Shown here piece by piece: positions 1-64,000 of a stretch of 64,000 nucleotides of DNA (the first letter of the stretch is position 1; every line of letters begins with the position of its first letter). The translations under genes and the position numbers were made by a program. The notes beneath the pieces are model-generated. The model was not told the DNA's origin and made no database searches. It was given only the letters and a program-made list of their open reading frames with translations. The DNA is taken from assembly GCA_903884655.1 (NCBI GenBank), contig CAISFO010000097.1:112430-176429 (forward strand), given 5' to 3'. The DNA is from an uncultured Holophagaceae bacterium (lineage in GTDB: Bacteria; Acidobacteriota; Holophagae; Holophagales; Holophagaceae).

Positions 1-259
1 CCAGCAGGGCTAGGCTGCCATCGGACAGCACCTGGTTGAACTGGCCGCGCTTCAGCCAGATCAGAAGGAAGGCCAGCAGCACGTTGAACGTCCAGAGCAG
101 CATCTGGGAACGCGACAGGCTGTAGGTGCGCCGGGCCCCTTCCGGTTCCGTGAAGGTGCCCGTGTCGCGGATCAGGTTGCTCTGCCGGGCGAGACCCGCC
201 GTGGAGATCAGGGCTAGGCAGGTCAGGCCGCTCATGATCCAGAACGTGTACCCATGCAT
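1..259 (-). CDS. Putative membrane protein, N-terminal part only (runs off window start)
   Basis: Open minus frame from ATG at 259: MHGYTFWIMSGLTCLALISTAGLARQ...SQMLLWTFNVLLAFLLIW; hydrophobic segments; no stop before window edge. Confidence 0.55.
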   Translation of the reverse strand, partial: MHGYTFWIMSGLTCLALISTAGLARQSNLIRDTGTFTEPEGARRTYSLSRSQMLLWTFNVLLAFLLIWLKRGQFNQVLSDGSLALL

Positions 260-410
260 TGAACCCTCCGCGAAAAATAGGATGCTTGTCTATACGAACA
301 ATCCACACATGGAAATCATGTGGAAAAATAACCCAATTCTTCTTGCGTGAGTGAACAATTCTCTTACCCTGAGCAGCAGCCGGAGGATGGCCTCCGTCCA
401 GGAGCAAGCC

Positions 411-995
411 ATGGCCTACCTGATTCAACCCGAACATCTCACGGCCATCGCTGGCAGGACCACGCCCCTGATGGCCGGCCTGGTGGATTGGATCAACAGC
501 ACCTGTCCGGGCTACGGGATCGATTCACCCCAGGAATTCTGCCATTTCCTGGCCCAGGCCTGTCACGAGACCGACCACTTCAATACGCTCCATGAGTACG
601 CCTCGGGGAATGCCTACGAAGGTCGCGCCGACCTCGGGAATACGCAGCCGGGTGACGGGGTCCGCTTCAAGGGCCGCGGGATCTTCCAGACCACCGGCCG
701 GGCCAACTACCTGCAGTTGGGCCTCAAGCAGGGACAGCAGAACCTGTTCATCGACAACCCCGCGCTGCTTGAACAGCCGCAGTACGCCGTCTGGAGCGCC
801 TGCGAATTCTGGCAGACGCGCAATCTGAACGATGCCGCCAATCATGCGGACACCGACATCCTGAAGAAGAAATACCGGGGCAACGTGATCGATGTGTCCC
901 CGGTGGAGTTCATCAGCTACACCATCAACGGCGGCACCAACGGGATGGACGAAAGGAAGAAATACTACGCCATCGCGCAGAGCGTCCTCACGTGA
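411..995 (+). CDS. GH19-family chitinase / endolysin-like protein
   Basis: MAYLIQPEHL...FLAQACHETDHFNTLHEYASGNAYEGRADLGNTQPGDGVRFKGRGIFQTTGRANY...; HETDHF and FKGRGxxQTTGRxNY are GH19 lysozyme/chitinase hallmarks. Confidence 0.85.
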   Translation: MAYLIQPEHLTAIAGRTTPLMAGLVDWINSTCPGYGIDSPQEFCHFLAQACHETDHFNTLHEYASGNAYEGRADLGNTQPGDGVRFKGRGIFQTTGRANYLQLGLKQGQQNLFIDNPALLEQPQYAVWSACEFWQTRNLNDAANHADTDILKKKYRGNVIDVSPVEFISYTINGGTNGMDERKKYYAIAQSVLT

Positions 996-1085
996 ACGCT
1001 CCTGGAACCGCCTGGTGACCGCACCACCACCGGCCACCGCCGCCGGACAGGGCAGGTTCGATACTCATTGCCGGGAGGAGGGCCC

Positions 1086-1511
1086 ATGGCGTCCAGGACT
1101 GACAGCAGTGTCATCGAGCAGCTGGTCGACGCCATCAAGGGGTACTTCTCCATCACGGGCCTGCTCCTGGTGGGGATCTACCTCATCAAGAACCCCATGG
1201 AGTCCTTCCTGCACCTGTCCTGGGTCAATTATCTCGGCGGCATCAGCGCCATCCTGGTGGGCGCCGTCACCGGCGTGTGGTATTCCTTCCACCTCCTGAA
1301 AACCGTGCTGCCAGCGGGGGGGCCTGCAGGGACCAACCGGCTCCAGCACGTCATGGTCTGGACCCTGGTCCTCCTTTCCTGCTTGTTGATCCTCACGGTG
1401 GTGCTGGGGGCCGTGACCATGTCCTGCGGACAGATTCTTGGGCTGACCGGTCCCGTCATCCCCCCTGGCTCAACTCCATCAGCACCCCGCCGGTCTCCGC
1501 CGGATGGATGA
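1086..1511 (+). CDS. Small multi-TM protein (holin-like position downstream of endolysin-like gene)
   Basis: MASRTDSSVIEQLVDAIKGYFSITGLLLVGIYLI...; several hydrophobic helices; no recognised domain. Confidence 0.5.
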   Translation: MASRTDSSVIEQLVDAIKGYFSITGLLLVGIYLIKNPMESFLHLSWVNYLGGISAILVGAVTGVWYSFHLLKTVLPAGGPAGTNRLQHVMVWTLVLLSCLLILTVVLGAVTMSCGQILGLTGPVIPPGSTPSAPRRSPPDG

Positions 1512-1860
1512 AGGCCACGCGACACCCGTGTGCGCCCTGGCGCGGGGCCTGGTCGATCATGCGCACGCCCTTGGCGAGCAGGGTGGCCACGGCCTCGTCG
1601 ATGTCATCCACCTCGAAGCACACGTGGTGGATGCCGGGCCCGCGCTTCGCCAGGAACTTGCCGATGGGCCCTTCCGGATCCGTACTTTCCAGGTATTCCA
1701 GGGTGCTCGGGCCCACGGGGAAGAAGGCGGTCTTCACTTTCTGCTCGGCCACTTCCTCGGTGTGATCGGCGGCCATGTCGAAGAGCCGGGACATGCGGGC
1801 CATGACCTCGTCCAGACCGTTGGCCGCAATGCCCAGGTGGTTGATGCGCAGCAGTTTCAT
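1456..1860 (-). CDS. mce: Methylmalonyl-CoA epimerase (VOC superfamily)
   Basis: LLRINHLGIAANGLDEVMARMSRLF...GPGIHHVCFEVDDIDEAVATLLAKGVRMID...HPAETGGVLMELSQ. Confidence 0.9.
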   Translation of the reverse strand: MKLLRINHLGIAANGLDEVMARMSRLFDMAADHTEEVAEQKVKTAFFPVGPSTLEYLESTDPEGPIGKFLAKRGPGIHHVCFEVDDIDEAVATLLAKGVRMIDQAPRQGAHGCRVAFIHPAETGGVLMELSQGG

Positions 1861-1904
1861 GGGGACAGCTTAGCGCCTCTGGGCTGCCCGCTCACAGCCC
1901 AGGT

Positions 1905-2147
1905 TCAGTGCTGGCAGGCCGGGGCCATGCCCAGGCTGACCACGCCATCGACGACGGTGGCCTTGCCTTTGCTGCCCAGGAAGGCGATGACGCCGTCAAA
2001 GTCGAAGCTGTCGCCCTGGCAGTTGCAGTAGACGGCATCGGGCCCGTGGACAGTCGCGGAAGCAGCCCGGAGATCCTCCAGTCGGCAGCTCCCGCCCTTC
2101 TCCAGCAGCAGGCTCAGCAGATCGTGGCCATAGAGGGGCTCGGACAT
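1905..2147 (-). CDS. YecH-family metal-binding-like protein
   Basis: MSEPLYGHDLLSLLLEKGGSCRLEDLRAASATVHGPDAVYCNCQGDSFDFDGVIAFLGSKGK...; YecH-like architecture. Confidence 0.65.
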   Translation of the reverse strand: MSEPLYGHDLLSLLLEKGGSCRLEDLRAASATVHGPDAVYCNCQGDSFDFDGVIAFLGSKGKATVVDGVVSLGMAPACQH

Positions 2148-2212
2148 GAGAATCTCCAATTTAGGAGCCGTTACTCCTGAACTAATTCTAACCCAGAATC
2201 GGGTGATTCCAG

Positions 2213-3223
2213 TCACGACACCAGGGACAGTGTCACTTCCCGAATCAGGGGTTCCGGACTTAGGTTGCGGGGCAAGTGCCGGAGAGCCTCCAGGGCCGCC
2301 TCCTGGGGGGCCTTCAGATCCCGTTGCGGCGTAGCCAAGGTGGTCAGCTCTTCGCGCCAGGGCAACAAGGCGGGCGTTTCTCCCACCCGGATCCGGGCCA
2401 CATCCGCCAATAGCCGAAGCAGGAGCTCCAGGGGCTGCCGGAGCTGCTCCCCCTGAGCCTGGGTGGACTCCTTTTCAGGCAGCAACGGGCCCGCCGCCTC
2501 GCTGAAGGGGCGGCCCGCCATGAGCGCGATCCAGGCGTCCACCTGGGCCTCGGCCCGCCGGAAGTCCGCTTCCCCCAGGAAACGCAAGCTGCCCTCCCCC
2601 AGGGCGGACCAGCGGGGCTGATCCCCCTCCTGCCAGCCATGGCGCAGCGCCACGGCCCAGGCCTCCTTCGGCGACAGGGGCGCGAAGGGGATGCGCTCAC
2701 AGCGGCTGCGGATGGTCTGCAGCAGGGCCTCGGGGCGGTGGGTCACGAGAATGAAGTGGGTGCCCGGCGGAGGCTCCTCCAGGGTCTTGAGCAGAATGTT
2801 GCCGCTGGATTCGTTGAGCCGGTGCGCCTCCTCCACCAGGATCCACCGGTGGCAGTTCATGGGCGGGGCCAGGGAGGCCCACTCGATGACGCCGCGGCTG
2901 AAGCGAGGCTGGTTGTTCGAATCGAGGCCTTCGCGGATCTGGTCGATGCGGATGACACCAGCCTTGCCCTCGGGCACGATGCGGAGCAGGTTCGGCAGCT
3001 CGAAGGGCAGGTCGCCGCCCTGGAACAGTCGGCAACCCTCGCACTGGCCGCAGGCAGTCCGCCGGAAGCAGATCTCGCGCTGGGCCATCTCAAGGGCCAC
3101 GCGGCGCTTGCCGATGCCTTCGGGGCCTGTGAAGAGCAGCGAGCCCCGGATGCGGCCGCCCTGCAGCCGGTCGAGCAACCGCTGGCGGATGGCCTGGTGG
3201 CCGGCGATATCGGCGCTGAACAT
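2213..3223 (-). CDS. holB: DNA polymerase III subunit delta'
   Basis: GHQAIRQRLLDRLQGGRIRGSLLFTGPEGIGKRRVALEMAQ..., C-x8-C-x2-C zinc module, LLKTLEEPPPGTHFILVT, IRSRCERIPF. Confidence 0.92.
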   Translation of the reverse strand: MFSADIAGHQAIRQRLLDRLQGGRIRGSLLFTGPEGIGKRRVALEMAQREICFRRTACGQCEGCRLFQGGDLPFELPNLLRIVPEGKAGVIRIDQIREGLDSNNQPRFSRGVIEWASLAPPMNCHRWILVEEAHRLNESSGNILLKTLEEPPPGTHFILVTHRPEALLQTIRSRCERIPFAPLSPKEAWAVALRHGWQEGDQPRWSALGEGSLRFLGEADFRRAEAQVDAWIALMAGRPFSEAAGPLLPEKESTQAQGEQLRQPLELLLRLLADVARIRVGETPALLPWREELTTLATPQRDLKAPQEAALEALRHLPRNLSPEPLIREVTLSLVS

Positions 3224-3888
3224 CAGTCGATCCTGAAGCCGGCATTGCGAAGCAGGGGCGCGACCCGCAGCCAGATGGCGGCCTCCACCTGCTCCACGGG
3301 ATCCCGGGCCGGGATCAGGGCCACCCGGTTGGGCTGGCCCTGGGCGATGGCGAGAAAGCGGTTCCGGACCCGCCGGTGGAAGTCCAGCTCGGCTTCATCG
3401 AACCGGGTCTCCGAGAACTCGTGGCCAAGGGCCAGATTGCGCACTTCTACCCGCTGCAGGGAGAGCTCGGGGTCCATGTCGAGCAGCACGGTGAGGTGGG
3501 GCCTGAGGCCCCGCAGCACCAGCTCGCTGAGCCGGTCCAGGGACGCCTCGGCCACACCGCTGGCGCCCTGGTAGGCGCGGGTGGAATCCTCGAAGCGGTC
3601 GATGAGGACGATCTTTTCCTGCGCCAGCGCGGGCCGGATCAGGGTCTCCAGGTGCTGGGCCCGGTCGGCATAGAACAGCAGCAGCTCGGATTCGGCGCAC
3701 CAGGTCTCGCCGCTGGCGTGGCGTTCCAGCAGCAGTCGGCGCAGCTCCCGGCCGAGGGCCGTGCCGCCAGGTTCCTTGGACACCACCAGGGGCAGGTGCA
3801 GGCGCCGCAGGCGCTCCGACAGGCGCAGCATCTGGGTGGACTTGCCGGACCCCTCTACGCCTTCGATGGTGATGAACACGCCCTGCAC
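3223..3888 (-). CDS. tmk: Thymidylate kinase
   Basis: VFITIEGVEGSGKSTQMLRLSERL...VSKEPGGTALGRELRRLLL...IDRFEDSTRAYQGA; GTG start near 3879-3888; overlaps holB start. Confidence 0.93.
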   Translation of the reverse strand: MQGVFITIEGVEGSGKSTQMLRLSERLRRLHLPLVVSKEPGGTALGRELRRLLLERHASGETWCAESELLLFYADRAQHLETLIRPALAQEKIVLIDRFEDSTRAYQGASGVAEASLDRLSELVLRGLRPHLTVLLDMDPELSLQRVEVRNLALGHEFSETRFDEAELDFHRRVRNRFLAIAQGQPNRVALIPARDPVEQVEAAIWLRVAPLLRNAGFRID

Positions 3889-3991
3889 GGGACCTCCGTG
3901 GATTGAGGATACCCGGCCCCGACGACGAAGAGGGGGCGGGCGACAGGGCCCTGGCACAGTGCTATCCTGCTGGAAACACCAGGAGTGACCG

Positions 3992-5068
3992 GTGGCCGAA
4001 GCGATCCATTGCCCGAGCTGCACCACCCGCTACCGCCTTCGCCCTGAGCGGCTGAAGCCGGTGATTCGCCGAGCGAAATGCTTTTCCTGCGGCAGTGTTT
4101 TCCCAGTGGGTGATGTCGTTCAGCGTCTGCTGACCCCCCCGGCCCAGGCCTCCACAGCCGCCTTCAAGCTCGAGGACGTGGCCGCCATCCAGCAGGATGA
4201 GCCCGCGGTGATTCCCGCCGAAGCCAGCTTGGCCTCCCTCAGTCCCGCCGATCTGGACGGCACCGATGCGGAGATCATGGAGAAGACCCTGGTGGCCGTA
4301 CCAGCCTCGCTGCCCGAGGCGAAGTCTGAAACCGCCAGTCCCTATCCGTCCGAAATCACGGAGACCACCCTCTCCGGCTACACATCGGCCCGGGATGCCA
4401 TTGAGAAGCTCTTTGGGAGCGCACCTGCCGCTCCCACCGGTCTGAAGCTGAGCCAGGATTCGAATCCCATGGACATGGAAGCCACCATGTCCGCATTGGA
4501 CCACACCCTCGGCTCCTCCTCACCCGTCCAGTCGAGCCCTGCAGCAGGCGCTCATGCTGCAGCAGCCGGGTTGTCCGAAGAGGACCTGGCCGGACCGTCC
4601 ACCTCCACGCTGCGGCTTTCCCAGCAGGAGCTCCTGGCGGCCATCGCTGCCGCACCGGCGGCAGCGGAGCCCACGGTAGCGCTGCGGGCCTCCGATCTGG
4701 TCAACGCCAAGGAAGCGACCTCGAACCTTGGAGCGACGGTTCCCATCAGGCCCACCTTCCCGCCATTGGGTGAAGCGCAGGATTCCAGTATCGAGATGCT
4801 GCGCCTCAAGATTGGCGAGGACATCTATGGCAGCCTCACCATGCCTCAGCTGATCGGGTGGGTGGAAGAGGGCCGGATTCTGGAGAACCACCTCGTGGCC
4901 CGTCAGCACAGTGAGAACTGGCTGGAGGCTCACAAGGTGCCGGGGCTGCGCCCCGTGTTCGAACGCCTTCGCCGGGAGCGCAGCGGTGGCGCCCCCAGCC
5001 TTGAGCAGCCCCCAGGCGAGATCGCCCCCAAGAAGAGCCTCTTTGGTGGCCTATTCGGAAAGAACTGA
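3992..5068 (+). CDS. Zinc-ribbon (MJ0042-type) protein with C-terminal GYF_2-like segment
   Basis: N-term EAIHCPSCTTRYRLRPERLKPVIRRAKCFSCGSVFPVGD; C-term DIYGSLTMPQLIGWVEEGRILENHLVARQHSENWLEAHKVPGL; long low-complexity linker. Confidence 0.75.
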   Translation: MAEAIHCPSCTTRYRLRPERLKPVIRRAKCFSCGSVFPVGDVVQRLLTPPAQASTAAFKLEDVAAIQQDEPAVIPAEASLASLSPADLDGTDAEIMEKTLVAVPASLPEAKSETASPYPSEITETTLSGYTSARDAIEKLFGSAPAAPTGLKLSQDSNPMDMEATMSALDHTLGSSSPVQSSPAAGAHAAAAGLSEEDLAGPSTSTLRLSQQELLAAIAAAPAAAEPTVALRASDLVNAKEATSNLGATVPIRPTFPPLGEAQDSSIEMLRLKIGEDIYGSLTMPQLIGWVEEGRILENHLVARQHSENWLEAHKVPGLRPVFERLRRERSGGAPSLEQPPGEIAPKKSLFGGLFGKN

Positions 5069-5069
5069 A

Positions 5070-5657
5070 ATGCAAACCCTCATCCTGATCGCCGCCCTTG
5101 GTCTGGCCCAGGAGCCGCCCCTGCAGATTCCGCCCCCCCCAGTGGAGGCGCCGGCCCAGGCTCCCCAACCCCCGGCCAAGACCGAGGCACCGGCACCCGC
5201 TCCGGCCCCCCCGGCACCGGTGAAACCGATGGTGCCTGCCCCGGCCCCAGCTTCGGCGACACCAGCCTCTCCGCTGACCTTCTATTCTGAAAGTTTCCCC
5301 TTCGCCTGGGATCGCCTCATCCCACTGACCATCAGCCTTGATGGCCTGAAGGTGAGCAGCATCTTCTTCAACAAGCGGGTGGTGCAGTCCGGGTTTTTCA
5401 ACCTGCTCAAGGATGCTGAATTCGGTACCCGGGCCCAGGTCGAGGTCACCAACACCGGCAAGTTCCCCAAGGTCCCGGGCTTCGCGGTGGCCGTGCTGGA
5501 CAAGGATGGGCGCCTGCTCGGCGTGGCTTCCGGCGGCACCAAGGTGGGCACCATCAAGCCCGGCGAGACGGAAACGTTCGATCTGAACTTCACGCAGGTG
5601 AAGGAGCGCCTCGCCTTTGGCGACAAGTTCTTCCTGGCCATCGAACTGAGGAACTAA
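5070..5657 (+). CDS. Secreted protein with Pro/Ala-rich linker
   Basis: ATG at 5070: MQTLILIAALGLAQEPPLQIPPPPVEAPAQAPQPPAKTEAPAPAPAP...followed by beta-rich domain (VEVTNTGKFPKVPGFAVAVLDKDGRLLGV). Confidence 0.6.
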   Translation: MQTLILIAALGLAQEPPLQIPPPPVEAPAQAPQPPAKTEAPAPAPAPPAPVKPMVPAPAPASATPASPLTFYSESFPFAWDRLIPLTISLDGLKVSSIFFNKRVVQSGFFNLLKDAEFGTRAQVEVTNTGKFPKVPGFAVAVLDKDGRLLGVASGGTKVGTIKPGETETFDLNFTQVKERLAFGDKFFLAIELRN

Positions 5658-6658
5658 TTGGCCTCTTGCTCACGATAGTGCGCCAGGATCTCGTCCGGCG
5701 TGGCGGTGGCCGTGCCCATCTTGGCGACCACCACGCCAGCCGCTGCGTTGGCAAGCATGGCGGCCTCGCGCCAATCGGCGCCGGTGGCGATGGCCGCGCT
5801 GAAGGCGGCGATGACCGTGTCGCCGGCACCGCTGACATCAAACACCTCGCGGGCTTCCGTGGGAATCATCCAGGGCGCTGCATGCCCTTCATCCTGGGAG
5901 AACAGGGCCATGCCCCGCTCGCTGCGCGTCACCAGCAACCCCTTCAACCCCAGTTCCGCGATCAGGTCCCGACCTGCGATGGTCACTTCCATGTCCGACC
6001 TCGCCGGATGTCCAGTCAGTTCCGAGGCTTCCTTCGTGTTGGGCGTCATCAGCGTGGCACCACGATAGAGCAGCTTGTGGGCCGGTTTGGGATCGACCAC
6101 CCAGGGGATGTTCTGTGCCCCGCAGATCTCTCGGACTGCGTCCATCACCGGCATGTTGACCGTCCCTTTGGCGTAGTCGGACACGATGAGCGCCGAGGCG
6201 CCACCGAGCGCCCGCTCAAGCCGGTCCTTCAATCCAAGCAGCACGGCCGCGTCGGGGGGCCCGGCGTCTTCCCGGTCGATGCGCAGCATCTGCTGCTGCT
6301 GGCCGATTACGCGGGTCTTGATGATGGTGGGGCGGGAGTTGTCCAGCACCAGGCCCGAGATGGACACACCCATCCCGGTCAGCAGTCCCAGCACCCGATC
6401 ACCCGCGGCATCCTTCTGGAGGGTGCCAATGAGCAGCGGCTCCGCACCCAGGGCCTTGAGGTTGGAGGCGACATTGGCGGCGCCGCCCAGCACGACCCGC
6501 TCCCGGAGCACGCGAACGATCGGCACCGGCGCCTCCGGCGAGATGCGGTTGACCTCGCCGAATAGGTACTCGTCCAGCATCACATCGCCCAGCACGGCCA
6601 CTTTGCGGCCCTGCATGCGCTGAAGCAGGGTTTCGGCCTGGGATCGATCGAGCCTCAT
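5654..6658 (-). CDS. rfaE1: D-glycero-beta-D-manno-heptose-7-phosphate kinase (PfkB family)
   Basis: MRLDRSQAETLLQRMQGRKVAVLGDVMLDEYLFGEVNRISPEAPVPIVRVLRERVVLGGAANVASNLKALGAEPLLIG...DVSGAGDTVIAAFSAA. Confidence 0.93.
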   Translation of the reverse strand: MRLDRSQAETLLQRMQGRKVAVLGDVMLDEYLFGEVNRISPEAPVPIVRVLRERVVLGGAANVASNLKALGAEPLLIGTLQKDAAGDRVLGLLTGMGVSISGLVLDNSRPTIIKTRVIGQQQQMLRIDREDAGPPDAAVLLGLKDRLERALGGASALIVSDYAKGTVNMPVMDAVREICGAQNIPWVVDPKPAHKLLYRGATLMTPNTKEASELTGHPARSDMEVTIAGRDLIAELGLKGLLVTRSERGMALFSQDEGHAAPWMIPTEAREVFDVSGAGDTVIAAFSAAIATGADWREAAMLANAAAGVVVAKMGTATATPDEILAHYREQEAN

Positions 6659-6710
6659 GGTCGCCCTTCCTGGGCACCCACCGTCACGGCCCCCCCCTGC
6701 TGCCGCGGGC

Positions 6711-6878
6711 TCACTTCTCCACCTGCTTCGCCGCGTCCACCAGCATGACGGGGATGCCATCCTCGATGGGGTAGAGCAGTCCGCACTTCTGGCAATGCAG
6801 TCCCGAGGACTGCTCCTGAAGGTCGCCATGGCAGGCCGGACAGCAGAGGATCTCGAGAAGGCGGGGATCAAGTGGCAT
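6711..6878 (-). CDS. Trm112-family small zinc protein
   Basis: 55-aa minus-strand frame (below the ORF-track cutoff): MPLDPRLLEILCCPACHGDLQEQSSGLHCQKCGLLYPIEDGIPVMLVDAAKQVEK; CPxC...CxxC and YPIxDGIPVML are diagnostic. Confidence 0.88.
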   Translation of the reverse strand: MPLDPRLLEILCCPACHGDLQEQSSGLHCQKCGLLYPIEDGIPVMLVDAAKQVEK

Positions 6879-6960
6879 GGAGAAAAGCTAGCAGCAGAGT
6901 GCCCTTCCCGCTTGGCGAATTTGCCCCGCCAGGGAGGGAGTAGACTGGCCTCCTTCTGCC

Positions 6961-9060
6961 ATGAGGCCTTCCATGAAAATGTCCGGAACCATCGCCTTCA
7001 TGCTGGCCGCCCTCGGCGCCCCCCTTCCAGGCTCCCCGGGAGTCGTGCCCACTCCGGCTGCGGTTTCAGGGGTCGAGGCCACCTCCACCCGGCTGGTCCA
7101 GGAGCTGGTCACCCGGCATGGGGAAGGCCAGCGGGTCCGCATCCAGCGCGGGCTGAGGCAGGTGCGGGCCTTCTGGCGGACGGAAGACGGTGACGAACGC
7201 GCCTTCGAAGCCTTCGCGAAGGCCCACTTCGCGGGCGATCAGAGCGCGCAGGACGCGCTGTTCAACAGGCTGGAGTTCGTCCTGGAGAGCGCCTTCGGCC
7301 ACGCCCTTGAGGTCGGACGGGACTTCCGCTGGTACTCGGAACTGGACCTGGGGCCGATGCTTCCGGTGGATGAGGTCCTCTCAGGCTACGACCCTGGTGC
7401 CCACTTCGTCGATGATGCCTTCACGAACAAGCTGGCCTTCGCTGTGCTGTTGAACTTTCCCCTCTCCAGCCTGGAGGAACGCCAGCGGGACGGGGCGACC
7501 TGGACCCGCCGTCAGTGGGCAGAAGCTCGGCTCGTGGACCTCTTTGCCAAGCGCATCCCCGCCGAGGTGAACCAAGCCGCGGCCGAGGCCAGCGGCCAGG
7601 CCGAGCGCTACATCGCCTCCTACAACATCTGGATGCACCACCTCCTGGACGCCAGCGGCCATCGACTCTTCGAGCCCAAGAAGCGGCTGCTCTCCCACTG
7701 GAACCTGCGGGACGAGCTGAAGAGCCGCTATGCCGAGGGCCCCGGTGGCCTGGCCCGGCAGCGCATGATCCAGAAGGTCATGGAGCGCATCGTGACCCAG
7801 ACCATCCCGGCGGCGGTCATCGACAATCCCCTGGTGGACTGGAATCCGAATTCCAACCAGGTGCTCGCCAGCACGGTTCAGGACAGCGACCAGGCCATCC
7901 CGGCGGGATTCAAGCCGAGTTCCACCCCTGAACCCGACACGCGCTACAAGGTGCTGCTGGACTGCTTCCTGGCAGTGAGGAAGGCCGATCCCTGCAGCCC
8001 CACGGCGCCCACCCACATCGCCCGCAGCTTCGAGGAAGGTCGCCAGCTGCCCGAAGCCCGGGTGAAGGCCATCCTCGAAGAAGTCTGCGGCAGCCCGCTC
8101 GTAAAGCAGGTGGCCCGGGTCATCGAACATCGAGTAGGCCGCAAGCTGGAACCCTTCGATGTCTGGTACAACGGCTTCCGGCCGGGCGCCGGCCTGGATG
8201 AAACCAAGCTCGATGCGCTGATCAAGGCCAAGTACCCCACACCTGCCGCCTACAAGGCTGATATGCCCAACCTGCTGCAGGGCCTGGGCTTCAGTCCCGA
8301 ACGTGCCGTCTGGCTGGCCAGTCGCATCGAAGTGGACCCGGCCCGGGGCTCCGGCCACGCCATGGGTGCCCAGCGGCGGGCGGACAACGCCCACCTGCGC
8401 ACCCGGGTGGGCAGGGACGGCATGGACTACAAGGGCTTCAACATCGCGGTCCACGAAATGGGCCACAACGTGGAACAGACCTTCTCCCTGGTGAACGTGG
8501 ACCACTGGCTGCTGAACGGGGTGCCCAACACAGCCTTCACCGAGGCCCTGGCCTTCGTCTTCCAGGCCCAGGACCTGAAGCTCCTGGGCCAGCCCCTGCC
8601 CGACGCGAAGGCCCAGGCCGAAAAGACCCTCAACGATTTCTGGATGACCTACGAGATCGCCGGCGTGGGTCTGGTGGACACTGCCGTCTGGCACTGGATG
8701 TACGACCATCCCGCCGCCACCCCCGCGCAGCTCAAGGAAGCGGTGCTGGGCATCTCCCGGGATGTCTGGAACCGCTACTACTTCCCGGTGCTGGGGCAGA
8801 AGGACTGTGTGCTGCTGGGCATCTACAGCCACATGATCCACAGCTTCCTCTACCTGCCCGATTATGCCATCGGCCACTTGATCGCCTTCCAGATCGAGCA
8901 TGAGATCGAGAAGACCGGGAAGCTGGGCGAGACCTTCGAGCGCATGGCCATCCAGGGCCGCCTGACGCCGGACCTCTGGATGCGCGGGGCCACCGGCCGC
9001 CCCGTGGGCCCCGAGGCACTGCTGGATGCCACCGGGAAAGCATTGAAGGCCCTGCAGTAG
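6961..9060 (+). CDS. Exported zinc metallopeptidase-like protein (HEMGH gluzincin motif)
   Basis: N-terminal signal-like segment; FNIAVHEMGHNVEQTFSLVNVDHWLLNGVPNTAFTEALAFVFQ = HExxH plus downstream Glu. Confidence 0.7.
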   Translation: MRPSMKMSGTIAFMLAALGAPLPGSPGVVPTPAAVSGVEATSTRLVQELVTRHGEGQRVRIQRGLRQVRAFWRTEDGDERAFEAFAKAHFAGDQSAQDALFNRLEFVLESAFGHALEVGRDFRWYSELDLGPMLPVDEVLSGYDPGAHFVDDAFTNKLAFAVLLNFPLSSLEERQRDGATWTRRQWAEARLVDLFAKRIPAEVNQAAAEASGQAERYIASYNIWMHHLLDASGHRLFEPKKRLLSHWNLRDELKSRYAEGPGGLARQRMIQKVMERIVTQTIPAAVIDNPLVDWNPNSNQVLASTVQDSDQAIPAGFKPSSTPEPDTRYKVLLDCFLAVRKADPCSPTAPTHIARSFEEGRQLPEARVKAILEEVCGSPLVKQVARVIEHRVGRKLEPFDVWYNGFRPGAGLDETKLDALIKAKYPTPAAYKADMPNLLQGLGFSPERAVWLASRIEVDPARGSGHAMGAQRRADNAHLRTRVGRDGMDYKGFNIAVHEMGHNVEQTFSLVNVDHWLLNGVPNTAFTEALAFVFQAQDLKLLGQPLPDAKAQAEKTLNDFWMTYEIAGVGLVDTAVWHWMYDHPAATPAQLKEAVLGISRDVWNRYYFPVLGQKDCVLLGIYSHMIHSFLYLPDYAIGHLIAFQIEHEIEKTGKLGETFERMAIQGRLTPDLWMRGATGRPVGPEALLDATGKALKALQ

Positions 9061-9082
9061 CCTGCCGGGCCCCCTTCCAAAC

Positions 9083-9160
9083 GCGAGTTCCGCTGCATCG
9101 GGCACGGCCCGAGCCTCTGGAACTTCCCAGACCTAGCCCCCCCGCTAGGGCGGAACTCGC
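9083..9160. other. Four-way-junction inverted-repeat structure (11-bp outer stem enclosing three hairpins)
   Basis: GCGAGTTCCGC (9083-9093) pairs perfectly with GCGGAACTCGC (9150-9160); inside: TCGGGC/GCCCGA, TCTGG/CCAGA, CCTAGC/GCTAGG. Confidence 0.85.
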
Positions 9161-9168
9161 TTCTTATG

Positions 9169-9194
9169 CACCAGGACAAGCTGCCCTCCTGGTG
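9169..9194. terminator. Hairpin in convergent intergenic region, possible terminator
   Basis: CACCAGGA ... TCCTGGTG 8-bp perfect stem, 10-nt loop, between convergent stops; no strong T-run. Confidence 0.45.
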
Positions 9195-9220
9195 AATCCG
9201 ATAAACCGCAAGGACCTAAC

Positions 9221-9574
9221 TCAGGGCCCGATGGCAAGGCCCCCGGCTTCGCCTGTCCGGACCCGGTAGCATTCCTCCAGGTTCAGGACGAACACCTTTC
9301 CATCTCCCAGCGAACTCGGCCTGGAGCGGGCCGCGGACAGGATGGCTTCCACCGCGGGCTGAACGAATTCTTCGTTCACGGCGATCTCCAGCTTCACCTT
9401 GGGCAGCAGGCGCACAAGGCCGATCTTGTTGCCGCGGAACTGCTCGGCGAATCCTTTCTGGGTTCCGCAGCCGCGGACGTCTGACACGGTCATCAGGTAG
9501 ATGTCCTTGGCCACGAGGGCGGCCTGGACCGCTTCGAACTTGTCCGGTCGGATGATGGCGACGATCATTTTCAT
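9221..9574 (-). CDS. glnB: P-II family nitrogen regulatory protein
   Basis: MKMIVAIIRPDKFEAVQAALVAKDIYLMTVSDVRGCGTQKGFAEQFRGNKIGLVRLLPKVKLEIAV...GDGKVFVLNLEECYRVRTGE. Confidence 0.92.
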   Translation of the reverse strand: MKMIVAIIRPDKFEAVQAALVAKDIYLMTVSDVRGCGTQKGFAEQFRGNKIGLVRLLPKVKLEIAVNEEFVQPAVEAILSAARSRPSSLGDGKVFVLNLEECYRVRTGEAGGLAIGP

Positions 9575-9622
9575 GGGTGACTCCTGCGGCGGAATGGTGG
9601 GGAAAGTCGACTCATGAGCCGC

Positions 9623-11287
9623 TCACTTGTGCCCGGAGACCGGGACCTTGATGGGCGCGCCTGCCGGAGAAGCCAGGGCCGAGATCACGTACTCGGGATA
9701 GGCCGAGATGCCGTGTTCGTGGAGGTCCATGCCATCGTGTTCGCCATCCTCGGAAAGCCGCAGGAGGCCTTTGGCGTCGAGGGCATAGAAGACCGCGAAG
9801 GAAACCGCCAGCGTGGCCACGGTGACGATGCCGCTGCCGATGCCCTGGGCCAGCAGGACCTTGAACCCTCCGCCGTAGAACAGGCCCGTGAGCTTGCTGG
9901 ACAGATCGGGAGCGATGGGATCGCTGCCCGCTGCCGCGAACTGCCCGCTGGCAAACAGGCCCAGGGACAGGGTGCCCCAGATGCCGTTGATCATGTGGAC
10001 GGGCACAGCGCCAATGGGGTCATCGATCCGCAGATGCTCCAGCAGGTCGACGCCAAGGATGACGATGACTCCGGCGATGGCGCCGATCATCACCGAGCCG
10101 AAGGGACTCACCCAGTAGCAGGGGCAAGTGATGGCCACCAGGCCCGCCAGGAAGCCGTTGGTGATGGAGCCCGGGTCCCACTTCCCCGTGCGGAAGTAGA
10201 TGAAGAAGACCGCCGTCAATCCTGCGGCGCAGGCGGCGAGTGTCGTATTGGCGGACACCCGGCCGATGCCTTCGAAGTCCATGGCCGACAGGGTGCTGCC
10301 AGGGTTGAAGCCATACCAGCCGAACCAGAGCAGCAGGCCGCCGCAGACCGCGATGGTGAGATCGTGGGGCGTCATGGGACCACCGCCATCCCGCTTGAAC
10401 CTACGCCCGAGCCTGGGACCCAGGACGATGGCACCCGCCAGGGCCACGGCGCCACCGATGGTGTGAACCACCGTCGAACCGGCAAAATCGTGAAAGTTCA
10501 TGCCCAGCGAGGGCAGGAACTTGCCCGCAGCGCCCATGGTGGCGAGGAACCCGTCGGGCCCCCACGCCCAGTGGCCGATGATGGGATAGATGAAGCCAGA
10601 GACGGCGAAGCTGTAGAGGATATCGCCGATGAAATCCGTGCGGCCGATCATGGCTCCGGAGGTCACGGTGGAGCACGTGTCGGCAAAAGCGAACTGGAAG
10701 ATCCAGTGGGCCAGGAGCGCCACACCTGTGGTTCCGTAGGTGACCGGGGCACCCTTGAGGAAGAACCAGTGGTAGCCGATGAATCCATTGCCCTCACTGA
10801 ACATGAAGGCGTAGCCGATGGCCCAGAACAGGATGCCGCAGAGGCACGTATCAAACACGCACTCCACCAGGACGTTCACCGTCTCCCGGGAACGGCAGAA
10901 CCCGGCCTCGAGCATGACGAAGCCCACCTGCATGGCGAACACGAGGAAGGCCGCGATGAGGGTCCAGACCGTGTTCAGCGGGTTGACGATGTCCTTGGCG
11001 AGGACCACGGGTGGCGGGACGGGGGCCGGCGCGGCCTCCGGAGGCGTGACGGGCGCTGCCACGGGCGCCTGGGTGGCCGCTACCGGCGTATCCGCGCGAG
11101 CCGCGGTGCCCGTCAGCAGCAACGGAATCATCAGCATCATGCCCAGCACCAGGAGCATGCCCAGCAGCTTCCCGGAGGCCAGGGTCCAGCCGTAGCGTCG
11201 CCACTCCGGGTCCTTCAGCCGCTGGGCCAATCGATTGCGTTTCTCCTTCATCGTGAGCCGCTCTCCACGGGGTGTGATGTGCGTCAT
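9623..11287 (-). CDS. amtB: Ammonium transporter (Amt family)
   Basis: NTVWTLIAAFLVFAMQVGFVMLEAGFCRSRETVNVLVE...DFAGSTVVHTIGGAVALAGAIVLGPR...WYGFNPGSTLS... Confidence 0.95.
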   Translation of the reverse strand: MTHITPRGERLTMKEKRNRLAQRLKDPEWRRYGWTLASGKLLGMLLVLGMMLMIPLLLTGTAARADTPVAATQAPVAAPVTPPEAAPAPVPPPVVLAKDIVNPLNTVWTLIAAFLVFAMQVGFVMLEAGFCRSRETVNVLVECVFDTCLCGILFWAIGYAFMFSEGNGFIGYHWFFLKGAPVTYGTTGVALLAHWIFQFAFADTCSTVTSGAMIGRTDFIGDILYSFAVSGFIYPIIGHWAWGPDGFLATMGAAGKFLPSLGMNFHDFAGSTVVHTIGGAVALAGAIVLGPRLGRRFKRDGGGPMTPHDLTIAVCGGLLLWFGWYGFNPGSTLSAMDFEGIGRVSANTTLAACAAGLTAVFFIYFRTGKWDPGSITNGFLAGLVAITCPCYWVSPFGSVMIGAIAGVIVILGVDLLEHLRIDDPIGAVPVHMINGIWGTLSLGLFASGQFAAAGSDPIAPDLSSKLTGLFYGGGFKVLLAQGIGSGIVTVATLAVSFAVFYALDAKGLLRLSEDGEHDGMDLHEHGISAYPEYVISALASPAGAPIKVPVSGHK

Positions 11288-11388
11288 GTCTGGCTCCTTG
11301 AAGGTCAGGTGGTCGATTCCCGAATGGACAGAGGCTCCGCCAGCCGTCAAAGGGACCGACGGCAGGCAGAGCCTCGTCCGGATCGAGC

Positions 11389-12207
11389 CTAGAAAGCCTT
11401 CGTGATGGTGAAGGTCACGCGGCCCTTGCCGATGTTCCTCCCCATGGCGTTGTCATAGCCGAGATCCTTGGTGTCGGCATTGGTCCCCGCCAGGGCCAGG
11501 GTGTAGCCCTTGATCTCCTTGGCGATGCCCAGCTTGTAGTCGGTGTAGCCCAACAGGGTGTTTGTCGCCGAACTGCTGGTGTTGAAGGTGGTCTTGCCGC
11601 CGTGGGCCTGCACCGTCCACCCGCTCTCACCCAGGGGATAGGCCAGCGTGAGGTCGACATAGCTGGAACCCTGGGCCTTGGCGATCCCGAAGTCATCGGC
11701 ACTGATCACGCGCGAATATTTGAGGCTGGCCCAGCTGTAGCTGATCCCCAGGTAGGCCTCTGTCGTGTTGGGGTTGGCCAGGGCCCCGAGGTTGACATAG
11801 TTGCCGGGATAGAAGTAGCGGTAGAGGCCGAGATCCAGAGCCCAGTCCTTGGCGAAGGACCACTTGTAGCCCCCAAACAGATCCAGCTCCACCCCGGCGG
11901 AAACCGGCCCGGCGGAGGATCCCGTGAACTGGTCCGTGACCCAGGAGATGTTGCTTCCGGCGACGCTGAGGTAGAACCCCGAAGGATGAACCAGATCCAG
12001 TTCCGCCTGCACGGTGGGTTTGCCATCCGTCTGGGTGAGCCCGCGGAAGATGTACTGGGAACCGAGCGTGGTGGAGCCCGTCAAGGCGAACCCGAGGATC
12101 GAAGGCGGTGCCGGTGGCGCGGGGGCGGCTGCAGGCGCGGCCGGAGCCTGGGCCAGCAGTTGGGCGGTCAGCGCCGCGGCCAGAGGAAGGGCCTTGGGGA
12201 AGGTCAT
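11389..12207 (-). CDS. TorF-family putative porin (Gcw_chp-like)
   Basis: STTLGSQYIFRGLTQTDGKPTVQAELDLVHPSGFYLSVAGSNISWVTD...; terminal Phe beta-barrel signature. Confidence 0.8.
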   Translation of the reverse strand: MTFPKALPLAAALTAQLLAQAPAAPAAAPAPPAPPSILGFALTGSTTLGSQYIFRGLTQTDGKPTVQAELDLVHPSGFYLSVAGSNISWVTDQFTGSSAGPVSAGVELDLFGGYKWSFAKDWALDLGLYRYFYPGNYVNLGALANPNTTEAYLGISYSWASLKYSRVISADDFGIAKAQGSSYVDLTLAYPLGESGWTVQAHGGKTTFNTSSSATNTLLGYTDYKLGIAKEIKGYTLALAGTNADTKDLGYDNAMGRNIGKGRVTFTITKAF

Positions 12208-12249
12208 GAGGTGCTCCAGTGGAAAGGGTTGTGAAGTGCCCGTTCGGGC

Positions 12250-12486
12250 TCAGTGGTGGTGGAGATCCGGGGACTGAGAGGGAAGGTTCTGGTGGAACGG
12301 CCTGGCCGGAACACTCCCCCTGGCGCAGCCGTTGGGATCGGCCGCAAAAAGCGGGGAGATGGCAACGATGGCTACAGCGACAGCCAGGACCCTCGATAGC
12401 GTTCGTCGCTTGGGAGCTCCTTCAGCCTGGACCAAGGTGACAGTGGATCCATCGGCCTCAGGAGTATGATCCGCGTGCCATGCCAT
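12250..12486 (-). CDS. Small hypothetical protein, first ORF downstream of the sigma54 promoter
   Basis: 78-aa ORF MAWHADHTPEADGSTVTLVQAEGAPKRRTLSRVLAVAVAIVAISPLFA...; one TM helix; placed between the sigma54 element and the porin gene. Confidence 0.45.
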   Translation of the reverse strand: MAWHADHTPEADGSTVTLVQAEGAPKRRTLSRVLAVAVAIVAISPLFAADPNGCARGSVPARPFHQNLPSQSPDLHHH

Positions 12487-12547
12487 GGTTGCCTCCCAGC
12501 CTCGGCTCCAGAGGTCGAGGATCGACCCCTTCTATTCAAATCAGGGA

Positions 12548-12561
12548 GCAGGAAGCGTGCC
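12548..12561 (-). promoter_or_regulatory. Sigma54 -24/-12 promoter
   Basis: Minus strand GGCACGCTTCCTGC (in TGGGCACGCTTCCTGCTCC): GG-N10-GC with CACG context. Confidence 0.75.
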
Positions 12562-12651
12562 CATGAGGACCAGGAGGTTTTGAATTTTATAAACCATTTA
12601 TTATTAGAATTTGAATGTTGTCGAAGACCAATGGTTGAAAATTTACCTAAA

Positions 12652-12691
12652 ACATTTTTGTCGTTCTGTTTTCAATTTAAAACATTTTTGT
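12652..12691. promoter_or_regulatory. Paired upstream activator motif, 30-bp pitch (pair 1)
   Basis: ACATTTTTGT at 12652-12661 and at 12682-12691. Confidence 0.7.
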
Positions 12692-12699
12692 AATATATT

Positions 12700-13050
12700 T
12701 CAAGAGTGCTTGCTTACTCCTTGAAACGCATGGCCAAATTGCACCACCAACCCGCCGACGATGATGATGGCCACCCCCATCCAGGTGGAGAGCGGCACCA
12801 CTTCGTGAAAGAGGAACCTCCCCGCCAGAACGCTCACCAGGGCGAAGATGGCCACATAGACCCCGAGCAGCCTTGAGAAGTCCCAAGGGACGAGGTTGAC
12901 GACCACGCCATAGGTTCCAAGCATGAGGCAGCCCATCAGCAGGAAGGCAGGGCCGCCGCCACGCATGCCCTTCCGGATGACGGCGTCGCCACCGACCTCG
13001 AGCACGGCCGCAGCCAGGAAGATCAACCAGGCAAGGATGGGGAGTTTCAC
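12700..13050 (-). CDS. SMR/EamA-like small 4-TM transporter
   Basis: GTG start: VKLPILAWLIFLAAAVLEVGGDAVIRKGMRGGGPAFLLMGCLMLGTYGVVVNLVPWDFSRLLGVYVAIFALVSVLAGRFLFHE... Confidence 0.65.
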   Translation of the reverse strand: MKLPILAWLIFLAAAVLEVGGDAVIRKGMRGGGPAFLLMGCLMLGTYGVVVNLVPWDFSRLLGVYVAIFALVSVLAGRFLFHEVVPLSTWMGVAIIIVGGLVVQFGHAFQGVSKHS

Positions 13051-13117
13051 GGGTCCTCCGGGTTTGGCCAAGGTCCAAGCAGCGCTTCGGTCCAAGGAGT
13101 AATGCAGTGGAACTCCG

Positions 13118-13157
13118 CCAAAAATGTTTACTTGAATCATAAAAACAACAATTTTGT
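13118..13157. promoter_or_regulatory. Paired upstream activator motif, 30-bp pitch (pair 2)
   Basis: CCAAAAATGT at 13118-13127 and ACAATTTTGT at 13148-13157. Confidence 0.55.
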
Positions 13158-13228
13158 AGATAAATTGGTCGAGGTCTCAATGGCCCTTTTTCGAACCAAT
13201 CGCAGCCGATCAATCCGGATGCCTGGGC

Positions 13229-14581
13229 TCAGAAGATCGGCAGGTACTTCGCCAGTTCCCAGGGAGAGACTTCCAGGCGGTAATCCTCCCACTCAAGGCG
13301 CTTGGCCATGAGGAAGGTCTCGCAGATCTGGGGACCCAGGGCCGCCCGGATCACGCTGTCGTGCTCCAGAGCATCCAGTGCCTGCCCAAGGGAAAGAGGC
13401 AGCAGATCCGGTTCTTCCACCATGGCCGAGGTGGTGGTGGGGAAGAGGTTCTCATCCGAGGCCGAAGAAATGGCCAGCTGCCGGCGAATGCCATCCAGTC
13501 CCGCCGCCAGCATGACGGCGAACGCGAGGTAGGGGTTGCAGCTGGGATCCGGGCAGCGCAGTTCGATCCGGGTCGAATCGACGCTGTGGGCCCGGGGGAT
13601 GCGGATGAGGGCCGAGCGGTTGATCCTGCCCCAGCTGATCTGGACCGGTGCCTCGTAGCCTCGCACCAGGCGCTTGTAGGAATTCACCAGGGGGGCCAGC
13701 ACCGCGCACATGCCCTGGGCGTGGGCGAGCTGCCCCGCGATGAAGTGCTTCGCGATGGTGGAGAGCCCGTGCGAATCCCCTGGATCGGCAAACGCGTTGG
13801 TGCCGTTGGCCTTGTAGCTGAGGCTCTGGTGGATGTGCATGCCGTTGCCCGACATGCCCCGGATGGGCTTCGGCATGAAGGTGGCAACCAGGTTCCGCTG
13901 CTGAGCCATGATCTTGAGCAGCACCCGGAAGGTCACGATGTTGTCTGCGGTATTCAGACCATCCGAGTAGCGAAAATCGATCTCATGCTGTCCCGTGGCC
14001 ACCTCGTGATGCATGGCCTCCACCTGGATCCCGAACTCGCTGAGCGTGTCCGCCATGTTCCGCCAGAGCCCCGTGGCCACCAGATCAGTGGGGGCATCGA
14101 AGTAGCTGGCGCTGTCCGCGGGCTGGGGATGGATGGGTCCATCGCCCGCCTGGGGCTTCAGCAGGAAGAACTCCAGTTCCGGCCCGGCGTTGTAGACGAA
14201 GCCCATCTCTTCAGCTTCCCGCATGACCTTGGCCAGCACCGCTCGCGGATCCCCGAGGAAGGGGTGGCCATCCGGTGTGAAGACGTTGCAGATGAGGCGG
14301 GCGGTGGCCTCGCGGCCGCTCACCCAGGGCAGGATGGCGAACGTGGACGTGTCCGGCACCAGGTACATGTCGCTCTCAGCGACCCTAGCGAAGCCTTCGA
14401 TGCAGGAGCCGTCAAACCAGATCCCATGATTGAGCGTGGAGGCCAGTTCCTCCTTGGGGATGGTGACGTTCTTCACCACGCCCACCACATCGGTGAACTG
14501 GAGGTCGATGAACCTCACCCCTCGCGCTTCCACGAGCGCCAGGAGGTCCGTGGGTGATAGGTGGACTCGGTTGGAAGGCAT
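13229..14581 (-). CDS. glnA: Glutamine synthetase, GSI-alpha type
   Basis: VRFIDLQFTDVVGVVKNVTIP...GIWFDGSCIEGFARVAESDMYLVPD...AGPELEFFLL...GNGMHIHQSL...NSYKRLVRGYEAPVQISWG...LRCPDPSCNPYLAFAVMLAAGLDG; lacks the NLYDLP adenylylation loop. Confidence 0.92.
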   Translation of the reverse strand: MPSNRVHLSPTDLLALVEARGVRFIDLQFTDVVGVVKNVTIPKEELASTLNHGIWFDGSCIEGFARVAESDMYLVPDTSTFAILPWVSGREATARLICNVFTPDGHPFLGDPRAVLAKVMREAEEMGFVYNAGPELEFFLLKPQAGDGPIHPQPADSASYFDAPTDLVATGLWRNMADTLSEFGIQVEAMHHEVATGQHEIDFRYSDGLNTADNIVTFRVLLKIMAQQRNLVATFMPKPIRGMSGNGMHIHQSLSYKANGTNAFADPGDSHGLSTIAKHFIAGQLAHAQGMCAVLAPLVNSYKRLVRGYEAPVQISWGRINRSALIRIPRAHSVDSTRIELRCPDPSCNPYLAFAVMLAAGLDGIRRQLAISSASDENLFPTTTSAMVEEPDLLPLSLGQALDALEHDSVIRAALGPQICETFLMAKRLEWEDYRLEVSPWELAKYLPIF

Positions 14582-15549
14582 CAGCGGAGTTTCTGGAGGG
14601 CGAGGGCCAGGACTACGATACCCAGAAGTGTAACGATTGCAATCAGGATGGGGCCCATGGCCGGAAGGCTGCGGACTTTGGAGGAAGCGGAAGTGTCCGG
14701 GACCTTGTCGAGAATGGCGGTATCGACCTCCTCCAGGTGGGTGAGGTCATGGATGAAGGCATGCAGGTCCGCGTGCCGATCCTCCATTTGGCGCTGCAGG
14801 GCCCGGGCCGCAACCGCTGCCAGTTGGGGCGAAACACCGGCGGCTTCACGGTCGAGGCGAGGCACGCCGCCCTTGAGATGCAGGGCCATCACGGCGTAGT
14901 TGTTGTCGCCTTCAAAGGGAACCCGCCCCGTCAACAGCTCGAAGAGCATGATCCCCAGGGCGTAGAGATCCGTCCGCTGGTCGCCCCGGTGGCCCTCCAC
15001 CTGCTCGGGCGCCATGTAGCTGGGGGTCCCCGCAGTGGCGCTGAGGTTGGCGTAGGTCACGCGATGGGCCGTCTTCGTCAGCGCCAGGCCGAAGTCCAGG
15101 ATCACGGGCTGGCCATTGTCCTTGATGAGGATGTTCTCGGGCTTGAGGTCCCGGTGGATGATGCCCATCTCATGGCAGTGGGCCATGCCGTCGGCAATCT
15201 TGATGATGAGGGCGACGGCGGTCTCCGGGTCCAGCGGCGCGGAGGCGGTGATGAAGTCCCGCATGGACTGCCCGGTGATCAGCTCGGTCACCAGATAGGG
15301 CGTGTTGTTGAAGCGGCCGGACCCCAGCCCCTTCTGGATGGCCGGATGGGACAGCGTGCTCATGACTTCCAGTTCCCGCTGGAACCGCTCGTACTGGGCG
15401 GGGTCACCGATGCTGGAACGGTCCGGCACCTTGAGCACCACCTCCTTGGAGGTCAGGAGGTCGAAGGCCCGGTAGACATCGCTCATACCCCCCTGGGCCA
15501 TGTGGCCCTGGATCCGGTAGTGGTCGAATTGATCGCCGATCTGAAGCAT
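14581..15549 (-). CDS. Serine/threonine protein kinase with C-terminal TM helix
   Basis: YRIQGHMAQGGMSDVYRAFD...VVLKVP...IIHRDLKPENILI...VILDFGLA...GTPSYMAPEQVEG...; C-term hydrophobic helix; TGATG overlap with GS start. Confidence 0.92.
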   Translation of the reverse strand: MLQIGDQFDHYRIQGHMAQGGMSDVYRAFDLLTSKEVVLKVPDRSSIGDPAQYERFQRELEVMSTLSHPAIQKGLGSGRFNNTPYLVTELITGQSMRDFITASAPLDPETAVALIIKIADGMAHCHEMGIIHRDLKPENILIKDNGQPVILDFGLALTKTAHRVTYANLSATAGTPSYMAPEQVEGHRGDQRTDLYALGIMLFELLTGRVPFEGDNNYAVMALHLKGGVPRLDREAAGVSPQLAAVAARALQRQMEDRHADLHAFIHDLTHLEEVDTAILDKVPDTSASSKVRSLPAMGPILIAIVTLLGIVVLALALQKLR

Positions 15550-15558
15550 GGGTGCCGT

Positions 15559-16407
15559 CTAGGTAGAACTGCCGTTATCGAGGCTTTTCCTGATAAACCG
15601 AAAGGGGTTCAGGTTCTTGAAGCTGAACCCCTTTTCCGGTGCAGGGACCCTGGAGTCGAGTTGGTGAAGGCGCAGGGCGATCACCGAGAGATTATCGTCA
15701 CTATCGCGGTCCATCGCGAGGTCAAAGATTTGCTGTCCGAACACTTCCAGACTCCCGGCCGCCTGGGCCATCCGCCCGATCTCGTCATCCTGCACCACGG
15801 ACCAGAGCCCATCGGTGCAAAGGATGATCAGGTCCCCCTCCCGGACCTGGGCATCCACGATATCGGGTTGCACGAACATCTCGAGCCCCACGCACCGGTT
15901 CAGGACCGACCGCTGGCTGTGGGTTCGCGCCTTTTCCGGCGGCAGCAGGCGCATGCGCACCAGTTCGCCCACATTGGTGTGGTCATTGGTGAGGCAGCGC
16001 GTGGCCCCATCCCGCACCAGGTAGACCCGGGAATCGCCCACATGGGCCAGATGGAGAGTGTGGCCATGCAGGTGCACGGCGGTGAGGGTCGTGCCCATGG
16101 GCGGGAGGCGATCCCTCATGACCGTCTGGAGAATCTGGGTATTGGCATTCTGGACGCCCTGACGAAGGCGCTGAGCCACGCTGGCGCGAGGGCCCTGGTA
16201 GAAGGCCTCGAACAGGGCGTTGAGGGCGATGTCGCTGGCCATGCCGCCATTCGAGAACCCCCCCATACCATCAGCAATGCCGAACAGGTGTCCCAGCGTG
16301 GCGATGGGATGTTCCTCCTGTGAACACACCCGGATCGCATCCTGGTTTTCTTCCCGGACCTTCCCCACGTGGCTGAAGCCGTGGATTTCGATGTGGGGCG
16401 CTTCCAT
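15559..16407 (-). CDS. PP2C-family protein phosphatase
   Basis: FSHVGKVREENQDAIRV...FGIADGMGGFSNGGMASDIAL...LAHVGDSRVYLVRDG...LTNDHTNV...ILCTDGLWSVV...DNLSVI. Confidence 0.93.
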   Translation of the reverse strand: MEAPHIEIHGFSHVGKVREENQDAIRVCSQEEHPIATLGHLFGIADGMGGFSNGGMASDIALNALFEAFYQGPRASVAQRLRQGVQNANTQILQTVMRDRLPPMGTTLTAVHLHGHTLHLAHVGDSRVYLVRDGATRCLTNDHTNVGELVRMRLLPPEKARTHSQRSVLNRCVGLEMFVQPDIVDAQVREGDLIILCTDGLWSVVQDDEIGRMAQAAGSLEVFGQQIFDLAMDRDSDDNLSVIALRLHQLDSRVPAPEKGFSFKNLNPFRFIRKSLDNGSST

Positions 16408-16496
16408 CAGGGGTCCTGGATCAGGTCATGAACAAAGGTGCAGGGAGGGGGCTGGCAAAGGCCCCGCTCCCCGCAGAAATCCGACTGGCTGGCTGA

Positions 16497-18029
16497 TCAG
16501 CGTGTGCCGGCAGAAGGCTGCAGGCTGGGCAGGATGGCCTTGCCGGTCTTCCTGGAATTCCACCAGAGGTAGAAGGCACTCACCACACCCCAGCCGAGGG
16601 TGAAGTAGATGGCCCACCGAGTGGCATTCTTGCTGACCGGATCTGCCGCCGTGAGGCCGATGACCACGATCCCGACCAGGAGGCCGATGTTCCCGACCAG
16701 TCCCAGGAAGGGCACGATCGCATGCTTCGCGCTGTGGAATTCCTTTCGCCCGGAGAAGGCGACGAAGGTCAGGAAACAGATCAGGGCATACAGGATGAAG
16801 GTGCCGATGTTCGATGCCAGGGTGATGGCCGTCAGGGCTGTGGTATTGAGCACACCGATGGCGCCGATGATGGCCGAGACCACCACGAGGATCCAGACAC
16901 CATAGTGGGGCGTGGCATGCTTGCCATGCAGGGCGCCCAGAGGACCCGGCATTTCGCTGTCCTGGGCCATGGCAAAGCTGACGCGCACGGCGGTGTTGAT
17001 GGCGGCCAGGGTGGTGCCGAGCACGGCCAGACCCACCGTCACCGCGATGACCAGCATCAGGGCGAAGCCGTTGCCGCCCAGCATGGCGTCGCCAATCTGC
17101 CGGACCAGATCCCCGATGGGGGCGCTGGAAGCGGCCACCGCAGCCATGCCCGTGGTCTTGGTGCCGTCCGCGGCGATGTTGACGAGCTTCTCGCTCACGG
17201 CGTAGTTGGCGGCGAAGTATTCCAGCAGGTAGGCGAAGAGGCCCTGGATGACGAGGGAGAGCAGCACGCCGCGGGGGATGTCCCGCTTGGGGTTCTTGGC
17301 TTCACCGGCGAGCGAGGTGGAAGACTCGAAACCCACCAGGATCAGGATGGCGATGGTGGACTGGAAGAGCATGGCCGACAGGCTGTGCGGCCAGGTGATG
17401 GAGAAGCCCGTGGGGTGCGCCCATTGGGTGGCGCCCAAGGGGTTCTTCAACCGGAACATGATGGCCAGAACACTGAAACCAACCAGCGAAACCAGCTGGA
17501 TGATGTTGATGGCGATGGAGATGTTCGTGCTGCCGGTGATGCCGCGCACGGCGATGAAGCCCACGAACACCGAGAACAGCGCGGCGACCGCGATCTGCCA
17601 CGGAATGGAGAGGGTGACCCCGAACTGGCTGAAGATGTAGGCCACCAGCGTAGCCATGAAGGCCACCATGACGCCGGGATAGACCCAGTAGAAGAGGTGG
17701 GCGGCCCAGCCCGTGAGGAACTTGGAGATGCGGGCGAAGCGCTGGTGGTTGGTCTTGTCCCGGTCCAGGAAGGCCTTCTCGGCAAAGTAGTAGGAACCGC
17801 CGGACCCCGCCTCGGGGTATTTGCGCGCCAGCTCGGCGAAGGAGATCGCCGTCAGCAGTGCGACGATCAGCGCGGCGACGATGCCCGTCCACATGTCCGT
17901 GTCGCCACCCTTGTTGGCGGCCTGGATCTGGAACGTGATCCAGAGAAAGGCTCCTGGCGCGATCAGGGCCATCGCGTTGACGGTGACCCCGGTCAATCCG
18001 AGTGTCTTTTTAACTTCGGGCACTGCCAT
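16497..18029 (-). CDS. APC-family amino acid permease
   Basis: LGLTGVTVNAMALIAPGAFLWITFQIQA...ISFAELARKYPEAGSGGSYYFAEKAF...GFESSTSLAGEAKNPKRDIPRGVLLS. Confidence 0.9.
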   Translation of the reverse strand: MAVPEVKKTLGLTGVTVNAMALIAPGAFLWITFQIQAANKGGDTDMWTGIVAALIVALLTAISFAELARKYPEAGSGGSYYFAEKAFLDRDKTNHQRFARISKFLTGWAAHLFYWVYPGVMVAFMATLVAYIFSQFGVTLSIPWQIAVAALFSVFVGFIAVRGITGSTNISIAINIIQLVSLVGFSVLAIMFRLKNPLGATQWAHPTGFSITWPHSLSAMLFQSTIAILILVGFESSTSLAGEAKNPKRDIPRGVLLSLVIQGLFAYLLEYFAANYAVSEKLVNIAADGTKTTGMAAVAASSAPIGDLVRQIGDAMLGGNGFALMLVIAVTVGLAVLGTTLAAINTAVRVSFAMAQDSEMPGPLGALHGKHATPHYGVWILVVVSAIIGAIGVLNTTALTAITLASNIGTFILYALICFLTFVAFSGRKEFHSAKHAIVPFLGLVGNIGLLVGIVVIGLTAADPVSKNATRWAIYFTLGWGVVSAFYLWWNSRKTGKAILPSLQPSAGTR

Positions 18030-18083
18030 GTTCCCTCCTGAGTTCAGAAAAGTGGTTCATCACTTCCATCAGGAGGGGATATT

Positions 18084-18097
18084 GCAACGGGGATGCC
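18084..18097 (-). promoter_or_regulatory. Sigma54 -24/-12 promoter for the APC permease
   Basis: Minus strand AGGCATCCCCGTTGCAA: GG-N10-GC with TTGCA -12 element. Confidence 0.75.
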
Positions 18098-18188
18098 TGA
18101 ACCCAGGATCGACCCATTCTATTTTCAAGCTTATTTATTTAAGTATTTAGGTCATGGCTTAAGGAAAAATCAGGACAGCTTGGCGCAT

Positions 18189-18228
18189 ACAAAATTGTAA
18201 TTAGAGCAATTAAAACATTCAATTTTGT
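18189..18228. promoter_or_regulatory. Paired upstream activator motif, 30-bp pitch (pair 3)
   Basis: ACAAAATTGT at 18189-18198 and TCAATTTTGT at 18219-18228. Confidence 0.7.
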
Positions 18229-18263
18229 ATGATTCATGAATCAGGCGAATGGCCCCACAGCCT

Positions 18264-19805
18264 TCAGGGCGTCTTGAACCGCTCGGGCTCGAGGTCGTAC
18301 TTCTTGATCTTGTAGTTGAGGATCCGCTCCGTGGTCCGCAGCAGCCGAGCCGCCCGGGCACGGTTGCCCCGGGCCGATTTCAAGGTGTCCTGCAGCAGAT
18401 CTCTTTCGAAGGCCGCCACCGCATCTCCCAGACCGATGGAAGGCAGGGTCCCTGACACTTCGGCGGTCTGAAGGGAGGGTGGCAGATGGTGCGCGTGGAT
18501 CACGCCGCCTTCCGAGACGAGGATGGCCCGCTCGATGGCGTTCTCCAGTTCGCGCACATTGCCGGGCCAGTGGTAGGCCACCAGCATGTCGATGGCCGAG
18601 GTCGAGATGCGGCGCACATCCTTGCCCTGGGCCGCGGAGATCTTCTCCACGAAGTGGTCCGCCAGCAGCAGGATGTCCGCCTGGCGTTCCCGCAGGGGGG
18701 GCATGAAGAGCTCGAAGACGTGCAGGCGGTAGTAGAGATCCTCCCGGAAGCTCCCGTTCTTCACGGCAGACTCCAGATCGCGGTGGGTGGCGGTGATGAG
18801 GCGCACATCCACCTGAATGGGCTTCACCCCACCGAGCCGCTCGAATTCCCGCTCCTGCAGCACCCGCAGCAGCTTCACCTGGGTGGCTGGCGACAGTTCG
18901 CCCACTTCATCGAGGAACAAGGTGCCGCCGTGGGCCAGCTCAAAGCGCCCCTTCTTCTGGTGCCGGGCGTCGGTGAAGGCACCGGGTTCGTAGCCGAACA
19001 GCTCGGATTCGATCAGGTTCTCCGGCAGGGCGCCGCAGCTCACCTTGATGAAAGGCTTGTCCGCCCGGGGCGAGTTGTAGTGGAGGGCATGGGCCACCAG
19101 CTCCTTGCCCGTGCCGGATTCGCCCCGGATGAGCACGGTGGTGCTGCTGGGCGCGGCCTGGGCCACGGCCTCGTAGACCCGCTGCATCGCGTGGCTGTGG
19201 CCGATGAGGTGGCGCAGGTCGTAGCGCTCCCGCAGCTCCAGGCGCAGCTGCTGGTTCTCCTCCGCCAGCCGCTGCCGGTCCGCCGCCACCAGCTTGGCCA
19301 CCTTCATGGCCAATCCCACCATGGACGCCGCAATCTGGATCACTTTCGTATCCCGGTCGTAGTCCCGGTATTGGTCATAGGGCACGGTGAGGCAGAGGGT
19401 CCCGGCCGTCTTGCGGTCCAGGAAGACCGGCACGCAGAAGAAGGAGAGCTCCGTCTTCTTGCGTTTCTGCTCCCTCAGCACCCCGGTCCGATCCAGGAAC
19501 AGCGGCTCCTGGCTGGCCTGGGGCAACACCACAGCCTTCCCGCTGGCCAGCACCCGGCCATTGATCCCCTCGCCGGCCTTGTAGTGCGCCCGTTCCGTGG
19601 CCTGCTGGGAAAGCCCCCGGGCCGCTTCGATCCGCAGTCCCTTCCCCTCCTCATCCGCCAGCAGAATCGCCCCGTTCAAGGCGCCGAAGGCTTCGGCCAG
19701 GATCTCCAGCACCCGGGGGAGGGCCGAGCGGATGTCGGAGGCGGCCAGAGCATGGCTCAGCTCCAGCAGTGGCGAGAGTCGATGGACATCTTCGGGGGTG
19801 GACAT
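18264..19805 (-). CDS. GAF-domain sigma54-dependent enhancer-binding transcriptional activator (NifA/NtrC-like architecture)
   Basis: GAF-like N-term; [36 protein letters not shown] (GAFTGA variant); [35 protein letters not shown]-term Fis-type HTH. Confidence 0.93.
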
Positions 19806-19828
19806 GAAAACTCCAACATCATTCGATT

Positions 19829-19868
19829 ACAAAATTGTATCACCAAGTTCATTCATCAACATTTTTGT
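19829..19868. promoter_or_regulatory. Paired motif upstream of the activator gene, 30-bp pitch (pair 4)
   Basis: ACAAAATTGT at 19829-19838 and ACATTTTTGT at 19859-19868. Confidence 0.7.
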
Positions 19869-20101
19869 ATGATTTAACGATTCCTTCTTAGCCAGAGGCT
19901 GAAGGCCGAAGTGATGGAGAACCCCTCAAACACAAGGCGTCCATCCCTACCCCCAGCTTGACGACCCGGGTCCACTGCTCCAGGATGAAGGCCTTGGGAA
20001 CGCCCATGGTTCCTCGATCTGCCAAGCCTTCCCAGCCCTGCTCTGCGATGCCTCACGGCTTGGTCAGAGCTGATTTCGAGGTTCAGCCCCCCTTCCGGAC
20101 A

Positions 20102-20131
20102 CCCCGATCCGATCCAGGGATCGGGGTTTTC
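20102..20131 (+). terminator. Intrinsic terminator-like hairpin in the 5' leader of the DAHP synthase gene
   Basis: CCCCGATCC (20102-20110) / GGATCGGGG (20118-20126), followed by TTTTC. Confidence 0.65.
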
Positions 20132-20154
20132 ATTCCCTGCGGAAAGCCCAGATC

Positions 20155-21222
20155 ATGACCCACCAGGACCTTGAGAACCTCAATATTGAAGCCTTCGATC
20201 GGATGCCCTCCCCCGGCGAGATTCATGCGGCCCTCCCGGTTTCCGACGAGGTGGCCGCCACGGTGGCCACCGGTCGCCGCGATCTCTCCCGCATCCTGAG
20301 CCGCCAGGACCCACGCCTCATGGTGGTGGTGGGGCCCTGCAGCATCCATGACCCCGTGGCGGGCCTCGACTACGCTCGGCGACTCAAAACCCTGGCGGAT
20401 GAAGTCTCAGACACCCTGCTGCTGGTCATGCGGGTCTACTTCGAGAAGCCTCGCACGGCGGTGGGTTGGAAGGGCTTCATCAACGATCCCCGGATGGACG
20501 ACTCCTTCCACATCGAGGAGGGCGTGCGGCGCTCCCGGGAATTCCTGCTCCGCATCGGCGAGATCGGCCTCCCCGCCGCCACCGAGGCCCTGGATCCCAT
20601 CACGCCGCAGTACCTGGGTGACCTCATCGCCTGGACCGCCATCGGCGCGCGTACCTCCGAGTCCCAGACGCACCGGGAGATGTCCAGCGGCCTCTCGACG
20701 CCGGTCGGCTTCAAGAACGCCACGGACGGCGACCTCAGCGCGGCCACCAACGGCATCCTGTCGGCCTCCCACCCCCACAGCTTCCTGGGCATCAACGATC
20801 AGGGCCTGGCGGCCATCGTGCGCACCCGGGGCAACGCCCAGGGGCACCTGGTCCTGCGCGGCGGCAGTGGCCGCCCCAACTACGACACCGTCAGCATCTC
20901 CCTGGCTGAAGCCGCGTTGCGCAAGGCGGGTCTGCCCGAGAACATCGTGGTGGACTGCTCCCACGCCAACAGCCTGAAGAACCCCAAGCTCCAGCCCCTG
21001 GTCCTGCAGGATTGCGCCCACCAGATCCTCCGGGGCAACCGTTCCATCATCGGGGTCATGGTCGAGAGCTTCATCGAGGAGGGCAACCAGCCCATCCCTT
21101 CGGACCTCTCCACCCTCAAGTACGGCTGCTCCGTGACCGACGCCTGCCTCGGCTGGGACGACACCGTGAGCATGCTGAGAGCTACGCGTGCCCTGCTGAA
21201 GGACATCCTGCCGATGCGCTGA
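20155..21222 (+). CDS. aroG: 3-deoxy-7-phosphoheptulonate synthase (AroF/G/H type)
   Basis: LMVVVGPCSIHDPVAGLDYARRLKTLADEV...MRVYFEKPRTAVGWKGFINDP...VVDCSHANSLKNP; allele type (F/G/H) not assigned with certainty. Confidence 0.92.
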   Translation: MTHQDLENLNIEAFDRMPSPGEIHAALPVSDEVAATVATGRRDLSRILSRQDPRLMVVVGPCSIHDPVAGLDYARRLKTLADEVSDTLLLVMRVYFEKPRTAVGWKGFINDPRMDDSFHIEEGVRRSREFLLRIGEIGLPAATEALDPITPQYLGDLIAWTAIGARTSESQTHREMSSGLSTPVGFKNATDGDLSAATNGILSASHPHSFLGINDQGLAAIVRTRGNAQGHLVLRGGSGRPNYDTVSISLAEAALRKAGLPENIVVDCSHANSLKNPKLQPLVLQDCAHQILRGNRSIIGVMVESFIEEGNQPIPSDLSTLKYGCSVTDACLGWDDTVSMLRATRALLKDILPMR

Positions 21223-21332
21223 CCCTTCCTCTGGACCCGCGCTGGGGTGCCAGTCCAACCCTGGAGGAGAACCCATGCCCTTGCGCCAGGCACCCCTGTG
21301 GTTCAGGATGGGCCGGCGCAGTGGGGAATCCC

Positions 21333-21794
21333 ATGGGCTGGTACCGGATGCTGTTGAGCTTGATCGCCTGCCTATGGCTGGCCGGATGCGCAGATCAGAA
21401 GACGGCCAAGGTGACCGTCAAGTTCGATATCGTCGGCGGCGACAATTCATTCGGAGCCACGATCTACGCCCAGGAAGTCACTTCGGGCCAGACCCTGCTC
21501 TTCCCGTACGGGCCCCACACGCCCTACATCGCCCTGGATCTCCCGGCTCCTGGAAGGTACGTGTTCTACGCCCGCCTCGTCGAAGCCCCGGATGACTACC
21601 ACTACGGCTACACCAGCGAGTCACCGGCTGCCTACGGGCATGGCACCCGAGGCGGCACCCAGGATCCCGCCAAGGCCAGCCTCATTGCGGTCGACACGAA
21701 GCCCGGAGGCCACTACAAGGCCTACATCAACGACTACCGGGCCATCCTTCCGGTGCCAGGAGGGCCGGTAAAGGTGCCCTGGCGCCTGGAGTAG
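21333..21794 (+). CDS. Hypothetical lipoprotein
   Basis: MGWYRMLLSLIACLWLAGCADQ lipobox; beta-rich remainder. Confidence 0.65.
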   Translation: MGWYRMLLSLIACLWLAGCADQKTAKVTVKFDIVGGDNSFGATIYAQEVTSGQTLLFPYGPHTPYIALDLPAPGRYVFYARLVEAPDDYHYGYTSESPAAYGHGTRGGTQDPAKASLIAVDTKPGGHYKAYINDYRAILPVPGGPVKVPWRLE

Positions 21795-21818
21795 CGCCCT
21801 CGTTTCCGCCAGCGCCAA

Positions 21819-23258
21819 TCAGCGCTTCCCCGACAGCAGGTTCTTTGCCAGCTTGCCCAGCCTGGCCACGTCCACCTCCGCCTTGTCCGACCAGCAGGAG
21901 GCGTTGAGGCGCACGAAGTCGTTGAACTTGTGGGTTGGGGAGAAGATGTAGCCCGGGGCAATGGCGATGAAGGCCCGGAGTGCCTCCTGGTAGAGCAGCA
22001 TGGAGTCCAGCTTCCCCGGCAGCTGCACCCAGAGGACGAAGCCCCCGCCCGGTTCCGTGATCCGGGTGCCCTCGGGGAAGTGGTGGAGGATCGCCGCCGA
22101 CATCAGCTCCACCTTCTGGGCGTAGGCCCGGCGGATCTTCCGGAGGTGGTGGTCGTAGCCGCCGCTTTCGAGAAAGCGGGCGATGGTCAGCTGGGGCAGG
22201 ACGGAGGTGCGGATGTTCAAAGCGTACTTCTGGCACTGCACTTCCCGGTAGAACCGTCCCGGTGCCACCCAGCCGATGCGGAAGCCCGGCGAGATGTCCT
22301 TGGAGAAGGAGGAGCAGAGCATCACCAGACCATCCTTGTCGAAGGACTTGGCGACCTGCGGCCGGCGGTCGGAAAAGTGCAGCTCTCCATTGATGTCATC
22401 CTCGATGAGCGGAATCTCCCGGGCACTGAGGATCTCCACCAGTTCCCGCTTGTCCTCGTCCTCCATGAGGCTCCCTGTGGGGTTGCTGAAGTTCGTCATG
22501 GCCACCACGGCCTTGATGGGGTGGTTCTCCACCGCGAAGCGCAGGGCGTCCAGGCTCAGCCCCTTGCGAGGATGGGAGGGGATCTCGATCACCCGCAGGT
22601 GCAGGGACTCGATGGCCAGCAGGATGCCGAAGTAGGCGGGCGACTCGATGGCCACCAAATCGCCGGGTTTGCAGACCGCCTGCAGGCAGATGTGCAGCGC
22701 CTCCGTGCAGCCTGCGGTGATGACAATCTCGCTGGGCGAGATGTCGCAGCCGTAGCTGAAGGCCCGCTGGGCCACCTGGATGCGCAGGTCCTCCCGGCCC
22801 TGCACCGCTTCGCCGACGTGGTGGGGGAACTTCCCGTCCCGCGCCAGTTCCGCCAGGATGCGGTTCAGCTTGGTGCTGGGGAGCAGGTCCGGGTCAGGCA
22901 GGGCCGCGCCGAACTGGGCGAAATCGAGGTTGATGGTGTCGTGGATGAGGCGGAGGGAGACTTCATCGATGCTGATGCTGGTGGGATCGCCCTGCAGCGG
23001 CTCGAAGTCCGGCTCAGGCAGCGGCTTCCGGGACTGGAGCTTCACGTAGTAGCCGGACTGGGGGCGGGCCTCGATGATGCCGCGGGTCTCCAGCACCTGG
23101 TAGGCCTGGAGCACTGTCGAAAAGCTGATGCCACGCTGCACACTGGATTCCCGGATTGAGGGAATCCGGCTGTTCACGGGAAAGGTGCCCGCGCGGATCT
23201 GACCCTCCAGCTCCTGGGCGAAGCGCTCGTACAGTGGGCTCTTCTTGGGTTCTTTCAT
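21819..23258 (-). CDS. MocR/PdxR-type GntR-HTH aminotransferase-like transcriptional regulator
   Basis: N-term wHTH (LYERFAQELEGQIRAGTFPVNSRIPSIRESSVQRGISFSTVLQAYQVLE) fused to class I aminotransferase fold (TAGCTEALHICLQAVCKPGD...CSSFSKDISPGFRIGWV). Confidence 0.92.
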   Translation of the reverse strand: MKEPKKSPLYERFAQELEGQIRAGTFPVNSRIPSIRESSVQRGISFSTVLQAYQVLETRGIIEARPQSGYYVKLQSRKPLPEPDFEPLQGDPTSISIDEVSLRLIHDTINLDFAQFGAALPDPDLLPSTKLNRILAELARDGKFPHHVGEAVQGREDLRIQVAQRAFSYGCDISPSEIVITAGCTEALHICLQAVCKPGDLVAIESPAYFGILLAIESLHLRVIEIPSHPRKGLSLDALRFAVENHPIKAVVAMTNFSNPTGSLMEDEDKRELVEILSAREIPLIEDDINGELHFSDRRPQVAKSFDKDGLVMLCSSFSKDISPGFRIGWVAPGRFYREVQCQKYALNIRTSVLPQLTIARFLESGGYDHHLRKIRRAYAQKVELMSAAILHHFPEGTRITEPGGGFVLWVQLPGKLDSMLLYQEALRAFIAIAPGYIFSPTHKFNDFVRLNASCWSDKAEVDVARLGKLAKNLLSGKR

Positions 23259-23294
23259 GGATGCCCTTCCTCACGCGTTCCGACACATGGTCAG

Positions 23295-23399
23295 CTAACA
23301 GTTTCTGAAAAGCCATAACAGTTGGCCAATCATTTTAGATAACACATGCATTGTATCTAAACTGTACCGATCATAATTTTATTGTAGTGTCACTGTTAT
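23295..23399. promoter_or_regulatory. Candidate MocR operator region
   Basis: CTAACAGTT (23295) and ATAACAGTT (23315) 20 bp apart; AACTGT (23360) and ACTGTTAT (23392) inverted; central dyad TTAGATA-N12-TATCTAA (23335-23360). Confidence 0.55.
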
Positions 23400-23466
23400 G
23401 CCGCCTCCGGGGCGCCTACCTTTTGGGTGTGGCGAGACATCGCCCCCTTGGAAGACGGAGAGTGAC

Positions 23467-23757
23467 ATGACTGAACATGCGATCAAGCTGATCTCGTTTG
23501 GAAGACCCGCTGTTGATACCTGCGCCCCCATTTTCGGGACCGTGAAGTTCGAACGGGTCGCCACCTTCACCGGCCTGGAGGGCCAGCAGGTCCGCTGCAC
23601 CTCCGGGTACCTCTGGCTCACGGTCGAGAATGACCGGGACGACCACGTGATCCACCCTGGCGATGCCTTCCTGGTCCCCAACCGTGGCACGGTCATCGTG
23701 GGCGGCAAGGGGGGCTATGTGGTCGAGCCGTACTCTTCCATCGCCAAGGCCGTCTGA
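23467..23757 (+). CDS. DUF2917-like small protein
   Basis: LEGQQVRCTSGYLWLTVENDRDDHVIHPGDAFLVPNRGTVIVGG; divergent from the MocR gene. Confidence 0.7.
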   Translation: MTEHAIKLISFGRPAVDTCAPIFGTVKFERVATFTGLEGQQVRCTSGYLWLTVENDRDDHVIHPGDAFLVPNRGTVIVGGKGGYVVEPYSSIAKAV

Positions 23758-23841
23758 CCCTTCCGGAATTTCAGCGCTCGGGAAAATGAGGCCCTGGTGG
23801 CGATTTCGCCCCAGGGCTTCACTGCGGATCTCCGTCGAAAA

Positions 23842-24285
23842 TCAGGTCCTGGGGTCCGCCCGGATGACGAGCACATCACCCGCCGCCCGGCGGATGACCC
23901 GCTCCACGGTGCTGCCGAGATGAAACGCCTCTAGGGCGCTGTGCCCCTTGTGCCCAAGCAACAGGAGGGTATCCGCGTCCGCCTGTTCCGCCAGGCATCT
24001 GGCGGGGTTCCCTGTTCGGATCAGCCCTTGGCTTCCCGGATAGGGTTCCAGCCATTGGTCCAGCAGCTTCCGGGCATTCGGTTCGAAGGTCTCGAACCAG
24101 GCGGGATCACCCATGGGCACATGGGCGCTGAACAGGGGTGGATCAGGATGCGCCACCACATGGATGGCTGTCAGTGGAACGCCGAGTCGCTGGGCCCACA
24201 GGGAAGCACGAGCCAGGGTCACCCGGCTGGCCTCCGAGAAATCGATGCCGACCAGGATGCGCTTCAGCACGGTCGCCTCGCTCAT
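23842..24285 (-). CDS. Universal stress protein (UspA family)
   Basis: VLKRILVGIDFSEASRVTLARASLWAQRLGVPLTAIHVV...LLLGHKGHSALEAFHLGSTVERVIRRAAGDVLVIR. Confidence 0.9.
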   Translation of the reverse strand: MSEATVLKRILVGIDFSEASRVTLARASLWAQRLGVPLTAIHVVAHPDPPLFSAHVPMGDPAWFETFEPNARKLLDQWLEPYPGSQGLIRTGNPARCLAEQADADTLLLLGHKGHSALEAFHLGSTVERVIRRAAGDVLVIRADPRT

Positions 24286-24416
24286 GGCGGGCCCAATGTA
24301 GGTCCGTCCCGATGTGGTTCGCGTCACAAGGCGCCGGGCGGAGGCCCGTCCCGGATGGACGATCAGCCCCGAAGCGGGGCGCATTCGCATCCCGCTTCAG
24401 GGCTGGAATGGCCCAT

Positions 24417-26456
24417 CTATGCCCTCAGGGCCTTGGCCGCCAGTTCGAGGACATCGGTGGTCGCCACGCCCTCATGGCCGGTCTCGCCGGCCGCGTTGTT
24501 CAGCATGACGTTGCAGAAGGGGCAGCCGACGGCGATGGTGGTGGCCTTGGTCTCCAGGGCCTGCTCGAAACGCTCGTGGTTCACGCGCTTGCCCAGGTGC
24601 TCCTCCAGCCAGAACCGGCCACCGCCTGCGCCACAGCACATGGTGGCTTCGCCGTGCTTTTCCATCTCCGTGAGCTTCACGCCAGGGATGGCGTCAAGGA
24701 TCGCCCGGGGCGCCTCCACCTGGCCATTGATGCGGCTGAGGTAGCAGGGGTCGTGGTAGGTCAGGTCCACATCCACGGTCTGTTCCAGCTTCAGCTTGCC
24801 CGCCGCGAGGAGCTTCGCCACCAGCTCGGTGCCGTGCACCACCTCGAACTCTCCGCCGAAGGCCGGGTACTCGTTCTTCAGGGTGTTGAGGCAATGGGGA
24901 CAGTTGGTGATGACCTTCTTCACGCTGTAGCCCTTGAGCACTTCCACATTGGCTTCCGTCGCGGTCTGGAAGAGGTACTCGTTCCCCAGGCGCCGAGCGG
25001 ATTCGCAGGTGCAGCTTTCCTCGGTGCCAAGGATGGCGAAGGACACCTCCGCCGCCTTCAGCAGCTTCACCAGGGCCTGGGAAACCTTCTGGCCGGCCGC
25101 ATCGTAGGATCCTGCGCAGCCCACCCAGAAGAGGTACTCGGCCTCGGGATTCTCGGCCATCGTCGGCACCTCGAGCCCTTCGGCCCACTTGGCCCGGTCC
25201 ACCTTGGCCAGGTTCCAGGGGTTGCCCTGGCGCTCCATGCCCTTGAAGGCCACCTGAGCCTCGGCCGGGAAGTTGCTCTCTTCCAGGGTGAGGTAGCGCC
25301 TCATGCCTACGAGCTTGTCCACGAAGCTGATCTGCAGCGGACAGGCCCACTCGCAGTAGCCACAGCTGGTGCAGGCCCAGATGGTGTCCTGGCTGATCCA
25401 GCCTTCGAGCTGCTCCTTGCTCCAGGGCGCGACTTCGTCATCGCGCTTCCAGAAGGAGCCTTCCGGCACGGGGCCGCCGATGAGCAGGCGGTCCTCGGGC
25501 ACGGCCTGATCCTGGCCCATCTGATCCAGGGGCGTGGCCTTCAGGTAGTCGCGGAGGTCATTGCCGAAATCCTTCGGACGGAGCGGCTTTCCCGTCAGCG
25601 TGGTGGGGCAGTTCTCCAGGCAGCGGCCGCATTCCACGCAGGTGTAGAAGTCGAGCATCTGCTTCCAGGTGAAGTCCTGGATCTTGTTGATGCCGAAGTG
25701 CTCGGCCTCCATGTCCATGGGCTTGAGGTTCTTCTGCGGCTCCAGCTCGCGGAAGTAGATGTTGAAGAGCGAGGTGAAGACATGGAAGTGCTTGGAGTAG
25801 GGCAGGAAGTTGGCGAAGAAGTAGAGGACCGCCAGGTGCAGCCACCACATGGTCTTGTAGAGCACCAGCAGGCCTGTGCCACCCAGGGGCCGCAGCAGGT
25901 TGGCGACGAAGAGACTGACCGGGGCCCAGGCCTTCCAGGCCGGATTGTGCAGCCAGATGTAGGCGCCATCCGCCAGCAGGTCCGTCACCATCAGGGCGCC
26001 GATGAGGCTCAGGGTGGCCCAGGCATCCCAGGAATTCTCCAGCCGCCAGGGCTTGATCACCAGGCGCCGGAAGGCGGCCAGTCCCAGACCCAGGAGCACC
26101 AGGGCCTCGAATACATCCTTGGTGGTCTGGTAGCCGTACCCGAAGCCCCCCAGGGCCTCGGTCATGTGGAAGGCAGGGAAAAGGCCCTCCAGCACCAGAC
26201 CAATGGAGCGCAAGGACAGCACGCAGAAGCCCCAGAAGATGAGGATGTGATAGAAGCCCGCGTACTTGTCCCGCACCATGCGCTGCTGCAGCAGCGCCAG
26301 GGTGAACACGCCCTTCAGGCGGACCCAGGGCTGGTCGAAGCGGTTGTCCGGCAGGCCGGCCTTCAGCGTGGCCAGCCGTAGCCGGATGGTCCAGGCGAAG
26401 AAGCCCAGGGCTCCCAGCGTCATGATCCAGAAAAGCGCGATTTCCAGGGCCTTCAT
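24417..26456 (-). CDS. Membrane-bound heterodisulfide reductase-related Fe-S oxidoreductase (NarI-like + 4Fe-4S + CCG domains)
   Basis: N-term TM helices; CVECGRCLENCP and CTSCGYCEWACP ferredoxin motifs; CCG motifs (CPHCLNTLKNEYP, MCCGAGGGRFWLEE). Confidence 0.88.
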   Translation of the reverse strand: MKALEIALFWIMTLGALGFFAWTIRLRLATLKAGLPDNRFDQPWVRLKGVFTLALLQQRMVRDKYAGFYHILIFWGFCVLSLRSIGLVLEGLFPAFHMTEALGGFGYGYQTTKDVFEALVLLGLGLAAFRRLVIKPWRLENSWDAWATLSLIGALMVTDLLADGAYIWLHNPAWKAWAPVSLFVANLLRPLGGTGLLVLYKTMWWLHLAVLYFFANFLPYSKHFHVFTSLFNIYFRELEPQKNLKPMDMEAEHFGINKIQDFTWKQMLDFYTCVECGRCLENCPTTLTGKPLRPKDFGNDLRDYLKATPLDQMGQDQAVPEDRLLIGGPVPEGSFWKRDDEVAPWSKEQLEGWISQDTIWACTSCGYCEWACPLQISFVDKLVGMRRYLTLEESNFPAEAQVAFKGMERQGNPWNLAKVDRAKWAEGLEVPTMAENPEAEYLFWVGCAGSYDAAGQKVSQALVKLLKAAEVSFAILGTEESCTCESARRLGNEYLFQTATEANVEVLKGYSVKKVITNCPHCLNTLKNEYPAFGGEFEVVHGTELVAKLLAAGKLKLEQTVDVDLTYHDPCYLSRINGQVEAPRAILDAIPGVKLTEMEKHGEATMCCGAGGGRFWLEEHLGKRVNHERFEQALETKATTIAVGCPFCNVMLNNAAGETGHEGVATTDVLELAAKALRA

Positions 26457-26614
26457 GGGGTCCCTCCATGCGATGAACGTTCATAACGGGCCGCGGCGCG
26501 ACGTCGAGGTCCCATATATTGTCTCACCCGGCTATCAAGTATGGTGTAAGGCCCAGTGTAGCCGTGGCCATGACAAACTGAAGGCCCGACCTTGGGTCAG
26601 CACAGGAGTCGACA

Positions 26615-26968
26615 TTGGCACCTCCCGAACCCCTGCATTTTGAAGCCGCAGTGACCCGTCCCCTGTCCGTGGTCTTCAAGGTTGGCGACCTCTGGGAAGG
26701 CCATGACTACACGGTGGAGATCATCGCTTCGCGCCAGGGCCTGGACGGCTTCGACGTGGTGGTGGACTTCCGGGACCTGGAGAGGGCCCTGGACCGCAGC
26801 CTGGTCCCCCTGCAGGGACGGCTGCTCTCGGACCTGGGCCTGGACGGCCCCCTGGCCCTGGCCCAACGACTCCTGGCTGAGCTCGCCCCCTTCGTGCCGG
26901 TCCCCGCCCGCCTCAAGGAAGTGGCGCTGACGGACGGGACGGGGCGGAAGCTGGCCGTGAGGGCCTAG
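26615..26968 (+). CDS. 6-pyruvoyl-tetrahydropterin synthase-like protein (divergent)
   Basis: GHDYTVEIIASRQGLDGFDVVVDFRDLERALDRSLVPL resembles the PTPS core; N-terminal catalytic Cys/His region not apparent. Confidence 0.55.
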   Translation: MAPPEPLHFEAAVTRPLSVVFKVGDLWEGHDYTVEIIASRQGLDGFDVVVDFRDLERALDRSLVPLQGRLLSDLGLDGPLALAQRLLAELAPFVPVPARLKEVALTDGTGRKLAVRA

Positions 26969-26973
26969 GGCGG

Positions 26974-27405
26974 ATGCGCCCCTTCATCCCTATTGCCGCC
27001 CTCGCGCTCGCTCTGTCACCGCTATTGGTGGTCCATCCCGTGCGGGTCTCAGGACGCAGCATGGAACCCGCCCTCAGGGACGGAGATCTGCGCTGGGCCC
27101 TGCGCGCCTGGGCCAGCCACCTGCCGCAACGAGGGGAGATCTGGCTCGTGGAAGGCCCCCATGGCAGCTCGGTGAAGCGGGTGCTGGGCCTGCCCGGCGA
27201 GACGGTGACTTGGCGTGGCCCGGATGTCTGGATCAGCGGCCGACGGCTCGATGAGCCCTGGGTCGTCCATCCCGAACGCAATGGGGACGGGCAATCTCTT
27301 TGCGGCCCAGGCTACCTGGTCCTCGGTGACAACCGTCCCGATAGCCAGGATGGACGCGCCTGGGGGCCAGTTCCAGCCCAGGCGCTGCGAGGTCGCTTGC
27401 TTTAA
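26974..27405 (+). CDS. Signal peptidase I-like (S26) protein
   Basis: VRVSGRSMEPALRDGD...SSVKRVLGLPGETVTW...YLVLGDNRPDSQDGRAWGPV. Confidence 0.85.
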   Translation: MRPFIPIAALALALSPLLVVHPVRVSGRSMEPALRDGDLRWALRAWASHLPQRGEIWLVEGPHGSSVKRVLGLPGETVTWRGPDVWISGRRLDEPWVVHPERNGDGQSLCGPGYLVLGDNRPDSQDGRAWGPVPAQALRGRLL

Positions 27406-27421
27406 GGCGCCGTTGCGAAAC

Positions 27422-28132
27422 CTAGGCCCCCAGGTACGCCTTGCGCACCATGTCATTGGCCTTCAGATTCTGTCCTGTGTCCGTCAGCACGATCTGGCCG
27501 GTCTGCAGGACGTAGCCGCGGTGCGCGATGGAGAGGGCCATCAGCGCGTTCTGCTCCACCAATAGGATGGTCGTGCCCCGGGCGTTCAGCTCCCGGATGA
27601 TGTCGAAGATCTGGTCCACCAGCACAGGCGCAAGGCCCATGGAAGGCTCGTCCATGAGCAGGATCTTAGGATTGGACATGAGGCCCCGGGCGGTGGCCAG
27701 CATCTGCTGCTCCCCTCCCGACAGGGTGCCGCCCTTCTGCTGGGCCCGCTCCTTCAGCCTGGGAAAGAGGGTGAAGGCGTTCTCCATGTTTGCTTCGATC
27801 TGCTTCTTATCATCGAGAATATAGGCACCCATCTCCAGGTTCTCGGTAACCGTCAGAGCCGGGAAGATGCCCCGGCCTTCCGGCACCAGTCCCAGCCCGT
27901 GCTTGTGCACCACATTGGGGGCCATATGGTGGATTTCCTTGCCCTCCAGTAGCACCGTGCCCCGGCGGGGATGCAGGAGGCCCGAGATGGACCGGAGGGT
28001 GGTGGTCTTGCCGGCGCCGTTGGCGCCGATGAGGGCCACGATCTCGCCCTGTTCGACCTTGAGGGACACGCCCATCAGGGCGTGGATGTTGCCGTAGTAG
28101 GAGTGGACGTCGTTCAGCTCGAGCAGGCTCAT
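27422..28132 (-). CDS. livF: Branched-chain amino acid ABC transporter, ATP-binding protein
   Basis: Walker A GANGAGKTTTLRSISGL, LSGGEQQML, ILLMDEPSMGLAP; LivF-type. Confidence 0.93.
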   Translation of the reverse strand: MSLLELNDVHSYYGNIHALMGVSLKVEQGEIVALIGANGAGKTTTLRSISGLLHPRRGTVLLEGKEIHHMAPNVVHKHGLGLVPEGRGIFPALTVTENLEMGAYILDDKKQIEANMENAFTLFPRLKERAQQKGGTLSGGEQQMLATARGLMSNPKILLMDEPSMGLAPVLVDQIFDIIRELNARGTTILLVEQNALMALSIAHRGYVLQTGQIVLTDTGQNLKANDMVRKAYLGA

Positions 28133-28142
28133 GGTTTCCTCC

Positions 28143-28937
<795 letters not shown>

Positions 28938-28938
28938 G

Positions 28939-30306
28939 CTAGGCCTCCTTCCCTTCCAGGCTCTCGCCTTCAGGTTCTCCGCCGAGTTCCCGCTTGCGCC
29001 GGGCCGCGGGCAGCAGCCCCGCAGGCCGGTAGATCATCATGAGAACCAGGACGATGCCGAAGATCAGGCGCTGGTACTTGGTGGGGTCCAGCTGGTTGGA
29101 GAGATTCTTCCAGTGGAAGCCCAGGAACACCGCGTCGCTCTGCCGCAGCTGGGACAGGTAGAGGGAGAAGCTCTGCAACACCTGGATGTTCAGCAAAGTG
29201 ACGACCGTGGCCCCGACGATCACACCGGTGATGCTCCCGATGCCCCCCAGGATGACCATCGTGAGTACGCCCACGGACTGGAGGAAGGTGAAGGTCTCTG
29301 GACTCACGAAGGTGCGGCTCGCCGCGAACAGCACGCCCATGGCGCCGGCGAACGAAGCGCCCACGGCGAAGGCGCCGAGCTTGAGCTTGTTGGCGTTGAT
29401 GCCCATGGCTCCGGCAGAGAGCTCGTCCTCGCGGATGGCGGTCCAGGCCCGGCCCACCTTGGAATCATCCAGCCGGTAGGTGATCACGATGACGGCGATC
29501 ACCACCAGCAGGGCGATGAGGTAGAACAGGATGTTGTAGGCTTGGTTCTCCGTGACCCGGTGCCCGACCACGGGCTGGATGACCTGATTGAACAGCTTCA
29601 GCACCCCCTCCGGCATGGTGGGCCGCTGGATGGGCGTGATGCCCTGGGGGCCGTTGGTGAAGTTGATGGGCTTGTCCAGGTTGTTGGCCAGCTGCCGCAC
29701 GATCTCGCCGAAGGCCAGGGTGATGACCGCCAGGTAGTCACCGCGCACCCGCAGCACCGGCAGTCCCAGGAGCAGGCCGAGGATCGCGGCCACGATGACC
29801 CCCAGGAACACGAACAGGTAGAACCAGTCGGGTGCCAGGAAGAACGGCGTGTTCAAGGCCTTGGTCGTGACCGTGGAATGGAGCAGGTAGGGCTGCTGGG
29901 AGCCGAAGAAGGCCCAGAGGTAGGCCCCCACCGCGTAGAAGGCCATGTAGCCGAAGTTGAGCAGGCCGGAGAAGCCCACCACGATATTGAGGCCCAGGGC
30001 CAGGGCCGAGAACACCGCGATCTGGAAGATGACCTCCAGATAGAACAGGTTCCGCGCGCCGAGGATGGGCACCAGGACCACCGCCAGGAACACCGCCAGG
30101 CCGAGCTGGACGGCCCGGTTCATCTTGAGCCAGTAGATGGAGCTGGCGGCGAACACGAACAGGAGGAACCCCGGGATGGAGCGGGGGCTCGCATAGACCA
30201 GGGAGAACCCAAGGATGATGAGGCCGATGGACGCGAAGTAGGGCGTCCGTCCCCGGTTGAGGAAGTCCAGCAGGTTCTGGGATCGGCTCTTGAGGGATTC
30301 TTTCAT
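28939..30306 (-). CDS. livM: Branched-chain amino acid ABC transporter permease
   Basis: ALGLNIVVGFSGLLNFGYMAFYAVGAYLWAF...VRGDYLAVITLAFGEIVRQLANN; LivM-type. Confidence 0.93.
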   Translation of the reverse strand: MKESLKSRSQNLLDFLNRGRTPYFASIGLIILGFSLVYASPRSIPGFLLFVFAASSIYWLKMNRAVQLGLAVFLAVVLVPILGARNLFYLEVIFQIAVFSALALGLNIVVGFSGLLNFGYMAFYAVGAYLWAFFGSQQPYLLHSTVTTKALNTPFFLAPDWFYLFVFLGVIVAAILGLLLGLPVLRVRGDYLAVITLAFGEIVRQLANNLDKPINFTNGPQGITPIQRPTMPEGVLKLFNQVIQPVVGHRVTENQAYNILFYLIALLVVIAVIVITYRLDDSKVGRAWTAIREDELSAGAMGINANKLKLGAFAVGASFAGAMGVLFAASRTFVSPETFTFLQSVGVLTMVILGGIGSITGVIVGATVVTLLNIQVLQSFSLYLSQLRQSDAVFLGFHWKNLSNQLDPTKYQRLIFGIVLVLMMIYRPAGLLPAARRKRELGGEPEGESLEGKEA

Positions 30307-30315
30307 GGAATCCTC

Positions 30316-31479
30316 CTACGCCTTCTGCGAGACATGCTCGCCGAGCAGCCCATTGGGGCGGAACACGATCACGACGATCAGGATGAGAAAGGCCACCATG
30401 TCCTTGTACTCGGCCCCGAAGGCGCCCATGGTGTAGGTGCCCAGGTAGGCCCCCGCGAAGCTTTCGATCATTCCGAGCACCATGCCGCCGAGCAGGGCGC
30501 CGGTGAGGTTCCCGATGCCGCCCAGCACCGCCGCGGCGAAGGCCTTGATGCCCGGCATGAAGCCCACGAAGGGATCGATGCGAGTGAACTTGAGGGCATA
30601 CATGACACCCGCGGCACCACCCAGGGCGCCGCCCACCAGGAAGGTGAGCGAGATCATGGCATTGACGTTGATGCCCATGAGGGCCGCCGTGTTCTTGTCC
30701 TGGGCCACCGCCCGGATGGCCTTCCCTACCTTGGTGGAATTCACGAGGTAGTTCAGGGCCACCAGCATGAGCACCGCAGCGATGATCACCACCACGGACT
30801 TGACCTGGATGTCGATGACCTTGGAACCGAGCCGGAACAGGTTGATGCGGTCATCAAAGTTGCCGAAGGTCGGAATCACTCGGTAGAACTGGCCCGTGGT
30901 GAGGCTTTCCGTCAGGCGGATGAGGTCCTGCAAGGCGAAGGAGACGCCGATGGCCGAGATGAGGGCCACCAGGGTGGGAGAATTGCGCAGCGGACGGTAG
31001 GCCACCCGCTCCACCAGCACGGCCATGCCACCCGAGGCCGCCATGCCCACCAGCAGGGCAAGTCCCAGATACATAAAGGCCCCCATGGTCGAGGCCTTCG
31101 CCAGGACCCCCATCTTGTTCAGGGCGATGAGGGATTCCACGCCGCAGAAGGCGCCGATGGCGAAGATCTCGCTATGGGCGAAATTGATGAACTGCAGGAC
31201 GCCGTAGACCATGGTGTAGCCCAGAGCGATGGCCGCGTAGACGAAGCCGATGGTCATGCCGTCGATGAGCACCTGGGGCAGGCTGTTGAAGGTGTAGACA
31301 AGGATTCCCACCCCTTGGGTGGCCTGCAGCGCCTGGTCGGCGGCGGATCCCCGGAAGAGGAGGGCCAGCAGCAACATGACCAGGGAGCAGATGGCTCCCG
31401 CGCCGGTGACGAACACCACCACTTGGCCGATGGGCAGCAGGAGCTGCCGCAGGTTCCTCGAACCCATGAAAGGACGCAT
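30316..31479 (-). CDS. livH: Branched-chain amino acid ABC transporter permease
   Basis: LPQVLIDGMTIGFVYAAIALGYTMVYGVLQFINFAHSEIFAIGAF...; LivH-type. Confidence 0.93.
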   Translation of the reverse strand: MRPFMGSRNLRQLLLPIGQVVVFVTGAGAICSLVMLLLALLFRGSAADQALQATQGVGILVYTFNSLPQVLIDGMTIGFVYAAIALGYTMVYGVLQFINFAHSEIFAIGAFCGVESLIALNKMGVLAKASTMGAFMYLGLALLVGMAASGGMAVLVERVAYRPLRNSPTLVALISAIGVSFALQDLIRLTESLTTGQFYRVIPTFGNFDDRINLFRLGSKVIDIQVKSVVVIIAAVLMLVALNYLVNSTKVGKAIRAVAQDKNTAALMGINVNAMISLTFLVGGALGGAAGVMYALKFTRIDPFVGFMPGIKAFAAAVLGGIGNLTGALLGGMVLGMIESFAGAYLGTYTMGAFGAEYKDMVAFLILIVVIVFRPNGLLGEHVSQKA

Positions 31480-31489
31480 AGGGTCTCCC

Positions 31490-31525
31490 AAAAAACACCC
31501 CCCCTCCAAGGAAGAAGGGGGGGTG
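31490..31525 (-). terminator. Intrinsic terminator between livJ and livH
   Basis: Minus strand CACCCCCCC / GGGGGGGTG 9-bp stem followed by TTTTTT. Confidence 0.8.
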
Positions 31526-31539
31526 CCAAAGCCTGGTGT

Positions 31540-32730
31540 CTACTTGGGCGGTGCGATGCTGAGGATCTGGTCGATCTTGTTGGCGGACCACTTCGCGGGA
31601 TCGGCCGAAGTGACCTGGATGACGAAGTACTTGGCCAGGCTCGGATCGCCCTTGCCATTGAACGTCACGGTGCCGGTGATGCCCTTGAAGTTCTGGAGGG
31701 CGCGGACGGCCTTGGCCACATCGGCGCGGGCTGGCAGCTTGCCGCCGTTGGCGGTCGTGGCGTTCTCGATGGCCTTCAGCAGGATGGCCGTGCAGTCATA
31801 GGACTGGGCCGCGAAGGGCTGGGGGGTGTTGCCGAACTTGGCCTTGAAGTCAGCCACGAACTTGGCGGTATCGGGATAGATGTCGGCGGGGCCGGATACC
31901 GTGGAGAAGTAGGTGCCAGCGCCCTGCTGGAGGGAGTCACCGGCGATCTTGGCGGCGTCACCGGAATCGAATCCGTCATCGGAGAGGCACATGCCCTTGA
32001 AGCCCTTCTGGCGGGCCTGCTTGAACAACACGGCGGCCTGGTCGAACATCCCGCCGAAGTAGATGCACTCGGGCTTGGCAGAAATGATGGGCGAGAGAAT
32101 GGCGTCGAAATTGGCCTTTTCTTCCGTCCCGGCGAACCCGACCACCTTGATGCCCTGGGCCTCGGCCTCCTTCTTGAAGTACTCGGCAATGCCCTGCCCG
32201 TAGGCGGTCTTGTCATGCAGCACGTAGGCGACCTTCATGCCCTTGGCCTTGGCGAACTGGGCACCGACCACACCCTGCACGTCGTCACGGCCGCAGACGC
32301 GGTTCACTTCAGCGTATCCGCGGTCGGTGACCTTGGGATTGGTGTTGGCGGGGGACACATTGCAGAGGTTGGCCGCGTGGTATTCCTCGGAGGAGGGAAT
32401 CTGCACGCCAGAGTTGTAGTGGCCCACGACTCCTAGCACCGCCGGGTCGGACACGATGTTCTTGGCGTTGGCCACGCCCGTGTCCGGGTTGCCCTGGTCA
32501 TCGAAGGGCGCGAGCTCGACCTTGAAGCCCATCTTGGTGAGCGGCTCGGAGAGCTGCTCGATGGCAAGCTGAGTGCCGTTCTTGATGTCGCTGCCCACGA
32601 CGGACGTGGCGCCCGAGAGCGGACTCTGGGTGGCGATCTTGATGGTCTTGCTTTCCTTGTCGCAACCTCCCGCCAGCAGCAGGCATAGCGCCGCGACAGC
32701 CGGCGCGAGGGTGGAGATGGGTTTACGCAT
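31540..32730 (-). CDS. livJ: Branched-chain amino acid ABC transporter substrate-binding lipoprotein
   Basis: MRKPISTLAPAVAALCLLLAGGCDKESKTIKIATQSPLSGATSVVGSDIKNGTQLAIEQL...; Leu/Ile/Val-binding family. Confidence 0.92.
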   Translation of the reverse strand: MRKPISTLAPAVAALCLLLAGGCDKESKTIKIATQSPLSGATSVVGSDIKNGTQLAIEQLSEPLTKMGFKVELAPFDDQGNPDTGVANAKNIVSDPAVLGVVGHYNSGVQIPSSEEYHAANLCNVSPANTNPKVTDRGYAEVNRVCGRDDVQGVVGAQFAKAKGMKVAYVLHDKTAYGQGIAEYFKKEAEAQGIKVVGFAGTEEKANFDAILSPIISAKPECIYFGGMFDQAAVLFKQARQKGFKGMCLSDDGFDSGDAAKIAGDSLQQGAGTYFSTVSGPADIYPDTAKFVADFKAKFGNTPQPFAAQSYDCTAILLKAIENATTANGGKLPARADVAKAVRALQNFKGITGTVTFNGKGDPSLAKYFVIQVTSADPAKWSANKIDQILSIAPPK

Positions 32731-33223
32731 GGGCTTGCCTCCTGAGGGAATGTGGTTGGGATGCCAGCGGGTTCGGGGGTTGCCGATGGCGTTGAAGAAG
32801 GAAGGGGGTTCCACCACTATGGAACGGAACACCAAAATGATGCTGAAGTAGGTAAAGAGAAGGGTCGGTTGGGCAGCCATTAGGTGTACTACACACCCAG
32901 GGCGAGGGAAAGGGTTTCTGAAGCCCTTTAATTGGATCGGTCTGGACCAGACTCATCCTCCGATTCAGTCCTTAGAGACCGTTGCCCTGGGCAGACCACT
33001 CGGCCGAGAAGCCGCTGATTCTTCACGATTCGGGCGCATCCATCCAGGCAACGGACTGATCCTGGTTTCTATAACTTTCCGACTGGGACACCCTAGTGTG
33101 CAAATTCAAATGATTAACCTCGAGTTGCTTAACCCTTATAACCAAACGACAGCCGAGCGGTCCTGAGGCCAGCCTCAGCCAGGGGGTCCAATGCCGCAGT
33201 CCCCAGGAAGGCCACGCCACCTA

Positions 33224-34096
33224 CTAGGGTTCCGGGCGTTCACGAGCGAGCTGAGCCACGGCCCCCAAGATGAGGGCTCCCCCCACCAGCCGTAAATATG
33301 TGACGGATTCACCCAGGAACACGGTCGCCAGGACCAGCGTGAACACGGGCTCGATGGTCGAAAGGACCGAGGCCCGGACCGCTCCGACCCGTTCGAGCCC
33401 CTCGAAGAAGAAAAGAATCGCGAGCACCGTGCAGACCAGGGCGATGGCCACGATCGCAAGCCAGCCCTCCGCGGTTCCAGGTGGATGGTAGCCGCGGACG
33501 GATACCACGGCCGCACAAGTCACGGCGGCCGAGCTGGTGATGATGGTGGTGGAGGCCGTGGGGGTCACGTCCTTCGGGAACCGGCTCCCCATGAGGATGT
33601 AGATCGAATAGATGAGAGCGGCCAGGACACCGAAGAAGACACCGAGAGGCTTTCCGTCCCCTGCCCTGCCGATCGTAAGCCCGCTGCCCACCAAGGCCAC
33701 GAGCAGCGCCACCAGTTGACTGGGGGTGATGGGGCGCTTGAAGACAAAACGGGAGAGGAGCGTCACAAACGCTGGATACAGGTAGAGAAGGAGGGCGACC
33801 AGTCCTGCGGAGGCGAAAGTCAGCGCGGTGAAGTAGGAGAAGGCCTGGCCGGCATAGCCGATGGAACCCATGACGAGCAGCATCGCCATGCCCCTGCCTC
33901 GTGGCAGCTTGATTCCCCTGGCCAGCAGGTTCAACCACATGAGGGCTGCAGCCATGCTGAACCTGAGCAGGAGCAGGGTTGGAACATCCACCCCGGATGC
34001 ATAGGCCATCCGGGCGAAGATGGCCATGCTCCCGAAACAGGCGGCGGAGGCCAGGATGTAGGGCACGCCGCCCCGGCCCGAGGTCCCTTCCTTCAT
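33224..34096 (-). CDS. EamA/DMT-family transporter
   Basis: About 10 TM, two repeated EamA halves. Confidence 0.88.
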   Translation of the reverse strand: MKEGTSGRGGVPYILASAACFGSMAIFARMAYASGVDVPTLLLLRFSMAAALMWLNLLARGIKLPRGRGMAMLLVMGSIGYAGQAFSYFTALTFASAGLVALLLYLYPAFVTLLSRFVFKRPITPSQLVALLVALVGSGLTIGRAGDGKPLGVFFGVLAALIYSIYILMGSRFPKDVTPTASTTIITSSAAVTCAAVVSVRGYHPPGTAEGWLAIVAIALVCTVLAILFFFEGLERVGAVRASVLSTIEPVFTLVLATVFLGESVTYLRLVGGALILGAVAQLARERPEP

Positions 34097-34141
34097 CTGT
34101 GCGAGCCTCCTGCGACCTGGTGGATCCGTCCTGGACCCCTG

Positions 34142-35266
34142 TCAGGGGATCTCTTCCAGGGTCCGGAGGAAATCGGGATCAGGCTGTACGCCGATGCCGG
34201 GCCGATCCGGCAGGGTCATCCTGCCGCCCTCGAACTGGACCCCGCCAACCATGGGATTCTCGGCGTGTTCGAGGCAGGAGTCCAGGTCGAAGAACCGGAT
34301 GATCGAGTTGGCACAGGCCAGGTGCGCCGCGGCGGTGATGCCCAGCAGCGACTCGGACATGCACCCGATCATGCAGGGGCGGTGGGCGGCCTCGGCAAGG
34401 TTCGCGATCTGCTGGGAGCGGCGGATGCCCCCCGCCTTCGAGAGCTTGAGGTTGAAGTAGTCGGCGGCATCCTGCCGGATGAGTTCCAGCGCCTCGGCAG
34501 GCGAGAACACGGCCTCGTCGGCCATGACCGGGATGGAGGTCTTCCGCATGACATGGCGCATGCCGTCCAGGTCGTGGCCGTGGCAGGGCTGCTCACAGAA
34601 CTCGATATCTAGCTCCTCGAAGGCGCAGAGGTTCCGGACAGCGCTGATGCGGTCCCAGCCCTGGTTCGCGTCGATGCGGAGGATGGTCTCGGGCCCCACA
34701 GCCTCCCGGATGTTGCGCAAGCGCCGGAGGTCGCCCTCGAAGTCCAGCCCCAGCTTGACCTTGATGATCCGGAAGCCCATGGCCTGGATGGCCCGGGCCT
34801 TCGGACCGGCGGCTTCGGGATCCCCGATGCCGATGGTGAGGTCCGTCTCCATGGGCCTGGGCTGGCCGCCCAGGTAGGCGTAGAGCGGCATGCCAGCGGC
34901 TTTGGCGGCCAGGTCGTAGAGGGCCATGTCGATGGCGCTCTTCAGGGTCGTGTTGTGGGGCAGGTAGGCGTCCAGTTCCTCTACCAGCCCATGGATGGCC
35001 AGCGGGTTCCGGCCCAGCAGCAGGGGCTTGAGCTCCTTCGCAGCGGCAATATTGATGAGCTGGGTCTCCCCCACCAGGGAGCGATAGGGAGAGGCTTCGC
35101 CCCAGCCGCTGAGCCCCTGGTTGGTCCGAAGTTCCACCAGAAGGTTCGTCGCCGTGCTGAGACTCATGGTGGCGATCTTGAAGATGTCCTTCAGGGGAAT
35201 GTCGAGCTTGTAGATCCGCATACCGTCGATGACGAGCCCGGCGGTTCCCTGTGCGGAATTCAGCAT
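34142..35266 (-). CDS. Enolase-superfamily (muconate-lactonizing / dipeptide epimerase-like) enzyme
   Basis: IIKVKLG (KxK) ... ILRIDANQGW ... EFCEQPC ... VMADEAVFSP ... FNLKLSKAGGI. Confidence 0.85.
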   Translation of the reverse strand: MLNSAQGTAGLVIDGMRIYKLDIPLKDIFKIATMSLSTATNLLVELRTNQGLSGWGEASPYRSLVGETQLINIAAAKELKPLLLGRNPLAIHGLVEELDAYLPHNTTLKSAIDMALYDLAAKAAGMPLYAYLGGQPRPMETDLTIGIGDPEAAGPKARAIQAMGFRIIKVKLGLDFEGDLRRLRNIREAVGPETILRIDANQGWDRISAVRNLCAFEELDIEFCEQPCHGHDLDGMRHVMRKTSIPVMADEAVFSPAEALELIRQDAADYFNLKLSKAGGIRRSQQIANLAEAAHRPCMIGCMSESLLGITAAAHLACANSIIRFFDLDSCLEHAENPMVGGVQFEGGRMTLPDRPGIGVQPDPDFLRTLEEIP

Positions 35267-35279
35267 GGCGTTCTCCCCT

Positions 35280-36386
35280 TCAGTCGCAAGACTGGGCAAT
35301 GGTGTCAAGCAGGCGGTCCACTTCTTCCTCGGTGTGGAGACCGGACAGGGTGAAGCGAAAATGGCCGCCCGGTGGGCTGCCGGGGTAGTTGATGAAGGGC
35401 GGATAAATGCCGTTCTGCAGCAGCAGCGCTTTCAGACGCTGATTCTTCACCGCATCACAGTGGGTCACGGACAGGATGGGCACCGGGGATTGGCAGGAGG
35501 GCAGACCCATGGTCCGGAGCCTCACCCGGGCACGGTGGGTCCGTTCCCGGAGGCCTCGGATGATGCCAGGGTGCGCCTCCAGGATCCTGATGGCGCCCAG
35601 GGCCGCCGCGGCCAGGGCGGGTGGCATGGGCGTGGCGCCCGTGAAGGTCCGGCTGCGCTCCAGGACCTTGGCCGATAGCCCCGGAGGACCGGCGAGCAGG
35701 CCACCGAACGCTCCAAAGGCCTTGGAGAAGGTTCCCGTCTGGAAGCAGGCTTCCGGGGGAACTCCGGCCTCTTCCGGGCTGCCCTTGCCGGTGAGCCCGA
35801 CGGTCCCCATCCCATGGGCATCATCCACCAGCAGCATTCCGCCCCGATCGCGAACGACGTTCCAGTAGCCCATGAGGGGTGCCAGTTCTCCATCGCCGGG
35901 CTCCACCCCATTGGTCAGAACCAGCGGCCTTTCCCTTGGCAGGAGGTGGGCCGCCACAGTCGCCTCGAGGTCCCCGGGGTCGGCGTGATGAAAGACATGC
36001 ACCCGATCCCGGGGCAGCGTGTCCACTGGTGCCATGAGGCTGGCGTGGGCCTGCGCGTCCACGAAAAAGCGCTGGAAGTCGGGGGCCGTTGCTTCGAGAG
36101 CCACCGCGTTCGAAAGGAATCCATCCGAACAGATGACGCAGTTCCCGGTACCGAGGAAGGCTGCCGCCCTGGCCTCAAGCTCGCCATGAAGAGGGTGATT
36201 GCCCGTGGTGACACGGCTGCCCGAGGCATTCAGGCCACCCGCCTCGGCCACTGTTCCGAAGGCAGCCAGGACCTCAGGATGATTTCCCAGACGGTGGTAG
36301 TCGTTGCCGGCGAAAAACAGGTACCGCTGGTGGTCGAACTCAACCGTGGTCGGATCGATCATGCGGAGTTCGGGACCGAGCGGCAT
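35280..36386 (-). CDS. PLP-dependent alpha-oxoamine synthase family protein (BioF/KBL-like)
   Basis: NASGSRVTTGNHPLHGELEARAAAFLG...LLVDDAHGMGTVG...QTGTFSKAFGAFGGLLAG. Confidence 0.85.
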   Translation of the reverse strand: MPLGPELRMIDPTTVEFDHQRYLFFAGNDYHRLGNHPEVLAAFGTVAEAGGLNASGSRVTTGNHPLHGELEARAAAFLGTGNCVICSDGFLSNAVALEATAPDFQRFFVDAQAHASLMAPVDTLPRDRVHVFHHADPGDLEATVAAHLLPRERPLVLTNGVEPGDGELAPLMGYWNVVRDRGGMLLVDDAHGMGTVGLTGKGSPEEAGVPPEACFQTGTFSKAFGAFGGLLAGPPGLSAKVLERSRTFTGATPMPPALAAAALGAIRILEAHPGIIRGLRERTHRARVRLRTMGLPSCQSPVPILSVTHCDAVKNQRLKALLLQNGIYPPFINYPGSPPGGHFRFTLSGLHTEEEVDRLLDTIAQSCD

Positions 36387-36518
36387 GGAGACTCCGGTGG
36401 GCTGGCAAAGGGCACCGGAGGGATCCCCGGTTGTGGAATGGAGGAGGGCGCCCAGAATGTTATTCTAGTAACATCGATTAAACTAGTGACAATTATCAAA
36501 CACTCCAGGACTCCCAGC

Positions 36519-37373
36519 ATGACCGAACCCGCCATTCTCCAGACCCTGAAGCTGGGCTTTCCCGGCTACACGCCCACCGGGAAGAAGATCGCCAGCTACA
36601 TGCTTGCCAACCTGCACCAGCTGCCCTTCGAGACGGCCGACAGCATTGCCAGGACCACGGGAACCACCGGGATCTCCGTCGGGCGGTTCCTCCGCCAGAT
36701 CGGGTTCCAGAACCTGGAAGACCTGAAGCAATCCTTCCGCACCGATTCGGGCCGCCCCTGGATGCAAACGGACCGCCTGGCCTCCTTTCGCCAGCATCCG
36801 GTGGGCAGTCAGGCCCTGGAACGCAGCCTGAACCTGGAGCAGGAGGCTCTCCGACATGTGTACCACCTGGCCGCCACCCCGGACTTCGCCCGCATCGCTG
36901 ACCGGCTGGCCACGGCTGAGGTCATCTTCGTCGTGGGCATCCAGTCCCACAGGGGGATCGCCAATTCCTTCTTCAGTCAGCTCGAGTACATCCGCCCGCG
37001 GGTCTACTACGTGGACGGCGCTTCCGGGGCCTACGTGGAGTCCCTGAACTCGGAGTGCGCCACGCCCTACCTGGTCATCTCGGATTTCCGTGCCTATGCC
37101 AGCCTGACCCGGCGGTACTGCGAGGCCGCAAGCAGGCGGCGCCTGCCCCTGCTGCTGATCACCGACTTCTACTGCACCTGGGCCCGAGACTATCCCATCG
37201 ACCTCCTGCAGCTGAAGACCGATGTGGAGCAGTTCTGGGATGCCTGGTCGCCTCTGGCCGCTTTGCAGAACCTTCTGCTTTCGGCGGTGGTGGAGCGCCT
37301 CGGGCCGGAGCTCGACAGTCGCCTGGCCCGGAACAGGGAACTGCAGCGGGAATTCGGCCAGTTCGAGCTCTAA
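36519..37373 (+). CDS. MurR/RpiR-family transcriptional regulator (HTH + SIS)
   Basis: TGKKIASYMLANLHQLPFETADSIARTTGTTGISVGRFLRQIGFQNLEDLKQSF; SIS domain follows. Confidence 0.88.
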   Translation: MTEPAILQTLKLGFPGYTPTGKKIASYMLANLHQLPFETADSIARTTGTTGISVGRFLRQIGFQNLEDLKQSFRTDSGRPWMQTDRLASFRQHPVGSQALERSLNLEQEALRHVYHLAATPDFARIADRLATAEVIFVVGIQSHRGIANSFFSQLEYIRPRVYYVDGASGAYVESLNSECATPYLVISDFRAYASLTRRYCEAASRRRLPLLLITDFYCTWARDYPIDLLQLKTDVEQFWDAWSPLAALQNLLLSAVVERLGPELDSRLARNRELQREFGQFEL

Positions 37374-37462
37374 CCCGTCCCATCGGTGGTTCCGCCACCT
37401 CTGGAGCGAAGGTCCGACGTGGCCTGGTCCGGGTTGGGCTACGCTGGAAGGCTGGAGATTCG

Positions 37463-38764
37463 ATGGACCGACTGGTGATCCAAGGTGGACATCCCCTGCG
37501 GGGGCGCATCCGGGTGTCCGGGGCAAAGAACGCGGCCCTGCCCTGCCTGGCGGCGGCGTTGCTGACCTCGGAGCCAGTGGCCCTCTCCAACCTGCCCGCC
37601 GTGGCCGATATCCGCACCATGGTCAAGGTCCTGCAGGCACTTGGTACCGAAGCCTCCCTGGAGGCCCATGCGGATGGGTATGAGCTGACCGCAAGGCTGG
37701 CCTGCGCCGGCAGCGAGGACCCCAAGGCGCCCTACGATCTGGTGAAGACCATGCGGGCCTCCATTCTGGTGCTGGGGCCCTTGCTGGCCCGGTTCGGCAA
37801 GGCCACGGTCAGCCTGCCCGGCGGCTGCGCCATTGGCGCCCGGCCCGTGAACCTGCATCTGGAGGCCCTGGAGCGCATGGGTGCCCTCATCGAGATCAGC
37901 CATGGCTACATCCACGCCTCGGTGAAGGGACATCTGAAGGCCATCGACCACACCTTCGAGAAGGTGAGCGTGGGCGCCACCGAGAATATCCTCATGGCCG
38001 CGACCCTGGCCGAGGGCACCACGATCCTGCGCAACGCCGCCCTGGAGCCCGAGATCGGCGATCTGGCCCAGCTCCTGGTCAGCATGGGGGCCCAGATCGA
38101 AGGCATCGGCACCGGCACCCTCACCATCAATGGCGTCGCGAGCCTCCATGGGTGCGAGCATGCGGTCATCCCCGACCGCATCGAGGCTGGCACCTACCTT
38201 TGTGCCGTGGCCGCCGCCTGCGGGGACGTGGTGTTGGACCGCTGCGAACCCGAGCACCTCCGCTCCCTGCTGGATCTGCTGGAGCGCTCAGGCTGTGTCA
38301 TCACCGAGCGCGAAGGCCAGGAGGGACGCCAGCTCCGCGTCCAGCGGGAGCCGGGGCAGAAACTCCGCTCCAAGGACGTCACCACCCTCCCTTTTCCCGG
38401 CTTTCCCACGGACCTCCAGGCCCAGGTCATGGCCGTCATGACCCAGGCCTGTGGCATCAGCGTCATCAACGAAGGCATCTTCGAGAACCGCTTCCAGCAC
38501 GCCATGGAGCTGGAACGCCTGGGCGCCAACCTGAGGACGGACGGGCACACCGCCATCGTCGCGGGACCCGCGGAACTGACGGGCTGCACGGTCATGGCCA
38601 CGGACCTTCGGGCCAGCGCGGCCCTGGTCATTGCCGGCCTCGTGGCCCAGGGCGAGACCATCGTGGACCGCATCTACCATCTCGACCGCGGCTATTCCGG
38701 TCTGGAGAGAAAGCTCCAGGGCGTCGGTGCCTGCATCGAGCGAGTGGGCGGCGGCAGAGTCTAG
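37463..38764 (+). CDS. murA: UDP-N-acetylglucosamine 1-carboxyvinyltransferase
   Basis: MDRLVIQGGHPLRGRIRVSGAKNAALPCLAAALLT...LPGGCAIGARPVNLHLEALERMGA...TLPFPGFPTDLQAQ. Confidence 0.95.
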   Translation: MDRLVIQGGHPLRGRIRVSGAKNAALPCLAAALLTSEPVALSNLPAVADIRTMVKVLQALGTEASLEAHADGYELTARLACAGSEDPKAPYDLVKTMRASILVLGPLLARFGKATVSLPGGCAIGARPVNLHLEALERMGALIEISHGYIHASVKGHLKAIDHTFEKVSVGATENILMAATLAEGTTILRNAALEPEIGDLAQLLVSMGAQIEGIGTGTLTINGVASLHGCEHAVIPDRIEAGTYLCAVAAACGDVVLDRCEPEHLRSLLDLLERSGCVITEREGQEGRQLRVQREPGQKLRSKDVTTLPFPGFPTDLQAQVMAVMTQACGISVINEGIFENRFQHAMELERLGANLRTDGHTAIVAGPAELTGCTVMATDLRASAALVIAGLVAQGETIVDRIYHLDRGYSGLERKLQGVGACIERVGGGRV

Positions 38765-38792
38765 TCGAACCAGAGTCCAGCAGGAGCCTTCC

Positions 38793-39329
38793 ATGACGGC
38801 AGAACCCGCTTCCAACGCCAGTCAGCAGCCCAAGGATCCCTACCAGGGCCAGGTGGTGATCAGCTGGCCCGAACTGCACCGGGACACGCGGTACCTGTCG
38901 CGGGTGCTCCACGACCTGGGCGACTGGAAGGGCATCATCGCCATCACCCGGGGCGGGCTGGTCCCAGCGGCCCTCATTGCCCGGGAGCTTGAGATCCGGC
39001 TCATCGATACGGTCTGCGTGGTCAGCTACGGCGCCTCCGAAAGCGGTGAGGCCGAGCAGTCCCAGGGGGCCCTGCGCTGGCTGAAGACCATCGAGGGCGA
39101 CGGCGATGGCTGGCTGCTGATCGATGACCTGGTGGACACGGGCAAGACCGCCCGGGCCGTGCGCGAGCGACTGCCCAAGGCCCACTTCGCGACCATCTAC
39201 GCCAAACCCCTGGGCCGACCCATTGTCGACACCTTTGTCCGGGAATTCCGGCAGGAGGAGTGGATCTACTTTCCCTGGGACATCGACTACCGCTTCGTCT
39301 CTCCCATCAAGACCCGGCCGAAAAGCTAG
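38793..39329 (+). CDS. gpt: Xanthine(-guanine) phosphoribosyltransferase
   Basis: VVISWPELHRDTRYLSRVL...GIIAITRGGLVPAALIARELEIR...WLLIDDLVDTGKTARAVRE. Confidence 0.9.
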   Translation: MTAEPASNASQQPKDPYQGQVVISWPELHRDTRYLSRVLHDLGDWKGIIAITRGGLVPAALIARELEIRLIDTVCVVSYGASESGEAEQSQGALRWLKTIEGDGDGWLLIDDLVDTGKTARAVRERLPKAHFATIYAKPLGRPIVDTFVREFRQEEWIYFPWDIDYRFVSPIKTRPKS

Positions 39330-39468
39330 CGAGCCCGCTCCCCTGGGGCAGCCGAACGGCTAAGGGCTTCCTTTTTCAGGTGGAGAGGATGGCCGGAGGT
39401 CCGAGCGATTCCAGGTAACGACCTGCACCGGGCCGGTGGGTTACACTGATTTTACGATCGGGGGATCC

Positions 39469-40416
39469 ATGTTCGGCGAGATGAAGGTCTTTTCCGGGAG
39501 CAGCCACCCGGACCTGGCGAGCGGCATCGCCACGCACATGGGCATGCCGCTGGGACGCCTGAAGGTGACCCGCTTTTCCAACGAGAACATCAAGGTGAAG
39601 GTGGAGGAGAACGTTCGCGAGGCGGATGTGTTCGTGATCCAGTCCTCCTGCCCCCCAGTCAGCGACCACCTGCTGGAACTGCTCATCCTCATCGATGCCC
39701 TTAAATTCGCTTCGGCAGCCCGCATCACCGCCGTGCTGCCCTACTTCCCCTACGCCCGCAGCGACAAGAAGGACGAAGCCCGCATTTCCATCACCGCCCG
39801 CCTGGTGGCCGATCTGCTGGAGACAGCCGGGGCCGACCGCGTGCTGACCATGACCCTGCATGCCCCCCAGATCCTCGGCTTCTTCCGCAAGCCCGCCGAC
39901 CAGCTACTGGCCACGCCCATCCTCTCGAACTATTTCAAGACCAAGGACCTCTCCCGCACCACCGTGGTGGCCACCGACGCCGGCGCCGCCAAGTTCGCGG
40001 GCCACTTCGCTAAGCGCCTGTCCGTCCCCATGGCCATCATCGACAAGCGCCGCTTCGACGACTCGGAGACCGCCCAGAGCGTGGCCCTCATCGGCGACGT
40101 GAAGGACCGGGACGCCATCATCTACGACGACGAGATCGCCACCGGCGGCTCCATCAAGGAGGCGGCCCGCATCCTGCGCGAGCTGGGCGCCCGGTCCGTG
40201 CGAGTGGGCGTCACCCACCCGGTGTTTTCCGGCAAGGCCATGGATACCCTTAAGTCCGCCGAACTGGACGAGCTGGTGGTGACGGACAGCATCCCGGTGA
40301 CCGCGGAATTCGCCCGCCAGGTGCCCAACCTCAAGGTGCTTTCCACCGCGGCCCTGTTCGGAGACGCGATCCTGCGCATCCACGGCGGGCGCAGCATCAG
40401 CGAGATGATGGACTGA
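39469..40416 (+). CDS. prs: Ribose-phosphate pyrophosphokinase
   Basis: MKVFSGSSHPDLASGIATHMG...RFSNENIKVKVEENVREADVFVIQS...AVLPYFPYARSDKKDEARISITARLVADLLE...IIYDDEIATGGSI. Confidence 0.95.
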   Translation: MFGEMKVFSGSSHPDLASGIATHMGMPLGRLKVTRFSNENIKVKVEENVREADVFVIQSSCPPVSDHLLELLILIDALKFASAARITAVLPYFPYARSDKKDEARISITARLVADLLETAGADRVLTMTLHAPQILGFFRKPADQLLATPILSNYFKTKDLSRTTVVATDAGAAKFAGHFAKRLSVPMAIIDKRRFDDSETAQSVALIGDVKDRDAIIYDDEIATGGSIKEAARILRELGARSVRVGVTHPVFSGKAMDTLKSAELDELVVTDSIPVTAEFARQVPNLKVLSTAALFGDAILRIHGGRSISEMMD

Positions 40417-41579
40417 TGCCCTGGCCCCTCGGCCCCATCGAGGCTACACCCAGCCTCGAGCTGCTGGGGCCCCTGGGTCCTGAGATCGTTGCGGCCTTCA
40501 CACGTCCGTGCCTGGTGCTGCACCGGGCCTCGGCGATGTACACCGCCCGCATCAGCCTGCTGCTGCTCATGGACCTGGGTTGGGAGCCCCAACTCCGGGC
40601 AGGCACCAGCCTCGACGCCTTGTGCGAGGGACTGCCTGATCAGGTCCGCAAGCCACTGGCCTGGATGCTGCCTTTCCTGGCCTCCGAGGGCCTGCTGGAT
40701 GGGGAAGGCGATGTCTTTCGGCTGAAGGGCACACCGGACCTGGACCTCCTGGGCATCCGTGCCGCCGTGGAGGCCGAGGCTCCCGGCCATGGCGTCAACT
40801 TCGATCTGCTGGACGGAGTGAGATCCCATATCCGGCCCTTCTTCACCGAAGGCAAGGCTGGGGAAGGGCTGCTCTTCGACCTGGCGCTGTTCCCCCTCTG
40901 GCTGACCTACTTCAGGAACGAGAACCTCGGCTATTTTCCGAACAACCTGCTCACCCTCCTCGCCCTTCGACAGGACCTTCCCGCAGGCGCCCGCGTGCTG
41001 GAACTGGGCGCTGGCGCCGGCTCCTTCGCTCAGCTACTCGCCAGGCGTGGTACCGATGAGGACTGGCTGTCGCGCATCGCCGAGTACCGGTTCACGGATG
41101 TGGCACCAACCTTCCTGCGCCGGGCCCAGCGGGATCTGAAGATCCTGGCGCCGAGTCTGCCCCTCAGCTTCCAGGCCCTGGACCTGAACCGCCCCCTCGG
41201 TGAACAGGGTATCGAGGCGGCCAGTCTGGATGCCATCGTCGGCATCAACGTGCTGCATGTGGCCCAGGATCTGGAAGCCACTCTGGCCGACCTCCGGAGC
41301 CGCCTGAAACCGGGCGGACGGCTGGTGCTCGGCGAATGCATGAAACCCCACCTCGACGCGCCGCTCTACCTGGAGTTCTTCTTCAGTTTCATCCGGAGCT
41401 TCACCGAGGTCACCCTGGACCCCCGGTGGCGGCCCCGCCACGGCTTCCTCACGCCCGAAGCCTGGAACGATGCCCTGCGCCATGCGGGCTTTCAGGAGGT
41501 GTGGCACAACCCGCCGCCGCGCCCCCTCATGGATCTGCACCCGGCGTTCACGGTCGGCGCCATCGCAGCAACAGCCTGA
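40416..41579 (+). CDS. Class I SAM-dependent methyltransferase
   Basis: ARVLELGAGAGSFAQLLA...FTDVAPTFLRRAQRD...IVGINVLHVAQDLEATLADLRSRLKPGGRLVLGE; ATGA overlap with prs. Confidence 0.85.
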   Translation: MPWPLGPIEATPSLELLGPLGPEIVAAFTRPCLVLHRASAMYTARISLLLLMDLGWEPQLRAGTSLDALCEGLPDQVRKPLAWMLPFLASEGLLDGEGDVFRLKGTPDLDLLGIRAAVEAEAPGHGVNFDLLDGVRSHIRPFFTEGKAGEGLLFDLALFPLWLTYFRNENLGYFPNNLLTLLALRQDLPAGARVLELGAGAGSFAQLLARRGTDEDWLSRIAEYRFTDVAPTFLRRAQRDLKILAPSLPLSFQALDLNRPLGEQGIEAASLDAIVGINVLHVAQDLEATLADLRSRLKPGGRLVLGECMKPHLDAPLYLEFFFSFIRSFTEVTLDPRWRPRHGFLTPEAWNDALRHAGFQEVWHNPPPRPLMDLHPAFTVGAIAATA

Positions 41580-41580
41580 C

Positions 41581-41988
41581 TCAGGGTCTTTCTGAAGCCA
41601 CGGCTCCAAGGGGTACCACCAGGTGGCGCTTCACCGGCAGGAAGCACATCCCTTCGGGACCTTCGGTGCAGGGCTGGTAGGTGATCCACAGCTGGACGGG
41701 CTCAGCCAGGCCTTTTCCCTGCAGCTCCACCTGGACGGTGCCCCGCCAGATGGGGTCGCCGGCCTCGTCCTGCCCGACCGGGGGAGGAAGGGTGCCAAGC
41801 CGCAGGGTGCCGGGCGAGCCCAGGACCACGCCGAAGGAGTGCGTCTTGAGGTGAACCCCCTTGGGCACCTTCACCATGAGGCTGCCACCCGAGACCGACA
41901 GGACCACATCCTTCACCGGATCGAAGGCGGGGCCCGCCTGGAGCAACACCGAAAGGCACACCGTCAGCACACCAGGATGCCATTTCAT
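41581..41988 (-). CDS. Secreted DsbD-alpha-like protein
   Basis: Signal peptide; VELQGKGLAEPVQLWITYQPCTEGPEGMCFLPVKRHLVVPL resembles the DsbD N-terminal domain Cys pair region. Confidence 0.65.
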   Translation of the reverse strand: MKWHPGVLTVCLSVLLQAGPAFDPVKDVVLSVSGGSLMVKVPKGVHLKTHSFGVVLGSPGTLRLGTLPPPVGQDEAGDPIWRGTVQVELQGKGLAEPVQLWITYQPCTEGPEGMCFLPVKRHLVVPLGAVASERP

Positions 41989-41989
41989 G

Positions 41990-42952
41990 TCAGTGCCCTC
42001 CTGGCAGCGTGGCGATTCGCGCCAGGCCTGAGGTGACCAGAAGGTCCCCCGCCTCGGTGATGAGGGCGCCTTCCACGGAGGCCGTGGACTCCAGCAGTCG
42101 CAGCCCCCGGTCGGTTCCCAGCAGGAAGGCGGCGGTGGACAGCTGGCCCGCCTGGAAGGCGGTGGGCGCCACGACGGTCACGGAGGCGATGCCCCGGGCG
42201 GGTCGGCCCGTGGTGGCATCCAGGATGTGGTGGTAGCGGACGCCATCCGCCTCGAAGCAGCGCTCGTAATCCCCGGTTGTGGCGACGCCGCAGTCCTCCT
42301 TGGCCCGGATCGCAAGTCGGAACCGCCCGGGGTCCCGGGGATCCTGCACGCCAACCACCCAGGGCTGTCCGTCGCCGCGCCGTCCCAGGGTGCGCACATC
42401 GCCAAGGAAATTGACCAGGGCAGATTCCACACCTTCTTTCTTGAGCAACTCCGCCACCCGGTCCGCCGCGTATTCCTTGCCGACGCCACCCAGGTCAACT
42501 TCCATGTCTTTCCTGGCTAGACGCACGGTGCCGTGCTGCATCACCACGGCGCTGGCATCGACGCGGGGAAGCAGAGCCGCGAGGTCCTCATCCGAAGGCA
42601 CCACCGCCTTCCGGAAGTCCCAGACCCGCCGCAGCACACCCACGGTGGGATCGAAGCGGCCCTCGGTGAGCGCCGCCAGAGCCAGGGCTGCGCGCAGGAG
42701 TGTTTCCGTTTCCTCGTCGATGGCCACGGGGGAACCACCGGCCTCGTCGTTGATCTCGGACACCACGCTGGTGGGCCGGTAGCGGGAGAACTTGGCTTCG
42801 ATGCGCCGGGCTTCGGCCACGGCTTCGCGCATGAGGACCGTCGCCGATTCCTGGCCGCGATGATCCACGAAGCGGACCTCCGCTGAGCCGCCCATGAGGG
42901 GGAAGTGGGCGGTATAGAGGGTCCGCCCCTCCACGGGCGTCAGTACCGCCAT
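41990..42952 (-). CDS. apbE: FAD:protein FMN transferase
   Basis: MGGSAEVRF...EARRIEAKFSRYRPTSVVSEIN...FDPTVGVLRRVWDF...DLGGVGKEYAADRVAELL...HILDATTGRPARG. Confidence 0.93.
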   Translation of the reverse strand: MAVLTPVEGRTLYTAHFPLMGGSAEVRFVDHRGQESATVLMREAVAEARRIEAKFSRYRPTSVVSEINDEAGGSPVAIDEETETLLRAALALAALTEGRFDPTVGVLRRVWDFRKAVVPSDEDLAALLPRVDASAVVMQHGTVRLARKDMEVDLGGVGKEYAADRVAELLKKEGVESALVNFLGDVRTLGRRGDGQPWVVGVQDPRDPGRFRLAIRAKEDCGVATTGDYERCFEADGVRYHHILDATTGRPARGIASVTVVAPTAFQAGQLSTAAFLLGTDRGLRLLESTASVEGALITEAGDLLVTSGLARIATLPGGH

Positions 42953-44106
42953 TTCAGGCCCAGGGTGAGGGTGGTCGTGTTCACATCGGCGGCCGAGGTC
43001 GTCGGGCCCGCGTAGACCGCTGGAGAGCTCAGGGTGGCCGCGGTCTGAAGCGGCGTCAGCTGGTTCCTGCCCTGCTGGAACTGGTAGCTGCCACCGAAAC
43101 TCAGGGTCAGGTCATTGGTGAGGTCCACCGATACGCTGCAGCCCAGCAGGATGCTGTCCATGGCCGAGAGCCGGTAGTCGGCGGACATGTAGGCCTGGGG
43201 TGCGGCGAACTGAGCTCCGTAGAAGGAGGCCGCGCTCTGGGAATAGAAGCGGAGTCTGGGCGTGAGGATCCAGCCGTCATCGATGTGCTGGTCATACGTG
43301 AAATCCAGGGTGTGGGCCTTGATGCCCCAGTCGTCCCGGTAGTAGCGGTAGGTGGTCTTGAGGGCGCCGTCCCATTCGAAGTAGTGGGCCTGCTTGATGA
43401 AGAAGGCATCTCGCACCCGCGTATCCGGGCGGCGTTCGGACACGGTGGTGGTTCCCACCGGCACGATGAGGTAGGGCTCGTTCAGGTCCCCCTTCAGGTT
43501 CATCCTGCTGGTGCCCACATCCAGGAGATCGTTTTCGCCCAGCACCCAGGTCCAGCCCAAGGCGTATCCATGCTCTTTCTTCGGGAACTGCAGGTTCGTG
43601 GTGACGGGCGCCACCGTGTCGTCGGACCAGGAGAGGCCATAGTGCAGGGTGCCCCGGCCCTCGAACATGGTCCAGGCGTCCGAGATGCCGGATCCCCGGG
43701 CGGTGTAGTCCTTCTCCACTGAGTGGGACAGGTCCACCGTGGGCAGGTGGGCCCCCAGCCGGAGGCTGTAGGTGATCCCCTCGGCTTTGCGCTCATCCCG
43801 GAACTGGGCCATGGGGATCTTGCCCGCAGCATTGGTGCTGGTGTTGCCTGAGGCCGAAGTGCTGGTGGTCACGCTGAGGGTCGGGTAGGCCCCGGTGGGC
43901 GAGGCCCCAGACACGCTGTCGTGGGCCAGCAGCAGATCGATCTGGCCGAGGGCCTCGCCGAGATCCTGGTGGAGCAGGAAGGTGGGGTTCGACACCTGGG
44001 TGCGGCCATCGGATTCGCTGTAGAAGAGGTAGCGGAATTCGACGGAAGACTGGGCCCGCGCCACCCGGCCACCGAGCATGCCGAGACCCGCGACCATCCA
44101 GGGCAT
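42940..44106 (-). CDS. DUF3570-family outer-membrane-like protein
   Basis: SSVEFRYLFYSESDGRTQVSNPTFLLHQDL...; beta-barrel pattern ending LTLGLKWRY; overlaps apbE start. Confidence 0.82.
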   Translation of the reverse strand: MPWMVAGLGMLGGRVARAQSSVEFRYLFYSESDGRTQVSNPTFLLHQDLGEALGQIDLLLAHDSVSGASPTGAYPTLSVTTSTSASGNTSTNAAGKIPMAQFRDERKAEGITYSLRLGAHLPTVDLSHSVEKDYTARGSGISDAWTMFEGRGTLHYGLSWSDDTVAPVTTNLQFPKKEHGYALGWTWVLGENDLLDVGTSRMNLKGDLNEPYLIVPVGTTTVSERRPDTRVRDAFFIKQAHYFEWDGALKTTYRYYRDDWGIKAHTLDFTYDQHIDDGWILTPRLRFYSQSAASFYGAQFAAPQAYMSADYRLSAMDSILLGCSVSVDLTNDLTLSFGGSYQFQQGRNQLTPLQTAATLSSPAVYAGPTTSAADVNTTTLTLGLKWRY

Positions 44107-44152
44107 GCCCCGCAGGACCTGCCGCCCCCGCCGCCGTGCCAGTCGGGTTCCC

Positions 44153-44860
44153 TCAGTTGCAGCCACAGCCGCCTCCCGCCGCGCCGCCGGTACCCGCCGC
44201 CGCCTCCTTGCTGGCGTGGATGTGCTCCCTCTGCATGAGGGTGAGCCGGTCCCCATCCAGGCTCATGATGGGATCGGCCAGATGACCTCGCCGCCAGGCC
44301 TTCAGAGAGCCGGTGGCCTGCAGCCCTGACGCCACACGCACGTCCCTTCCCGAACCACCACCCTCAAGCAGTGCCGCCACCGCGTCGGCCTCCTCCCTGG
44401 CATGGGAGCCCCCCTCGAAGCGGGCTGCAATGCGACCTTCCCGGTCGATGAGAAAGGTGGTGGGCATGGCCACGACCTTGAAGGCCTCTCCCGTCAGCCC
44501 CGCCGGATCAGGCAGGATGGGGAATCCCACGGGCACCTTTTCCAGGAAGGCGCTCATGGCCCCCCCATCCGAGTCCAGGGAAATCCCCACGACCTTGAGC
44601 CCCTGGGGGGCGAACCGCCGCTGGATGCCATCCAGGTCCGGCAGGCTCTTGCGGCAGGGCCCGCACCAGGAGGCCCAGAAATCGATCAGTACGACCTGGC
44701 CCCTGAAGTCGGCAAGCGAGAAGGCCTTTCCGGACAGGTCCTTCAGCTGGACGGAAGGCGCCGGTTCTCCCTTCCCTGCCGCCCCCAGGGTGGTACCGGC
44801 CAGCAGGAGAAGGACGACCATCAGAGGTCGGGCTCGGAGACTCGGGAATGGGCCGTGCAT
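44153..44860 (-). CDS. TlpA-like thioredoxin fused to a C-terminal DUF4266-like tail
   Basis: VVLIDFWASWCGPCRKSLPDLDGIQRRF...; C-term LKAWRRGHLADPIMSLDGDRLTLMQREHIHASKEAAAGTGGAAGGGCGCN matches DUF4266 character. Confidence 0.85.
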   Translation of the reverse strand: MHGPFPSLRARPLMVVLLLLAGTTLGAAGKGEPAPSVQLKDLSGKAFSLADFRGQVVLIDFWASWCGPCRKSLPDLDGIQRRFAPQGLKVVGISLDSDGGAMSAFLEKVPVGFPILPDPAGLTGEAFKVVAMPTTFLIDREGRIAARFEGGSHAREEADAVAALLEGGGSGRDVRVASGLQATGSLKAWRRGHLADPIMSLDGDRLTLMQREHIHASKEAAAGTGGAAGGGCGCN

Positions 44861-45092
44861 GGAACTCCAGAGGCAGAACGACCCGGTGGGTTGCAGCCAT
44901 CGGGTCCCAAGGGGTTGAGCAGGACTGTGTCCCTAATCTTGTGCCAGAAACACCGGGAAGGATCCCTAAAAAAATGTTCCAACACTCATCTGGCATTCAG
45001 GGCGAAATTGATGGGCCGGAGCCGGAGGGTCAAGACCTTCAAGTCAGGGGTCCCTCCTGGTGCGGCCTTGCCCCGGCTGACCATACTGGTCC

Positions 45093-45683
45093 ATGGCTTC
45101 CACCCTCCGGGATCTGCTGATCCAACGCGCCGCGCGGTTGCAGGACCGCCCCGCCCTCACCGCTCCGGATTGGGGGACCTTGAACTACAGCCAGTACCGC
45201 AACCGGGTCGAGGGGGTGGCCAAGGGTCTGCTGTCCGCCGGGCCTCACTCCAGCGTGTTCAGCGCCACCGGCACGGCCTGGGACTGGGCCGCCGAACTGG
45301 CCGCCGCCGCCTCGGGCCTGACCTGGGATGCGGCCGGATCCCGGGTGACTTCCGATGTGCTGGGCGGGCCACGTTTCAACGACGAAGCCGGCCGGGGCCC
45401 CTACCACGCCCGGGAGCAGGTGGTTCAGGCGGAGACCGTCTACAGTCCCGGACTCAGCCACGGCGAAATGCTGACCAGGCTGCGTCGGCTCAACGTGGAG
45501 CTTGGATGGGACCATGACAGCCGGGTGGAGCTGCCCTGGGCCCAGGCCGGAAGCCCAGATATCCGTGCCGCCCTGTGGTGCGCCCTGTACGCCGGCGCCC
45601 ATGCCGTCCTGGGCTCTGCATCAACCTGGGATGCGAGGCCCTTTCACGACTTCTGGTCAACCCCACGGACCCTTGGGACCTGA
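45093..45683 (+). CDS. AMP-dependent synthetase-like N-terminal fragment/stand-alone protein
   Basis: TLRDLLIQRAARLQDRPALTAPDWGTLNYSQYRNRVEGVAKGLLSAG resembles acyl-CoA synthetase N-term; no SGTTGxPK P-loop. Confidence 0.5.
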   Translation: MASTLRDLLIQRAARLQDRPALTAPDWGTLNYSQYRNRVEGVAKGLLSAGPHSSVFSATGTAWDWAAELAAAASGLTWDAAGSRVTSDVLGGPRFNDEAGRGPYHAREQVVQAETVYSPGLSHGEMLTRLRRLNVELGWDHDSRVELPWAQAGSPDIRAALWCALYAGAHAVLGSASTWDARPFHDFWSTPRTLGT

Positions 45684-45748
45684 GGCCCGGCAACCATTTC
45701 TCTTGCCATTGGACAATCACTGGCCAATTCTTTGGACGGGAGGTCCCC

Positions 45749-46807
45749 ATGGTCCGCGCCACATTCCGCAAAGCGCTCCAATCTCCGCACCCTGATAGTG
45801 GTCACCTGGTGAAACCCGAGCGGCTGCACCTCGTGCTGGAGACCATCCGGGATGCGGGCGAGCGGGGCATCACCAAGGCGGGCCTGGCCCGCCGCCTGGG
45901 CGGCGTGGCCATGCGCACCGTGGACCGGGCCATCCAGGTGCTGGAAGCGCAAGGTGCCCGCTTCGGCAAGGCCCGGGAGGGCCGGCCCGCCCTCATTCAC
46001 TTCACTCTGGAGAAGGCCCCGGACTGGGACAGCCGCATCACGCCCCACGCCCGCATGGCCCTGGAGGTGGCCCTCATGGCCCTGGAAGGCACGGCCACTG
46101 AGCTCTGGTTCGATCAGTTGGAGGGCTTGCGGGCCCTGGCGGACAGCCACCTGAGCAACCGGGACCGCGACCTCTTCCGGGCCCTGCAGGAACACGTCTG
46201 CGTGCGCGGCGGGGCCGACGACCAGCAGGCCCTGGACACCAGGATGCTCACCCAGGTGCTGCTGGCCCTGGGTCATCCTGAAGGCCCCCGCGAGCTGGAA
46301 CTGACCTACAAGGCGGCCTCCACGGGCCGCACCAGCGCCCGCATCGTCGTGCCATTCACGCTCACCCACGACGTGTTTTCCGGCGGCGCCTTTTTGTTGG
46401 CCTGGGATCCCGCCAAGCAGGAGCCCCGGCACTTCCGCCTGGCCCGCATCGAGGAGGCGAAAGCCCTGAGCAAGCGCGGACTCATCCCCGACAAGGTCCC
46501 CCTAGAGCAGGCCCGGGAGATGCAAATCGGCGGCTGGTTCAGTCTTGGCTCCCCCTTCCCGGTGACGGTCCGTGTCGGGGGCACCAACTGGCCCCAGGCC
46601 CTGCTGGACGCCCCCCCCGCCCTGCCCGGCATCGCCGTCCGGAAGCTGAAGGGCGGTACCGTCATGCTGGAATTCCTGGCTACTGAGCTCAGCGGGCCCA
46701 CCCGGTTCATCCTGCAGTTCGGGGCGGAAGCGGAAGTGCTTGAACCGCAGGCACTCCGGGACCACCTCGCGGGAATCCTGAAGGCCCTGGCGGCCAAGTA
46801 CCGGTAG
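45749..46807 (+). CDS. HTH + WYL-domain transcriptional regulator
   Basis: KPERLHLVLETIRDAGERGITKAGLARRLGGVAMRTVDRAIQVLEAQG; WYL-like middle, C-terminal WCX-like region. Confidence 0.8.
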   Translation: MVRATFRKALQSPHPDSGHLVKPERLHLVLETIRDAGERGITKAGLARRLGGVAMRTVDRAIQVLEAQGARFGKAREGRPALIHFTLEKAPDWDSRITPHARMALEVALMALEGTATELWFDQLEGLRALADSHLSNRDRDLFRALQEHVCVRGGADDQQALDTRMLTQVLLALGHPEGPRELELTYKAASTGRTSARIVVPFTLTHDVFSGGAFLLAWDPAKQEPRHFRLARIEEAKALSKRGLIPDKVPLEQAREMQIGGWFSLGSPFPVTVRVGGTNWPQALLDAPPALPGIAVRKLKGGTVMLEFLATELSGPTRFILQFGAEAEVLEPQALRDHLAGILKALAAKYR

Positions 46808-46896
46808 AGGCCACTCCCCACCATTCCCCAGATGCGAAGGCCCTTGGGTGGCCGTGTCCTTCTGGTCCGTGCCTTTAATTACGTTGATGAACGGTT

Positions 46897-49800
46897 GTGT
46901 CGAGAAAGTGCCCATGGCCCGCGAGACCAAGGGATTTCTATTTCAGGACTGCCAGGACAACCCCCGACCGGCCTTCGGTGGCGGGGCAGCTTGGCTGCGG
47001 GGTGGCCTGCGTGCGGGGTGGCCTGCGTGCGGGGACTGCGTGGATTCTGGCCTGCCTGTTCCTGGTGGTGCCCCTCCGGGCCCAGAGCCTGGCCATGCAC
47101 CGGTTCGACAACCGGGAGGGCATTCCACAAAGCCAGGTCGGGTCCCTGCTTGAGGACCGGCAAGGGTTCATCTGGGCCAGCACAGCCGACGGACTGGCCC
47201 GGGTCGGACCGAACGGCTCCCAGATCTTTGATGCGAGGAACGGACTCAAAGCCAAGGACATCACGGCACTGGTGGAGGACCGGGAGGGCGCGATCTGGGT
47301 GTCCACGGCCGAGAACGGGGTCGCGAGAATCCGGGGCAGACAGGTCAGCATTTTCGGAGTGAATGAAGGCCTGCTCAACGAGAACATCCACAGCCTGGTC
47401 GAGACGCGGCAAGGGGTGGTGCTCGCTGGATCGCACCAGGGACTCTTCCAGAAACGGGGGGAGCGATTCGAAAAAGTTCCCCTGCCTGAGCCCTGGTCAT
47501 CCAGCCCCATCACCGCCCTGGCGGTGGACGGCGGGGATTCGATCTGGATCGGTTCCAGACATGGGGCTCTGGCTCGCTGGGATGGCGCAGAATTGAAGAA
47601 GATCGAACTGCCCCCGCAGGCTGAGTCTGGCACGGTCCTGGGACTCAAGGTCGATCCTTCAGGCCTGCTCTGGGCTCTTCAGTCTGAACGCCTGCTTATG
47701 CAGACCAGGGAGGGGTCCTGGAGCGTGGATCCTTTGCCTGGGTTGCCGCCCCTGGTCGTGTTGACGAGCTTCTCCATCCAGGCGGATGGGGAACTCATCC
47801 TGGTGCTGGGATCCGATGGTCTCTACCTGAGGCGCCCTGGGGGCAGCTACGGGATTCTGAATGCCCGAGGATTGCCCTGTCGCGCCGCGATCAACTGCGC
47901 GCTCCGGGACAGGCACGGGGCCTTGTGGATCGGGACCGATGGGGACTACCTCTGGACCCAGCCATTCCCGGGCCTGCAGAGTCTGAGTCGCCATCCGACT
48001 ACGGGCACGGACCTGGGGCTTGGAACGGTGACCTGTTTCCTGGAACTGCCCGGCAACCGCATGCTGCTGGGAAGCAACACCGGTGTGTTCCTGTGGGAGG
48101 AGGGCAAAGGTCTCATCCAGCAGTGGCATCGACAGGATGGACTGGCGACCGAGGATGTCTGGGCACTCCTTCCCGATGAAGAGCGGGGCGCCTGGGTCGG
48201 CACCATGAAGGGCCTGCACCGCCTGGGCCCGGGTGGCCGCCTCCTGCCGGGTCCCAAGGAGCTGGCGAAGGCCTATGTCCAGTGCCTGGTCCGAAGGAGC
48301 GACCGTCTCTGGGTCGGGACAGACCAGGGCCTCGCCGAACTGGACCTCAAGGGCCACTTCCTCAAGCTCCACGACCAGATCAAGGACACGGGCTATTCCG
48401 CCGTGCACTGCCTGTTCCCCCGGGAGTCGGACCTGCTGGTGGGCACGAGCCTCGGCCTGTTCAGCTTCAAGGACGGTGCCTTCAGCCGGCCCTATCCCGG
48501 CAATCCTGCCGATAAGCTGCAGGTCCTGGCGATCCATGAGGACCCCCAGCACCGGCTCTGGATCGGCACCTCCCAGAGCCTGTTCACGCGGGAACCCAAG
48601 GACGGGGCGTGGGCGGTGTCCAACCTGTCGGCTGGGGGACAGCCCCTCTCTGGCATCACCTGGATTCGCACCCTTTCGAAGGGAGCCACCGCCATCGGAC
48701 ATACGAAGGGCGTCACCTTCGTCAGCCCCGAGGGCGCCGTCTTCCACCTGACGCGACGCATGGGGTTGCTCTCGGATGAGACCAACCAGGACGCAGCCCT
48801 GGAGGACAGTCACGGCCGGCTCTGGATCGGCATGGTGGGGGGAGCCTGCCTCCTTGACCGCCTGGAGGCTTTCCCGGCTTCGGTCCCTCCGACACCGGTG
48901 GTGCTGGATCTCACCTGGGAGCGGGGATCCTTCTGGCTGCCCAAGGATGTGACGCTGCCTCCCGGCTTCACGAATCTTGCGGTGCATGTCGACGCCGGAT
49001 CACCCAATTCGCCTTTCCCAGTTCATTTCGAGGCCAGAAGGGAGGGGGCCGATTCCCCGTGGCTCCCCCTCGACCCCGGCCTCGGAGGGATCTATTACGG
49101 CGGTCTGGGCTACGGCACGCATCGACTGGTTTTCCGGGCGAGCTTCGACGGTGCGGATTGGCGCGAAACCAATCCGATCGAGATCAGGATCCAGCCGCCC
49201 TGGTACCTGACCCTGTGGGCGAAGGGCGCATTGGCACTTCTGGTGTTCATGGGTTGCCTCGCCCTGGTCATCCAGCGGGTCCGTTTGCTCGAACAGAACA
49301 ACCGGGACCTCGAAGCGAAGGTCCTGGTCCGTACCAGGGAGCTTGAGGGGAGAACCCAGGAACTGGCCCTGCGGAACGAGTCCATGCAGTGGATCCACCG
49401 CGAGCTTCGCAGCACGCTCGAATCCAGGATGCAGATGATCAACACCGTGAGCCACGATCTCAGGTCGCCCCTGACCACGATCCAGCTGAGCGTGGACAGG
49501 GTGCAGGAATTCACCGACGGCATGAACCCCAAGGTGATGAAAATATTTGGTGTTCTGGCCCATGAAGCCAAGCGGCTGGACAGCATCATCAAGTCCGTGC
49601 TGGACCGGAACCGGGGCGATTCCCTGGCTGACCAGCTGTCCTTGAAGCTCTCCTCCCCGAGGACGATTCTGGAGAACGTGGAAGATTCGCTGACGCTCAA
49701 GGCGGAATCCCGAGGCCTTCGAAGCTATCTGAGCCTCGATCCGGCCTCCCTGGACGTGAACATTCTCCTCGACCCCGCAGCGATGCAACAAGTGCTCTTC

Positions 49801-50199
49801 AACCTCGTTGAAAACGCGCTGAAGTTCACGCGCTCACCGGGAAAAGTGGGCGTGCGCTGCTCGATCCGTGAACAGGAATGGGTTCTGGAAGTCTGGGATA
49901 CGGGGAGAGGCATCCCCAAACATCTCTGTGCCCAGTTGTTCAACCCCTTTGAACAGGCCCAGGACAAAGATGCGAAGAAGGGGTGGGGGCTGGGACTGTA
50001 TATCTGTCGATCCATTGTCGAGGCCCATGGAGGACGCATCGAAGTGGAAAGCGTGGTCGCGGAAGGGTCGGTCTTCAGGGTCACCCTCCCGATCGTCCAG
50101 CCCCAGATCGAGTCCAATGAAGCCCTGGATATGGATGCCATTCTGCACTTGGCGCCCGGGGGATCCACCGGCCCGGATCGACCCCATCCTGAGCCTTGA
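46897..50199 (+). CDS. Two-component-regulator-propeller sensor histidine kinase
   Basis: Repeated GxIWVST / LWIGT propeller blades, Y_Y_Y-like domain, TM, HisKA (INTVSHDLRSPLTTIQLSVDRVQEF), HATPase_c (NLVENALKFT, GRGIPKH, GWGLGLYICRSIVEAHGG); exact start uncertain. Confidence 0.9.
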   Translation: MSRKCPWPARPRDFYFRTARTTPDRPSVAGQLGCGVACVRGGLRAGTAWILACLFLVVPLRAQSLAMHRFDNREGIPQSQVGSLLEDRQGFIWASTADGLARVGPNGSQIFDARNGLKAKDITALVEDREGAIWVSTAENGVARIRGRQVSIFGVNEGLLNENIHSLVETRQGVVLAGSHQGLFQKRGERFEKVPLPEPWSSSPITALAVDGGDSIWIGSRHGALARWDGAELKKIELPPQAESGTVLGLKVDPSGLLWALQSERLLMQTREGSWSVDPLPGLPPLVVLTSFSIQADGELILVLGSDGLYLRRPGGSYGILNARGLPCRAAINCALRDRHGALWIGTDGDYLWTQPFPGLQSLSRHPTTGTDLGLGTVTCFLELPGNRMLLGSNTGVFLWEEGKGLIQQWHRQDGLATEDVWALLPDEERGAWVGTMKGLHRLGPGGRLLPGPKELAKAYVQCLVRRSDRLWVGTDQGLAELDLKGHFLKLHDQIKDTGYSAVHCLFPRESDLLVGTSLGLFSFKDGAFSRPYPGNPADKLQVLAIHEDPQHRLWIGTSQSLFTREPKDGAWAVSNLSAGGQPLSGITWIRTLSKGATAIGHTKGVTFVSPEGAVFHLTRRMGLLSDETNQDAALEDSHGRLWIGMVGGACLLDRLEAFPASVPPTPVVLDLTWERGSFWLPKDVTLPPGFTNLAVHVDAGSPNSPFPVHFEARREGADSPWLPLDPGLGGIYYGGLGYGTHRLVFRASFDGADWRETNPIEIRIQPPWYLTLWAKGALALLVFMGCLALVIQRVRLLEQNNRDLEAKVLVRTRELEGRTQELALRNESMQWIHRELRSTLESRMQMINTVSHDLRSPLTTIQLSVDRVQEFTDGMNPKVMKIFGVLAHEAKRLDSIIKSVLDRNRGDSLADQLSLKLSSPRTILENVEDSLTLKAESRGLRSYLSLDPASLDVNILLDPAAMQQVLFNLVENALKFTRSPGKVGVRCSIREQEWVLEVWDTGRGIPKHLCAQLFNPFEQAQDKDAKKGWGLGLYICRSIVEAHGGRIEVESVVAEGSVFRVTLPIVQPQIESNEALDMDAILHLAPGGSTGPDRPHPEP
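46997..47034 (+). repeat. 16-bp tandem repeat (2 copies plus 6 bp)
   Basis: GCGGGGTGGCCTGCGT x2 then GCGGGG. Confidence 0.8.
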
Positions 50200-50404
50200 T
50201 CTTGCCACTTTCACCACATTGGGACCCGCAGGGTCTCCAGCCTGGCCAGTACTCGTGGTACCGCTGGATGGCTCAGAAGGGAATCACCGAGCAGCGATAG
50301 AACTCTGTCGGAAAACCGGATCGGTGCGCAGCCCTCCCTCGCGATTCCCAGGACCGCCAGAAAAGGCTTCATTCTGCGATGCACTCAGAGGATCATCAGC
50401 CAGG

Positions 50405-51709
50405 ATGAGCGGAAATCTGCAGGTGGTGGCTTCGGACTTGCGCGGCCTGTCCAGGCTGGCAGTGGACGCGACGATCGGAGTCACGGACCTGGTCGAGGCC
50501 ATGCACCACAACGTCCGCCACCCGGCTGACACCCGCAGGCTTGAACGCTCCGAGGAGCATGGCGTCATCGAGGGCATGGTCTACGGGACCATCCGTCTCC
50601 TGACCCGCGCCGTGGGCAGTGGGGTCGAGGCCCTCCTGTCCATCGTGGGGGCCGCCCTTCCAGACGGTGGCCCAGCACTTTCATATCGTCACGAAGCCTT
50701 GCGGGCGGCCCTGAACGGCGTGGTGGGGGATCACCTGGCAGCCACGGGCAACCCCCTGGCCATCGTCATGAGCCTGCACCATGAAGGCCGCCCCTTGGTC
50801 CTGGAGAAATCAGCCCTGGCCACGACCATTCCCAAGCCAGGTTCGCGCCTGCTGCTCCTGATCCATGGACTCTGCCGGAATGACCAGCAATGGACCCAGA
50901 ACGGCCGGGATCCCGTCAACGACCTGGCCAGGGACCTGAACTGCACGCCCCTCTACCTGCGCTACAACAGCGGTCTGCATGTGTCGACCAACGGAAGGGC
51001 CCTGGCCGACCTCCTCGAATCCCTGCTCACAGAGTGGCCCGAGCCGGTGGAGAGCCTGACGATCCTCTCCCACAGCATGGGTGGCCTGGTGGCCCGCAGT
51101 GCCTGCCGGCAAGCCCAGGAAGCCGGCCAAGCCTGGCCGGCTTCCCTGCGGCACCTGGTCTTCCTCGGCACGCCCCACCACGGCTCACCACTCGAGCGAT
51201 GGGGGCACTGGGTCGACCGCATCCTGGAGGCCGTCCCCTTCGCCGGTCCCCTGGCCAGGCTGGGGAAGGTCCGCAGTGCCGGCATCACCGACCTGCGTCA
51301 TGGCAACCTTCTGGATGGGGACTGGCAGCCTCCGGCTGGCCTGAAGGCCGGAAAGGACCGGCGAACCCATGTGCCTCTACCCGAGGGCGTGCACTGCTTC
51401 GCCCTGGCCGCAGTAACGGGCACTCATCCAGGTTCCCTGAAGGGGCGGCTGCTGGGAGACGGACTGGTCCCCTTGGACAGTGCGCTCGGGCGCCACCGGG
51501 ATCCCCGGCGCTGCCTTGACTTCCCGGAGAACCAGACCTGGGTCGGTCACGGGATGGGCCACCTGGACCTGATCACCCGGCCCGAAGGGTACGAGCAGAT
51601 CCGTCGCTGGCTGAGGGACGACCCGTCTGTCCGTCGACCCTGTTCCCAGCCTGACCAGCGACTCAGGGGGAGCGGATCTTCCGCCCCCCCTGGCGCTTCG
51701 GCAGGCTGA
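50405..51709 (+). CDS. Alpha/beta hydrolase (PGAP1/lipase-like)
   Basis: LLLLIHGLCRNDQQW...LTILSHSMGGLVARSAC...HLVFLGTPHHGSPLER. Confidence 0.85.
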   Translation: MSGNLQVVASDLRGLSRLAVDATIGVTDLVEAMHHNVRHPADTRRLERSEEHGVIEGMVYGTIRLLTRAVGSGVEALLSIVGAALPDGGPALSYRHEALRAALNGVVGDHLAATGNPLAIVMSLHHEGRPLVLEKSALATTIPKPGSRLLLLIHGLCRNDQQWTQNGRDPVNDLARDLNCTPLYLRYNSGLHVSTNGRALADLLESLLTEWPEPVESLTILSHSMGGLVARSACRQAQEAGQAWPASLRHLVFLGTPHHGSPLERWGHWVDRILEAVPFAGPLARLGKVRSAGITDLRHGNLLDGDWQPPAGLKAGKDRRTHVPLPEGVHCFALAAVTGTHPGSLKGRLLGDGLVPLDSALGRHRDPRRCLDFPENQTWVGHGMGHLDLITRPEGYEQIRRWLRDDPSVRRPCSQPDQRLRGSGSSAPPGASAG

Positions 51710-51712
51710 ACC

Positions 51713-53203
51713 CTATTTCTTCGCGACCTTTCCCGCGCCCAGGTCCCGCAGCGCGATCTGACCCTGGCGGCCGTAGTCGATGGCCTCGCCGAGGATGCGG
51801 GCGGCCTCCTGGGGGGCGTGGAAGCCCATGGAATTCTCGGCGTTGACCCAGTCGACACGCCACTGGGCCTTGCGCTGGAGCTCGAAGATGGGCTGCAGCT
51901 TCGCGTCATCCACACCGGTTTTCTTGGCGGCGACGATGTCGTTGATCAACTGCACCACGGCATCCTCGGCGCGGTCCATGAGGGCCTTGGTGCGGTCCTG
52001 GATGGCCACGACCCGGGCCTTCAGCTCTTCCTCGGGAAAGCGGTGGCAGGTCTGGCAGGAGCGGGAGATGTCCAGCAGGGGGCTGCGCACATGGTGGTTG
52101 CTGATCTTGATGGCGCCTTCCCGCACGTAGGGCATGTGGCAGTCGGCGCAGGAGACGCCGGATCGGGCGTGCACACCCTGGCTCCACATCTCGAACTCCG
52201 GGTGCTGGGCCTTGAGCACTTCGGCACCCGTGCTCGCGTGCTTCCAGTCGAAGAAGCGGTGGCCGTCCGCGAACTTGTAGTCGTTGTAGAAGGCCTCTTC
52301 CTGTTCGACCTTCAGGCCATTGTTCCAGGGGAAGAACAGGGTGGCCTTGGGGCCGCAATAGTACTCCACGTGGCACTGGCCACAGACCATGGAGCGCAGC
52401 TCCTGGCGGGAGGCGTCGCGGTTGGCGTCGTAGGGGGTGGCCCGGTCGCCCTTGCGCCACTTCTCGATGGAAGGCAGGTGGGGCACCGGCTCCTGGCTGG
52501 TTGCCAGGGCCACGATGCCGCGAATGAAGCCGGGCTTGGTGACCCGCAGGCCCATGTTCTTGGGATCGTGGCAATCGATGCAGGCCACGGCGTGCTTCAC
52601 GAGCTTGGTGGCCTCGGCATAGGGCATCTTGCAGATGGCCTCGAAGCCGGCCATGAGCTGGGCCTGGGCGTTGGGGCTGGTGAAAGCTTCGTCCAGGCTG
52701 CCGGGGGCCCCCTTCTGCAGTCCGGCCTCGCGGTAGGCCACGGTGTTGGAGGCATGGCAGTGCATGCAGGCGCCGGTCTGGGGTTTGGTGGTCACGCGCT
52801 TGGTGTTGCGCTGGTCCTCCAGCATGTAGGCGTGGCCCTGGCGCTGGTTGAAATCGATGGCGAAGGCATAGCCGTCGAAGATGCTCACCAGCCGGGGATC
52901 CTCCTGGATGCGGCTCTTGGGCAGACCCTCGCTGCCGGCGCCGCCATACTTGGTGCTGTACTTCTCGGCGGTGCGTTTGTAGGCATCCAGCTGGCTGGGG
53001 AAGTTCTTCCCCCAGATGGCCGGGTCGACGGTCTTCTCGTCGAGGTCCACCACCTTGAGGCTGGTCTGGCGGGCCTCGGCCTTGCGGCTGGAGATGCTGG
53101 AAAACAGGCTCATCACCAGGACGGTGGCCAGAGCGGCGGCACCGGCCAGGAGGCCCATGCGGCCCCAGGGACGGGATGGCTGAGGGGTGGGGTTGTCGGT
53201 CAT
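51713..53203 (-). CDS. nrfA: Ammonia-forming cytochrome c nitrite reductase, catalytic subunit
   Basis: Five CxxCH (CMHCH, CIDCH, CGQCH, CADCH, CQTCH); CGQCHVEYYCGPK and SCADCHMPYVREGAIKISNHHVRSPL are NrfA hallmarks. Confidence 0.92.
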   Translation of the reverse strand: MTDNPTPQPSRPWGRMGLLAGAAALATVLVMSLFSSISSRKAEARQTSLKVVDLDEKTVDPAIWGKNFPSQLDAYKRTAEKYSTKYGGAGSEGLPKSRIQEDPRLVSIFDGYAFAIDFNQRQGHAYMLEDQRNTKRVTTKPQTGACMHCHASNTVAYREAGLQKGAPGSLDEAFTSPNAQAQLMAGFEAICKMPYAEATKLVKHAVACIDCHDPKNMGLRVTKPGFIRGIVALATSQEPVPHLPSIEKWRKGDRATPYDANRDASRQELRSMVCGQCHVEYYCGPKATLFFPWNNGLKVEQEEAFYNDYKFADGHRFFDWKHASTGAEVLKAQHPEFEMWSQGVHARSGVSCADCHMPYVREGAIKISNHHVRSPLLDISRSCQTCHRFPEEELKARVVAIQDRTKALMDRAEDAVVQLINDIVAAKKTGVDDAKLQPIFELQRKAQWRVDWVNAENSMGFHAPQEAARILGEAIDYGRQGQIALRDLGAGKVAKK

Positions 53204-53277
53204 CGGAGGGATCCTCCCGTGCGGGTGGCACGTGTCATCGGGTTGGGGTCAGGAAGGGCAGCGCGTGAAAGAAGGTG

Positions 53278-53802
53278 TCAGCGGGCGGAGCCGTGGCCCA
53301 CGCCCTGGTGGCAGCGGACACAGCCGTAGAGGTCGGCTTTCAGGGCCGGGTCGGTGGGCACGCCCAGGGTGCCGTGGGCGGTGATCTCATCTGCGAGATC
53401 GCCATGGCAGCGGAGGCAGTTGTCCTCCAGCACCTTGGCATTGCCAGGCTTGATGCGGACGGGCTCCTTGAAATCCAGGAGGGTGAAGGCTTTGGAGTGG
53501 TGGTAGCCGTTGCTGGCCTTCACAAAGAACTTGTTCACCACGTTGTCGTGGGGCAGATGGCAGTCGTTGCAGGTGGCCACCGCGTGGTGAGAGGCGTGCT
53601 GCCAGCCGTCGAACTGCTCCCGCATGATGTGACAGTTCACGCAGACTGCAGGGTCGTTCGACAGATACGAGGTGCCGTGGGCCGAGACGAAGGTGTAGGC
53701 GCCGGAACCAAGGAGAATCCCCAGGAACACGCTGAAGGCCAGGCTGAAGAAGAAGAATCGGCGCTTTCCGGTCACGGGGCATCCAATCGAGGTGCCGGGC
53801 AC
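53278..53802 (-). CDS. nrfH: NrfH-type tetraheme quinol dehydrogenase
   Basis: N-term TM anchor; CVNCHIMREQFDGWQHASHH, CNDCH, CLRCH, CVRCH; immediately upstream of nrfA. Confidence 0.92.
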   Translation of the reverse strand: MPGTSIGCPVTGKRRFFFFSLAFSVFLGILLGSGAYTFVSAHGTSYLSNDPAVCVNCHIMREQFDGWQHASHHAVATCNDCHLPHDNVVNKFFVKASNGYHHSKAFTLLDFKEPVRIKPGNAKVLEDNCLRCHGDLADEITAHGTLGVPTDPALKADLYGCVRCHQGVGHGSAR

Positions 53803-54228
53803 CGGCCAGGCACAAAGGAAAGGATGAAAACAAAATCAGGACCAGTCAATCCTAAATTTAAAAGACTCACGGGTGGTCAAGGCGCCAGCAGGCACTCATA
53901 ATTGCCCCGCAATTCATTTAACTATTTTAATTGGATAAATTAGAAACACATTTTTCGATCGAGTCAGGCGATTCCACAGGGAGCATTCCCGCCTCCCTCC
54001 CCGGATGGAGCCGGGCCATGTCATGCGATGTGGATTTTTAGGAATGATTTGTCTGTTTTTTTTCAACCTGACAAGCCCGTGAAAGTTCCACTTCAAATCT
54101 TCCGGCCCGGTACTACACTGTCGCTGCCTCAATAGACTAGGTATACCGCCTTGGTTCGATTTGAGCACCCGACGACCCCACGGTTCCTGCACGAGCAGGA
54201 CCCTGACCTCACCTGGAGGGAGCAGCCC

Positions 54229-56124
54229 ATGCGCAAGCCCATCCATTACGTCCTGGCCTTCGCCATCCTTGCCGGGCTGCCTTCGACCGGTTCCGCCGGC
54301 GAGCGCTCGGAAATCCCCGAGAAGTACAAATGGCGGCTCGAGGATATCTACGCCACCGAGCAGATCTGGCAGCAGACCCTGGACGCCGCCTCCGCCCGGC
54401 TGCCCGGCCTGGCCGCCCACCGGGGCCACCTGGGCGATTCCGCCTCAGCGCTGCTGGCCGGCCTGGACGCCGTGAATGCCATCCAGATGGACTTGGCCAA
54501 GCTCTACACCTATGCCAGCTGCCGCTCAGACGAGGACACGCGCCTGGCCCGCCCCCGTGAGCTCAAGCAGGGAGCCCAGAAGCTCGGCGTGGACCTCGGC
54601 GCGGCCATCTCCTGGGTCAGGCCGGAGATCCTGTCCCTCGATCCGGCCAAGGTGCGCGGCTTCCTGGCCCAGGAACCCAAGCTGGCGCCTTATCGCGTCT
54701 ACCTGGAAGAGGTGCTGCGCTGGAAGCCCCACACCCTCACGGCCGCCGAGGAGCAGGTCGCGGCCCTGGCCGGGGACCTCACCGACACGGGCCAGACCAG
54801 CTACGGCACCCTCAAGGATGCGGACCTGCCCTACCCCATGGTGAAGTTCTCTAGCGGCGAAGTGCGGCTGGATGCGGCCGCCTTCAGCTTGCACCGGGCC
54901 TCCAAGATCAAGGCAGACCGGGATCTCGCCTTCCAGAGCTTCTTCGGCGCCATGAAGGGGTACGAGCGCACCTTCGGCACCACCCTCAATGCCCAGGTGA
55001 AGGGCCATGTCTTCGATGCCAAGGTCCACCGCTTCGACAGTGCGCTGGATGCGGCCCTGTTCCAGAACGACATCCCCACCAATGTCTACACCCAGCTGGT
55101 GGCCGATGTGCGGCGCAGCCTGCCCACGCTCTTCCGCTTGTTGAAGCTGCGGCAACGGATGCTGGGCCTCGACAAGCTCCGCTACCAGGACCTCTACGTC
55201 CCTCTGGTCGACAAAGTGAACCTGCACTTCGAGCCGGACGAAGCCAGGGCCATCACCCTGGAGGCCGTGGCGCCCCTGGGCGCGTCCTATGTCGCCACCC
55301 TGAAGTCTGGCTTCGAAAGCCGTTGGACCGACTTCCTGCCCAGCCCAGGGAAGCGGTCGGGTGCCTACTCCACCAACGGAGTCTATGGCGTCCACCCCTT
55401 CCAGCTGCTCAACTTCAACGGGCAGTACTTGGATCTCTCGACCATGGCCCACGAGTGCGGCCATTCCATGCACACCTTCCTCTCCTGCCAGAACCAGCCC
55501 TTCCAGACCTCGGACTATCCCACCTTCGTGGCGGAGGTGGCCTCGACCCTCAACGAGAACCTGCTGCTCCACCACATGCTGGGGAAGGCCAAGGACGACG
55601 GCACGCGCCTGGCCCTGCTGGGGAACTACCTGGACAACCTGCGAGGAACCCTCTTCCGCCAGGCGATGTTCGCCGATTTCGAACTGCAGGTGCACCAGCG
55701 GGCCGAGCGCGGCGAGCCCCTCACCGGCGAGGCGCTGTCCGCGCTCTACCTCAAGCTGCTGCGCGAGTACCACGGCCACGACCAGGGCGTCTGCCAGGTG
55801 GATGATCTGATGGCGGTGGAATGGGCCTACATCCCCCACTTCTACCTCAACTTCTACGTCTTCCAGTATTCCACCAGCATCGTGGCCTCCACGAGCATCG
55901 CCAAGGCCCTGCGCGAGGATCTGAAGGCGGGCAACACCAGGGTTCGCGATGCCTACCTGGGAATGCTCTCGGCGGGCAGTTCCAAACCGGCCATCGACCT
56001 CCTCAAGGGTGCCGGCGTCGACATGACCACTTCGGCCCCCTTCGACAAGGCCATCGCCGAGATGAACGGCATCATGGACGACATGGAAAAGATCCTGGCC
56101 CACCAGGCCAAGAGCAAAAAGTAG
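54229..56124 (+). CDS. pepF: Oligoendopeptidase F (M3B), predicted exported
   Basis: Signal peptide MRKPIHYVLAFAILAGLPSTGSAG; YKWRLEDIYAT; STMAHECGHSMHTFLS. Confidence 0.9.
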   Translation: MRKPIHYVLAFAILAGLPSTGSAGERSEIPEKYKWRLEDIYATEQIWQQTLDAASARLPGLAAHRGHLGDSASALLAGLDAVNAIQMDLAKLYTYASCRSDEDTRLARPRELKQGAQKLGVDLGAAISWVRPEILSLDPAKVRGFLAQEPKLAPYRVYLEEVLRWKPHTLTAAEEQVAALAGDLTDTGQTSYGTLKDADLPYPMVKFSSGEVRLDAAAFSLHRASKIKADRDLAFQSFFGAMKGYERTFGTTLNAQVKGHVFDAKVHRFDSALDAALFQNDIPTNVYTQLVADVRRSLPTLFRLLKLRQRMLGLDKLRYQDLYVPLVDKVNLHFEPDEARAITLEAVAPLGASYVATLKSGFESRWTDFLPSPGKRSGAYSTNGVYGVHPFQLLNFNGQYLDLSTMAHECGHSMHTFLSCQNQPFQTSDYPTFVAEVASTLNENLLLHHMLGKAKDDGTRLALLGNYLDNLRGTLFRQAMFADFELQVHQRAERGEPLTGEALSALYLKLLREYHGHDQGVCQVDDLMAVEWAYIPHFYLNFYVFQYSTSIVASTSIAKALREDLKAGNTRVRDAYLGMLSAGSSKPAIDLLKGAGVDMTTSAPFDKAIAEMNGIMDDMEKILAHQAKSKK

Positions 56125-56167
56125 CCCGGAACCCAATGTTCGTATACTGGGCTGGTCCGGAGCGACC

Positions 56168-56428
56168 ATGTCCCAGCCCACCGAACTTCCTGAACTCAGC
56201 GCTGAAGAATGGACCTTCATCCAGAATCTGAGGGCCTTGCCCGACGAGGCCCTCAGGCGGCGCGTGCACGCCTCGCTGAACGAACTGCTCTTCTTCTTCC
56301 GCCATCCCAAGTGCGAAGGGATGGGGGTGGAGGGCTTCCCCTGCGGGGACCCTAAGTCCTCCTGCGAGGAGTGCCACCAGATCTGGGACATGCTGGACAA
56401 AGTGGCCGAGCGGGCGAAGAAGCCCTGA
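56168..56428 (+). CDS. Small conserved hypothetical protein with Cys cluster
   Basis: 86 aa; C...C...SSCEECHQIWDMLDKV. Confidence 0.6.
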   Translation: MSQPTELPELSAEEWTFIQNLRALPDEALRRRVHASLNELLFFFRHPKCEGMGVEGFPCGDPKSSCEECHQIWDMLDKVAERAKKP

Positions 56429-56434
56429 CCCTCC

Positions 56435-56902
56435 TCAGGCCTTCGCCAGCCACCGGTCCCCGAAGTTCACCAGCACGGCCCCGACCAGCAGCAGGAGTGC
56501 CCCCACCAGCCGGACCCAGGAGAGGCCCCGCAGCGGAATCCCAAGCCAGCCGAAGCGGTCGAAGACCAGGGACATGACCACCTGCCCGGCCACGATCAGG
56601 GTCGTCATCGCCGCTAGGCCGATGCGTGGGGCCAGCATCGTCGAACCGAAGATGAAGGTGGCGCCCAGGAAGCCACCCACCCACTGCCACCAGGCGATGC
56701 GGGGCAGCCCAGCAAGCGCCGTAAAGGGCTGGCCAGCCAGCAGTCCCACGGCGGCCAGGGCCAGCGTTCCCACTGAGAAGGACACCAGGGCCGCGAGGAC
56801 CGAACCGCTCTTCAGCGTGTCCCGGAGCGAGCTATTGATGGCCGCCTGCAGGGGCAGACCCATGCCGATGGTGAAGGCCAGGAGCAGCAAGAGCAGAACC
56901 AT
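56435..56902 (-). CDS. DMT-family transporter (DUF606/YdcZ-like)
   Basis: MVLLLLLLAFTIGMGLPLQAAINSSLRDTLKSGSVLAALVSFSVGTLAL...VSLVFDRFGWLGIP. Confidence 0.85.
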   Translation of the reverse strand: MVLLLLLLAFTIGMGLPLQAAINSSLRDTLKSGSVLAALVSFSVGTLALAAVGLLAGQPFTALAGLPRIAWWQWVGGFLGATFIFGSTMLAPRIGLAAMTTLIVAGQVVMSLVFDRFGWLGIPLRGLSWVRLVGALLLLVGAVLVNFGDRWLAKA

Positions 56903-56954
56903 CCAAGCACCTCGTCCAGAAGGGGCGATGTTACTCCAGAAGAAGCGGCCTGCT

Positions 56955-58373
56955 TCAGAGGCAATCCCAGACGGACTTCGCCTGGCCAGAGGCACCTGCC
57001 GTGGCCGCCTTCACGCTGACCTTGAGCTCGTCCGGCAGGTTGCGGGCAGCCTCCAGGGCCTGGAGCCGGAAGGGCGGTGTGAGCCTTTCCCACTCAGCCG
57101 CCAGCGCCTTGACCCAGGTCTGGTCACCCAGAAGAGCCCGGGCGGGCCAGCGCCAGGCCGCTCCGAGCCCTGGTTCCTCCAGAGCCTTCTGGGCGGTGAC
57201 GAGGTCTCCGGTGCGCTGGGCCACAAGGGCGGCCGCCTCCGCCGCCTCCCGCTGGGCGAAGGGATCCTCCAGCAGCGCCAGCAGGGGCTGGAGGGACTGG
57301 GACTCGCCCACCTTCCCCAGGGCCCGGGCCAGGGCAAACCGGGCGCCCTCGGGCGCGGCACCAAGCGCCGCCACCAGCCAGGTGGCATCCCCGGGCCGAG
57401 CGGCCGCCACCAGGCCCTCCGCGGCTGAACGCCGGACCCCCACTGGACCGGTTCCGAGCGCATCCAGGTAGGGCGCCAACCGGTCCTCTGGGCCCCCGTT
57501 CCTCCTGGGACCTGCGACGGTAGCCTGTTCCAGATCCCTGGCGGAGAATCCAGGCAGGGGTTCTTCGCCCCAGCCGGCGGCCTCGGCGCTCTCCAGCCAA
57601 TGGGACAGTTCCTGTCCAAAGGCTTGCATATCCGGCAGGCGCTTCGATGGATCCGGCTGGAGGGCGCGCATGATGAGTCCGGCCATGCGGGGCGGGAACC
57701 CCGGCCGGACGGCCGCCGGGGGCAGCTGCACCTGGGCGTAGGCCTGCCCCGTCATGAATTCGAAGAGGATGGCGCCCAGGGCGTAGACATCGCAGCGGCC
57801 GTCCACGCGGCGCGGGTCACCATGCTGTTCCGGGGCCATGTAGCCCAGGGTTCCCACCACCATCTGGCTGCGGGTCGCACGGGTCCGGCCCTCTTCGCCT
57901 TCCCAGTAGCACACCCCGAAATCCGTGACCTTGAGCAGGCCGTCGGCCGCGAACAGCAGGTTCGAGGGTTTCAAATCCCGATGCACCACCCCGGCCTGAT
58001 GGGCGACATCAAGCGCCCCGCAGACCGGAATCAGCCGGCGGGCCAGGAGGGCCGGAGCTTCGCCCCGGCAGGCTTTCAGGCTGCCGCCAGGCAGCAGCTC
58101 CATCACCAGGTAGGGCCAGGCTCCGCTGGTCCCGAACGAAAAGATTTCCACCAGGCCCGGGTGGGATAGTCGCGTGAGGACTTCGCCTTCCCGCAGGAAC
58201 CTGCGCACCAGATCCGCCTCGCGGTGGACCTCGGGACGCAGGAGCTTCACCGCGCAGAACAGGCCGGGACGGAATCGGTCCTCTCCGCGGAAGACCAGGG
58301 CCATGCCGCCTTCGCCGAGGGGATCCAGGAGCCTGACGCTGCCGATCTGCAGGGGGGGTCGCAGGCCGTTCAT
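56955..58373 (-). CDS. Ser/Thr protein kinase with C-terminal HEAT-like repeats
   Basis: LLDPLGEGGMALVFRGED...VVHRDLKPSNLLF...VTDFGVC...GTLGYMAPEQHG; Ala/Leu repeats (GPVGVRRSAAEGLVAAARPGDATWLVAAL). Confidence 0.9.
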   Translation of the reverse strand: MNGLRPPLQIGSVRLLDPLGEGGMALVFRGEDRFRPGLFCAVKLLRPEVHREADLVRRFLREGEVLTRLSHPGLVEIFSFGTSGAWPYLVMELLPGGSLKACRGEAPALLARRLIPVCGALDVAHQAGVVHRDLKPSNLLFAADGLLKVTDFGVCYWEGEEGRTRATRSQMVVGTLGYMAPEQHGDPRRVDGRCDVYALGAILFEFMTGQAYAQVQLPPAAVRPGFPPRMAGLIMRALQPDPSKRLPDMQAFGQELSHWLESAEAAGWGEEPLPGFSARDLEQATVAGPRRNGGPEDRLAPYLDALGTGPVGVRRSAAEGLVAAARPGDATWLVAALGAAPEGARFALARALGKVGESQSLQPLLALLEDPFAQREAAEAAALVAQRTGDLVTAQKALEEPGLGAAWRWPARALLGDQTWVKALAAEWERLTPPFRLQALEAARNLPDELKVSVKAATAGASGQAKSVWDCL

Positions 58374-59302
58374 GGGGCCGGGAACGCCCGGTCGCGCCCT
58401 CCGGCTTTGGCGGCATAGAGGGCCGCATCGGCCCGGGCCAGAAGGGCCCCGCCGTCCGAATCGCCCGGTTGGAGCTGCGCGACCCCCAAGCTGCAGGTCA
58501 GCGGCAGGACCTGGCCTTCCTCCAGCGCCAGCGGCAGCGTTGCCAAGGCCCGCCGAAGTCCCTCGGCGGCGGTGAGCGCCAACATGGCGGAGGTTTCAGG
58601 CAGCACGATAAGGAATTCGTCCCCTCCCAGCCGGCCCACGGGATCGGAACCCCGGAGGCGGCGCCGAAGCAGCGCGCCGAAGGCTTCCAGGGCCCGGTCG
58701 CCCACCCGGTGGCCGTGGGCATCGTTGACCTGCTTGAACCGGTCCAGGTCCGCCAGGATCACCGACAGGGGACGCTGGTGCCGCTGCGCCAGGTCCACAT
58801 GGGCTTCCAGCTGATGGAGGACGGAGGCCCGGTTTCCGACCCCCGTCAGGGGGTCCAGGGTGGTGAGCGCCACGATCTCCTGGTGGTACCTGCGCTCCAC
58901 GGCATCCATGCGCTTGAGCTTGAAGACGTGTCCTCCCACCCGGAGCACATCTTCGGCCTTGAGCCGCACGGGGCCTGGATGCGCATAGACCCGCTTGCCA
59001 TTCACGAACAGGCCATTGGTGGAGCCCAGGTCCCGAAGTTCCACGGTTTCCAGATCGGCGGCTACCCTCAACCTGGCGTGGTGGCGGCTCACCTCCGGTT
59101 CAGGCAGACATAGGCCGTTGTCCGGCGCCCGGCCGATCTCCAGCCCCCCCATCGGCAGGGGAATGAACTGACCCATGGGCTGGCCCACATAGCGGATCAA
59201 CACCCATTCCCGCGTGTCCAGGTCCTCGAGCAGTTCCACCTCTTCCGACGCAACGGCCGGATCCCAATCGGGAATTTCAGGGGGGGTGGGCTCTTGGGGC
59301 AT
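58370..59302 (-). CDS. FHA-GGDEF protein (putative diguanylate cyclase)
   Basis: FHA: LEIGRAPDNGLCLPEPEVSRHHARLRV...DLGSTNGLFVNGKRV; GGDEF: VGRLGGDEFLIVLPET. Confidence 0.93.
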   Translation of the reverse strand: MPQEPTPPEIPDWDPAVASEEVELLEDLDTREWVLIRYVGQPMGQFIPLPMGGLEIGRAPDNGLCLPEPEVSRHHARLRVAADLETVELRDLGSTNGLFVNGKRVYAHPGPVRLKAEDVLRVGGHVFKLKRMDAVERRYHQEIVALTTLDPLTGVGNRASVLHQLEAHVDLAQRHQRPLSVILADLDRFKQVNDAHGHRVGDRALEAFGALLRRRLRGSDPVGRLGGDEFLIVLPETSAMLALTAAEGLRRALATLPLALEEGQVLPLTCSLGVAQLQPGDSDGGALLARADAALYAAKAGGRDRAFPAP

Positions 59303-59330
59303 CTGGAAAAGTCTAGCGGAGATCGGTGCT

Positions 59331-60236
59331 CTATCCCTCGGAGACCCGGTCCCTGCCGCCAGCTTTGGCCCGGTACAGGGCCGCATCGGCCCTGGCCAGC
59401 AGCTGCCCCGCGTCCTGATCCGCTGCCGTCCGTTCGGCGATACCCAGGCTGCAGGTGACCGTCAGGCCTCCCCCACTCTGGGACATCGGGGTGGATCCGA
59501 TGGCCTTCCGGAGACGTTCGGCGAAAGGGCGGGCCCCTGATAGGTCCGTTTCCGGAAGGATCATGAGGAACTCCTCGCCGCCGATCCGACCGGCCAGATC
59601 GGCTTCCCGAAGGCTCGCGAGGAGACGCTCCCCGAAGACGCGGAGCACGATATCGCCGGCACCATGACCGTAGGTATCGTTGACCTGCTTGAAGTGGTCC
59701 AGGTCACAGACCACCACGGACAGAGGGCGGTTGTAGCGCAGGCTCAATCCAAACCGGTTCTGGAGCTCGGCCAGCGCGCTGCCCCGGTTGGCGAGACCGG
59801 TCAGGGGATCCTTGGTGCTGAGGTCCAGGAGGGTCTCGTGGAAGGCCCGTTCCAGGGGGTCGAGAAACACCAGCTTGAGCACGTGGCCGCCGAGGGCCAG
59901 GCGGTCCCCGGTGCGAAGGTCGACAAGCCCCCGCACCGGTTCCCCATTCAAACGGGTGCCGTTGGTGGAGCCCAGGTCTTCCACCAGGACCCGGCCTTCC
60001 TGAATGAGGATCCGTGCGTGCTGGCGGCTCACCTCTCCATCCAGCAGGGCCACCACGCAATCGGGCGCGCGGCCAAGGATCGCCTGTCCCGTTGGCAGCG
60101 GGAAGACGCGGCCCAGGGCCGCCCCCGCATAGGCCACCAGGGCCCACTCCGCGGGGTCCTGGCTCGCGTCCCCGTCGGTCTTTGTGCGGACGGCCGTGGG
60201 CATCTCGGGCAGTCCCGGCATGGTTTCCATGTTCAT
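59331..60236 (-). CDS. FHA-GGDEF (GGEEF) protein, tandem paralogue
   Basis: FHA: AILGRAPDCVVALLDGEVSRQHARILI...DLGSTNGTRLNGEPV; GGEEF: AGRIGGEEFLMILPETD. Confidence 0.93.
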   Translation of the reverse strand: MNMETMPGLPEMPTAVRTKTDGDASQDPAEWALVAYAGAALGRVFPLPTGQAILGRAPDCVVALLDGEVSRQHARILIQEGRVLVEDLGSTNGTRLNGEPVRGLVDLRTGDRLALGGHVLKLVFLDPLERAFHETLLDLSTKDPLTGLANRGSALAELQNRFGLSLRYNRPLSVVVCDLDHFKQVNDTYGHGAGDIVLRVFGERLLASLREADLAGRIGGEEFLMILPETDLSGARPFAERLRKAIGSTPMSQSGGGLTVTCSLGIAERTAADQDAGQLLARADAALYRAKAGGRDRVSEG

Positions 60237-60265
60237 GGGTGATCGCTTGGCTGAGGGCGGGTGCT

Positions 60266-61051
60266 TCACGGGTCCTCCACAAAGCAGCTCAAGAGCGTGC
60301 CATCGTCCTTGCGGCGGGCCAGGATGAAGGGCGCCCGGGGGCTCTTGATCGCGGCCGCCTCCAGACGCACCAGGATCCGGCCCTGGGCCGGGTCGTGGCG
60401 CAGATCGGCCACCCCCTTGCGGGGCAGGCGGAAGAGGCCCATCACTTCCAGGTTCCGGACATTTTCCCCGGTCCCGCGGACCATCTGCAGGCTGTAGCGC
60501 ATCCACAATCCCTTCGGCAGCCGCTGGATGTCCTCGGCCCGGATGGGCACCGCCAGGGACAACATGGCCTCCTGCCCCTCGACAGCGCACCCTTCGCCCA
60601 GATCGGGGTCCAGGCGCCGAGCCGCCGGAGCCTGGACGGGGTCTGCGATCCGGCGCACGGACGGTCGCAGCGGCGGTTCCACTCGGCCGAGCACCCTGGC
60701 CTTGCGGGGCAGCGGTGGCACCGTGATCCGCGCAGCCCGGCCCTTTTCCAGGGGGGTCATGTGGAGCACCTCCGCCTCGGCCCCCCACTTGGCCCAGCCT
60801 GCTTCCTGCATGAGGTGGCAGGGGAACGGCTGGAGGGTTTGACCCTGTACCGCCTCCTTCAGGAGGCTCATTTCCCGGCGCATGGTGACGGGCGGTTCCA
60901 GTCCCGGCCGCTGCTCGACAGCCAGGGCCACCGACCCATGACTCTTGGATAGAAAGGGTTCGGGCGTGACTTGGGTGACCTTCAGCCCAGTGAAGGCGCG
61001 GCGGAGCGTTTCCGTCGCATCCGCCATGGCGTCCTTCACCCGACCGAACAT
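60266..61051 (-). CDS. Hypothetical protein
   Basis: 261 aa, good codon structure, overlaps the upstream stop; no recognised domain. Confidence 0.6.
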   Translation of the reverse strand: MFGRVKDAMADATETLRRAFTGLKVTQVTPEPFLSKSHGSVALAVEQRPGLEPPVTMRREMSLLKEAVQGQTLQPFPCHLMQEAGWAKWGAEAEVLHMTPLEKGRAARITVPPLPRKARVLGRVEPPLRPSVRRIADPVQAPAARRLDPDLGEGCAVEGQEAMLSLAVPIRAEDIQRLPKGLWMRYSLQMVRGTGENVRNLEVMGLFRLPRKGVADLRHDPAQGRILVRLEAAAIKSPRAPFILARRKDDGTLLSCFVEDP

Positions 61052-61599
61052 CAGGAGTCCTTGACCACGAGGCTCTGGAGGGCCGCCGCCACCCGCTCCA
61101 TGGGCTCGACGAGATCCATGTGGTAGCCCGCCTCCAGCAGCTTCAGGACCGCCTGCTCCTGGGTGATGGCATCCACAGAGGCGGCAAAGACAACGCGCAG
61201 TGGGGCCGAGCCATCCGTCAGCTGGAGGAGCAGTTCCCGGGGTCCGGCGCGGAAGGTCTCGCCCACCTTCGCCAGGGGCGATTCCTGGCTCTTCTGCACC
61301 GCCAGCACCGGGTACTTCGCGTCCCCGGACCAGCCCCCGGCCAGCTCCGTGACACTGATGATGAAGAGATCCGGCGCGGTTTTCAGTTCCTTGAGCAGGG
61401 TCTTCTGGATGACTTCTTCCTTCAGGTGCGGCTCCAGGGACTTGCCGTACAGGATGCTTTGCAGACGGGTCGGCGTGATGGGCTCGGTGTAGCGGAAGTC
61501 CAGCGGGATCCCCGACGTGTCCGTAACCAGGAGACCGCCCAGGTAGCTGGCCCCCTCCTTAACCGCCATGAAGTAAGCCAACTTGATCGGTTCCGCCAT
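61051..61599 (-). CDS. Hypothetical protein
   Basis: 182 aa MAEPIKLAYFMAVKEGASYLGGLLVTDTSGIPLDFRYTEP...; first gene of the signalling run. Confidence 0.65.
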   Translation of the reverse strand: MAEPIKLAYFMAVKEGASYLGGLLVTDTSGIPLDFRYTEPITPTRLQSILYGKSLEPHLKEEVIQKTLLKELKTAPDLFIISVTELAGGWSGDAKYPVLAVQKSQESPLAKVGETFRAGPRELLLQLTDGSAPLRVVFAASVDAITQEQAVLKLLEAGYHMDLVEPMERVAAALQSLVVKDS

Positions 61600-61691
61600 A
61601 TGAACACCCCTGCCTGGAAGGCTACATCCCCATCGGCAGAACCTCCCCTTGCCTTTTGTCCCGCACCTGGTACATTAGATTTTCCACTCAT

Positions 61692-61766
61692 TGGGGAGTG
61701 GTCTAATGGTAGGACAACGGTTTCTGGTACCGTCAGGTGAGGGTTCAAATCCTTCCTCCCCAACCA
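61692..61766 (+). tRNA. tRNA-Gln (CTG)
   Basis: Acceptor TGGGGAG/CTCCCCA, anticodon stem ACGGT-TTCTGGT-ACCGT, T arm GAGGG-TTCAAAT-CCTTC, encoded CCA. Confidence 0.93.
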
Positions 61767-61783
61767 TTCACAATTTGGACGAT

Positions 61784-61858
61784 GGTCCCATCGTATAGCG
61801 GTTAGTACACCGCCCTCTCACGGCGGGAACAGGGGTTCGATTCCCCTTGGGACTACCA
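61784..61858 (+). tRNA. tRNA-Glu (CTC)
   Basis: Anticodon arm CCGCC-CTCTCAC-GGCGG, T arm AGGGG-TTCGATT-CCCCT, encoded CCA. Confidence 0.93.
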
Positions 61859-61864
61859 ACACCA

Positions 61865-61896
61865 ACCCCCTGCTTCGTCAGGGGGTTGTCGTTTTG
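61865..61896 (+). terminator. Intrinsic terminator after the tRNAs
   Basis: AACCCCCTG-cttcgt-CAGGGGGTT followed by GTCGTTTT. Confidence 0.8.
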
Positions 61897-62034
61897 GGGT
61901 GAACGAGGCGTTCTGCTTTTGTTCGCTTTGCCTCACCAGTTGCCTCACTTGGGGTGCTTTCGGGCGCTTTACGGTGTGCCAGGGTGGGACGGTATTTGGT
62001 GCGATTCTCTTCTCCAGCAGAGGAGGCTCCCCCC

Positions 62035-62697
62035 ATGGCGCGCATCGTAGTCGGAGCAGACCTGTGCGCGGGCTCCTGGGCGGTCATCCGCTTGGTCGAT
62101 GGGCGCTTCGATGCGGGCACCGTGCTGCCGAGCCTGGCGGAGGTGGCCACCACCTTCGGCGCAGACGCCAGCGTGATTGCGGTCGACATCCCCTGCTCTT
62201 ATGCAGCCCCCCATACCAAGGGGCGCATGTGCGAGCGCGAGGGGCGAGCAATGCTCGGACCCCGCTGGCAGAGCATGTTTGAGACCTACCCTGAGCTCGT
62301 CATGCTCGCGGAGACCTATGAAGCAGCCAATGCCCTTGCCCGGTCAACGATCGGGAAAGGCCTTCCAAAGCAGTCCTACGACCTCGGCAAGGCCATCAAG
62401 GAAGCCATTGCGCTAAGCGAAAGAGACCCGCGTCTGCATGAGACGCACCCCGAGCTGGTATTCGTCCGCCTAGCCGGATCCTTGGCTACTAAGAAATCAT
62501 GGACGGGATTCCGACAGCGTCTGCTCGCCCTGGAGACAGCAGGCGTCCAGCTTCCGAACGATTTTCCAGAGGGGGAAAAGGTCGCCGTAGACGATGTCAT
62601 CGATGCCGCCGCCGCTGCCGTGGCAGCCGACCAAATCGCCCTGGGTACAGGCCATCGCTTACCGATCCAGGTGACCGAGCCAGCCATCTGGTATTAG
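62035..62697 (+). CDS. DUF429-like protein
   Basis: RIVVGADLCAGSWAVIRLVDGRF...VIAVDIPCSYAAPHTKGRMCEREGRAMLG...HPELVFVRLAG... Confidence 0.7.
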   Translation: MARIVVGADLCAGSWAVIRLVDGRFDAGTVLPSLAEVATTFGADASVIAVDIPCSYAAPHTKGRMCEREGRAMLGPRWQSMFETYPELVMLAETYEAANALARSTIGKGLPKQSYDLGKAIKEAIALSERDPRLHETHPELVFVRLAGSLATKKSWTGFRQRLLALETAGVQLPNDFPEGEKVAVDDVIDAAAAAVAADQIALGTGHRLPIQVTEPAIWY

Positions 62698-62715
62698 TGC
62701 GACGGTGGTGCCGAC

Positions 62716-63021
62716 CTACCTGCCCTTCAGCCCATCGAGCAGGGTCTGGAGCGCGCCAGTGGGGATCAGGGTGCGTCGCCCCAGCTTGACCGCGGGCAGA
62801 TCGCCCTCCTTGATCAGCTTCCAGACGGAGGTCTTGCTGATCCCCAGTGCCAGCGCCGCCTGCGGAATGCTGTAGGCCACCTGGCGGGAGGATGGTGCAG
62901 GGGCAGGAACTGGCGGTGGTGGCGGAGCCACCTCAGGCTCTGGCACGGTCTTACGCGGTCGCCCAGGGCCTCGCGCGGGCAACTCCTCCACGTCGATGGT
63001 CATCGTGACCAGGTAGCGCAT
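62716..63021 (-). CDS. Excisionase-family (MerR-like) helix-turn-helix DNA-binding protein
   Basis: YSIPQAALALGISKTSVWKLIKEGDLPAVKLGRRTLIPTGALQTLLDGL. Confidence 0.8.
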   Translation of the reverse strand: MRYLVTMTIDVEELPARGPGRPRKTVPEPEVAPPPPPVPAPAPSSRQVAYSIPQAALALGISKTSVWKLIKEGDLPAVKLGRRTLIPTGALQTLLDGLKGR

Positions 63022-63741
63022 GGCTCCTCCTCTGGATGTGGTTGCGCAGAGTTGCTCCTGATGCAGGCGGAGCGCCATTTCGGAGCGACTCTTGCACCCA
63101 GTTTGCTCGCATCGTGCGAGGTCAAAAATGGATGCCCCGTTCGCCCCCAGGCACACGATTCATGCCCGGTTCTTTTTGCAGTGGCACCCGTCCTGTGGCC
63201 ATGTGACATGGTTCCCACGGAACGAGCCACTACCCGAGGACGGCACCCCTAAACCCGGGAGTGACGCACCACGACGTCGCCTCCCAAAGGGCCTGCCGCT
63301 GTGTCCCTCCTGTCAAAAGGCACAGGATCTCCCGGAGCCATCTGTGGCTTGTCTGGTGGGATCGGTTGTACTCCAACGAATCGCAGCCATCGGGTTTCAT
63401 CGCGGCGAAAAGGAGCGGCTGAACGCACTTCATTTCCAAAACAACTACCGTGATCGTCTCCTTGTGTTCACGCCCGCCCCCAACACCATCGAATCCCAGA
63501 TCAGGTCCCTGGCAGCCACTCTTGGGTGCAGCTTTGATCTCGCGGATACCCGAGTGGTGCCACCAATCCCTGGGGAGTTGCCGAACCGACCTACGCCTCC
63601 TTCCCCACCCCAGACCAAGAACAAGCACTGGGCGCTGATCACTTGCAGGCCCGGTGGGAAGCCCCTGAACCTTGGCAAGCTCAGCTTGGAAACCTATACC
63701 CCCATCGGGACGATCCCCTGGCCGCCAAACCCGAAGGACCT

Positions 63742-63865
63742 GATGGGCCTGGGATCGACGTCTATTTTGACAATGTAGGGGACGGTACGCTCGAGGCTGC
63801 CATTTCGGCCATGCGCCTGCACGGCCGCATCATCGCCTGCGGCGGGATCTCCCAATACAATGCGC
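63742..63865 (+). pseudogene. Fragment of an NADP-dependent zinc-type oxidoreductase (CurA/YncB-like)
   Basis: [38 protein letters not shown], then unrelated residues and a stop. Confidence 0.6.
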
Positions 63866-64000
63866 GACGACAATTACACCTGTGCATCGGTGACAACTAC
63901 ACCAGGGCGTCTGGAGTAGCGCCGAACGGGTAATTTCATGCCCTGCTGGTCCTACGGTCCAATGGACGTAGGAAGGCGGTGCCATGGCCCCGGTCACAGA

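Follow-up and report, generated by a model that had tools for sequence, protein, structure and literature searches.

The window, a stretch of 64,000 nt from an uncultured Holophagaceae bacterium, contains a compact four-armed inverted-repeat structure between two genes that face each other. The earlier note on this DNA had placed it between convergent genes, and this placement stands: the gene on the + strand encodes a 699-aa protein, that on the - strand is glnK, and both are supported as real and convergent. The spacer between them is 160 nt long. The element within it starts 22 nt past the stop codon of the 699-aa gene and is separated from the 3′ end of glnK by 60 nt. The features of the locus are as follows.

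6961–9060, + strand: gene for the 699-aa HExxH-containing protein, upstream of the element
9083–9160, + strand: the whole four-armed element, as given by coordinates, pairing and RNA fold
9083–9093, + strand: outer 11-bp stem, 5′ arm GCGAGTTCCGC
9095–9114, + strand: arm 1, TCGGGC-ACG-GCCCGA with 2 basal pairs; overlaps the 12-mer CATCGGGCACGG
9116–9131, + strand: arm 2, TCTGG-AACTTC-CCAGA
9132–9149, + strand: arm 3, CCTAGC-CCCCCC-GCTAGG
9150–9160, + strand: outer 11-bp stem, 3′ arm GCGGAACTCGC
9161–9167, + strand: T-rich tail TTCTTAT, directly 3′ of the outer stem (score 2.75)
9165–9195, - strand: simple second hairpin of 8 bp, CACCAGGA/TCCTGGTG, between glnK and the element, reached first by glnK transcripts
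9221–9574, - strand: glnK (P-II, PF00543), convergent with the 699-aa gene
9623–11350, - strand: amtB (PF00909), codirectional with glnK and upstream of it

The pairing described earlier was reproduced exactly on re-examination, coordinates included. Positions 9083–9093 pair perfectly with 9150–9160 over 11 bp and enclose three perfect hairpins of 6 (+2), 5 and 6 bp, the first of which is extended at its base by two additional G-C pairs across an unpaired A. The arms were said to have almost no unpaired bases between them, and the four-way junction indeed has two. As RNA, the + strand has a minimum free energy of -49.2 kcal/mol (z -6.6) and the - strand one of -50.9 (z -4.2), while the element folded as single-stranded DNA gives -28.5 (z -6.2); in each case 0 of 200 shuffles were as low. 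The cloverleaf-like outline is not that of a tRNA, as had been noted before: there is no Rfam tRNA match at the element, and the only such matches in the window are two tRNAs at 61692–61855.

The 699-aa protein carries the motif HEMGH and has no sequence match in Pfam, NCBIfam or PDB. Geothrix and Holophagaceae genomes encode its closest relatives; the relatives as a whole span Acidobacteriota, Bacteroidota and other phyla, and with kin across several phyla it is a candidate for an unnamed metallopeptidase family. A separate observation concerns the 13-mer GAATCCGATAAAC, at 9194–9206 on the + strand, which recurs identically in one relative (L010) just upstream of the ATG of the gene that follows glnK and has a counterpart, ATTCCGATAAGC, in several other relatives. 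It resembles the -10 region of a promoter, and at 9194–9206 would point antisense into glnK.

Frequency of the architecture by chance

The strict architecture was defined as an outer stem of at least 11 bp enclosing at least three arms of at least 5 bp, with at most 2 unpaired bases. Statistics on architecture and spacers were drawn from genome samples of 321 and 587 kb. Random Markov-1 sequence with the dinucleotide composition of the genome yielded one such case in 60 Mb, and the 321-kb sample of the real genome contains one, the element at 9083–9160. When the outer stem was held fixed and the interior shuffled, the architecture reappeared in 9 of 20,000 sequences and the folding energy was equalled in 53 of 20,000. 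The criteria were chosen after the element had been seen, and these chance probabilities are thus optimistic.

It is very improbable that the element is a functionless coincidence of GC-rich intergenic DNA. This explanation draws on the absence of conservation and on the frequency of looser cloverleaf-like folds (stem of at least 9 bp, arms of at least 5 bp, at most 4 unpaired bases), which GC-rich DNA yields in number by chance: 2.75 are expected per 321 kb from shuffles, compared with 6 in the real sequence. Against it are the rarity of the strict form and the position of the element, which lies at a gene end, is followed by a T-rich tail, and belongs to a class of spacers enriched for structure.

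Searches for copies and homologues

The element is a singleton. BLASTN against its own genome returned only itself, as did a search of the same genome with a gapped pattern of the outer arms. BLASTN found no match in the 93 other genomes of the class, in a set of 59 relatives that took in further classes of the phylum, or in plasmids and phages, nor did the outer-arm pattern match any IMG/VR viral contig. The comparison with the 93 genomes is the BLASTN check for a dispersed family in the Holophagae that the earlier note proposed. With a single copy and no family, the suggestion of a REP/MITE-like repeat was not borne out.

A covariance model was built from the single sequence of the element and run on 46 genomes, its own and those of 45 congeners. 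The element itself scores 113.8 bits and the next match 28.3 bits, with the outer stem broken. No homologue was found in the 45 congeners, the weak matches having broken or missing helices and none of them lying near orthologous genes. The covariance search, which had also been proposed earlier, thus offered no homologue in these 45 genomes in which compensatory changes could be seen. Rfam gave no match at the gathering score, and below it only chance matches to miRNAs. The proposal of a structured RNA had been staked on homologues that preserve the four stems; none does, and a conserved structured RNA is therefore unsupported. A single-copy element without relatives argues against both a REP/MITE family and an RNA of this kind and, judged by sequence, the element is neither a dispersed repeat nor a conserved RNA within the 46 genomes of the genus.

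Three further explanations bear on these results. A solitary mobile or palindromic element (a MITE, half of a REP/REPIN or a decayed IS end) might have been inserted in the spacer, with the perfect 11-bp arms as its terminal inverted repeats. A recent insertion would account for such arms and for all relatives lacking the element. We nevertheless consider this unlikely, given the one copy in its own genome, the lack of any in the 93 class genomes, viral contigs, phages or plasmids, the lack of a transposase among the immediately flanking genes, and borders (AAAC | ... | TTCT) at which inspection of the flanks reveals no target-site duplication. A structured small RNA or a regulatory 3′-UTR, riboswitch-like or acting as a sponge, released from the mRNA of the 699-aa protein, is a little less plausible again. 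It would account for the strong, defined fold and for an interior more structured than its shuffles (9/20,000), but conservation within a genus is the usual expectation for a regulatory RNA, and here neither Rfam nor the 45 congeners supply a relative and no sigma-70-like promoter was found near the element. Finally, a site acting in DNA, as a cruciform or as a binding site for a protein or recombinase, e.g. attC-like, would be in keeping with the perfect inverted arms and with the single-strand DNA fold (z -6.2). The core motifs of attC are RYYYAAC and GTTRRRY. On inspection the outer arms lack them, there is no integrase among the neighbouring genes examined, and the element does not recur in its own genome; such a site is highly unlikely.

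Structure in convergent spacers and 3′ of glnK

Spacers of 50–300 nt were folded and compared with shuffles, using genes called in 587 kb of the genome and in 200 kb of each of two congeners; the calls rest on a home-made hexamer score, so that some spacer boundaries may be wrong. In the three genomes of the genus the median fold z of convergent spacers was -2.8, -5.2 and -1.5 (a small sample, n=17, 6 and 8), compared with -0.4, -0.4 and -0.1 for divergent spacers and -0.5, -0.9 and -0.9 for tandem spacers. Convergent spacers are thus enriched for structure. In most of the strong ones the structure is a single long, perfect hairpin such as ATGAAAACGGCCCC-GGAT-GGGGCCGTTTTCAT or AGAAAGGGCGCC-GAGA-GGCGCCCTTTCT. 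The element had been described as far exceeding a simple terminator, which was an overstatement, since hairpins of equal or stronger z are regular in the convergent spacers of the genus. It is the only tight cloverleaf among the 31 convergent spacers; a second fold is multibranched too, with 6 unpaired bases at its junction and a z of -0.2.

Strong structure is also frequent 3′ of glnK. In 12 of 21 relatives a fold with z of -3 or lower lies within 130 nt of the stop, in sequences unrelated to the element. The same tight convergent gene pair was found in one genome only (L041/L007), where the spacer holds a 13-bp hairpin, CCGTGCCCGATGG...CCATCGGGCACGG. An arm of the hairpin in this syntenic relative and arm 1 of the element have the 12-mer CATCGGGCACGG in common, for which the chance probability is about 0.002 per comparison and higher given that some 20 relatives were compared; the same comparison also gave a 13-mer match to a different relative, with the strand sense reversed.

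Several other palindromic structures were encountered. Within the window, a signal-peptidase-like gene and a livF-like ABC gene are convergent, and a strong long hairpin at 27359–27434 (10-bp outer stem, -44 kcal/mol) spans the end of the former; it is another likely convergent terminator. In Geothrix limicola (L036/L042) the orthologue of the 699-aa gene is followed on its 3′ side by a large inverted repeat richer in AT, GAACCGCGAATGACGCTAATTCGCGCG...CGCGCACATTCGCGGTTC, possibly a dispersed palindromic element. The palindrome CGGGGGTTCCTCGC...GCGAACACCCCCGGG (G000:C3:10047-10088, L208; L199-L207) is present in 11 of the 41 genomes searched, all of this genus, at about one copy each, and is an unnamed palindromic element found genus-wide. 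A terminator-like hairpin, CAACCTGGCTAA..ATCAGAG.GGCGCG...CGCGCCTCTCTGAGCCGGGTG, is found in tandem spacers of G019 (L173-L174 region) and G032 (L163) and, unlike the element at 9083–9160, is common to two species.

Terminator features and the proposed reading

The T-rich tail directly 3′ of the outer stem is absent from the earlier description and points back to a terminator. With a d'Aubenton-Carafa-type T score, the + strand tail TTCTTAT reaches 2.75, a value attained at 0.23–0.26% of random positions (P 0.0023–0.0026), although it is short and interrupted. The tail on the - strand is poor, its score of 1.46 being attained at about 5% of random positions (P about 0.05). A stable GC-rich stem lies near and downstream of a stop codon (22 nt; z -6.6), and a T-rich tract follows it immediately on the + strand only. 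A plain scan for a single compact stem-loop by consensus gave 0 sites at the element because its stem is branched.

Gupta and Pal (2021, PMC8355165) report intrinsic termination by adjacent hairpins that cluster near stop codons, in many cases with no poly-U. The element has the form of such a cluster, i.e., two or more hairpins less than 15 nt apart that start within 80 nt of a stop: its three inner hairpins are 0–1 nt apart and lie 34–89 nt past the stop of the 699-aa gene. At E. coli gene ends, most inverted repeats with arms of at least 8 bp and spacers of at most 8 bp belong to intrinsic terminators (PMC6060812).

We regard the element as probably an unusually branched intrinsic terminator or 3′-end hairpin, serving mainly the + strand gene and possibly bidirectional. 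From sequence comparison it is best read as a known kind of structure in a local, fast-evolving form, the branching being what is unusual. A more specific proposal, in which the closing stem of a branched terminator wraps a four-way junction, works from both strands and was built from a simple ancestral hairpin by loop expansion, is doubtful.

As a branched terminator, the element would lie between the two convergent genes as a 3′-end structure that ends transcription and shields mRNA ends. While RNA polymerase moves off the 699-aa gene, the three small hairpins would form successively in the + strand transcript. At the moment when the polymerase gets to TTCTTAT, the two arms of the outer stem would pair, and the closing stem would act as the intrinsic-terminator hairpin, with a weak U-rich hybrid after it. 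Such a folded end would, in addition, hinder 3′ exonucleases. Transcripts of glnK would meet the simple hairpin at 9195–9165 first and then the complementary cloverleaf; since the - strand is without a good U-tract, the element would there stabilise the 3′ end or form a backup barrier. What persists at this spot would be the presence of strong structure alone, while the sequence turns over fast. If the branched stem does terminate transcription, the loop of a terminator hairpin can be replaced by a four-way junction, and finders built on a single stem-loop and a T-run miss such terminators, as did the scan used here. Otherwise, the element is one example of fast hairpin turnover between convergent genes in Geothrix-like Acidobacteriota.

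Among known systems, REP/REPIN and MITE palindromic repeats are likewise intergenic, palindromic and compact; the element differs in being single-copy, without a family, and with no target duplication seen. With intrinsic (Rho-independent) terminators at convergent gene ends it shares a strong GC stem soon after the stop, a T-rich tail on the + strand, the convergent placement, and perfect inverted arms that can be read from either strand. In contrast to these terminators, it has a four-way junction carrying three arms where they have one loop at the top of the stem, its T-tail is interrupted, and the - strand has no good T-tail; the branched stem of 78 nt is also far larger than a canonical terminator hairpin. 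The hairpin-cluster termination units (PMC8355165) resemble it in having several short hairpins (5–8 bp) less than 15 nt apart near the stop, with poly-U unnecessary, whereas in the element the cluster is wrapped by an additional 11-bp outer stem, which makes of it a closed four-way junction.
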